The translations under genes were made by a program, and so were the position numbers. Source: Aerococcaceae bacterium (GTDB lineage Bacteria > Bacillota > Bacilli > Lactobacillales > Aerococcaceae). From it: 35,775 nucleotides of DNA. The notes beneath the pieces are model-generated. The model was not told the origin of the DNA. It searched no databases and saw only the letters and a list, made by a program, of their open reading frames with translations. This document shows, in pieces, positions 1 through 35,775 of the stretch. The DNA is taken from NCBI GenBank assembly GCA_030525795.1, contig JAUNEB010000012.1, positions 1 through 35,775 of the forward strand, written 5' to 3'. Numbering within the stretch: the first letter of the stretch is position 1; every line of letters begins with the position of its first letter.

Positions 1-6
1 TACCTT

Positions 7-35
7 ATACTACCATGCCTCTTTTCCTTTGTCAA
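7..35 (-). promoter_or_regulatory. Outward-facing sigma-A promoter at left edge
   Basis: On the minus strand TTGACA (30-35) is followed after 17 bases by TAGTAT (7-12). The -35 box is a perfect consensus match and the -10 matches 4 of 6. It points out of the window, so the gene it drives cannot be seen. It lies beyond the pot terminator, so it is probably the start of a separate unit. Confidence 0.5.
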
Positions 36-88
36 CTCTTTTTTGAAAGTTTTTTTACTTTTTTTGGAGAGAAAATTTGCTTACCACA

Positions 89-118
89 CAAAAACAGACA
101 CACTTTAGCATGTCTGTT
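89..118 (-). terminator. Terminator of the pot operon
   Basis: Perfect 8 bp stem AACAGACA/TGTCTGTT (93-100 with 111-118) with a 10-base loop, followed on the minus strand by a T run. It sits 13 bases past the potD stop codon and closes the leftward potABCD operon. Confidence 0.75.
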
Positions 119-130
119 CTTTCATTAAAC

Positions 131-1210
131 TTAATTTACTTTTGGTTCGATTTTAATTTCTAGGAATAAGTCATTGAATTGGATGAGCTTTGTTTTGCCG
201 AGGCCTTGGTATTCTTCCAAGTGGCTAATGAGTTCGTCGCTTGGGTAGAAGGCTTCATCAGAAGTGATTTCTGGGTCTAGCAATTCAAATGCCTTTTGGT
301 TGGGGGTGGCATAGCCGATATACTCTGCATTACGCGCGGCGATATCTGGACGTAGCAAAAAGTTAATTAGTGCGTACGCTCCGTCGACATTGCGCGCTGT
401 TTTTGGGATGACGATGTTATCAAACCAAATGTTTGAGCCTTCTCGTGGAATGGTGTAGGCCAAGTCTTCGTTGTCTGCCATAGCGGTTGCTGCTTCGCCC
501 GAAAAGGTAATCGCCACAGCCGCCTCGCCTTGTGCCATGTACATTTTGATTTCGTCAGCAACCATTGCACGAACGTTTGGCATTAAGGTTTTCATTTTTT
601 CGGCAGCAGCAATTAAAGCTTCGTCATCCGTCTCGTTGAGCGAATAGCCGAGCGACTGCAAGCCGATGCCCATGACTTCGCGCGCGCCGTCGTAAATCAA
701 AATGTTATTGCGCAACTTAGGATTCCACAAGTCATCCCACTTCTGCAATTCGGCTTCGCTGATTACATTTGTATTGTAAATGATGCCGAGCGTGCCCCAA
801 AAATAAGGAATCGAATATTGATTATTCGGGTCAAAACTCAAATCCATAAAACGCGGGTCAATATTTTCGACGCCGTCGAGTTTGCTGTAATCAAGCGGGA
901 TGAGCATATCTTCTTGGATCATTGTTTGAATCATATACTCGCTCGGAATCGCCAAATCGTAGGCTGTCCCGCCTTGACGAATTTTGGAAACCATTGCTTC
1001 ATTCGAGTCGAATGTTTCATAAATAATACGATAGCCTGTTTCGGCTTCAAATTCGCTTAATAATTCTGGGTCAATGTAGTCGCCCCAGTTGTAAAAATTG
1101 ATGACGTTATCCCCTGTCAGTCCCCGCGCATTTTCGAGTTGGTAACGCAGCCCAAAAAGCAATGCGCTCACCCCTAAAATGGCTACTACTGCTTGAATCA
1201 ATTTGCGCAT
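131..1210 (-). CDS. potD: Spermidine/putrescine-binding protein PotD
   Basis: Extracellular substrate-binding subunit of a polyamine ABC importer (359 aa). After an N-terminal hydrophobic segment (about residues 6-22) the mature part begins with the family hallmark YNWGDYIDPE. Family ligand positions are recognisable: Trp and Tyr in YNWGDY, Ser and Tyr in IPSEYM, Asp and Glu in YDGAREV, Trp and Asp in WFDN, and Tyr in EYIGYATP. The hydrophobic segment has no lipobox cysteine, so the protein is probably held by an uncleaved signal anchor, as in pneumococcal PotD, instead of lipid. It is the last gene of potABCD, directly abutting potC. Spermidine and putrescine cannot be separated as preferred ligand from sequence alone. 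Confidence 0.93.
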   Translation of the reverse strand: MRKLIQAVVAILGVSALLFGLRYQLENARGLTGDNVINFYNWGDYIDPELLSEFEAETGYRIIYETFDSNEAMVSKIRQGGTAYDLAIPSEYMIQTMIQEDMLIPLDYSKLDGVENIDPRFMDLSFDPNNQYSIPYFWGTLGIIYNTNVISEAELQKWDDLWNPKLRNNILIYDGAREVMGIGLQSLGYSLNETDDEALIAAAEKMKTLMPNVRAMVADEIKMYMAQGEAAVAITFSGEAATAMADNEDLAYTIPREGSNIWFDNIVIPKTARNVDGAYALINFLLRPDIAARNAEYIGYATPNQKAFELLDPEITSDEAFYPSDELISHLEEYQGLGKTKLIQFNDLFLEIKIEPKVN

Positions 1211-2008
1211 TTATTTCACCACCTTTTTGCGTTGGTCAGCGGTTTGGATAAAATAGTACCCTACTACGAGCGCTAACGACACGAGAAACATGAGCGAACT
1301 AATCGCGTTAATTTGCAAGCTGATGCCTTGTCTAGCACGCGAGTAAACTTCGACCGCTAATGTGCTGAAGCCATTTCCTTTTACGAAAAAGGTCACGGCA
1401 AAATCATCAAGCGAATACGTAAACGCCATGAAAAACCCAGCAAACATTCCGCTAGAAATACTCGGCAAAATGACGCGTCCCATAATTTGACGATGTGTTG
1501 CCCCTAAATCTTGCGCGGCCGTCACCATTGTATCGTTCATTTCGTACAAGCGCGGCAAAACCATCAAGACAACAATCGGGATATTGAACGCTACGTGCGC
1601 AATCAACACACTCGCGAAACTCAATTTGAGCTGCAACCACGTGAACAAAATCAAAAAGCTCGCACCAATCATGACGTCTGGCATGACCATCAACAAATTA
1701 TTCAAATTCAAAAACGATTCACGCACCGAACGACTGCGCGTATAATAAATCATAATCGCGCCAAACGTCCCGATAATTGTCGCAATCAGCGCAGACAAAA
1801 GCGCCAAAATAAACGTGTTTAGCACAAAAATCATCAAGCGCGTATCTTCAAACACAGCCGTATAATGCTCCAACGTAAAGCCTGTGAACTGGTTCATATC
1901 ACCGCCTGCATTAAACGAATAAATCATTAAATAAATAATCGGCAAGTACAACACCGCAAACATAAACACCAAATATAAATTTGACCATTTAATCCGTTGT
2001 TTAGTCAT
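1211..2008 (-). CDS. potC: Polyamine ABC transporter permease PotC
   Basis: Inner permease subunit (265 aa) of the polyamine importer. The sequence shows about six membrane helices and the BPD_transp_1 loop that docks on the ATPase (AAQDLGATHRQIMGRVILP, about residues 164-182). It overlaps the end of potB by 8 bases and stops right at potD, so the three genes are translationally packed. Length is normal for PotC. It is told apart from PotB by its place in the operon, its shorter length and overall resemblance. Confidence 0.92.
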   Translation of the reverse strand: MTKQRIKWSNLYLVFMFAVLYLPIIYLMIYSFNAGGDMNQFTGFTLEHYTAVFEDTRLMIFVLNTFILALLSALIATIIGTFGAIMIYYTRSRSVRESFLNLNNLLMVMPDVMIGASFLILFTWLQLKLSFASVLIAHVAFNIPIVVLMVLPRLYEMNDTMVTAAQDLGATHRQIMGRVILPSISSGMFAGFFMAFTYSLDDFAVTFFVKGNGFSTLAVEVYSRARQGISLQINAISSLMFLVSLALVVGYYFIQTADQRKKVVK

Positions 2009-2819
2009 CTTTTTGTACCCCCTTTGTTTTACGGTCCCGCGTCAAAAACATAACCACAATCATCATCAACGTCAATACGACCCCAATCGTTGAGCCCATT
2101 CCCCAGTTCTGTGTCACTAAAAAATGTTGCTCCACAGCCGTACCAAGCGTAATCACACGGTTTCCGCCAATCAAACGCGTCAACATGAACAGCGATAACG
2201 ACGGAATAAATACCGCTTGAATTCCGCTACGCACACCGCGCAATGACATTGGAAACACAACGCGACGCAACGTCGTCCAAGGAGACGCGCCCAAATCTTG
2301 ACTCGCTTCCAATAAAGAATTCGGAATTTCATTGATTGAGTTAAAAATCGGCATCAACATAAACGGTAACTCAATGTACCCTGCCACTACCAAAAATGCT
2401 ACATCCGTAAACAATAACTGCTTCGGCGCAATCCCGAAAAATGACAAAAATTGATTCACGGTACCCGTTTGGCTCAGCAAGCCAATAAACGCGTACGCTT
2501 TTAACAACAAGTTAATCCATGTCGGCAAAATAATGAGCAACAACCACAAATTTTTGTGCTTAGTGCGGCTCAACAAATACGCCATCGGATAACTCAATAC
2601 AAACGTCACCAACGTCACTAGCACCGCATACAACAGCGAGCTGCCCATCATCGTCAAATAATTGCGCGACGTAAAAAAGGTTTGATAGTTCGATACCGTA
2701 AACTGATTATCTAACCCCAAAAACGATTGCGACACCAACAAAATAAGCGGCGCAATCACAAACAACACGAGCCATAACACGTACGGAATGGCATATACAT
2801 AATTTTTTTGACGTTCCAA
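2001..2819 (-). CDS. potB: Polyamine ABC transporter permease PotB
   Basis: First permease subunit (272 aa) of the PotABCD importer. Its N-terminal helix (VLWLVLFVIAPLILLVSQSF) and the EAA-type loop ASQDLGASPWTTLRRVVFP mark the BPD_transp_1 fold. The gene lies 11 bases after potA and overlaps potC by 8 bases. The start is supported by an AGGAGGCGA ribosome site a few bases upstream on the minus strand. No irregularities seen. Confidence 0.92.
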   Translation of the reverse strand: MERQKNYVYAIPYVLWLVLFVIAPLILLVSQSFLGLDNQFTVSNYQTFFTSRNYLTMMGSSLLYAVLVTLVTFVLSYPMAYLLSRTKHKNLWLLLIILPTWINLLLKAYAFIGLLSQTGTVNQFLSFFGIAPKQLLFTDVAFLVVAGYIELPFMLMPIFNSINEIPNSLLEASQDLGASPWTTLRRVVFPMSLRGVRSGIQAVFIPSLSLFMLTRLIGGNRVITLGTAVEQHFLVTQNWGMGSTIGVVLTLMMIVVMFLTRDRKTKGVQKDD

Positions 2820-2830
2820 TCGTTCGCCTC

Positions 2831-3919
2831 CTAGTCTTCGTATTGCTCTAAACGCGCATCAAAATCAGCTTCCGATTCGTTGAATCGCATGACGTGAATA
2901 TCTTCTGCTTCAAATTTCAAGCCGACTTTGGCGCCAGGCGTCACCTTGTCTGTCGTATGAATCATCCATTCATTGCCATCTTCATCGTACGCAATTACTT
3001 CGTTGAAAACGCCGCGGAACAACATGGTATCAACTGTCGCTACTAATTTACCTTGCTCTGGCGTTGTAATGTCAATATCTTCAGGACGAATCACCACTTC
3101 TACCGCTTCACCGCTTGGAATTCCGGCGTCTTCACAGTCAAACGTTTTGCCGACGAATTCGACGCGATAGTCTTCAATCATTTTGGCATTGATAATGTTA
3201 CTTTCACCAATAAAATCTGCAACGTAACGGTTAATCGGTTCATCATAAATATCCACAGGCGTTCCCGATTGGACAATCTCGCCGTTGTTCATGACAAAAA
3301 TCCAGTCTGACATCGCCAATGCTTCTTCTTGGTCGTGCGTCACAAAGACGAACGTAATCCCTAAACGTTGCTGCAATTCACGCAATTCGTACTGCATATC
3401 CGTACGCAATTTCAAATCCAATGCAGACAACGGCTCGTCCAGCAGCAACACTTCTGGCTCATTGACAAGCGCGCGCGCAATCGCTACACGTTGGCGTTGT
3501 CCACCTGACATTTCCGAAATGGCGCGGTTTTCGTAGCCGCTTAATTGTACCATTTTGAGGGCAGAGGTGACTTTTTCTTGGATGGTTGCTTTGTCGACAT
3601 TTTTGACGGACAAGCCGAACGCGATATTGTCATACACATTCATATGCGGAAATAGCGCGTAATCTTGGAAAACGGTGTTGACTTTGCGTTTGTTGGCTGG
3701 CACCTCATTGACACGCTCGCCGTCCAAATAGACATCGCCGCCACTCGCTGAACTAAAGCCTGCAATAATGCGCAAAATCGTTGTTTTGCCGCAACCTGAC
3801 GGCCCTAATAATGTATAAAATTTTCCTTTTTCTAATTCCATGTCCACGGACTTCAACACTTGCTGTTCTCCGTAAGATTTTGTGACATTTTTCAAAACGA
3901 CACTGTACTGTTCTGTCAT
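2831..3919 (-). CDS. potA: Polyamine ABC transporter ATPase PotA
   Basis: ATP-hydrolysing subunit (362 aa) that powers polyamine import. Walker A GPSGCGKT is at residues 39-46, the signature MSGGQ at 137-141, Walker B LLLDEP at 158-163, and the switch His in VTHD near 195. A C-terminal TOBE-like domain follows (about 240-350), which is the PotA/CysA layout. The reading frame is open further upstream. I chose the start at 3919 because AAAGGAG lies 9 bases before this ATG and the protein then begins [12 protein letters not shown] as in the family. It is the first gene of potABCD and has its own promoter just upstream, so the restriction-modification island next door should not silence it. Confidence 0.93.
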
Positions 3920-3956
3920 CTCCTCGCGCTCCTTTATTGATGTTCTACAAAATTTA

Positions 3957-3985
3957 ATTATAACAGTTCCAACGCCTTGAGTAAA
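3957..3985 (-). promoter_or_regulatory. Promoter of potABCD
   Basis: Minus strand TTTACT (3980-3985), 17-base spacer, TATAAT (3957-3962, perfect -10). It lies about 40 bases before the potA start and inside the left border of the neighbouring island, so the promoter was left intact by the insertion. Confidence 0.7.
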
Positions 3986-3997
3986 TGAGTTCCACGC

Positions 3998-4013
3998 AAA
4001 AAGCATTCAGACA
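3998..4013. repeat. Left 16 bp direct repeat bordering the RM island
   Basis: The 16 bases AAAAAGCATTCAGACA are identical to 9705-9720. At the right side they form the T run and 3' stem arm of the complete lplA terminator. Here only this half is present, with no partner arm. The simplest reading is a duplication of the insertion target made when the 5.7 kb island entered the terminator. Confidence 0.65.
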
Positions 4014-4306
4014 ATGCGGCGTTACAATTGATGTGAGACCCAGAGTACAAAAAAAGAAGATTCCTGATATGATAAGGGTCCCACCACTTATCATATCAGG
4101 AATCTTTTCATAACTAATATATCACAAAATCTTCACTATTTACCACATATACTTTTAACAGCTACCACGCTGTTAAAACCTACCGAAATAGTGCTACCAT
4201 AGCCTGCCTATGGAAACCTTAGACTGAAAATCGCTTAGCAAAATCTAGCAAATGAATCTCTTCAAACTCACCTCTGGGGTCTCACATCAATGACAAAGGT
4301 GCATTG
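4012..4306. repeat. Left copy of the flanking non-coding element
   Basis: Non-coding element of about 280-295 bp whose diverged second copy lies at 9451-9708 in the same orientation. Shared blocks include GCGTTACAATTGA(T/C)GTGAGACC at the left end, a TACAAAAAAAGA block, CTACCACGC and CCTACCG in the middle, and GGTCTCACATCA at the right end. The ends are imperfect inverted repeats (ATTGATGTGAGACC inward from both sides), and CAATGC/GCATTG at 4012-4017 and 4301-4306 may extend them. Inside are a 20 bp terminator hairpin (4057-4106), a 10 bp hairpin (4153-4178) and a 6 bp hairpin (4197-4213). It has no ORF of note. It resembles a MITE or the non-coding end of a mobile element. I do not recognise the family. 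Confidence 0.7.
4049..4106 (-). terminator. Strong terminator downstream of res
   Basis: Perfect 20 bp stem (4057-4076 paired with 4087-4106) with a 10-base loop GGTCCCACCA. On the minus strand it is followed by C and then seven T residues. It lies inside the left flanking element, about 230 bases past the res stop codon, and should end the mod-res transcript and insulate potA. Confidence 0.85.
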
Positions 4307-4336
4307 TTGCAAAAAAAAGTTTTAGAGACAGGTATT

Positions 4337-7279
4337 TCATTCTAATTCTTGGATCTTCTGAAGCTCTCGATAAACATCGTTAGCTTCCGTTGCAACAAGA
4401 TATTGAATGTCCAAAGCTGAAAGTTCAGAGAAAAATTTCTCTTGAATTTGAATAACTTCTTTGTCTCCTTGACGCATGTCTTGAGCTTTTCCTTCCACTA
4501 GCAGATGCAGTTTCCTGCCCGCTTTACTCTCCACGACAAAGATAAAATCAGGCGTTGTGGTGCCACCAGTATAGCGTGGCACTTGAATGGCTGAGCGAGG
4601 TAATTTCCCAAAAATTTTGACTTGGGGTTCGTAGCGATGCAAAAGTAAATCACGCTCAGGTTCTTTACTGTCATAATAAAGCGGTGGATTATCATAGAGA
4701 TACTTTTCAGAATCCGTCGTATGGTGCAGTGACTGCCTACCCACTAAAGCAGCTGACAGGCTCGTGATAAATTCGTCTCGTTCACCATCAAAAATAGAGG
4801 TTCTACCATAAAAATCCAGATTTTGATAATGGTAGGCCTGGCTATACAGTTCCTCAAAACCTGTCTTGAAGGCTCGACTTAGATGTTTCAAACTCGATTC
4901 ACTGAGGTAGTTGCCATCTTGCAATTCTTTCAAGACAGCAACCAAAGGTGGATGAATCTGTTGAACACGTAAGCCTGTTCGGTTGGACAATTCTCTTAAA
5001 AAGCGGCCATAGGGTATCCCTGCCACCACCTTCTCCAAAAAGGCTGTCTGAGGAGCTGATAATGTCACTCCCGCCTCTGAGGTCAAGAGTGAAGACTTCG
5101 TCTCCCGATACTGGTCAATCTGATAATGCCTTTTATCACCAATAATCTGACAAGCAAGCTCTGTTACAGCAGGTTTAGGCTCAAAAATCAAGAGACGACG
5201 TTTGGAGAACTCTCTCCACAGCCCTTTTAGTTCTGCCCATTTGTCGAGTCGCAGGTGTACCCGTTTTTTACCTGCCTCTATCTGTTGATTATCCGTAATC
5301 ACTCCCGCTGGCAAGGTCAATTCAGGATACAAGTCCAATAGCCACTGATATCCTGATTGGGTTTTGCCAGCAATCGTCACCTCCTGTTTGAACTCATTTT
5401 TACGATTAATGATACCGCACTGGTCCAATTCGTTCAACAAACTTTCATCATCAAAACGGGCATCCGTTTTCTGACGGTAGGCCACTAGCCAGCCAATCAT
5501 TTCCTCCGTTAATCGGTCTTGATTCAACTCGATTGGATTGTCTTTATTCACTTCGCCAACCAATTGCTGAGCGAAGTCTTTTTCATCATAACCAATCAGA
5601 AAGGCAAGGCGGCTCTCCCATTCGTCTTGGGTCACACGATGGCCTGTTTCGTCGAAAGGTAAACGTAACCCCCGCCCGACTTCCTGAATTTTGCTAATTT
5701 CACTCCCTGACGTCCGTAGCTTGGCAATGACAAAGACATTGGGATTGTCCCAGCCCTCTCGCAAGGTCCACTTGGAAAAGAGGAAACGTCTGGGTAGCCA
5801 ATTCCCTTGATCATCCTTGAAGGCTAATAAGCGTTCCTTGTTTCGCAAGATGTCATCAACCTGACGCTGGATTGCCTCATCTCCACTGCCAATATCTTCT
5901 CCAAAATAACCCGCATGAACATCTTGACCAGTACCAGCCTGTAAACTTTTCTGGGTAGCCAAAAGAAAATCAACATATTCCTGCTCACGATACCCTGGTT
6001 TCTCTTGAAGTTCACTTAATAAGCTCTGCAATTTTTCCCTCAGCAAACGCTCAAAGGTTAGCTTCAGCCAACCCTCATCCTCACGATAGGAAGGAATACT
6101 ATCAATAAAGAAGAGGGAAAGGGTCTTGATACGTGGCGCCTTATTGGGACGTGAAAAATTCTGCCACTCTTTTTCAAAGTGCTTGTCAATGGCATCTTTT
6201 ATCACCAACTCTTGGTAGCTGTTGCGAAAAACTGCGGGCGTCAACCACATACCCTTTTCCAGAAGCAAACCACTACTGAGTTCCTTGCCACCTACATAGG
6301 TCACATCCCCTTCAAAATCCCTATCAACATCTGCCAGGTTATCACCGACTGCCAACTCGACCTGTTCCTTACTACCTTTCTTCTTCAAGACCAGCCTTTT
6401 GGCCGTGACGCTTTCCACCTGCCAGAGATTTCGTGCCTCTTGCTCAGATAGATTGGGGTAATAGATGTCAATTCCTTTCACTAAACCTTGTTGAAAACTC
6501 TGAACAGCGGTTAAGTTATGCTGGGGAACCTGACGATAATAATCTTTCTTGGTTACTTTCAGTTTTCCTTTGCCCTCCGTTACTTCTGGAAAGGTTGCTC
6601 CAAATCGAATAATCATCTGAGGACAAAGCGCTTCAATAGCCTTATAGTTGTTACCCTCCCTTGGAAAACGATGGGGCTCGTCAATAATGACAATCGGTCT
6701 GATTTTCTTCAAAGCAAACACAGGACTGGTCTCACTCATCAAGAGTGTCTGATCGAAGTCATCCTTGGTCATGTTGCTGGACGTCAACATACCAGCATTG
6801 ACCAGCAACACCTGAATGGTATTGCTAGTCTGCCTGCTCCCTTCAATAAAATTGGTCAGGTGGGCTGGAAAGTTTTTCCGACCTGACTTGGCCTTAAAAT
6901 CCCCTGCATTGAGCACATTGAGATCAATTCTGGTATTCTCATAAAACTGAGAAAAATGTTGTTGTGTCGACAGGTTCTCGATAAAATTTTTGGTTCCAAT
7001 TTTGATGGCAGGGCTGGGAACAACCAGGATAAACTTGAACAAGCCAAAACGTTTGTGGAGTTCGTAAATAGCTCTGGTATAGACGTAGGTTTTCCCTGTT
7101 CCTGTTTCCATCTTGATGTCAATGTTGGCAGTATCCAGACCACGATGCTTAATCAAGGGATTGGCAAAAACATAGTCCCTGTCAGGGTCTGTACTGGTCT
7201 CATCTAGCCCTCGAAAACTAGCTATCAAAGCCTCCAAGGCAACTTTCTGGTGGTCCAGTTCTTCTAGTAAGAGTTTCAT
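4337..7279 (-). CDS. res: Type III restriction enzyme, Res subunit
   Basis: Restriction subunit (980 aa, normal for the family) of a Type III restriction-modification system. It acts in complex with Mod, translocates or slides on DNA using ATP, and cuts a little away from unmethylated sites. The superfamily 2 helicase core is clear: Walker A METGTGKT at residues 57-64, DEPH box at 199-202, and the late motif VGRGLRLP near 545. The C-terminal nuclease has the PD-(D/E)xK layout with Asp911 in TPDF and Glu929/Lys931 in VEGK. All key residues are present, so the enzyme is probably active. The gene starts 9 bases after mod with AGGAGG five bases before ATG, so the two are one operon. Confidence 0.93.
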   Translation of the reverse strand: MKLLLEELDHQKVALEALIASFRGLDETSTDPDRDYVFANPLIKHRGLDTANIDIKMETGTGKTYVYTRAIYELHKRFGLFKFILVVPSPAIKIGTKNFIENLSTQQHFSQFYENTRIDLNVLNAGDFKAKSGRKNFPAHLTNFIEGSRQTSNTIQVLLVNAGMLTSSNMTKDDFDQTLLMSETSPVFALKKIRPIVIIDEPHRFPREGNNYKAIEALCPQMIIRFGATFPEVTEGKGKLKVTKKDYYRQVPQHNLTAVQSFQQGLVKGIDIYYPNLSEQEARNLWQVESVTAKRLVLKKKGSKEQVELAVGDNLADVDRDFEGDVTYVGGKELSSGLLLEKGMWLTPAVFRNSYQELVIKDAIDKHFEKEWQNFSRPNKAPRIKTLSLFFIDSIPSYREDEGWLKLTFERLLREKLQSLLSELQEKPGYREQEYVDFLLATQKSLQAGTGQDVHAGYFGEDIGSGDEAIQRQVDDILRNKERLLAFKDDQGNWLPRRFLFSKWTLREGWDNPNVFVIAKLRTSGSEISKIQEVGRGLRLPFDETGHRVTQDEWESRLAFLIGYDEKDFAQQLVGEVNKDNPIELNQDRLTEEMIGWLVAYRQKTDARFDDESLLNELDQCGIINRKNEFKQEVTIAGKTQSGYQWLLDLYPELTLPAGVITDNQQIEAGKKRVHLRLDKWAELKGLWREFSKRRLLIFEPKPAVTELACQIIGDKRHYQIDQYRETKSSLLTSEAGVTLSAPQTAFLEKVVAGIPYGRFLRELSNRTGLRVQQIHPPLVAVLKELQDGNYLSESSLKHLSRAFKTGFEELYSQAYHYQNLDFYGRTSIFDGERDEFITSLSAALVGRQSLHHTTDSEKYLYDNPPLYYDSKEPERDLLLHRYEPQVKIFGKLPRSAIQVPRYTGGTTTPDFIFVVESKAGRKLHLLVEGKAQDMRQGDKEVIQIQEKFFSELSALDIQYLVATEANDVYRELQKIQELE

Positions 7280-7288
7280 GGCAACCTC

Positions 7289-9265
7289 CTAGTAACGTTT
7301 CAGCAACTCTGGCTTGCTATCTAGCTGGTTGAGAGCCAACTCCAACTCACGCAAACTTTCCAACTCGAAGGAGTAAGCATAGATAACAAGGGTTTGGAGC
7401 GTCAGCTCATGGGTCCCCAAGCAATTGACTAACGCTTTGGTCTGCTCAGAGGTCCATCCAGAGGAAATCAGGTAGAGTCTGCTCCTGTCAAGATAAGTTG
7501 CCTGGTAACCAGCAAGATTCAGCTGCTCCGTCTGGGCATCAAAACCATAACCATCTGCCAAGAGCCAGGTGGTCAGAATGGTCTCCTCACCACGAGCAGA
7601 ACCAGCATAGCCTAAACCAGTCGCAGAAAAAGGTGTCACCATGTCTGAAAAATCCACCTCTTCCAAGAGGCTCAACTGCTGGCTGTTCGACAAATCAATA
7701 GCATCGAGGTCATCCAAGGTTTGCTGGGTCGGGCTGACCACCCGATAGTGCTTGAAACCACCGTCAAAATCCGTCAAGTCTTTTTCAGATTGAATCTTTT
7801 GGCTGGCAAGTTCAATCCGCTTACGGGAAATCTCGTCGATGGAACGGAAACCTGCCTGATACGCCGCTTCAGAACCTTTTCTTGCCACTTCAGTTCCGTC
7901 AGAATTGGTCGTAAAGGTCGGTTCAGGCAACTGCACCATGATGTAACAACGCTTGCCGCCATCTTCTGCGTTGAGCTGCATGACCGCATCCGCTGTCGTT
8001 GCCGAACCAGCGAAAAAGTCGAGGATTATAGCAGATTTGTTAGAGGATATTGTATATCTTAACAAATCAAATATCATATTGTCTGGTTTTGGATTTGTAA
8101 AAATTTTTACGCCATCAAAAAGTCCGTATAATTTTTCAGTAGTCGCTTTTGTTGGATAATAACCTAATGTTGAAACCAATTGTTGCTTAGTAGCATACTC
8201 ATGAAAAAATTCTTTCCTAATAGGATAACGGTTCGTCGTTTCAGGAAAAATAATTCTACCTTCAGATATCCAATTATCTAATTTTTCTTGTCCATACGGG
8301 GTTTCAAATTCAAAAATATTTCCTGTTTCAGGGTCAACTAACTTTCTTGTAGGTAGCCCTTGTCCCAATCTTTGGAGGTACTGTCTTTTCCAAGGTCCTC
8401 TTGGATCGTTATCTGGATTCGAAAATCCATTATCCACATCTCTTTCCATTCCTTCAAAAGAGAATAAATTTATATTCTTAGCATAAACAAGAATATTTTC
8501 GTAGTTGTTTACAACCATTGTTTGAGTAGTCATACCTTGGGCTGCTTTCTTAGTTTGCCAAGTAAAATCAATTACAAACTGCCCCTCTCCAAAAATCTCG
8601 TCCATGAGGAGTTTGAGGTTGGCTTGTTCATTGTCATCAATGGAGACAAACATCACGCCAAAATCTTTGAGAAGCCGCTTGGCCAGCCAAAGCCGAGGGT
8701 ACATAAAGGTCAGCCAAGCCGAATGGTTGGCACGACCTTGAATGGACTTGAGACGTTTGAGTTCCTCTTCACTAAGACCAAACATGGCCTGCAAGCTCTC
8801 ATCACTGTACTCGAACTTGTCAGGATAGACAAAACCGTCACTACCTGTATTGTAGGGCGGGTCAATATAGATCACATCCACCGCGTTTTGATAGCTCGCC
8901 TGTAAATGGCGGAGCACCTCCAGATTATCCCCAGTCAAAAAGAGGTTGTGGCTGTCTCGGTTTTCAGGTTTCGCATTATGCTCTTTGTCTGGCAGAATCA
9001 CCGTTGTCGGTCGTTCCCCTGCTTGTTTTTTAGCATAATCCTTGCCGATAAAATCCAGCTTGTAGCCACTAGTAAGTTCCTGAATGTTCCGCTCCTGCAA
9101 CATGCTGGTAAACTTTTGGAGATCAAAACCTCCTGCTTCAAGCAACTCACCGGCTTCATCATACTTATCTACCGTGAAAAATTCTGGCAACTTGGAACGT
9201 AATTCCTCTAAAAAGGCTGTATTGGGAGAGACAGATTGGTTCAATTTTCGATTGTCCTGCAACAT
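7289..9265 (-). CDS. mod: Type III DNA methyltransferase, Mod subunit
   Basis: Site-recognising N6-adenine methyltransferase (658 aa). Catalytic motif IV DPPYNTGSDGF begins at residue 135, and the SAM-binding motif FAGSAT follows at about 417-422. This order is that of the beta class used by Type III Mod proteins. The stretch between them (about 230-415) is the target recognition domain. Its DNA (about 8020-8580) is far more AT-rich than the rest: hand counts give 15 of 60 G+C in 8041-8100 and 14 of 60 in 8461-8520, against 32 of 60 in 7921-7980 and 32 of 60 in 8641-8700. This suggests that the domain was swapped in. GGGAGGTGA precedes the ATG, which directly follows an in-frame TAG. The target site cannot be predicted. 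Confidence 0.93.
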   Translation of the reverse strand: MLQDNRKLNQSVSPNTAFLEELRSKLPEFFTVDKYDEAGELLEAGGFDLQKFTSMLQERNIQELTSGYKLDFIGKDYAKKQAGERPTTVILPDKEHNAKPENRDSHNLFLTGDNLEVLRHLQASYQNAVDVIYIDPPYNTGSDGFVYPDKFEYSDESLQAMFGLSEEELKRLKSIQGRANHSAWLTFMYPRLWLAKRLLKDFGVMFVSIDDNEQANLKLLMDEIFGEGQFVIDFTWQTKKAAQGMTTQTMVVNNYENILVYAKNINLFSFEGMERDVDNGFSNPDNDPRGPWKRQYLQRLGQGLPTRKLVDPETGNIFEFETPYGQEKLDNWISEGRIIFPETTNRYPIRKEFFHEYATKQQLVSTLGYYPTKATTEKLYGLFDGVKIFTNPKPDNMIFDLLRYTISSNKSAIILDFFAGSATTADAVMQLNAEDGGKRCYIMVQLPEPTFTTNSDGTEVARKGSEAAYQAGFRSIDEISRKRIELASQKIQSEKDLTDFDGGFKHYRVVSPTQQTLDDLDAIDLSNSQQLSLLEEVDFSDMVTPFSATGLGYAGSARGEETILTTWLLADGYGFDAQTEQLNLAGYQATYLDRSRLYLISSGWTSEQTKALVNCLGTHELTLQTLVIYAYSFELESLRELELALNQLDSKPELLKRY

Positions 9266-9288
9266 CTAGCTCACCTCCCTACAAGCAC

Positions 9289-9314
9289 AAAAAGCCTGCT
9301 TTGAGCAAACAGGC
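9289..9314 (-). terminator. Terminator-like hairpin in the mod leader (possible attenuator)
   Basis: On the minus strand GCCTGTTT pairs with AAGCAGGC (8 bp including one G-U pair) around a 5-base loop, followed by TTTTT. It lies between the short leader ORF and mod, about 23 bases before the mod start. It looks like an intrinsic terminator but sits inside the mRNA leader, where it could reduce transcription into mod-res unless ribosomes disrupt it. Confidence 0.6.
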
Positions 9315-9341
9315 GCAAGAGTTGATTGTCGGGAACTTTGA

Positions 9342-9386
9342 TTAATATATATATATATATATATCGATAACTTTTGATAGTGACAT
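9342..9386 (-). CDS. Short leader ORF upstream of mod (14 codons at present repeat length)
   Basis: ATG at 9384-9386 with a strong AGGAGG eight bases upstream, encoding MSLSKVIDIYIYIY and then TAA at 9342-9344. Codons 8-14 are made by the (AT)10 run. Worked out by hand, (AT)11 would open the frame to a TAG that directly abuts the mod ATG, and (AT)9 would open another frame ending at a TGA five bases before it. Only the present frame (10, or 10 plus or minus 3) stops before the hairpin at 9289-9314. It could be a regulatory leader peptide. It could also be a relic of a small hydrophobic (holin-like) toxin gene, which I cannot exclude. No in-frame fusion to Mod is possible because of the TAG. 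Confidence 0.45.
   Translation of the reverse strand: MSLSKVIDIYIYIY
9345..9364. repeat. (AT)10 dinucleotide repeat in the mod leader
   Basis: Twenty bases of perfect alternating AT. It lies about 80 bases before mod, downstream of the mod promoter and inside the leader ORF. Dinucleotide runs of this length are prone to slippage, and repeat-driven on/off switching is well known for Type III mod genes in other bacteria, though there the repeat is usually within mod itself. Confidence 0.9.
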
Positions 9387-9416
9387 AACTAGCCACCTCC
9401 TCATTGTGATAAAAAA

Positions 9417-9445
9417 AGTATAACACAAAATCAACCGCTTGTTAA
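9417..9445 (-). promoter_or_regulatory. Promoter of the mod-res operon
   Basis: Minus strand TTAACA (9440-9445), 17-base spacer, TATACT (9417-9422). It lies just inside the right flanking element and would give a leader of about 145 bases carrying the short ORF, the AT run and the hairpin. Confidence 0.7.
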
Positions 9446-9450
9446 GTACA

Positions 9451-9708
9451 GCGTTACAATTGACGTGAGACCCCCTACAAAAAAAGATACCTGATAGGAA
9501 AAGCCTGCCACCACTCACTACAAAACCTCAGTTATTTTCTACACACGCTTGTCACTACCACGCTTTTAAACCTACCGGAATAGCGCTCCAATCATCTTCC
9601 TATGCAACCTCGCTATCAGAAAAGCTTTACTATGGGCTAGCTCCTAGTAAAGACTAACAAACAACGATCTTCAAAATAACCTTTTAGGTCTCACATCATT
9701 GACAAAAA
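9451..9708. repeat. Right copy of the flanking non-coding element
   Basis: Diverged direct copy (about 258 bp) of the element at 4012-4306. The ends GCGTTACAATTGACGTGAGACC (two bases longer than the next block) and GGTCTCACATCATTGAC are preserved, as are the TACAAAAAAAGA block, ACTACCACGC and AACCTACCGGAATAGCGCT in the middle. The big terminator hairpin of the left copy is lost here. It carries a different 8 bp hairpin (CTTTACTA at 9625-9632 with TAGTAAAG at 9645-9652). No ORF. Confidence 0.7.
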
Positions 9709-9741
9709 AGCATTCAGACAGGCTCATCTGTCCAAATGCTT
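9704..9741 (-). terminator. Terminator after lplA
   Basis: On the minus strand a 14 bp stem (9728-9741 with 9708-9721, two T-G pairs in the middle) and a 6-base loop are followed by a T run. It lies 6 bases after the lplA stop codon and ends the four-gene operon. Confidence 0.85.
9705..9720. repeat. Right 16 bp direct repeat bordering the RM island
   Basis: Identical to 3998-4013. Here it is part of the complete lplA terminator, so this is probably the original target and the left one the duplicate. It directly follows the end of the right flanking element. Confidence 0.65.
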
Positions 9742-9747
9742 CAATGA

Positions 9748-10755
9748 TTATCCGATTAACATTTCGGTTAGTTCTTCTAGCGTCACACGGCCAAAATATT
9801 TTTGAATGTCAATGGTTGACAACGCGTCTTGCAATGCTTGGCGCTCATACTTGACGCCTACAAATTGTTGTTCAACATCGGCAATGTCTCCTAATCCAAA
9901 AAAGTCGCCGTAAATTTTCACTGCAGAAATGACGCCTTTTTCGACATTAAAACGGAAATCCACAAACCCGAACGGGAATTTTTGACTTTTTGTGATTTCA
10001 AAAGCAGGTGATTCGCCGTAATTCCATTCCCAATTGTTAAAGCGTTCGGCGTTGATGGCGTCGACTTTTGCCCAGTCTTCGTCAGTCAACACAAGTTCTT
10101 TAACTTGGTCACGGCTTTCCACACCAAAAATCTCAAGCAAAATCAAGTCGCGAAACTGTTCCGTTGTCAGCCCTTGATATTCAGGTGACACGAACGGCTT
10201 AATATTAGTGACGCGGCTGCGAACGGACTTAATGCCTTTGGATTCAATTTTTTCTTGGCGCGGTTTCAATGCATTCGTGACTTCATCTAAATCCGCATCA
10301 AATAAAATAGTTCCGTGCGCGGTCATACGTCCATTTTTGGCGTACATGGCGTTGCCTGAAAACTTTTTGCCATCAATCAACAAGTCGTTACGGCCTTGTA
10401 ATTCCGCGCCTGTTGCGCCCATTTTGTGCAAGGCGTCAATAACAGGCTTGGTAAAACTTGCAAAGTCGCGGAACGAACCGTCATCATCTTTAATGAAACA
10501 AAATGAGAAATTACCTCGATCGTGGTACACCGCACCGCCACCTGACATACGGCGCACAACGCGAATATTGTTGGCTTCGACATACGGTTGATTGATTTCT
10601 TCAATCGTGTTTTGGTTGCGGCCGATAATAATCGCAGGATCGTTAATGTAAAACAACAAAATCGGCTCGTCTACTAATTTATTTTCGACTAAATACGTTT
10701 CTAATGCAATATTACGGCTCGCGTCATAGCAATTGCCATTATTTACAAAGTACAT
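9748..10755 (-). CDS. lplA: Lipoate-protein ligase LplA/LplJ type
   Basis: Activates scavenged lipoate (or octanoate) with ATP and attaches it to lipoyl domains of 2-oxoacid dehydrogenases or GcvH (335 aa). The conserved RRMSGGGAVYHD block is at residues 68-79 and the catalytic lysine region DGKKFSGNAM at about 128-137 (Lys131). A C-terminal accessory domain (about 250-335) gives the long, bacterial single-chain form. It starts 6 bases after the hydrolase gene with AAAGGAT as ribosome site and is the last gene of the operon. The same hydrolase-ligase pair occurs in Bacillus subtilis (yhfI-lplJ). Confidence 0.93.
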   Translation of the reverse strand: MYFVNNGNCYDASRNIALETYLVENKLVDEPILLFYINDPAIIIGRNQNTIEEINQPYVEANNIRVVRRMSGGGAVYHDRGNFSFCFIKDDDGSFRDFASFTKPVIDALHKMGATGAELQGRNDLLIDGKKFSGNAMYAKNGRMTAHGTILFDADLDEVTNALKPRQEKIESKGIKSVRSRVTNIKPFVSPEYQGLTTEQFRDLILLEIFGVESRDQVKELVLTDEDWAKVDAINAERFNNWEWNYGESPAFEITKSQKFPFGFVDFRFNVEKGVISAVKIYGDFFGLGDIADVEQQFVGVKYERQALQDALSTIDIQKYFGRVTLEELTEMLIG

Positions 10756-10761
10756 CGTTTT

Positions 10762-11511
10762 CTATCCTTTCACTGAATATAATTGACCCGCTTGGCACAA
10801 ATACGCTGGAATATCCGCATTGATCGCGGCTTTCAATTGCGCCATCATCAATGCGCTATCTGCTTGCGGCGGCAAATGTGTCGCTACCACTTGTTTGACG
10901 TTCGCTTCATTGGCTAAACGCCCAACTTCTTCCGCGGTAAAATGTTTATCATTCGTTCCGACTTCATTCAAAAAAGCGCAATCCGCTAATAATAAGTCGG
11001 CATTTTTGGCAAAGTCAATGAGTGGCTCGTGCCAACCGCTATCCGCCGTAAACACGAGGACTTCGCCTGTTTCGACTTCTTCAATGCGAACGGCGTAACA
11101 TTCCACAGGATGTACTGTTCGACAAAACGTCACACGAAACGCCCCCAAATCTAATGCCTCATTGGGCGTATAAGTTTTCAGTTCACTGAACTCGTCGCTT
11201 GATAAAAGAGATAACATTTTGGAATGGGGATGCACATAAATCGGAACAGGCGCATGCACGGCTTGCGGTTGACGCAACATGAATAAATGTTGGAAAATCC
11301 CCAAGTCTGCCACATGGTCTGGATGGTCATGCGTCACCAAAATCGCATTCAACTGACTTACGTCCATGTAGCGCTCCATTGCCAATGCCGCGCCGCTTCC
11401 CGCGTCTAGCAACAAGTGAAATCGCACATCGTGAGAACTGACGACAAAGGATGTCGTGCCGTTATCGCCAGACGGATACCCGCCCGCACACCCTAAACAT
11501 TTGAGTTGCAT
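10762..11511 (-). CDS. Metallo-beta-lactamase-fold hydrolase, YhfI type
   Basis: Cytoplasmic hydrolase of the metallo-beta-lactamase superfamily (249 aa), RNase Z-like in layout. The zinc motif HDHPDH is at residues 61-66. Further ligand positions are His in RTVHP, Asp in TADSGWH and the late His in VVATHLPP. There is no signal peptide and no tRNase Z exosite visible, so it is not a confident RNase Z. Its substrate is unknown. It sits between the aminopeptidase and lplA with very short gaps, matching the yhfI-lplJ pairing in Bacillus. Its ribosome site AAGGTGG overlaps the end of the aminopeptidase gene. Confidence 0.8.
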   Translation of the reverse strand: MQLKCLGCAGGYPSGDNGTTSFVVSSHDVRFHLLLDAGSGAALAMERYMDVSQLNAILVTHDHPDHVADLGIFQHLFMLRQPQAVHAPVPIYVHPHSKMLSLLSSDEFSELKTYTPNEALDLGAFRVTFCRTVHPVECYAVRIEEVETGEVLVFTADSGWHEPLIDFAKNADLLLADCAFLNEVGTNDKHFTAEEVGRLANEANVKQVVATHLPPQADSALMMAQLKAAINADIPAYLCQAGQLYSVKG

Positions 11512-11520
11512 GGCGCCACC

Positions 11521-12603
11521 TTACGCATTTTCGTAAATTTTGGCAACACTGTCACTATTCAAGCGTTTCAAAATCGCCGTCACTAATTTGACCGTGTTCT
11601 TGAAATCATCTTCGTGAATTACAGACGTATGCGAATGCAAATAGCGAACAGGAATCGTAATCGCAACCGACGGGATGCCATCCAAACTTTGATGTTGCGC
11701 CCCCGCATCGGTTCCGCCTCCCGTAATGACGGTATATTGGAACGGAATACCTTCTTCTTCCGCTACTTCCACTACAAAATCACGCATGCCTTTATGCGGA
11801 ATCATTGACGCATCATAAATCAACACTTGCGGCCCTTTTCCAAGTTCGCTGTCGGCTTCTTTCGGCGTCATTCCTGGCGTATCACCTGCGGTGCCTGTAT
11901 CTAACGCAATCGTAATATCTGGTTTCAAGAAATGTGTCGCCACTTTCGCACCGCGTAAGCCGACTTCTTCTTGGACGTTTGCGCCCGCAAATAATACAGT
12001 ATCGTGTCCATTTTGGGAAGCATATTTTAATACTTCGATGGCAACCGCTACACCGATGCGGTTATCCCATGCTTTTCCTAACAAAAATGGTGTGCCGTTC
12101 AAACGTTGCGCTTCAATATAAGGCGTAATCATGTCACCAGGACGGATGCCCCATTCCAACACTTGTTCTTTAGACGTTGCGCCGATATCTACAAACACAT
12201 CGCCCAACTCCACAGGTTGCTTGCGTGCTTCAGGCGTCAACACATGCGGCGGTTTTGATCCTGTGACGCCGCGGAATACTTGCCCTGTGCGTGTGGTGAC
12301 ATCCACTTGTTGCGCCAACACAACTTGACTCCACCAGCCGCCAATCGGCACGAATTTCAAGAAGCCTTTATCCGTAATTTGGCTCACCATGAAGCCCACT
12401 TCATCCAAATGCGCCGCCATCATCACACGCGGACCTTGCGCATCTCCTGTATGTTGCGCAAAAATTCCACCCAATCCATCTTGCAAAAAAGCTTCTGCAT
12501 ACGACTCGGTTTCTGCTTTGAACAACTCGCGCACTTGCGACTCATTGCCCCCGATTCCTTTTACATTACTTAATTTGAATAACATTGTTTCATTGACTGT
12601 CAT
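11521..12603 (-). CDS. pepA: M42 family metallo-aminopeptidase (glutamyl aminopeptidase-like)
   Basis: Cytoplasmic cobalt/zinc aminopeptidase (360 aa) that trims peptides, probably those imported by the adjacent Opp system. Di-metal ligands and catalytic residues are visible: His65 and Asp67 in AAHLDEVGF, Asp180 in KAWDNRIG, Glu212/Glu213 in QEEVGLRG, Asp235 in ALDTG, and the late His in HSHTSV. The family makes large tetrahedral 12-mers. Lactococcal PepA, with Glu/Asp preference, is the nearest characterised relative I recognise, but specificity is inferred. The start overlaps the upstream gene by 14 bases, with AGGAGG about 9 bases before ATG. Confidence 0.85.
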   Translation of the reverse strand: MTVNETMLFKLSNVKGIGGNESQVRELFKAETESYAEAFLQDGLGGIFAQHTGDAQGPRVMMAAHLDEVGFMVSQITDKGFLKFVPIGGWWSQVVLAQQVDVTTRTGQVFRGVTGSKPPHVLTPEARKQPVELGDVFVDIGATSKEQVLEWGIRPGDMITPYIEAQRLNGTPFLLGKAWDNRIGVAVAIEVLKYASQNGHDTVLFAGANVQEEVGLRGAKVATHFLKPDITIALDTGTAGDTPGMTPKEADSELGKGPQVLIYDASMIPHKGMRDFVVEVAEEEGIPFQYTVITGGGTDAGAQHQSLDGIPSVAITIPVRYLHSHTSVIHEDDFKNTVKLVTAILKRLNSDSVAKIYENA

Positions 12604-13711
12604 TGTCCATTTCCTCCTCTTGTATCGTTGACTGTTCTAAATAATTTTCAATAATATAGGCAAATTCCGCTTGCGATAAACGTTGCAACTCCAACATATC
12701 TGGAATGGTTTGCGTGGTCGGCTGAATCTCATAATCTAAACGAAAATCGTACGACTTAATCGACGCAGCGCCCTCACCCAACACATTCAAGTTCATACTT
12801 TCGACAACACCATCAAGCTGAATATGATATTTATCGAGCGCTTCATTGTGCGACATGAACACTTTTTTGAGCTTGCTTGTTAATGCTGTTCCGTCCAATC
12901 CCATTTCCCTCGAAAAAGGTTTGGCGCGCGACAACCAATTCGGCAAATGCGCTCGGTCTAAGTCTGCCGGATTGAGTAACGCTTCTACCTCGGCGTTCAT
13001 TTTTAAGTTGTTGGATATTTTATCAAAAATGACTTCGCCTTTTGCGGCGACTTGCCAATCCGTTTCACTTTGCGGAACGACTTCTAAATCTAACTGATAA
13101 TCCAACGCCAAAAAGTCCATTCCTTCAAAAAAATATTCAGGAATTGCCAATTTTTCCATGTGGGCAAGAGATAAATCATTGAGTTGATAAATCGCCGATT
13201 CATTCACGCTATCAAACTTTACCGCATCTGGAATCAGATGAATGAGCGCCGCCCAATCTTGCGGATCAATCTCCACCTTGGATTGCGTTGCCACATAATA
13301 ATCTTGATACGCCGACATCGCGTCCGCCATCTGTTCAGGCAACTGCTCCTGCTCAAAAAAAGCCATCGACTGCAAAAACGCAAACTGCTTCACGTAAACT
13401 AGACCCAAATCTTGATACGCAATCATTTCTAATTGATAATGGTTTGGCTCTACATCCCGAAAATAAAAATCGGCGATTATATGTTGTCTGTTTGTTACTT
13501 GGTCACCAATAATGCGTAATTTTGCCATAGGACGCCCATTGCGAATATTCGTTAACACGTACGACGCTTCATATTGTTCCAATTGTGCCAATTCTGATAG
13601 TTGCGTCCATAATGCGGGTTTGTCAACTACTGGAGCCGTTTCTTGAGCAACTACAGGCGCTAGCTTGCCTAAGCCTAGCCACAACGCACATACGAGTACA
13701 AATCGTTTCAT
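12590..13711 (-). CDS. Exported protein of unknown function
   Basis: I do not recognise the function of this 373 aa protein. It has a clear signal peptide (KR, then a hydrophobic core to about residue 19, likely cut after VVA at 22) and no lipobox, so it should be secreted or cell-wall associated. The rest is hydrophilic with no membrane helix. It is rich in beta-type segments such as YEASYVLTNIRNG, LDYQLDLEVVP and IKSYDFRLDYEI, which suggests two related halves. The shape recalls the DUF6612-like exported proteins of Firmicutes, but that is a guess. It is first in the operon with pepA, the hydrolase and lplA, overlapping pepA by 14 bases, and has a GGAGGTGA ribosome site. Confidence 0.7.
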   Translation of the reverse strand: MKRFVLVCALWLGLGKLAPVVAQETAPVVDKPALWTQLSELAQLEQYEASYVLTNIRNGRPMAKLRIIGDQVTNRQHIIADFYFRDVEPNHYQLEMIAYQDLGLVYVKQFAFLQSMAFFEQEQLPEQMADAMSAYQDYYVATQSKVEIDPQDWAALIHLIPDAVKFDSVNESAIYQLNDLSLAHMEKLAIPEYFFEGMDFLALDYQLDLEVVPQSETDWQVAAKGEVIFDKISNNLKMNAEVEALLNPADLDRAHLPNWLSRAKPFSREMGLDGTALTSKLKKVFMSHNEALDKYHIQLDGVVESMNLNVLGEGAASIKSYDFRLDYEIQPTTQTIPDMLELQRLSQAEFAYIIENYLEQSTIQEEEMDNDSQ

Positions 13712-13732
13712 ATCTCACCTCCGTACTCGTTC

Positions 13733-13760
13733 ATTATACACTTCCTGCCCCAAAAAATCA
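13733..13760 (-). promoter_or_regulatory. Promoter of the exported protein-pepA-yhfI-lplA operon
   Basis: Perfect TATAAT on the minus strand (13733-13738) with a poor -35 (TGATTT, 13755-13760) 16 bases upstream. It lies about 22 bases before the first gene and directly after the oppA terminator. Confidence 0.5.
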
Positions 13761-13763
13761 TCT

Positions 13764-13797
13764 AAAAAAACAAGGCGAAGAATCATTCTTCACCTTG
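13764..13797 (-). terminator. Terminator after oppA
   Basis: On the minus strand CAAGGTGAAGAAT pairs with ATTCTTCGCCTTG (one T-G pair), followed by seven T residues. It lies 18 bases past the oppA stop codon. Confidence 0.85.
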
Positions 13798-13814
13798 CTT
13801 GAGTATTCAATTCA

Positions 13815-15563
13815 TTATTTGATAGGCTCAGCCGCAGTCAACTTGATGTCAACCCAATCTAAGTCGCTACCTGTTGTTAAATCAAACGCAGAAACACGTT
13901 TGTTTACAGCTACAGTGTTGTAACGGTATAACATTGGGATAATTGGTAACTCTTCGTTTGCATATGCTTGCCATTCAAAGAATGCTTGCTTACGAACTTC
14001 AGCATCTAACGCTGCATCTGCTGTTAAAGCTGCGATTAATTCATCGTTTTTCGCATCAGAATAGTTGCTGTAGTTGAAACCGCCACCTGTTCTTAATAAG
14101 TTAGATGGGTTTGGATCTCCACCGAAACCAACCGCTGCTAAATAAACATGCAAGTCTTCTGGGTTTGATTTTACTGTATCATAGAATGCATTGAATTCTA
14201 GCAAACGATCGTTGTACAAGCCCGCATTAATGCCTACCGCTTGCCAAGAGCTGATGTAATACTGCGCGAATGGTTCAGCAATTTCGCCACCATCCATTGC
14301 TGCAACATTCAACTTGAATTCTTTGCCATTTGGATCTTCAACAAATCCATCACCATTTGTATCTTTGAATCCTGCTGCTTCTAAAACTTCTTTAGCTTTT
14401 TCTGGTTGGTAAGTGTATCCTTCTAATGAAGCGTCGTGTACATCACCGAAGAATGAAGGAATAATTGAGTTTGCGCCTTCACGTAAACCTAAGTAGAATT
14501 TCTCTGCAACTGCATTGTTATCTACCGCATACGCCATTGCTTGGCGTAATGCTTTGTTATTTACTGGGGATTCTGCGTAAGGTGTGCGTGTACCATCTTC
14601 AGCTTTTACTCCATAATTAAAACCTACATAGTTAAGAGTGTTTTGTACAATACCGATGACGCTAAAGTTCTCTGAATCTTTATATGTATCGTACTTATCT
14701 GTTGGTAATGCCGCATAGTCATAACGACCTGCTTTCATTTCTTCAATGATGGTTGCCTCTGATACCATTTCTACATCCAAATTGAAACCAACTTTTCCTT
14801 TGTAGTAGTATTCGTTTGGTTCGAAGGATACTGATTCACCAGGAGTGATTGACTTAACTTTGAACGGTCCGAAACCAACTGGTTTTTTCGTTACAACTTC
14901 AGCTGATTCCAAGTCTTTTACTTCAACGCCTTCAAATGCGTGCTTAGGTTCAATGTAAGTACTTACGCCACCACCAGCAATGTATAATGATGGTGTAAAC
15001 TCTAAGTAAGTAATTTCTAATGTGTAATCATCAATACGTTTCAAACCAGTAATTTCTTCTGCTTTACCTTCATGATATTCAGCCATACCAACAACGTTTG
15101 TGAATGCTTCATCGTAACGTACACCTGGATAATCTTTATGACCCACTACATAGTAAGGGAAGATAACATCATCAATTGTAATCGGTTGGCCATCATCCCA
15201 TTTAGCATCCTTCGGGATTGTAATGGTGACGGTTTTTTTATCTTTGTCGAATGCTAATTTCGCAAAACCTGAATCGTCAATACGGAAATTTTCATCATGA
15301 CCGTACAAACCTGGGTTGAAGAAATTTGTGATTGTCATATCATAAGTATCGCTCGCTGACAAGTTGTTTAATTGTCCTTTAAAGTTTGCGCCACCCATTG
15401 CATACTTGAATGTTGCGCCTTCTACTGCTTCGCCTTCATTAGAAACGCTAGCAGGTAATTTTGCTTCAGATTGTGCAAATGTTGCCACTGGTGCAAAGGT
15501 TGCAGTTCCAGCAAGCAATGTCGCTGCAAATGTCAATAATGATTTTTTTAGTGATTTTTTCAT
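13815..15563 (-). CDS. oppA: Oligopeptide-binding protein OppA without lipobox
   Basis: Peptide-binding subunit of the Opp ABC importer (582 aa, SBP_bac_5 family). Family features include the cluster NKALRQAMAYAVD near residue 330 and the C-terminal region that closes over the peptide. The signal peptide runs MKKSLKKSLL then a hydrophobic core ending LLAGT. This looks like a lipobox LAGC with Thr in place of Cys. A signal peptidase I site TFA-QS lies further on, so the mature protein would not be lipid-anchored by the usual route. It has its own promoter and is bracketed by terminators, so it can be made in excess of OppDFBC. GGAGGG lies 6 bases before ATG. Confidence 0.88.
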   Translation of the reverse strand: MKKSLKKSLLTFAATLLAGTATFAPVATFAQSEAKLPASVSNEGEAVEGATFKYAMGGANFKGQLNNLSASDTYDMTITNFFNPGLYGHDENFRIDDSGFAKLAFDKDKKTVTITIPKDAKWDDGQPITIDDVIFPYYVVGHKDYPGVRYDEAFTNVVGMAEYHEGKAEEITGLKRIDDYTLEITYLEFTPSLYIAGGGVSTYIEPKHAFEGVEVKDLESAEVVTKKPVGFGPFKVKSITPGESVSFEPNEYYYKGKVGFNLDVEMVSEATIIEEMKAGRYDYAALPTDKYDTYKDSENFSVIGIVQNTLNYVGFNYGVKAEDGTRTPYAESPVNNKALRQAMAYAVDNNAVAEKFYLGLREGANSIIPSFFGDVHDASLEGYTYQPEKAKEVLEAAGFKDTNGDGFVEDPNGKEFKLNVAAMDGGEIAEPFAQYYISSWQAVGINAGLYNDRLLEFNAFYDTVKSNPEDLHVYLAAVGFGGDPNPSNLLRTGGGFNYSNYSDAKNDELIAALTADAALDAEVRKQAFFEWQAYANEELPIIPMLYRYNTVAVNKRVSAFDLTTGSDLDWVDIKLTAAEPIK

Positions 15564-15593
15564 AAAATCCCTCCATAAAAAGTTTATGAATTT

Positions 15594-15622
15594 ACTATAC
15601 CCGTTTTTGTGAAAAAACGCAA
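15594..15622 (-). promoter_or_regulatory. Promoter of oppA
   Basis: Minus strand TTGCGT (15617-15622), 17-base spacer, TATAGT (15594-15599), about 30 bases before the oppA start. Confidence 0.65.
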
Positions 15623-15673
15623 GTCCTTTTTTAAAAAAATGATTTTTTAATGAGATTTCTTTAACTTAAACGC

Positions 15674-15700
15674 AAAAAACGACTCGGTTTCCCAAGTCGT
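15674..15700 (-). terminator. Terminator between oppC and oppA
   Basis: Minus strand ACGACTTGG pairs with CCGAGTCGT (9 bp with one T-G) around a GAAA tetraloop, followed by six T residues. It begins 9 bases past oppC and separates oppDFBC from oppA. Confidence 0.85.
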
Positions 15701-15708
15701 TTTGTTAA

Positions 15709-16611
15709 TTAACCTAAACGTTGTTTTGAGTTGAATGCACGTTTGACTGCTTGGCCGATGTAACTAATGGATAACATCATCACCATTGTCAGCACTAACG
15801 CTGGCACCCACAACCACCATCTGTTTTGGATGATGTCTGCTGAACGCGCAGAAGATAGCAAGGTTCCTAATGAAGGCGTTCCAACTGGTAAGCCGAATCC
15901 TAAGAAACTCAATCCTGTTTCCATACCGATACTGCCTGCTAATCCCAAAATTCCTGATGTGACAATGAGAGAACTAATATTTGGCAATACTTGTGTGAAC
16001 ATAATATTGAAGTCATAAGAACCCATTGTTTTAGAAGCTTTGACGTATTCTTTCGATGCTTCACTCAAAATAGACGTACGATAGAAGCGAACACCTCTCG
16101 CCCAACCGAACAACACGAAAATGCCAATCAAATGCCACATCGTTACTTTTTTGAGGAGGGTTACTAATACGATAATGATGAGCAAATGCGGCAACAATAA
16201 CATGAAGTCAACGACGCGCATCATCAAATCGTCTACTCTTCCACCGTAATAACCTGAAATCAAACCATAAACAACGGAAATAATTTCGGATAAAATCGTC
16301 ACGCTCCAGCCAATGACTAACGAATTACGCGCTCCGATAATAAGCTGCGCTAAAACATCGCGTCCGCCCTCATCAGCTCCAAGAATGTAGCCGCCTTCTC
16401 CTGGCGGTGTAAAACGATTGAACAAGTCAACTTTACTACCAACATCCCCATCAATGAAAAATGGTGCAATGAATACGGTCAGCATAATTCCTACTAATAA
16501 AACTAACGACACAATAGCAATCGGGTCTTTTTGGAATTCGCGTGTAACAATTTCCAACCCACTTTGCGGACGTGACACAATTTCTTCTGTTTTTGTTTCT
16601 TGTTTAGACAT
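15709..16611 (-). CDS. oppC: Oligopeptide permease OppC
   Basis: Second membrane subunit (300 aa) of the oligopeptide importer. It has the N-terminal OppC_N segment with a membrane helix (IAIVSLVLLVGIMLTVFIAP), the family block LGADEGGRDVLAQLIIGAR, and the ATPase-docking loop ASKTMGSYDFNIMFTQVLPN. Last gene of oppDFBC, with AAAGGGG 8 bases before the start. Length is normal. Confidence 0.92.
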   Translation of the reverse strand: MSKQETKTEEIVSRPQSGLEIVTREFQKDPIAIVSLVLLVGIMLTVFIAPFFIDGDVGSKVDLFNRFTPPGEGGYILGADEGGRDVLAQLIIGARNSLVIGWSVTILSEIISVVYGLISGYYGGRVDDLMMRVVDFMLLLPHLLIIIVLVTLLKKVTMWHLIGIFVLFGWARGVRFYRTSILSEASKEYVKASKTMGSYDFNIMFTQVLPNISSLIVTSGILGLAGSIGMETGLSFLGFGLPVGTPSLGTLLSSARSADIIQNRWWLWVPALVLTMVMMLSISYIGQAVKRAFNSKQRLG

Positions 16612-16626
16612 TCTGTACGCCCCTTT

Positions 16627-17592
16627 CTATTGTAGTCGAATACGTGGATCGACAAAAATCATAATAATATCGGATAACAATCCTCCTAATAATGTGAGGA
16701 ATCCGCTGAATAAAATCAATGTCGTCATAACGGTAAAGTCACGTCCTTGAACCGCCTCAAAGAACAAATAGCCCATTCCTTGATACGTAAAGACCGTTTC
16801 TGTAATAATCGCCCCTGAGAACAATCCTGTAATCGTGTAACCAAAAGTTGAAGCAATTGGCAAAATAGAGTTGCGTAAAATATGTTTGCGGTACACTACT
16901 TTTTCAGGGACACCTTTTGCACGAGCGGTACGGACGTAATCTTCGGTCTTAGCGTCGATGATTGACGCACGCAAAAATTGAATGGTTCCCGCAGGCCCAA
17001 TCAACGCTAACATCATACCTGGCAAGACGATATGGTGCAACTTAGACAGCAAATATTCGATTGTGCCAGGTTCCAAACCAGACGCAACCGTTCCACGTGT
17101 TGGGAACCAGTCCAATGTGTAACCAAACAACCAAATCATCAACAAACCTAATACGAAACTTGGCAATGCCATTGATAAAAAGCTGTAAATGCCAATCAAA
17201 CGGTCTTTGAAGGTGTTTTCGTTACGACCAGCTACAACCCCTAAAGTAATCCCGATTGTGTAAGTTAAGAAAGTCGTATAAAGTGACATCCATAACGTGT
17301 TCCAAATACGTCCACCAATCAACTCAAGAACAGGCAATTTATATTTGAAACTGCGTCCAAAATCACCGTGGAACAAAATTTTAGTAATCCAGTCTGTGTA
17401 TTTTTCAAACACTGGACGATCTAAGCCTAATTTTTCACGCATTGCTTGTACTTGCGCTGGCGAAATAGTCGGATCAATCATCCCTGTCAAAGCATCACCT
17501 GGCATCATTTCAGCAAGTAAAAATACCAAAATACTCAAGATGAGCAACTGAGGAATCATCAATAGGGAACGTCTAAAAATCATTTTCCACAT
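16627..17592 (-). CDS. oppB: Oligopeptide permease OppB
   Basis: First membrane subunit (321 aa) of the oligopeptide importer. Typical features are the N-terminal helix SLLMIPQLLILSILVFLLAE, the conserved MREKLGLDRPVFEKY segment, and the docking loop RTARAKGVPEKVVYRKHILR. It starts 2 bases after oppF ends and has a GGGGG-rich ribosome site within the oppF end, so translation is probably coupled. Confidence 0.92.
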   Translation of the reverse strand: MWKMIFRRSLLMIPQLLILSILVFLLAEMMPGDALTGMIDPTISPAQVQAMREKLGLDRPVFEKYTDWITKILFHGDFGRSFKYKLPVLELIGGRIWNTLWMSLYTTFLTYTIGITLGVVAGRNENTFKDRLIGIYSFLSMALPSFVLGLLMIWLFGYTLDWFPTRGTVASGLEPGTIEYLLSKLHHIVLPGMMLALIGPAGTIQFLRASIIDAKTEDYVRTARAKGVPEKVVYRKHILRNSILPIASTFGYTITGLFSGAIITETVFTYQGMGYLFFEAVQGRDFTVMTTLILFSGFLTLLGGLLSDIIMIFVDPRIRLQ

Positions 17593-17594
17593 AA

Positions 17595-18533
17595 TTATTG
17601 TCCCCCTTTCAATGCTGCAAAATGCGTATCGGATAGACGTGACAAGTCATAGACGCGTCCGTTCTCGTTGTAATATTTTGATTGATTTTGTTCGTATTCT
17701 TTTTCGACACGTAAGCGACGCAAACGGTTTTCGTGACGCTTAGACGGATTTGTTTCTGGAATCGCCGAAAGCAAACGTTGCGTATAAATGTGTTGTGGGT
17801 CCGCGTAAATATCTTTACGTGTGCCGTACTCAACGAAACGGCCGCGATACATAATCGCCAACTCGTCACACATATGTTGAACGACGCCCAAATCGTGCGA
17901 AATGAACAAGTAGCTGACGCCGTATTCTTCTTGAATACGTTTCATGAAGTTCAATACTTGCGCTTGAACCGATAAGTCCAATGCTGAAACTGGCTCGTCG
18001 GCTACAATCAATTTTGGATTTAAAGCAACGGCACGCGCGACCCCAATCCGTTGACGTTGTCCACCTGAAAATTCGTGCGGATATTTAATCAACGCTTCTT
18101 CAGTCATGCCGACAATTTCAAGCAATTCGATTTTTTTGCGACGTTGCTCGTCTTCAGTCATTGTCGTAAAGTTGCGCAATGGCTCGCCCAAAATATCGCC
18201 GATACGACGACGCGGATTGAAACTTGACAATGAATCTTGGAAAATCATTTGGACGTTACGTCTGAAGTCTGAGCGACGATTGCGTGATTCTTTTGTAAAA
18301 TCTTCACCATTATAGTAGATTTTGCCATCGGTAATCGGCTCTAACCCGACAATCGCTTTACCAATCGTTGATTTTCCAGAGCCTGATTCGCCAACTAAGC
18401 CGTAAGTTTTGCCTTGTTCAAACGCCAAACTTACGCCATCTACCGCATACACATGGTCGGTAACGCGATTGAGAATGCCACTACGAATTGGGTAATGGAC
18501 TTTTAAATTTTCAACTCTTAAAAATTCTGACAT
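17595..18533 (-). CDS. oppF: Oligopeptide transporter ATPase OppF
   Basis: One of two ATPases driving peptide import (312 aa). Walker A GESGSGKST (about residues 48-56), signature FSGGQRQRIGVARA, Walker B LIVADEPVSALD and the switch His in FISHD are all present. The C-terminal tail after about 265 is rich in Arg, Glu, Tyr and Asn and lacks the cysteines of OppD, as usual in lactic acid bacteria. The ATG overlaps the stop codon of oppD (TAATG), a sign of coupled translation. Confidence 0.92.
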   Translation of the reverse strand: MSEFLRVENLKVHYPIRSGILNRVTDHVYAVDGVSLAFEQGKTYGLVGESGSGKSTIGKAIVGLEPITDGKIYYNGEDFTKESRNRRSDFRRNVQMIFQDSLSSFNPRRRIGDILGEPLRNFTTMTEDEQRRKKIELLEIVGMTEEALIKYPHEFSGGQRQRIGVARAVALNPKLIVADEPVSALDLSVQAQVLNFMKRIQEEYGVSYLFISHDLGVVQHMCDELAIMYRGRFVEYGTRKDIYADPQHIYTQRLLSAIPETNPSKRHENRLRRLRVEKEYEQNQSKYYNENGRVYDLSRLSDTHFAALKGGQ

Positions 18534-19540
18534 TAATGTCCCTCCCCTTCAAAATGGAAATGCTCATGACACGAACAACGCACCCAATGACCTGGAGCAA
18601 CTTCGTGTAATTCTGGATGTTCTTCGTGACAATGATCCGCAATCCATGGAATACGCGCTGCAAAACGGCATCCTTGACGTGGCATTTTCATCAAAGAAGG
18701 CACAGATCCTTGAATAACGTGCAAGTCACCTGTTGGGCTATCCAATTCAACCGTTTGTGGAATCGAACGTAATAACGAACGTGTATAAGGATGTTTTGGA
18801 TTGCTAAATAATTCTTCTACAGGCGCGACTTCAACGAATTGGCCGCCATACATTACGGCTACGCGGTCTGCGGTTTCTGCCACAACGCCCAAATCGTGCG
18901 TAATCAAAATAATACCTGATTCTGTTTCTTCTTGAATTTCATTCAATAAGTCCAAAATTTGTGCTTGAATCGTTACGTCTAACGCAGTCGTTGGCTCGTC
19001 AGCAATAATGATTGACGGTTTGCAAGCCAAAGCAATCGCGATAATAACACGCTGACGCATACCACCTGATAATTCATGCGGATATTGACGCGCCGTACGC
19101 TCTGGATTGGCAATTCCTACTTGCGCTAATAATTCTAACACACGTTCATGGCGTTGGTTTTTATCCAACTTCGTATGGTAAAATAATGACTCATCAATTT
19201 GTTGTTCAATCGTCATCAATGGGTTCAACGCAGCCAACGGATCTTGGAAAATCATCCCAATATCGTTTCCGCGAACGCCATTGTATTGTTCGTCAGTGTA
19301 TTCTACCAAGTTTTCGTTTTTATAAGTAATATTGCCTGAAATACGTGTGTTGTTGCGGTTGTGCAACCCTACGATTGCGGTTGCGAGTGTACTTTTACCG
19401 CAACCTGATTCCCCTACAATGGCAAGTTTTTCATTTTTTGCCAAGGTAAAAGACACGCCATCTACGGCATCAAAGTAATCGTCTTTAATACGGAATCCAA
19501 CGCGCAAATCTTTCACGTCAAGTATTGTCTTTTTTTCCAT
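18533..19540 (-). CDS. oppD: Oligopeptide transporter ATPase OppD
   Basis: Partner ATPase of OppF (335 aa). Walker A GESGCGKST, signature LSGGMRQRV, Walker B IIADEPTTALD and the switch His in LITHDLG are present. The C-terminal oligopeptide-HPY region holds the cysteines of the family (GCRFA, DHC, RCSC), which in relatives bind an iron-sulfur cluster. It is first in oppDFBC with AGGAGG 6 bases upstream. I see no convincing promoter between it and the acpP terminator. Confidence 0.92.
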   Translation of the reverse strand: MEKKTILDVKDLRVGFRIKDDYFDAVDGVSFTLAKNEKLAIVGESGCGKSTLATAIVGLHNRNNTRISGNITYKNENLVEYTDEQYNGVRGNDIGMIFQDPLAALNPLMTIEQQIDESLFYHTKLDKNQRHERVLELLAQVGIANPERTARQYPHELSGGMRQRVIIAIALACKPSIIIADEPTTALDVTIQAQILDLLNEIQEETESGIILITHDLGVVAETADRVAVMYGGQFVEVAPVEELFSNPKHPYTRSLLRSIPQTVELDSPTGDLHVIQGSVPSLMKMPRQGCRFAARIPWIADHCHEEHPELHEVAPGHWVRCSCHEHFHFEGEGH

Positions 19541-19567
19541 AATTGCCTCCTTAATGTAATATCAGCC

Positions 19568-19600
19568 AAAAAGAGTGCGACGTTGCGCAGCACTCTTTTT
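19568..19600. terminator. Terminator after acpP, works in both directions by structure
   Basis: Perfect 11 bp arms AAAAAGAGTGC (19568-19578) and GCACTCTTTTT (19590-19600). A and T runs on the two sides suit either strand. On the minus strand it lies 30 bases past acpP. Confidence 0.8.
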
Positions 19601-19630
19601 ACGATTCGAACATTCATTTGTCATTCAGTG

Positions 19631-19870
19631 TTAAATTAATGCTTCAATATATTGAACGGCATCGCCAACATTTTCAAGTTGCTCAATTTTTTCGTCATCG
19701 AATTGAATCATAAAACGATCTTCAAGCTCCATAACGAATTCCACGACATCTAACGAATCGGCTCCTAAATCACTGAACGTCATTTGCGGTGTGACTTTAT
19801 CACTCGGCACTCCAAAACGATCGACAATCATTTCTTTCACTTGCTCAAATACAGTGTGTTCGGTTGACAT
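19631..19870 (-). CDS. acpP: Acyl carrier protein
   Basis: Small acidic carrier (79 aa) of fatty acid synthesis. Ser39 in DLGADSLDVVEF is the phosphopantetheine site. The frame is open six codons further upstream. I chose ATG at 19870 because GGAGGTG lies 6 bases before it and the protein then has normal length. It has its own promoter and terminator. It follows plsX, an order common in Firmicutes, though fabD and fabG usually lie between the two. Confidence 0.93.
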   Translation of the reverse strand: MSTEHTVFEQVKEMIVDRFGVPSDKVTPQMTFSDLGADSLDVVEFVMELEDRFMIQFDDEKIEQLENVGDAVQYIEALI

Positions 19871-19919
19871 CTTTGCACCTCCGTTCATAATTTAGACAAA
19901 AGATAGTACATACCTAAAT

Positions 19920-19948
19920 ATTTTACATGGATTTCTAGTAATTGTCCA
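19920..19948 (-). promoter_or_regulatory. Promoter of acpP
   Basis: Minus strand TGGACA (19943-19948), 17-base spacer, TAAAAT (19920-19925), about 50 bases before acpP. Confidence 0.6.
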
Positions 19949-19990
19949 TCTTTTTCTAAAAAAAATTCTCATTTTCATCTAAAAATACAG

Positions 19991-20986
19991 TTAGTTTTCA
20001 AAAAAATCGCGGATTTCTACGATGACGCCTGATTGGACAACCGTACGCGCTTGACGAATCGCATTCAAAATCGCTTCTTCGTTGGCTGAGCCGTGCGCTT
20101 TAATAACGGGCGCTTTGACACCTAATAATACGGCACCGCCCGCTTTTGTATCGTCAAAATCGTCTTTCAATCCTGATAAAGCTTCCTTGATGAGTAGCGC
20201 GCCTAATTTGGCCTTCATACCCGAATTGAGCAATTTATCTTTAATCACTTTGAATAAATTTTTAGTCGTGCCTTCTAATGTTTTGAGAATGGCATTGCCG
20301 GTAAAACCGTCTGTAACGGCGATGTCAATGTCGCCATTTAATAATGTTTTTGCTTCAACATTCCCTGTAAAGTTGAGTGTTGCGTCGGCTTTTAATAATT
20401 CAAATGCCGCTTTAGACAATTCGCTGCCTTTTGTTTCTTCGGTTCCGTTGTTGACGAGTGCCACACGCGGTTGTTCGATGTTCAAGACACGTTTTGCGTA
20501 ATAATTCGCCAAAATTGCAAACTGATGTAAGTTCAGTGGCTTACAATCCGCATTCGCACCCGCGTCCATTAAAATCAATTGTGGTGTTTCTTTAGAAACG
20601 GTTGGAATAATTGGCATCAATCCTGGACGGTCAATATTTTTCATGCGTCCAACAATGAGTAAGCCGCTCGCTAATAAAGCTCCCGTATTCCCTGCAGACA
20701 ACAATGCATCTGCTTGTCCTTCTTTGACTGCTTGCGCCGCCAAAACCATTGACGCATTTTTTTTGCGACGAATGGCTTTCACCGGCTCGTCATCGCTATC
20801 GATTTTTTCGTCGGTATGGATAATTGATACGCGCTCATTCGGCTCAAGGTAAGCTTGGATTTTTGTTTCGTCTCCGAATAATATGACTTCAATGTCTGGA
20901 AATTGTTGAATCGCTTGGTTGACTCCGCGAACGGTTGCTTCTGGGGCAAAATCGCCGCCCATTGCATCTACTGCGAGTTTAATCAT
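19991..20986 (-). CDS. plsX: Phosphate acyltransferase PlsX
   Basis: Converts acyl-ACP to acyl phosphate for PlsY, the first committed step of phospholipid synthesis in these bacteria (331 aa). It shows the family start [15 protein letters not shown] and the block VMDAGAN-like [14 protein letters not shown] near residue 146, and the later [14 protein letters not shown]. It acts as a peripheral membrane enzyme. The start at 20986 is chosen over an in-frame ATG 24 bases upstream because AAGGAGA lies 8 bases before it. The gene begins 13 bases after recG, so the two are co-transcribed. The usual fapR gene between recG and plsX is absent here. Confidence 0.94.
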
Positions 20987-20999
20987 CTTTTTTCTCTCC

Positions 21000-23033
21000 T
21001 TATATTTCAATTGATTGTGTCGTTGTCCATTGTTGCAAAACGTCCCATTCTTCTGGCGTCATGCGTTCAGGATGTTGCAAGTAATAGGTTACTTCTTGCA
21101 TTGCCACACGCAAAATGTGTTGGTCTTCAATAATGTTGGCATAATGAAACTGTGGCAGACCACTTTGATTGCGTCCGAGCAAATCGCCCATGCCCCGAAT
21201 TTTCAAATCTTCTTGACTAATAACAAAACCATCTTCTTGTTCTGTCATAATTTGCAGGCGCGATTTTCCTTGTTCAGTCGTCGGGTTGGCAATTAAATAA
21301 CAATAACTTGGCAAATCACTTCGCCCGACACGTCCGCGTAATTGGTGTAATTGCGCCAATCCAAAACGCTCGGCAGACTGAATGACAATCACCGTTGCAT
21401 TCGGGACATCCACCCCAACTTCAACCATTGTTGTCGCCACTAGAATTTGCACCTCATTTTGCGTGAATGCGTCCATAACTTGTTGTTGGCTTGCTTTGTC
21501 CATTTGTCCATGCAATGTTCCCACACGATACCCTTCAAAATGCTCGGTTAAAGTCTGTGCAATTTCGAGGACATTTTCAATTTGTTCAAAATGTTCCGAA
21601 CTGTCAATGAGTGGCAACACGTAATACACTTGGTGTCCTTTACTTAGTTGTTCTGCCATTGCTTGATAGACACGTTCGATATCCGTGTCCGCTACAAATG
21701 CGGTTTGGATTGGTTGGCGTCCTTTTGGGCGTTCGTCGATGGTTGATACAGACAGTTCGCCATAAAGCGCCATCGCCAACGAACGCGGAATCGGCGTTGC
21801 GGTCATTTGTAATAAGTTTACGGTTGATTCGCCGTTTTTTTCGAGGAGGGCTTGGCGTTGTCCAACACCAAAACGATGTTGTTCGTCAATGACGACGAAA
21901 CCGAGTTGCTTGAATTGAATCGCCTCTTGGATGAGGGCGTGCGTGCCAATCACGATGCGAATGCGCCCTGTTTGCAAACCTTCCGACAACTGGCGTTTGT
22001 CTTGCGTGGACAATGCGCTCACTAATAATTCAGCACGCAACCCCATCGGCTCGAACAATCGATTAAAGCTGGCAACGTGTTGTTTTGCCAAAATTTCAGT
22101 CGGCACCATTAACGCGGTTTGATAACCCGCTTGCACCGCTGCAATCATCGCCAAAAAGGCTACGAGCGTCTTGCCGCTTCCCACATCGCCTTGCAGCAAG
22201 CGTCGCATTGGATATTCTGCCATTAAATCATAACAAATTTCGTTGACAGCACGTTTTTGGGCAGAAGTTAATTCGTACGGCAACTGTGCGATTATTTCCT
22301 TCAAGTTTTCTACGTCGTAATAAGCGCGGATGCCTAATTCTTGCCGTTGCTGATTGGCTGCCGTTTGCAAGCGCCATTGATACAAGAAAAATTCTTGAAA
22401 AATAATTTTGCGTTTTGCTTGATGTCGCTGCGCTTCATCTGTCGAAAAATGCATCGCATAAAGCGCGTCAACTAACGAAATTAAACGAAATTTATCATTA
22501 ATTTCTTGCGGCAACACTTCAGGAATCAACTCGCGATAGCCCTCGAATGCGGCTTGAATACTTTGCACAATCGCTTGCTGCTTTAATCCTTTCGTAGCGC
22601 GATAAACCGGCGCATAATCTTGTTCCGATTGCGCCACCGACAACAGTTTCATACCTAACAATGCTTGTTGATTACTTTGCCACTTGCCATAGACCGCTTT
22701 TTCTTGTCCGAGTTGAATCGCTTGTTTCAAATACGGTTGATTAAAAAAAGAAACTTGTATGACATGATGATCGTCCACCGCCATTTTGAATAGGAGACGA
22801 TTTTTGCCGCGCGCATAATAATTCACGACGGGTGGCGTGACGACTTTCCCTTTCAGCGTCACTTTTTCTTGGTCGAGAATGGTCGCCAAATCACGTACTT
22901 GCACATCTTCAAAGCGAAACGGAAAATGAAACAACAAATCTTTGACGGTATAAATATTTAATTGTTGCAACAGCGCCGCGCGCGCAGGCCCAATCCCTTT
23001 AATTTGCGTCACCGCATCTAACCAAGACGACAT
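21000..23033 (-). CDS. recG: ATP-dependent DNA helicase RecG
   Basis: Double-stranded DNA translocase that regresses stalled replication forks and processes recombination branches (677 aa, normal). The N-terminal wedge/OB domain (about 1-170) begins with [16 protein letters not shown]. The helicase core has Walker A GDVGSGKT (about residue 280), DEQHRFG, and the C-terminal [17 protein letters not shown] region. GGAGGTG precedes the ATG. It heads the recG-plsX unit. Confidence 0.95.
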
Positions 23034-23061
23034 CCAAGCACCTCCTTCTTTCTTACACCAT

Positions 23062-23090
23062 ATTGTACCAAATTCTCGCCAAAGTACAAA
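23062..23090 (-). promoter_or_regulatory. Promoter of recG
   Basis: TACAAT on the minus strand (23062-23067) with a weak -35 TTTGTA (23085-23090) 17 bases upstream, about 28 bases before recG. Confidence 0.45.
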
Positions 23091-23095
23091 ACACT

Positions 23096-23132
23096 AAAAA
23101 AGCAAGCCCTGTTGAAAAAGGCTCGCTTTTTT
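23096..23132. terminator. Terminator after the GH13 gene
   Basis: Arms GCAAGCC and GGCTCGC (7 bp, one G-T pair on the minus strand) around an 11-base loop, flanked by six A and six T. It can act for both strands and ends the amylase-family gene 7 bases past its stop. Confidence 0.8.
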
Positions 23133-23138
23133 GTATCC

Positions 23139-24431
23139 TTAACGATTCGGCGCTGAAAAAGCAATCGCCGTTTTGCCGAGTGCGACTTGTCCGTTTGTTA
23201 CATGAACAGGTTCGTCCGTCAACAAGTTCGTGTACTCGCCATCTTGAACAGGCACATCCACGAATCCTTCAGCTTGCTTGAATGAGCAAATTCCGATGAA
23301 ACTTTCCGTTGAATTGTTATAACGAATGACGACCGCATCGAGCTCATCGAACGCCGTTAATGTATAGGCATCTTCTTGCGGTACGTAAGTTTTTTTGACA
23401 TGCGCAAAACGTTGGATGTCATCGGCTAATGAGCGCTCACTTTGCCAATCAATCGTGTCTTTATCGAACAACGATGGTGTGTGGGATGCTTGCACTTCTT
23501 GTCCGTTATAAATAAGTGTGGCGCCTTTTTGTAGGAATGAAAAAGCGGTCCATTGCAATAAGCGTTCTTCATTGTCGACTAATTTTTTGATGCGTACGTT
23601 ATCGTGGTTTTCCAAGTTGCGCAACTTCACATAGTTCGCTGGATAAATCACGTCTTGCAAATTCAAGCGGTCAATGTAATAGCTGAGTGGTTTCGCGCCT
23701 TCAATGTAAGCATCAAACGCATCGCGCACATCGTAATCGTACGTCATATCAAACGCTTGATAAATTTCGCTATCGGAATGCGCCAACACGCCCAACGCAC
23801 GCATTTCGCGAATGAACGCCAAATGAACACTTTCAGATAACCAAATCATATCTGGATTGACTTGCGCCACCGCTTCACGCGCCTCTTTCCAAAAATCAAC
23901 AGGAACAAACGGTGCTACATCGCAACGGAAACCATCTACTAATGCCGCCCATTGCTTGAGTGTTTCAATTTGGTAATCCCACAGTTCACGATTTTTGTAA
24001 TCTAAGTCTACGATGTCCGTCCACTCGCCGACTTGGTTTCCCATTTTGCCATCAGGCTTGCGGAAAAACCATTCTGGATGCTCATTGACTAAAACAGAAT
24101 CAGGAGAAGTATGGTTATACACCACATCAATCATGATTTTCATGCCTTTTTGGTGGATAGCGTCGCACAATGCTTTGAAATCTTCTAGCGTGCCGTATTC
24201 TGGATTGATGCCGCGGTAGTCTTTAATCGCGTACGGAGAGCCGTCCACACCTTTTCGGTTGACTTCGCCGAGTGGATGAATGGGCAATAACCAAATCGTA
24301 TCCGTGCCTAATGCTTGGATAGCGTCGAGTTGTGGAATGATTGCTTTGAATGTGCCTTCCGGCGTAAAATTACGAACAAAAATGCTATAAATTACTTGTT
24401 GTCTCAATGCGGTATTGGTTTGTTGTGCCAT
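23139..24431 (-). CDS. Cytoplasmic GH13 alpha-amylase-family glycosidase
   Basis: Glycoside hydrolase of family 13 (430 aa) acting on alpha-glucans or their oligosaccharides. There is no signal peptide, so it works inside the cell. The four GH13 regions are visible: DVVYNH, GFRCDVAPF (catalytic Asp), WLSESVH (catalytic Glu) and LENHDN (transition-state Asp). The protein is short because the C-terminal beta domain is small and there is no long insert B domain. The exact substrate (maltodextrin, cyclodextrin or another glucan) is not readable. Its promoter overlaps a LacI-type operator and a cre-like sequence, pointing to sugar control. Confidence 0.85.
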   Translation of the reverse strand: MAQQTNTALRQQVIYSIFVRNFTPEGTFKAIIPQLDAIQALGTDTIWLLPIHPLGEVNRKGVDGSPYAIKDYRGINPEYGTLEDFKALCDAIHQKGMKIMIDVVYNHTSPDSVLVNEHPEWFFRKPDGKMGNQVGEWTDIVDLDYKNRELWDYQIETLKQWAALVDGFRCDVAPFVPVDFWKEAREAVAQVNPDMIWLSESVHLAFIREMRALGVLAHSDSEIYQAFDMTYDYDVRDAFDAYIEGAKPLSYYIDRLNLQDVIYPANYVKLRNLENHDNVRIKKLVDNEERLLQWTAFSFLQKGATLIYNGQEVQASHTPSLFDKDTIDWQSERSLADDIQRFAHVKKTYVPQEDAYTLTAFDELDAVVIRYNNSTESFIGICSFKQAEGFVDVPVQDGEYTNLLTDEPVHVTNGQVALGKTAIAFSAPNR

Positions 24432-24444
24432 AAAAAAACGCTCC

Positions 24445-24480
24445 TTAAATTTGTTTATACAAATACTGTAACAAATTTAA
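24445..24480. repeat. Perfect 11 bp inverted repeat around the GH13 promoter -10
   Basis: TTAAATTTGTT (24445-24455) and AACAAATTTAA (24470-24480) are exact inverted copies 14 bases apart. They flank the -10 box, so the upstream arm is not in the mRNA and a DNA-binding role is more likely than an RNA hairpin. The downstream arm touches the AAGGAG ribosome site. Confidence 0.6.
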
Positions 24481-24493
24481 GAAAGCGTTTCAA
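24465..24493 (-). promoter_or_regulatory. Promoter of the GH13 gene
   Basis: Minus strand TTGAAA (24488-24493), 17-base spacer, TACAGT (24465-24470). The -35 overlaps GAAAGCGTTTC (plus strand), which resembles a cre/LacI-family half-palindrome but misses the cre consensus at two positions. Confidence 0.5.
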
Positions 24494-24495
24494 TG

Positions 24496-24509
24496 TGTTA
24501 TCGGTAACA
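24496..24509. promoter_or_regulatory. LacI-family operator-like palindrome
   Basis: TGTTATCGGTAACA, perfect arms TGTTA/TAACA around TCGG, lying just upstream of the GH13 -35 box. This form is typical of operators bound by LacI-family sugar regulators. The regulator gene is not in the window. Confidence 0.5.
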
Positions 24510-24528
24510 ACTTAGATTTTGTGTCATT

Positions 24529-25917
24529 TTACTCAAATTCAACATTGACTTGTTGCAATGGAACGTCATAAAATTTGTCTTCGCGTCTACCTAAGAAATC
24601 TTTTGCTTGTTGCGGAAACAGCGCGTACGACAAGACGTCTTCTTCTGTTTTGGCGTAGCGAGCAATTTCTTCTCTTAATTGCGGCAACTGATCATCCAAT
24701 AAATCCGCTGGGCGGACCGAAACAACTTTTTCTTCACCAATAATATGGGATTGAATCATTGGATCAATGGTTGCTGGCGGCATACCGTACAAGCCTTTGA
24801 CATAATCTTTAATTTCGTTTGGAACGAGTTTGTAGCGTTCACCCGAAATAATGTTCATTACGGCTTGCGTACCGACCATTTGCGATAATGGTGTAACGAG
24901 CGGTGGGTAGCCTAAATCAGCGCGAACTTTTGGAACTTCTGCCAAAACGGCTTCGTATTTATCTTGTAAGCCTTGCTCAGTCAATTGGCTGAGCAAGTTA
25001 GATAACATTCCGCCAGGCACTTGATAAATCAAGGTTTTAGGTTCGGTATCTTTCACTTTCGGATTCAGTGTGCCGTTTTCACGGAAGCGATCGCGAATCG
25101 GGTTAAAATGTTGGGCAATTGTTTCCAATTTTTTCAAATCGAGTTGCGTGTCGTAGCCCATTTCAGATAAGGCACAGGCCATACTTTCTGTAGCGGGCTG
25201 GCTTGTTCCTCCTGCAAAAGACGAAATCGCGGTGTCGATAATGTCCGCTCCTGCTTCTACTGCTTTTAAGTAAGTCATTTCAGCGATGCCGCTTGTCGCA
25301 TGCGTGTGCACTTCTAACGGCAAATCTACGCTGTCTTTAATGCGACTGACTAATTCAAAGCTTTTTTGCGGTGTTAAAACGCCAGCCATATCTTTAATAC
25401 AAAGCGAATCTGCGCCGAGTTGTGCCATTTTTTTGGCAAGGTCGACGAAGTAATCGACGGTATGCACGGGGCTCGTTGTATAAGAAATGGCAATTTGGCT
25501 ATGACCGCCAGCTAATTTGGTCGCTTCGGACGCGGTTTGAATATTGCGCAAATCGTTCAACGCATCGAATATACGAATAATATCAATGCCGTTTTCAACG
25601 GATTTTGTGACAAAAGCGCGCACAACATCATCTGCGTAGTTGCGATAGCCGAGTAAGTTTTGGCCGCGTAATAGCATTTGTAATTTGGTTTTTTTGACTT
25701 GAGCCTTAATTTGTCGCAATCGTTCCCATGGATCTTCATTCAAAAAACGCAAACATGAATCAAACGTTGCGCCACCCCACATTTCGAGCGCGTAAAAGCC
25801 TGCTTCATCGAGGGTTTGAATAATCGGCAACATATCTTCTGTGGACATTCGCGTCGCGATTTGACTTTGTTGTCCGTCACGAAGAACGGTTTCGGTGATG
25901 CGAATTAATTTGGTCAT
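24529..25917 (-). CDS. oadA: Oxaloacetate decarboxylase alpha subunit (carboxyltransferase)
   Basis: Transfers the carboxyl group of oxaloacetate to biotin on the separate carrier OadD, releasing pyruvate (462 aa). The HMGL-like TIM barrel begins ITETVLRDGQQSQIATRM, with metal-site residues in the same block and in HTHATSG (about residue 207-213). Lys in CIKDMAG (about 175) is the family's catalytic lysine. The protein stops after the conserved carboxylase domain, with no biotin domain, as expected where the carrier is its own gene. AAAGGAG lies 7 bases before ATG. It is the last gene of the citrate operon. Confidence 0.93.
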   Translation of the reverse strand: MTKLIRITETVLRDGQQSQIATRMSTEDMLPIIQTLDEAGFYALEMWGGATFDSCLRFLNEDPWERLRQIKAQVKKTKLQMLLRGQNLLGYRNYADDVVRAFVTKSVENGIDIIRIFDALNDLRNIQTASEATKLAGGHSQIAISYTTSPVHTVDYFVDLAKKMAQLGADSLCIKDMAGVLTPQKSFELVSRIKDSVDLPLEVHTHATSGIAEMTYLKAVEAGADIIDTAISSFAGGTSQPATESMACALSEMGYDTQLDLKKLETIAQHFNPIRDRFRENGTLNPKVKDTEPKTLIYQVPGGMLSNLLSQLTEQGLQDKYEAVLAEVPKVRADLGYPPLVTPLSQMVGTQAVMNIISGERYKLVPNEIKDYVKGLYGMPPATIDPMIQSHIIGEEKVVSVRPADLLDDQLPQLREEIARYAKTEEDVLSYALFPQQAKDFLGRREDKFYDVPLQQVNVEFE

Positions 25918-25921
25918 CTTA

Positions 25922-26458
25922 TCACTCCTTTTTGTGTAATAATCTTGAGATAGCTTGTTGCAACTCTTCTTGACTGTGTGCTTTTTGCCTTGCGCATACT
26001 TTTGCCGATTGCTCGCACACGTAACATTGGCGCAGCGGCAAGCCTAATTGCGTACGACTTGTTTGTTGAACGACGCCTTCCGAAAAATAGAGCACATCTA
26101 AATCTAGTAGTCGTCCTGCATGCCATTGTTGCTCAAAATTAACGAGCCACGTTTTTAAGTCGCTAGGCGAAACATTCAGCAACGCATAATATTCATCGCC
26201 TGTAGCTAACGCCAATTGCTCTTGTTGAACAAAGTGCTCTTCTCCGAGCATTTTTTTGATAGCTTCAATCGCCTCATCAAAAAATTGTTTCAATCGCGGA
26301 GACGTTTTGACAGCGCCAGGAATATTCATTGTCATAGAGAGTAAGCTTAATTGAGGATTGTTAGAAAGCCAGTGGTATTGAAGTTGAGAACGTTGTTCCC
26401 GCCGATACAACATCGCTGCGAGCGTCACGGGCTCTCCTGTGAATAGATTACTCCACAT
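25922..26458 (-). CDS. citX: Citrate lyase holo-ACP synthase CitX
   Basis: Attaches the phosphoribosyl-dephospho-CoA group to the serine of CitD (178 aa from the chosen start). Visible family motifs are GRLLDLDVLY and the Cys-rich RQCYVCEQSAKVCARQKAHS near the C-terminus. The start is uncertain. ATG at 26458 gives MWSNLFTGEPVT and overlaps the citF end by 11 bases. An ATG at 26470 is also in frame. Neither has a good ribosome site, so coupling to citF translation is likely. Confidence 0.88.
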   Translation of the reverse strand: MWSNLFTGEPVTLAAMLYRREQRSQLQYHWLSNNPQLSLLSMTMNIPGAVKTSPRLKQFFDEAIEAIKKMLGEEHFVQQEQLALATGDEYYALLNVSPSDLKTWLVNFEQQWHAGRLLDLDVLYFSEGVVQQTSRTQLGLPLRQCYVCEQSAKVCARQKAHSQEELQQAISRLLHKKE

Positions 26459-27983
26459 TATGTACCACATCAATTAGTGTGCCGTCACGATATTCAATGA
26501 GTGCGACAACTTTTTCGCCGTATTGGATTGCATCTGGCGTTCCTACAATGCTGTACGCTTTATCACGCAATTCTTGAATGGTAAATTGTGGTACGTCTAA
26601 TCCTTTAAAATGCTCCACTAAATCTGGGCGGTTCGGGTTGATTGCAATTCCGATTTCGGTGACAACGACATCAACACTTGTGCCAGGTGTTACGACTGTA
26701 TTTACCGCATCCACAAATGTTGGAATACGTCCGCGAATAAGTGGTGAAATAACCAAACTCATTTTGGAAGCGAAACTTGTATCAGGATGTCCGCCAGCAG
26801 CGCCACGAATGACGCCGTCTGAACCTGTCATAACATTGACATTGTATTGCGTGTCAATTTCTAACGCCGACAAAATCGCAATGTCCAAACGGTTAATCGC
26901 AGAGCCTTTGCTCAATGGTGAAGCGTACATGTTCGCGTCAATTTCGTAGTGGTTTGCGTTGCGTCCTAATGACAATGCAGATGGATGGTCGAAGTCTTGA
27001 ACGTCGATGACTTTTTCGACTAAGCCTGCTTCTAACAATTCAATCATCGCGTTAGTAATGCCACCTAATACGAAGCTTGCCTTAATATTGTCTTGCTCCA
27101 TTTTTTCGCGGATAAAACGTGTTACGGCTAATGAAGAGCCGCCTGTTCCTGTTTGGAAAGAAAATCCTTCTTTGTAGTAAGGTGAGTGCGTAATCACTTT
27201 TGAGGCGTATTCAGCAATGAGTAATTCTTTCGGGTTTTTGGTGTAGCGAGTTGCGCCTTTGGCAATTCCTTGAGGGTCGCCGATTGCGTCTACTACAACG
27301 ACGTAATCAACGTCTGTTTGCGGAATGCTAATCGGGGTGTTCGGGAATGGCACAAGCGTATCGGTAATAATGACGACTTGGTCAGCATATTTTGCATCAA
27401 CCATCGCATAACCAAGTGAGCCGCATGTTGCTTTTCCTTGCGTGCCGTTCGCGTTGCCGTATTCGTCTGAACTTGGCGCACCCAAAAAGGCAACGTCAAT
27501 ATGAATATCGCCTGACGCGATCGCACGCGCACGTCCACCGTGAGAACGTAATACGACTGGATTTTCCATGATTCCTGCTGAAATAGCAGCCCCTACTTTG
27601 TCGCGCAATCCACTTGACGTGATATTTGTGACGACACCATTTTTGATGTGGTCGATGAGCGGTGCGTGAATATTGGCAATCGAGCTTGGGGCAATCGACA
27701 AGTTTTTAATGCCCATTTTGGCGATTTCTTCAAGCACCATGTTCATCACAAAGTCGCCTTCTCTAAAATGATGATGGAATGAAATCGTCATGCCGTCTTT
27801 AAGGCCGGTTTTTTCGATGGCTTCGCGCAAGCTGCCGACTAATTTTTCATCGCGTGGTTTGACGGGACGAATGGTACGCGTTGCTTCTTTGTAAGTGTTA
27901 ATGTTCGCTAATTCGCCCGCATAAACGCCATATTGGTCTGCATAGGGCTGTGGAATATCGCGACCGATTTTATTTAATACCAT
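26448..27983 (-). CDS. citF: Citrate lyase alpha subunit CitF (citrate:acetyl-ACP transferase)
   Basis: Swaps acetyl for citryl on the acyl carrier CitD (511 aa). The N-terminal part carries TISFHHHFREGDFVMN, the later part VVVTEIGIAINPNRPDL, both typical for this CoA-transferase-like subunit. The start at 27983 (MVLNKIGRDIP) is chosen because AGGAGG lies 9 bases upstream. An earlier in-frame start would overlap citE without reason. It is packed directly after citE. Confidence 0.94.
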   Translation of the reverse strand: MVLNKIGRDIPQPYADQYGVYAGELANINTYKEATRTIRPVKPRDEKLVGSLREAIEKTGLKDGMTISFHHHFREGDFVMNMVLEEIAKMGIKNLSIAPSSIANIHAPLIDHIKNGVVTNITSSGLRDKVGAAISAGIMENPVVLRSHGGRARAIASGDIHIDVAFLGAPSSDEYGNANGTQGKATCGSLGYAMVDAKYADQVVIITDTLVPFPNTPISIPQTDVDYVVVVDAIGDPQGIAKGATRYTKNPKELLIAEYASKVITHSPYYKEGFSFQTGTGGSSLAVTRFIREKMEQDNIKASFVLGGITNAMIELLEAGLVEKVIDVQDFDHPSALSLGRNANHYEIDANMYASPLSKGSAINRLDIAILSALEIDTQYNVNVMTGSDGVIRGAAGGHPDTSFASKMSLVISPLIRGRIPTFVDAVNTVVTPGTSVDVVVTEIGIAINPNRPDLVEHFKGLDVPQFTIQELRDKAYSIVGTPDAIQYGEKVVALIEYRDGTLIDVVHNVE

Positions 27984-27984
27984 A

Positions 27985-28872
27985 TTAGAGTTCCTCCTCA
28001 CGAATCAACTTAGCTGCTTTAGCTAAAGCGAGAACGCGTTCTGCACGTTCAACGATTGGTTTGTCAATCATTTTGCCGTTGAGTGAAATAACGCCGCTGC
28101 CTTTAGCTTCTGCTTCTCTAATTGCATTGATAACATCTTTGGCGTGTTGGATTTCTTTTTCGCTTGGTGCGTAAACGGCATTGACCACTGGAATTTGGCG
28201 TGGATTGATAACAGACTTGCCATCAAAGCCGAGCTGTTTGATGTGGCGTACTTCTGCTTCGAAGCCTTCCATATTGTTCACATCAGAGTACACGGTGTCA
28301 ATCGCCGCAATGCCCGCTGCTCTCGCTGCATGAAGTACCATGCTACGCGCAAAAAAGAGTTCTTGTCCATCTGGATAACGTCGTGTTTTCATGTTGGTTA
28401 CGTAATCTTCTGCCCCTAAAGCAATCCCGATTAAACGAGTAGAAGCTTTTGTAATGTCGCGTGCGTTGAGCACTCCTTCAGCAGATTCAATCGCCGCCAT
28501 CATGCGTGTGCGTCCTTGTTCGATGCCGTATTGTTGTTCAACGCGCGTAATCACTGCGTCTACGTCAATAATGTCTTGCGCCGTTTCCGTTTTTGGCAAA
28601 CGGATTACGTTGACACCCGCCAATACCATTGCTTCAATATCTTGTTCGCCGCAAGTGTCCAATCCGTTAATACGCACAACGGTTTCAACACCACTGTAAT
28701 CAAAAGTCTTCAGCGCTGAATATACTAACATACGCGCAGAATCTTTTTCCTTTAAGGAAACGGAATCTTCCAAGTCAAACATAATGGAATCCGCTTGATA
28801 CAAAGGCGCATCGCGCAACATTGAAGCATTCGCTCCAGGGACAAACATCATCGTTCTTCTTAAGCGTTCCAT
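27985..28872 (-). CDS. citE: Citrate lyase beta subunit CitE (citryl-ACP lyase)
   Basis: Cleaves citryl-ACP to acetyl-ACP and oxaloacetate (295 aa). HpcH/HpaI-type barrel with [11 protein letters not shown] at the start, [20 protein letters not shown], and the metal-binding Glu in [21 protein letters not shown] lies 9 bases before the chosen ATG at 28872. It overlaps citD by 13 bases, so the lyase subunits are translationally coupled. Confidence 0.94.
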
Positions 28873-29168
28873 GAGTCGATCTCCTTCCAATTGTATGTGT
28901 CTTGCCCTGCCGCACGATAAACTGCAGTAATTGTACGTGCTTTAATCGTGCAATCAAGAGCTCCTTTATCATTTGCTTCAACTTGAGCAGCTGTTATGCC
29001 TAATTGTTTTAACGTTTGCTCAATCGTTTCGCGAATGTGGCGTCCAAATTGTTTTTCAACATTACTTGTTAACTGAATAGAAATACCTTCTGTTTCGCTT
29101 GGCTGAACGGTAATCATAATATCGCTTGATTCCAACGTTCCTGCCACTGCTGTTTTGAGTAATTTCAT
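28860..29168 (-). CDS. citD: Citrate lyase acyl carrier protein CitD (gamma subunit)
   Basis: Carries the acetyl/citryl thioester on a phosphoribosyl-dephospho-CoA group (102 aa). Serine in [15 protein letters not shown] is the attachment region, and the family block [16 protein letters not shown] follows. Two ATGs lie side by side. The second (29168) has better spacing from GAGGTG and gives the usual MK start. The ligase CitC, which normally acetylates this group and is usually encoded next to citD, is not in the locus. Confidence 0.93.
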
Positions 29169-29181
29169 CATGTTTCACCTC

Positions 29182-29325
29182 TTATTTTGAATTGACTGGG
29201 AAAATTTTTAGTAAAGCAACAGAGGCCGCATATAAAATGCCTAGCACTAAGAAAATACCGCCCATTCCTAGTACCATTAATTGAATCGCCTGCCACAGAT
29301 GATCCATATTGATTGCTAAATTCAT
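29182..29325 (-). CDS. 47-residue membrane microprotein, OadG-like
   Basis: Short gene between oadB and citD, encoding MNLAINMDHLWQAIQLMV and then one membrane helix (about residues 17-41, GMGGIFLVLGILYAASVALL) and a short polar tail. ATG at 29325 has AAAGGAT 9 bases upstream. Size, single helix near the N-terminus and position next to oadB fit the small gamma (OadG) subunits that tether decarboxylase pumps, here without the usual cytoplasmic tail. Function is inferred from context only. Confidence 0.7.
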   Translation of the reverse strand: MNLAINMDHLWQAIQLMVLGMGGIFLVLGILYAASVALLKIFPVNSK

Positions 29326-29352
29326 CTTTGAAGCATCCTTTCTTACAAATTA

Positions 29353-30474
29353 TTAACTAAAAAATGCTAGCAACAAGCCGCCCGCAATAACAGAGGCAAT
29401 TTGTCCTGATACATTGGCACCGACCGCATACATCAAAATAAAGTTTTGCGGATCTTCTTCGGTTGCCATTTTTTGGATGACGCGGCTTGACATTGGGAAT
29501 GCCGAAATTCCTGCCGCACCAATCATTGGGTTGATTTTTTCTTTGCGGAATAAGTTCAATAACTTCGCAAACATTACGCCGCCGATAGAGTCCATAATAA
29601 AGGCTACTAACCCAAACAAGATAATTAACAATGTTTGAACATTCAAGAAGAGTTCTGCTTGCATTTTGACAGAGATGGTCAACCCTAACAAAATACTTAC
29701 AATGTTAACTAACTCGTTTTGCGCGGTTGCAGAAAGACGATCCAACACACCACATTCTCTCAACAAATTCCCAAACATTAAGAAACCTACAAGCGGCAAT
29801 GAAATGGGTGAAATAAAGCCAGCCACTACGGTAATAATAATTGGGAACAAAATTTTAGTCAGTTTAGAAACATTTTCTGCTTTGTATGTCATTCTAATTT
29901 TGCGTTCAGCTTTCGTTGTCACGAGTTTAATCGCGATTGGCTGAATAATTGGTACTAACGCCATGTAGGAGTAAGCCGCAACCGTAATCGGCCCTAACAA
30001 ATTCGGCGCCAGCTGGTTCGATACAAAAATCGAAGTCGGACCATCCGCTGCTCCGATAATTCCAATTGAAGCAGCTTCGCGAATATCAAATCCTGCTAAT
30101 ACCGCAACTACAACTACGAAGAAAATTCCAAATTGAGCCGCAGCTCCGAATAATAACATGAATGGATTTTGTAATAATGGACCAAAATCAATCATGGCAC
30201 CAATTCCAATAAAGATAAGTAATGGGAATAGTTCTGTGCTGATCCCGATATTGAACAATGTTTCAAATACGCCTTCTTGTTCTACGCCATTGACTACTTG
30301 CGTCAATACGCCTGTTCCTGGGAAATTCACTAATAGTGTTCCTAAGCCCATTGGTACTAACAATGTTGGCTCATACTCTTTTTTGATACCTAAATACATG
30401 AGTAAGCAACCGACGAGCATCATAATAATTTGTGGAAGGGTTATCGATGTAATCCCTTGAATTAACGTTTCCAT
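29353..30474 (-). CDS. oadB: Sodium-pumping oxaloacetate decarboxylase beta subunit OadB
   Basis: Membrane subunit (373 aa) that decarboxylates carboxybiotin and exports sodium. It is almost entirely hydrophobic helices. Family blocks visible are PLLIFIGIGAMIDFGPLL (about 83-100), IGIIGAADGPTSIF (about 137-150) with the sodium-site Asp, and GAAGISAFPMSSR near 320. GGAAGG lies before the ATG. Length is normal for the shorter Firmicute form. Confidence 0.95.
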   Translation of the reverse strand: METLIQGITSITLPQIIMMLVGCLLMYLGIKKEYEPTLLVPMGLGTLLVNFPGTGVLTQVVNGVEQEGVFETLFNIGISTELFPLLIFIGIGAMIDFGPLLQNPFMLLFGAAAQFGIFFVVVVAVLAGFDIREAASIGIIGAADGPTSIFVSNQLAPNLLGPITVAAYSYMALVPIIQPIAIKLVTTKAERKIRMTYKAENVSKLTKILFPIIITVVAGFISPISLPLVGFLMFGNLLRECGVLDRLSATAQNELVNIVSILLGLTISVKMQAELFLNVQTLLIILFGLVAFIMDSIGGVMFAKLLNLFRKEKINPMIGAAGISAFPMSSRVIQKMATEEDPQNFILMYAVGANVSGQIASVIAGGLLLAFFS

Positions 30475-30493
30475 ATTGACAAATCCTTCCTTA

Positions 30494-30883
30494 TTACTGA
30501 ATGGTTAATAACGCATCGCCTGCATTGACGACTTGTCCTGAAGTTACATGGATGCCGCTTACGACACCTGAACGACCTGCTACAATTTCGTTTTCCATTT
30601 TCATCGCTTCAAGAATCATTAATGGTTGATTCTCATTCACAGTGTCACCAACATTGACTAATATTCTCAAAATGGTACCAGGCATTGGAGAACTCATTGC
30701 GTCTGCGCCAGCTGGTGTTGCGTTAGCTGCCGGTGCTGGTGCTGGAGTTGGCGCAGCTGCTTCTGCTACTGGAGCTGGTGCTGGCGCTTGAACAGGAGCT
30801 GCTGGTTGAGGAACCGCTCCAATTTCTTCCATTTCAACTAAATATTCTTTACCATCAATTTTGATATTAAATTTACGTAACAT
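30494..30883 (-). CDS. oadD: Biotin carrier subunit of oxaloacetate decarboxylase (OadD)
   Basis: Carries carboxybiotin between OadA and OadB (129 aa). The N-terminal 22 residues are followed by a long Ala-Pro linker (about 23-62), then a biotinyl domain with Lys95 in LEAMKMENEI. Repeated-looking DNA at 30700-30810 simply encodes the Ala-Pro linker. AGGAGG is 8 bases before ATG. The separation from OadA matches the E. faecalis arrangement. Confidence 0.92.
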   Translation of the reverse strand: MLRKFNIKIDGKEYLVEMEEIGAVPQPAAPVQAPAPAPVAEAAAPTPAPAPAANATPAGADAMSSPMPGTILRILVNVGDTVNENQPLMILEAMKMENEIVAGRSGVVSGIHVTSGQVVNAGDALLTIQ

Positions 30884-30895
30884 ATATAATTCCTC

Positions 30896-31225
30896 CTAAG
30901 GTTTTTGATATTGATAAACATGCTTTACACGGTAATGTGTATCGGGAGAGTCGCTTGTTGCAATAGCTGCTGCAATGACTGAAATTCGAATAAGTTCGGG
31001 ATTTTTTTGCTTAATGGACTTCACAACAAAATGACTGTCGGCGTTATCTCCTGCCGCAATCGAAGTAGCAATTAAACTTACTAATTCGCGCTGCTCGGCA
31101 TCTTCTACTTCTACATAAGAAGGAATCAATTCCCATTGTTGACCGAATTCTTCCGCTTGATCATTCGCGTCCACATGTAATTCTGCGGGTTTCTTAGAAA
31201 AGAACTCCCAGAATCGTTTGAACAT
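30896..31225 (-). CDS. oadH: OadH-like subunit of the decarboxylase complex
   Basis: First gene of the leftward operon, 109 aa. It is named by position and resemblance to OadH of E. faecalis, which is known to join OadA and OadD in a soluble complex. The N-terminus is short and amphipathic (FKRFWEFFSKKP). The C-terminal half (about 45-109) reads ELVSLIATSIAAGD and ISVIAAAIATSD, two similar helix-like repeats, and matches a region fused to OadG in other species. No true membrane helix. ATG at 31225 is chosen because AAAGGAG lies 8 bases upstream. A GTG three codons earlier overlaps that site. Confidence 0.7.
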   Translation of the reverse strand: MFKRFWEFFSKKPAELHVDANDQAEEFGQQWELIPSYVEVEDAEQRELVSLIATSIAAGDNADSHFVVKSIKQKNPELIRISVIAAAIATSDSPDTHYRVKHVYQYQKP

Positions 31226-31248
31226 AACGTCCACTCCTTTCTTAAAAA

Positions 31249-31269
31249 ATAAGTAATCCGCTTACTTAT
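31249..31269. promoter_or_regulatory. Palindromic operator, cre-like, at the oadH transcription start
   Basis: ATAAGTAA and TTACTTAT (8 bp arms) around TCCGC. It covers about +1 to +20 of the oadH promoter. The core AGTAAGCGGATTAC resembles a CcpA cre box but departs from the consensus at two positions. Bound protein would block the start of transcription. Confidence 0.5.
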
Positions 31270-31274
31270 CATTT

Positions 31275-31303
31275 ATTATATACTTTCCCCGAATTGAATG
31301 TAA
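31275..31303 (-). promoter_or_regulatory. Promoter of the oadHDB-citDEFX-oadA operon
   Basis: Minus strand TTACAT (31298-31303), 17-base spacer, perfect TATAAT (31275-31280), about 43 bases before oadH. Confidence 0.7.
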
Positions 31304-31323
31304 CCTGTTTCACTGTTTTTTTA

Positions 31324-31337
31324 GTGTTCTATAACAC
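31324..31337. promoter_or_regulatory. Candidate CitO operator
   Basis: Inverted repeat GTGTTCTATAACAC (perfect 5 bp arms around CTAT) lies upstream of the oadH -35 box, with a partial copy GTGTTCTTTATAA at 31351-31363. The position between divergent promoters suits an activator operator of the GntR protein CitO. The assignment is inference. Confidence 0.4.
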
Positions 31338-31396
31338 GAGTGTTTTTTCTGTGTTCTTTATAAAGTTGCCATCTTCCCTTTTTGTGAAAAATTGTA

Positions 31397-31402
31397 TATG
31401 CT
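31397..31402 (+). promoter_or_regulatory. Possible -10 of the citH promoter
   Basis: TATGCT, the best -10-like hexamer upstream of citH. No convincing -35 is 16-18 bases before it, as expected for an activator-dependent promoter. The rest of 31235-31499 is AT-rich and holds no gene. Confidence 0.3.
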
Positions 31403-31445
31403 AGACTCATAAAAATAAAACGCGTAATATTTTTATAACATTATT

Positions 31446-31460
31446 TGTTTCCGCTTACAA
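31446..31460. promoter_or_regulatory. cre site (CcpA) upstream of citH
   Basis: The minus strand reads TTGTAAGCGGAAACA, which fits the cre consensus WTGNAANCGNWNNCW at every fixed position. It lies about 40 bases before citH and probably downstream of its promoter, where CcpA would repress when good sugars are present. Confidence 0.7.
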
Positions 31461-31499
31461 ATAGGTTTTGCAATATCTTTTGAAAGGAACTGATTTATA

Positions 31500-32900
31500 A
31501 TGCTTGCATTTTTATCTTATGCAATGATTGCCGTCTTCATGTACGTTATCATGAAAAAGAAAATGTCGCCCCTTACCGCATTGGTAATGATTCCCCTCGT
31601 ATTAACAATTATCGTTATTTTGACAGGTTCTGCTGATTTCTTAGCAGATGCTAAATTTGCCAAATTTGTTGGCGAAGACGGCCTTCCTAACAATTTAACT
31701 GCAATTGGGCCAATGGTTATGTACGGTATTAACAGTACTGCCAAAACCGGAATTATGTTATTATTCGCCATTTTGTACTTCTCATTAATGTTAGACGCAG
31801 GTTTGTTTGACCCAATTACAGAGCGAATGATTCGTTTTGCAAAAGGCGACCCAATGAAAGTGTTGATGGCAACGGCTGTTGTTGCTGCCGCTGTCTCAAT
31901 GAACGGTGACGGTACAACTACTACATTGATTTGCTGTTCTGCTTTCTTACCAATTTACAAAAAACTTGACATGAAAATCATGAACTTAGGTGTCTTGATT
32001 ATTTTACAAAATACCATCATGAACTTATTGCCATGGGGTGGCCCAACCGCTCGTGCAATGTCTGTTTTGGAAGTCGGCCCTGAAATTTTAGGTTACTTGG
32101 CTCCAGGTATGATTTTATCTGTATTATATGTTATTTTCATTGTTGCACGTAGCATGGGTAAAAAAGAACGCGAACGCTTAGGAATCGCACAACTTTCTGA
32201 AGCTGAATTACAAGAATTGATTGTCGTTTCTGACCCAGAAACTTTAGCACTTCGCCGTCCAAAAAACTTTGTTTTTAACGCTATTTTAACCGTTGTTTTA
32301 GTTGGGTGGTTAGTTTTAGGATCCTTCCAAGAATCCATCGCAATGCCATCATTACTATTGTTCGCTGTTGGAACATGTATTGCGTTAATGGTCAACTATC
32401 CTGTTTTGAAAGATCAATCTAAACGCATTAGCGAAAATGCTGGTGACGCTGTACAAGTTGTTATCTTAGTATTTGCAGCTGGTATTTTCATGGGGTTATT
32501 CCAAGGCTCTGGTATGGCAGGTGCGTTGTCACAAAGCTTCGCAACCATCATTCCAAAACAACTTGGTGGATTCTGGGGTCTAATCGTGGCATTGATTTCT
32601 GCACCAGGTACATTCTTCATTTCTAACGATGGTTTCTACTACGGAATCTTACCTGTTTTGGCAGAAGCTGGCGCAAATTACGGCTTCGACAACGTATCAA
32701 TGGCGCTCGCTTCCCTCATGGGTCAAGCGTTCCACTTATTGAGCCCACTTGTTGCGTTCATTTACTTATTGTTACGTTTAACAGGTTTGGATATGGGCGA
32801 ATGGCAAAAAGAATCAGCTAAATATGCAACAGTTATCTTTATTATCTTTGTTGTAACGATTATGCTTTTAGGTAAAATTCCATTCTACATTCCGCAATAA
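31500..32900 (+). CDS. citH: Citrate transporter CitH (CitMHS family)
   Basis: Imports citrate, in this family usually as a complex with a divalent metal (466 aa). About 11-12 hydrophobic segments cover the whole protein. Family blocks visible are ATAVVAAAVSMNGDGTTTTL (about 123-142), NLLPWGGPTARA (about 173-184) and FFISNDGFYYGILPVLAEAG (about 370-389). Which metal is used cannot be told. AAGGAA lies about 12 bases before ATG. It is divergent from the decarboxylase-lyase operon, and a terminator follows at once. Confidence 0.92.
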   Translation: MLAFLSYAMIAVFMYVIMKKKMSPLTALVMIPLVLTIIVILTGSADFLADAKFAKFVGEDGLPNNLTAIGPMVMYGINSTAKTGIMLLFAILYFSLMLDAGLFDPITERMIRFAKGDPMKVLMATAVVAAAVSMNGDGTTTTLICCSAFLPIYKKLDMKIMNLGVLIILQNTIMNLLPWGGPTARAMSVLEVGPEILGYLAPGMILSVLYVIFIVARSMGKKERERLGIAQLSEAELQELIVVSDPETLALRRPKNFVFNAILTVVLVGWLVLGSFQESIAMPSLLLFAVGTCIALMVNYPVLKDQSKRISENAGDAVQVVILVFAAGIFMGLFQGSGMAGALSQSFATIIPKQLGGFWGLIVALISAPGTFFISNDGFYYGILPVLAEAGANYGFDNVSMALASLMGQAFHLLSPLVAFIYLLLRLTGLDMGEWQKESAKYATVIFIIFVVTIMLLGKIPFYIPQ

Positions 32901-32916
32901 CCGTTGAGTTCTGTTG

Positions 32917-32944
32917 ACATCGGGAGAATTCTCCCGATGTTTTT
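32917..32944 (+). terminator. Terminator between citH and citO
   Basis: Perfect 24-base palindrome (32917-32940, arms ACATCGGGAGAA/TTCTCCCGATGT) followed by TTTT. It lies 17 bases past citH, so read-through to citO is probably partial and citO has its own promoter. Confidence 0.8.
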
Positions 32945-32946
32945 AG

Positions 32947-32975
32947 TTTATTAATACATCGAGATTCGCTATAAT
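32947..32975 (+). promoter_or_regulatory. Promoter of citO-citG
   Basis: TTTATT (32947-32952), 17-base spacer, perfect TATAAT (32970-32975), 22 bases before the citO start. Confidence 0.55.
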
Positions 32976-32997
32976 AATGATAAAGGAGGAAATGCGT

Positions 32998-33693
32998 ATG
33001 AATCCAATTATTACAGCTGTAAAGCGAAATCTAGATATTTTCCAAAACAAGCCGCTTAAAATTTCTGTCTACGAAGCGTTTCGCAAGACGATTATTTTGG
33101 GCGAAATTCCTGCGGGATCCCGCATTAACGAGAAAGAATTTTCTGAAGCGTTAAACATTAGCCGAACGCCAATTCGCTACGCGTTGGCAGAACTGACCAA
33201 GGAACAGCTCGTTGAATACACCCCCAAAATCGGCAACGTTGTACGTGGCATTAGTATCCGTGATGCGTTTGAAATTTTTGAAATTCGTAAGTCTTTAGAT
33301 ACTTTAGCGACGATTAAGGCTATGGAAAATATGACGCCTGAAGATTTTGAACTGCTGCACAATATGCTAGAAGAATGCGAGCAACTGAACCGCGATAATC
33401 GCATTGCTGACGTACTGAGTAATTTTGCCGCTTTTAATGCCTTCATTTATGAAAAAAGCCAAATGAAACGGCTACAGAGCATTGTAGAAGAATTGAAAAC
33501 TTATCTCTTTTACTTTAGAGATATTTCCATTCATTCGACGGAACGCCGCTACGAAGCACTCAAAGAACATTGGTTAATTTTGCGCGGCATGAAAAATAAA
33601 AATATTGACCAAATCACGCTCATTACTCACGAACATCTAGACCATTCGCTACATTTTATTATTAAAGAAATGGAGCGTCATCACATTGAATAA
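32998..33693 (+). CDS. citO: GntR-family regulator CitO
   Basis: Citrate-responsive transcription regulator (231 aa), FadR-like GntR subfamily. The N-terminal winged helix-turn-helix (about 18-80) has GEIPAGSRINEKEFSEAL and NISRTPIRYALAEL. The C-terminal all-helical FCD domain (about 90-225) has metal/ligand-type residues such as Asp in EIRKSLDTLA and a late His in EHLDHSLHF. In E. faecalis the equivalent protein activates both citrate operons when bound to citrate. The start at 32998 is chosen because AAAGGAGG lies 8 bases upstream. Earlier in-frame ATGs are at or before that site. Confidence 0.88.
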   Translation: MNPIITAVKRNLDIFQNKPLKISVYEAFRKTIILGEIPAGSRINEKEFSEALNISRTPIRYALAELTKEQLVEYTPKIGNVVRGISIRDAFEIFEIRKSLDTLATIKAMENMTPEDFELLHNMLEECEQLNRDNRIADVLSNFAAFNAFIYEKSQMKRLQSIVEELKTYLFYFRDISIHSTERRYEALKEHWLILRGMKNKNIDQITLITHEHLDHSLHFIIKEMERHHIE

Positions 33694-34552
33694 TGTCCTT
33701 GCCATGCAGTTGGCTCAATTTGCGCAACGTGCCTTACTGTACGAAGTAACGCTTTCGCCAAAACCTGGGCTCGTCGACCGTTATTCCAACGGCGCACATC
33801 GAGATATGAATTTTTATACGTTTATCGATAGCGCGATTAGTTTAGTGCCTTTTTTTGAGCAATACGCCGCTATTGGCTTGCAACATCAAGGCTCGCTTCT
33901 CGATTTATTCCAAAAAATTCGGACATTAGGCATACAAGCCGAAAAAAAAATGTTAACCGCCACAAAAGGGATTAACACACATAAAGGCGCACATTTTTCA
34001 TTTGCTATTATTCTCGCAGCAACAGGCTATCATTTTCAAACAGCGCCACATGATTTTCCGCTTACTGCCCACGATACACAGACTATTTGCCAATACGTTG
34101 CTGAAATGACCGCCTCATTGATTGAGCAAGATTTCGCCAACCTATCCCAAAAGCCAACTCTTTCCCACGGCGAAAAACTGTACTTAACTTACGGAATCCG
34201 TGGCATTCGCGGAGAAGTTTCGCAAGGATTCCCGCACATCACCAAAAAAGCAATGCCGCTTTTGCGAAGTTTACTAACTACTACTTCACAAGAAACGGCA
34301 TTACTCCGCGTTTTAATTGATTTTATGGCGCACGTCGAAGACAGCAACTTGATTCATCGTGGCGGCATTTCCGCTTGGAAAAAGGTCCAACAAGAAGCGC
34401 AGCAACTAGCACAAGTCAATGACGACGCGCACTTTATTGACGCATTGCAAACTTACGACCAGACGCTTATAGAGCGCCATTTAAGTCCAGGAGGCGCAGC
34501 GGATTTACTAGCCATTTGCATTTATTTTTCCACACTAGAAGGTATCATCTAA
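33686..34552 (+). CDS. citG: Triphosphoribosyl-dephospho-CoA synthase CitG
   Basis: Makes the precursor of the citrate lyase prosthetic group from ATP and dephospho-CoA (288 aa). Family motifs are LSPKPGLVDRYSNGAHRDM (about 23-41), KGINTHKGAHFSFA (about 92-105) and a late HRGG/LSPGGAADLL. The start is TTG at 33686, overlapping citO by 8 bases with GGAG 10 bases upstream. ATG at 33704 is the alternative. The stop overlaps that of the convergent pgeF gene. Confidence 0.92.
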   Translation: MNNVLAMQLAQFAQRALLYEVTLSPKPGLVDRYSNGAHRDMNFYTFIDSAISLVPFFEQYAAIGLQHQGSLLDLFQKIRTLGIQAEKKMLTATKGINTHKGAHFSFAIILAATGYHFQTAPHDFPLTAHDTQTICQYVAEMTASLIEQDFANLSQKPTLSHGEKLYLTYGIRGIRGEVSQGFPHITKKAMPLLRSLLTTTSQETALLRVLIDFMAHVEDSNLIHRGGISAWKKVQQEAQQLAQVNDDAHFIDALQTYDQTLIERHLSPGGAADLLAICIYFSTLEGII

Positions 34553-35274
34553 CTCAACATCATTGTCACTAGCGCATTCAGCTGATAATTTGCGCCATCG
34601 CGCCTTGCCGAATGTAACGCCGCACAATCGTATGTTGAGATGGAGGATACCTCTATTTTTTCAGGCAAAATACCAGCTTCTAACAAAATACAGCGATTCG
34701 CTTCAGACAAATTCAAATAATATTTTCCTGCTTCTTTTACAAAGAAAGCATCTCGCAATCTGAATTCCGCAAAGGCATCGTACACTTCTTGTCCTACTTG
34801 ATAACTGGCAACATCAATTGTCGGACCGATGAATGCTACAATATTCGACACATCGCACCCGAATTGTTGTTGCATTTGCTGAATTGCGTTACTAGAAATA
34901 CGTTTTACCGTACTACGCCAACCCGAATGCACAACCGCTTGCACTTTTTTGACGGGGTCGAACAGCACAATCGGCGAACAATCCGCATATTTAATTAGCA
35001 ACGCAATCTTTGGCTGGTCCGTAATCAAACCATCCTTTTCCAAAAAATACTTGCCAAAATGATAATCTAGTCCATTCATTCCGTCACAATAAGCAATCTC
35101 GTTTCCATGCACTTGATTAGCAGAATAACATTCCATCGGAACAATTGGCAACTTTGCTATTATTTGCTGAACTTGATTTGACCATTCATGCACCGATTGA
35201 TTGGTACGAACATTATACGGTACTCCCGCAACAACATTTGCCAACCCCAACGCTTCAAGTAATTTTGAATTCAT
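34549..35274 (-). CDS. pgeF: Peptidoglycan editing factor PgeF / YlmD-type (LACC1) protein
   Basis: Member of the Cu-oxidase_4 (DUF152) family (241 aa). Relatives are purine nucleoside phosphorylase/laccase-like, and in E. coli remove misplaced serine from peptidoglycan precursors. Zinc/catalytic residues are recognisable: Cys in KYADCSPIVLFDP, His in VVHSGWRSTVKR, and the earlier His in SANQVHGNEI. AGGAGG lies 6 bases before ATG. Converges on citG with overlapping stop codons and no terminator between them. Function in this organism is not settled by sequence. Confidence 0.82.
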   Translation of the reverse strand: MNSKLLEALGLANVVAGVPYNVRTNQSVHEWSNQVQQIIAKLPIVPMECYSANQVHGNEIAYCDGMNGLDYHFGKYFLEKDGLITDQPKIALLIKYADCSPIVLFDPVKKVQAVVHSGWRSTVKRISSNAIQQMQQQFGCDVSNIVAFIGPTIDVASYQVGQEVYDAFAEFRLRDAFFVKEAGKYYLNLSEANRCILLEAGILPEKIEVSSISTYDCAALHSARRDGANYQLNALVTMMLS

Positions 35275-35291
35275 CCTATCCCTCCTAAAAT

Positions 35292-35323
35292 AAAAAAATG
35301 CTGCTTTTCTATTAAGAAAAGCA
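35292..35323 (-). terminator. Terminator of the tRNA cluster
   Basis: Minus strand TGCTTTTCT/AGAAAAGCA (9 bp) with a 4-base loop, followed 3 bases on by seven T residues. It lies 8 bases after the last tRNA and just before pgeF, whose expression needs either read-through or a promoter I cannot see. Confidence 0.75.
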
Positions 35324-35331
35324 ACTTCCCA

Positions 35332-35421
35332 AGGAGGATGTGGGATTCGAACCCACGCACGCTATTACACGCCTGACGGTTTTCAAGACCGTTCCCTTCA
35401 GCCGGACTTGGGTAATCCTCC
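35332..35421 (-). tRNA. tRNA-Ser (UGA)
   Basis: Class II tRNA of about 90 bases with a 7 bp acceptor stem GGAGGAT/ATCCTCC, anticodon TGA in GGTCTTGAAAACC, a long variable arm, and GGTTCGAATCC in the T arm. The discriminator reads T, and CCA is not encoded. Confidence 0.93.
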
Positions 35422-35438
35422 ATCATATAATCTAAAAA

Positions 35439-35510
35439 TGATCCGTACGGGATTCGAACCCGTGTTACCGCCGTGAAAGGGCGGTGTCTTAACCGCTTGA
35501 CCAACGGACC
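35439..35510 (-). tRNA. tRNA-Glu (UUC)
   Basis: Class I tRNA of about 72 bases. Acceptor GGTCCGT/ACGGATC with one G-U pair, anticodon TTC in CGCCCTTTCACGGCG, T arm GGGTTCGAATCCC. CCA is not encoded. Confidence 0.93.
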
Positions 35511-35523
35511 TTCATTAAAAAAA

Positions 35524-35613
35524 CGGAGAAGGAGGGATTTGAACCCTCGCGCCGCGATAAAGCGACCTACACCCTTAGCAGGGGCGCCTCTTCAGCCTCT
35601 TGAGTACTTCCCC
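35524..35613 (-). tRNA. tRNA-Ser (GCU)
   Basis: Class II tRNA of about 90 bases. Acceptor GGGGAAG/CTTCTCC with one G-U pair, anticodon GCT in CCCTGCTAAGGG, long variable arm, G discriminator as usual for serine. Confidence 0.93.
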
Positions 35614-35638
35614 ATATCCATTATTTTTCTTCCTGCTA

Positions 35639-35712
<74 letters not shown>

Positions 35713-35723
35713 GTTTCTTCTAA

Positions 35724-35775
35724 AGCGGGTGACGAGAATCGAACTCGCGACAACAGCTTGGAAGGCTGTAGTTTT
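35724..35775 (-). tRNA. tRNA-Gly (UCC), 5' end cut by window
   Basis: The 3' two-thirds of a tRNA: anticodon TCC in AGCCTTCCAAGCT, T arm GAGTTCGATTCTC, and 3' acceptor CACCCGC. The 5' half lies beyond the window. First of the visible leftward tRNA cluster. Confidence 0.88.

What the first reader, a model, noticed from the sequence alone, without database searches (positions are those of the whole stretch)
9266..9445. Repeat-length switch in the mod leader: short ORF, (AT)10 run and terminator hairpin
Seen: the promoter at 9417-9445, a well-initiated ORF at 9386 containing (AT)10, a terminator-like hairpin at 9289-9314, then mod. With 10 units the ORF stops at 9342, before the hairpin. With 11 units it ends at the TAG touching the mod ATG. 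With 9 units it ends five bases before that ATG. So two of three repeat phases would send ribosomes through the hairpin and deliver them to mod, and one phase (the present one) would leave the hairpin free to terminate. Known: Type III mod genes are often phase variable through simple repeats, but normally inside the coding region or promoter. Inferred: a translation-linked attenuator set by dinucleotide slippage, with the sequenced state being low expression.
Basis: partly seen in the sequence, partly recalled or inferred. Interest (0 to 1): 0.78.

Follow-up and report, generated by a model that had tools for sequence, protein, structure and literature searches.

The report
Repeat-set switch before methylase gene
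A DNA-methylating restriction system in this bacterium sits behind a tiny gene whose stretchable AT repeat probably decides whether ribosomes run through a stop signal and let the system switch on, and related bacteria carry the same kind of switch in front of several different restriction systems.

Summary
A short leader ORF containing (AT)10 lies between a promoter-like site and a type III mod-res operon, with a terminator-like hairpin between ORF and mod. With 10 units the ORF stops 27 nt before the hairpin; with 9 or 11 it runs through and ends beside the mod start. It is the only AT tract of nine or more units in the held genome. The target is what is new. Among loci found by Mod similarity, 5 of 5 with a leader repeat (window included) have a terminator-like hairpin close upstream, against 3 of 86 without. 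Of 23 leader loci, all have a frame reaching the target start and 19 a hairpin of -10 kcal/mol or better. Nine open-access paper searches found no report of this on restriction-modification genes. Expression and strain variation for the window itself remain untested.

The parts
9417..9445 (-). promoter-like site: TTAACA, 17 nt, TATACT preceded by TG
   Evidence: consensus scan, 10 of 12; number of sites found not above chance
9393..9401 (-). Shine-Dalgarno of the leader ORF, AGGAGGTGG
   Evidence: read from sequence; predicted pairing with a recalled 16S tail -16.3 kcal/mol
9342..9386 (-). leader ORF as sequenced (14 aa, MSLSKVIDIYIYIY), stops just after the repeat: predicted low/OFF phase
9345..9364 (-). 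(AT)10 repeat, the proposed slippage site
9294..9314 (-). terminator-like hairpin, 8 pairs, loop 5, -10.7 kcal/mol
9289..9293 (-). T5 tail of the hairpin
9271..9273 (-). TGA that ends the leader ORF with 9 (or 12) units, 5 nt before the mod start
9266..9268 (-). TAG that ends the leader ORF with 11 (or 8) units, touching the mod ATG
9271..9279 (-). Shine-Dalgarno of mod, GGGAGGTGA
   Evidence: read from sequence; predicted pairing -16.7 kcal/mol
7289..9265 (-). mod, type III DNA methyltransferase, 658 aa
   Evidence: Pfam N6_N4_Mtase 6.3e-32 and T3RM_EcoP15I_C 2.5e-27
4337..7279 (-). res, type III restriction endonuclease, 980 aa, presumably in the same operon
   Evidence: NCBIfam PRK15483.1, 1192.8 bits; Pfam ResIII and RE_endonuc

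Best explanation
It is a phase-variable transcription attenuator. RNA polymerase starts just downstream of the 9417-9445 site and transcribes a small leader ORF with a strong ribosome site. Slippage in the (AT)n tract changes the ORF's frame. In one phase (n = 10, the sequenced state) ribosomes stop 27 nt before the hairpin, the hairpin forms, and transcription mostly ends before mod-res: low or OFF. In the other two phases ribosomes run over the hairpin, the terminator cannot form, and they end beside the mod start, which may also help translation of mod by reinitiation: ON. Switching the transcript rather than the Mod reading frame would turn Mod and Res on and off together. Shown: the anatomy, the frame logic, and its recurrence. 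Inferred: the transcription start, slippage in this strain, termination at this hairpin, and the effect on methylation.
For: Anatomy and frame logic at the window. Precedent: in S. gallolyticus, deleting the pil1 terminator locks it ON (11-fold more pilB transcript), removing the leader start and RBS gives low homogeneous expression, and out-of-frame repeat changes switch it ON (PMC3894217). Recurrence in loci found by Mod similarity: leader repeats at 5 (window AT, L044 GCACA, L046 TCAC, L059 AGCAACA, L119 ACTCA), of which 5 of 5 have a T-tailed hairpin of -10 kcal/mol or better within 150 nt of the start, against 3 of 86 other loci (Fisher P 1.2e-6; without the window, which suggested the test, 4 of 4 and P 1.4e-5). 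Leader family: a frame open to within -3 to +8 nt of the target start in 17 of 17 compared, FVK motif in 16 of 17; hairpin arms covary, 9 of 13 pairs with two-sided changes, score 0.714 against 0.318 (sd 0.050) shuffled. Near-identical leaders L119 (11 units, OFF) and L158 (10 units, ON) before two alleles of one mod, 63% identical over the part held.
Against: No strain or read data for this species: AT variation is not shown, and 10 units could be an assembly error. No expression data. The window hairpin is the weakest of the 19 counted as hairpins. The two through-frames at the window are not unlikely by chance (P 0.17) and carry no recognisable conserved peptide. No DNA relative of this leader was found in 395 genomes of the order or in plasmids (the genome hits were AT tracts or 24-25-nt stretches). 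Four of 23 leader loci (L144, L146, L147, L148) lack a convincing hairpin. Ribosomes may trail RNA polymerase in some Bacillota (recalled), which would weaken the coupling.
Confidence: 0.78

Rival explanations
1. Translational coupling only: the leader ORF feeds ribosomes to mod by termination-reinitiation in two phases, and the hairpin does not terminate transcription.
For: Through-frames end between 5 nt before and 8 nt past the target start codon in 20 of 20 loci, as in coupled genes.
Against: A T-tailed hairpin is strongly associated with leader repeats (5 of 5 against 3 of 86) and covaries, which coupling does not need; the window's mod has its own strong Shine-Dalgarno; pil1's hairpin was shown to act as a terminator.
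Confidence: 0.12
2. The hairpin is the ordinary terminator of the upstream lplA gene, and the leader ORF and AT tract are incidental.
For: It is the only terminator-like site found in the scan of 8900-9900, which covers the whole gap between lplA and mod. Scans beyond lplA in two same-genus genomes gave no clear counterpart either way.
Against: The hairpin lies about 430 nt past the lplA stop, downstream of a promoter-like site and a strong ribosome site, and inside the same arrangement as in unrelated loci. The three same-genus genomes keep lplA but have no Mod match at E 1e-20, so mod-res looks inserted; whether the hairpin came with it is not shown.
Confidence: 0.05
3. The AT tract acts through DNA or RNA shape (cruciform, or an AU hairpin in the leader) rather than through reading frame.
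For: The (AU)10 tract folds on itself in the predicted leader RNA.
Against: The tract lies downstream of the promoter-like site, and the other loci use non-palindromic repeats (ACTCA, AACAC, TCAC and others) in the same place.
Confidence: 0.03
4. Chance arrangement or assembly artefact.
For: Single incomplete assembly; frame pattern alone P 0.17.
Against: The tract is unique in the genome, and the anatomy recurs.
Confidence: 0.02

Closest known systems
S. gallolyticus pil1 and pil3 leader attenuators (Danne et al. 2014, PMC3894217; abstract and sections 7, 13, 14, 16 read)
   Same: Short ORF with its own ribosome site, slippage-prone repeat inside it, terminator hairpin downstream; one short phase that stops well before the hairpin (39 bp in pil1 of UCN34, 27 nt here) and longer phases that reach it.
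   Different: Repeat is AT instead of GCAGA; controls a restriction-modification operon instead of pili; here two phases end at or beside the target start codon; no expression data here.
Phase-variable type III mod genes (phasevarions), e.g. S. suis ModS GAGCA (PMC6265453; passages and section 16 read) and Mycoplasma M.MmyCI AG repeats (PMC3498834; passages read)
   Same: Same enzyme class, repeat slippage as switch, dinucleotide repeats known (AG).
   Different: Those repeats are inside the mod coding region; here mod is intact in every phase and the repeat sits in a separate leader ORF behind a terminator-like hairpin.
Leader-peptide attenuators of the trp or mef type (trp recalled and described in PMC3894217; a mef(E)/mel paper, PMC4335068, seen in a search listing only)
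   Same: Translation of a leader decides whether a terminator forms.
   Different: Those respond to amino acids or drugs; here the input would be a heritable repeat length.

Membership tests
repeat-controlled leader attenuator (pil1 type) | simple repeat, unit not a multiple of 3, inside a short ORF with its own ribosome site ahead of the operon | tested here: met
   (AT)10 in ORF 9386-9342 with AGGAGGTGG
repeat-controlled leader attenuator (pil1 type) | intrinsic terminator between the leader ORF and the first gene | tested here: met
   predicted only: hairpin plus T5, -10.7 kcal/mol, 1 of 200 segment shuffles as good; termination itself not tested
repeat-controlled leader attenuator (pil1 type) | repeat phase sets whether the ORF ends before or beyond the terminator | tested here: met
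   ends at -76, 0 and -5 relative to the mod start
repeat-controlled leader attenuator (pil1 type) | repeat number varies between cells or strains | not testable with these tools
   one genome of this species held; variation seen in relatives (L119/L158; L146/L148)
repeat-controlled leader attenuator (pil1 type) | transcription of the operon follows the phase | not testable with these tools
   needs RNA or a reporter
phase-variable mod with in-gene repeat | repeat lies in the mod coding sequence and frameshifts Mod | tested here: not met
   mod 9265-7289 is open without the repeat and aligns from residue 1 with several relatives; a stop codon separates leader and mod in every phase
leader family found here (DYV...FVK peptide) | conserved core GATTATGTAA..TTTGTCAAG between repeat and hairpin | tested here: not met
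   three core words absent from the window leader; through-frame peptides lack the motif; no leader relative
type III restriction-modification system | adjacent Mod with N6_N4_Mtase and EcoP15I-type C-terminal domain, and Res with helicase and endonuclease domains | tested here: met

The most novel reading that the evidence does not exclude
Repeat-set leader attenuators are a general, portable phase switch for restriction-modification operons in lactic acid bacteria. A leader with a conserved core has come to lie in front of type I, II, IIG and III systems, its repeat unit is replaced freely (TCAC, ACTCA, AACAC, ACAAT, GCACA, AGAAC, a 7-mer, an 8-mer; AT in the window's own unrelated leader), and it silences methylase and nuclease together at the transcript level, which avoids the danger of losing the methylase alone. 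Surveys that look for repeats only inside methylase genes would miss this class of phase-variable epigenetic switch.
Probability: 0.7. Interest if true: 0.82.

Novelty: new variant of a known kind. Interest (0 to 1): 0.72.

Why it matters
Phase-variable methylases can control whole sets of genes and phage defence, and the examples I read about have the repeat inside the methylase gene. If leader attenuators are a second route, phase-variable systems in lactic acid bacteria may currently be annotated as constant. The arrangement would also explain how complete restriction-modification operons, where losing the methylase alone could be harmful, are switched safely. The prediction is directly testable by comparing repeat number, RNA 3' ends and methylation in the same sample.

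Tried and rejected
Direct relatives of the window leader: DNA searches of 395 genomes of the order and of plasmids gave AT-tract or 24-25-nt matches, or nothing. A genome-contig scan with Mod gave one distant locus (Staphylococcus massiliensis). An exact pattern scan for the leader-family core in viral contigs found nothing, L119 leader DNA found nothing in phages, and tblastn with a 35-aa leader peptide found nothing in plasmids or phages, so the family was followed by DNA similarity and by peptide search in genomes (4 of 301 genomes, the fourth hit, L145, spurious). The L059 and L152 leaders were also searched in plasmids (no match; three already known records). No Rfam family overlaps the leader; the five matches in the window are tRNAs. 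Other strains of the window's species: none in reach.

Rejected: an N-terminal extension of Mod (a stop separates leader and mod in every phase), and an lplA terminator (see rivals).

How the counts were made. Genome searches matched more genomes than gave loci (e.g. 78 of 395 matched and 94 of 398, with 30 loci made in each), and 11 of 781 matching plasmid records were fetched, so the upstream scans cover the best matches only. Leader repeats means units of 2 nt or more; runs of 8-9 A or T upstream of some other mods were not counted. The Fisher test uses 91 loci with at least 150 nt upstream, identical upstreams merged and second-piece loci left out; in 8 of the 86 controls the start used lies more than 60 nt from the expected one. 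L172, L173 and L174 came later and are not in it. Loci were found by leader homology and are not independent; L147 has the same leader as L146. Open-frame counts are not significant locus by locus. The covariation test uses 8 of the 17 family leaders, with the structure taken from one of them (L139): L140 and L142 were dropped as near copies of L139; L152, L153, L046 and L044 for different stems; L144, L146 and L148 for lack of a hairpin.

Literature: nine paper searches listed one paper with this mechanism (PMC3894217) and none that I could see on restriction-modification genes; apart from the three papers named as read, I saw listings and abstract beginnings only. Most subscription journals are not held, and a type III repeat survey, asked for by a recalled DOI, was not held. 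PMC6265453 (section 16) notes S. suis strains with GAGCA repeats just upstream of a putative mod but lacking a 119-bp linker, not treated there as phase-variable Type III; these could be leader switches (untested).

Full report
WHAT IS THERE. On the minus strand, a promoter-like site with TG before its -10 (9445-9417) precedes a short ORF with a near-perfect ribosome site (ATG 9386). The ORF contains (AT)10 at 9345-9364 and ends at TAA 9344-9342. After 27 nt comes a hairpin (9314-9294, -10.7 kcal/mol) with T5, then the Shine-Dalgarno and ATG of mod (9265). Mod and Res are a clear type III pair.

CHANCE. The tract is the only (AT)9-or-longer in the 1.30-Mb held assembly; a first-order model expects about 4e-7. 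The hairpin is matched by 1 of 200 shuffles of its segment, though the whole leader is matched by 11 of 200. Two open phases (P 0.17) and the promoter match are not significant alone.

RELATIVES FOUND BY MOD SIMILARITY. Searches with this Mod or the L046 Mod, followed by scans of the upstream DNA of the loci made, showed repeats inside the mod gene in some relatives (L004 GAACA x17, L048 AGAC x20, L052 G11, L058 G10), and repeats in a leader ahead of the gene in five: the window (AT), L044 (GCACA), L046 (TCAC, with an assembly gap inside), L059 (AGCAACA x31; a 534-aa Mod-like methylase without a type III C-terminal match) and L119 (ACTCA x11). A T-tailed hairpin of -10 kcal/mol or better within 150 nt upstream occurs in 5 of 5 of these and in 3 of 86 others (Fisher P 1.2e-6; 4 of 4 and P 1.4e-5 without the window). 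A last search with the L059 methylase (12 of 59 genomes matched at E 1e-20) added L172, L173 and L174 with the same layout; L173 has an 8-nt unit repeated 21 times and the core of the family below. The same scan showed AGCAC x7 (L175, L178) and GAGCA x36 (L177) near gene starts, not analysed further.

A LEADER FAMILY ON SEVERAL RESTRICTION SYSTEMS. The L119 leader is similar to leaders on three Ligilactobacillus salivarius megaplasmids in front of genes annotated as N-6 DNA methylases. Further searches gave more, with AACAC, ACTCA, ACAAT, AGAAC, TCAC or ACAGCCT repeats. Targets: type III Mod (L119 by both Pfam domains; L046 by full-length tblastn; L158 and L155 cut by the locus end, methylase domain only; L152 by 14 residues only); type IIG or other N6 methylases (L139-L144); an EcoRI-type methylase followed on the same strand by a second ORF that looks like a nuclease (L153/L159, second ORF judged by eye); type I HsdR, HsdM and HsdS in pieces (L157/L161); a type II system with an Eco57I-like methylase and a helicase-like protein (L151/L160); and one large protein with no profile match (L146, same locus in L147 and L148).

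EVIDENCE THAT THE LEADERS ARE TRANSLATED AND FOLD. Of 20 tabulated loci, 20 have at least one frame running from the repeat to between 5 nt before and 8 nt past the target start; 18 have exactly one, the window and L059 have two. L172, L173 and L174 have one each, making 23 loci. In the 17 family members compared, the through-frame peptide is conserved (FVK motif in 16 of 17) although segment lengths differ. On 8 of these leaders, 13 hairpin pairs are 97.1% paired, 9 with two-sided changes, and slid controls fall to 37-54% (the structure was read from one of the eight, which favours it over the slid versions). Hairpins of -10 kcal/mol or better occur in 19 of 23 loci; L144, L146, L147 and L148 lack one. 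As sequenced, 5 of 17 assessable leaders are in the through phase (L140, L142, L144, L151, L158) and 12 are short, the window among them; L172 and L173 are also short.

NATURAL VARIATION. L119 (11 units, short) and L158 (10 units, through) are near-identical leaders in two genomes of one genus, before Mod alleles that share their first residues and are 63% identical over the part held. L. salivarius UCC118 and CECT 5713 have 101 nt of ACAAT repeat, and ZLp4b has 86 nt at the same gene, an in-frame change. L139 (21 units, short) and L140 (12 units, through) have nearly the same leader (96.6% over 117 nt) but different methylases behind it (about 30% identical over the methylase part), which suggests exchange of genes behind one leader.

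MECHANISM AND PRECEDENT. PMC3894217 demonstrates the mechanism for S. gallolyticus pil1: terminator deletion locks ON with 11-fold more transcript, loss of the leader start and RBS gives low expression, and out-of-frame repeat changes switch ON. Isolates whose leader stops at least 28 nt before the terminator show the mostly-low profile; the window's stops 27 nt before it. I therefore read the window as a pil1-type attenuator on a type III operon, sequenced in the low phase. A contribution of translational coupling is likely, since through-frames end at the start codon.

CONTEXT. The three other held genomes of the window's genus keep lplA but have no Mod match at E 1e-20 (G003 has one weak match elsewhere, E 1.9e-12). 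The DNA held beyond lplA there (about 7, 1.6 and 0.5 kb) has no blastn match to mod-res, so mod-res with its leader looks like an insertion. The order is inferred to be Lactobacillales, because a genome of the same order carries a leader 98% identical to one on a named Ligilactobacillus plasmid; the window's own species is named by no tool.

LIMITS. No expression, no reads, and one genome for the window's species. Family members found by leader homology are not independent. Subscription journals were mostly not searchable, so the statement that such attenuators on restriction-modification genes are unreported rests.

Noticed in passing
   Followed up: yes
L146 2615-5117, L147, L148 (L. salivarius pMP118 and relatives): A large protein of unknown function (no Pfam, PADLOC or NCBIfam match for the 834 residues held, L146 tested) sits behind the same repeat leader, so it may be an undescribed defence or restriction enzyme.
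   Followed up: partly
L004, L048, L052, L058: Relatives of this Mod carry repeats inside the gene instead (GAACA x17, AGAC x20, G11, G10), so the enzyme family seems to have become phase variable several times by different routes.
   Followed up: partly
window 9266-9278 and 9389-9400: The leader ORF and mod have very similar start regions (GGAGGTGGCTAG and GGAGGTGAGCTAG), possibly a local duplication.
   Followed up: no
L144 1500-1590: One leader of the family lacks a hairpin, apparently through loss of its left arm; it would be predicted to be constantly on.
   Followed up: no
S. suis loci described in PMC6265453, section 16: GAGCA repeats just upstream of a putative mod gene without the linker, not treated there as phase-variable Type III, could be leader switches of the present kind.
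   Followed up: no
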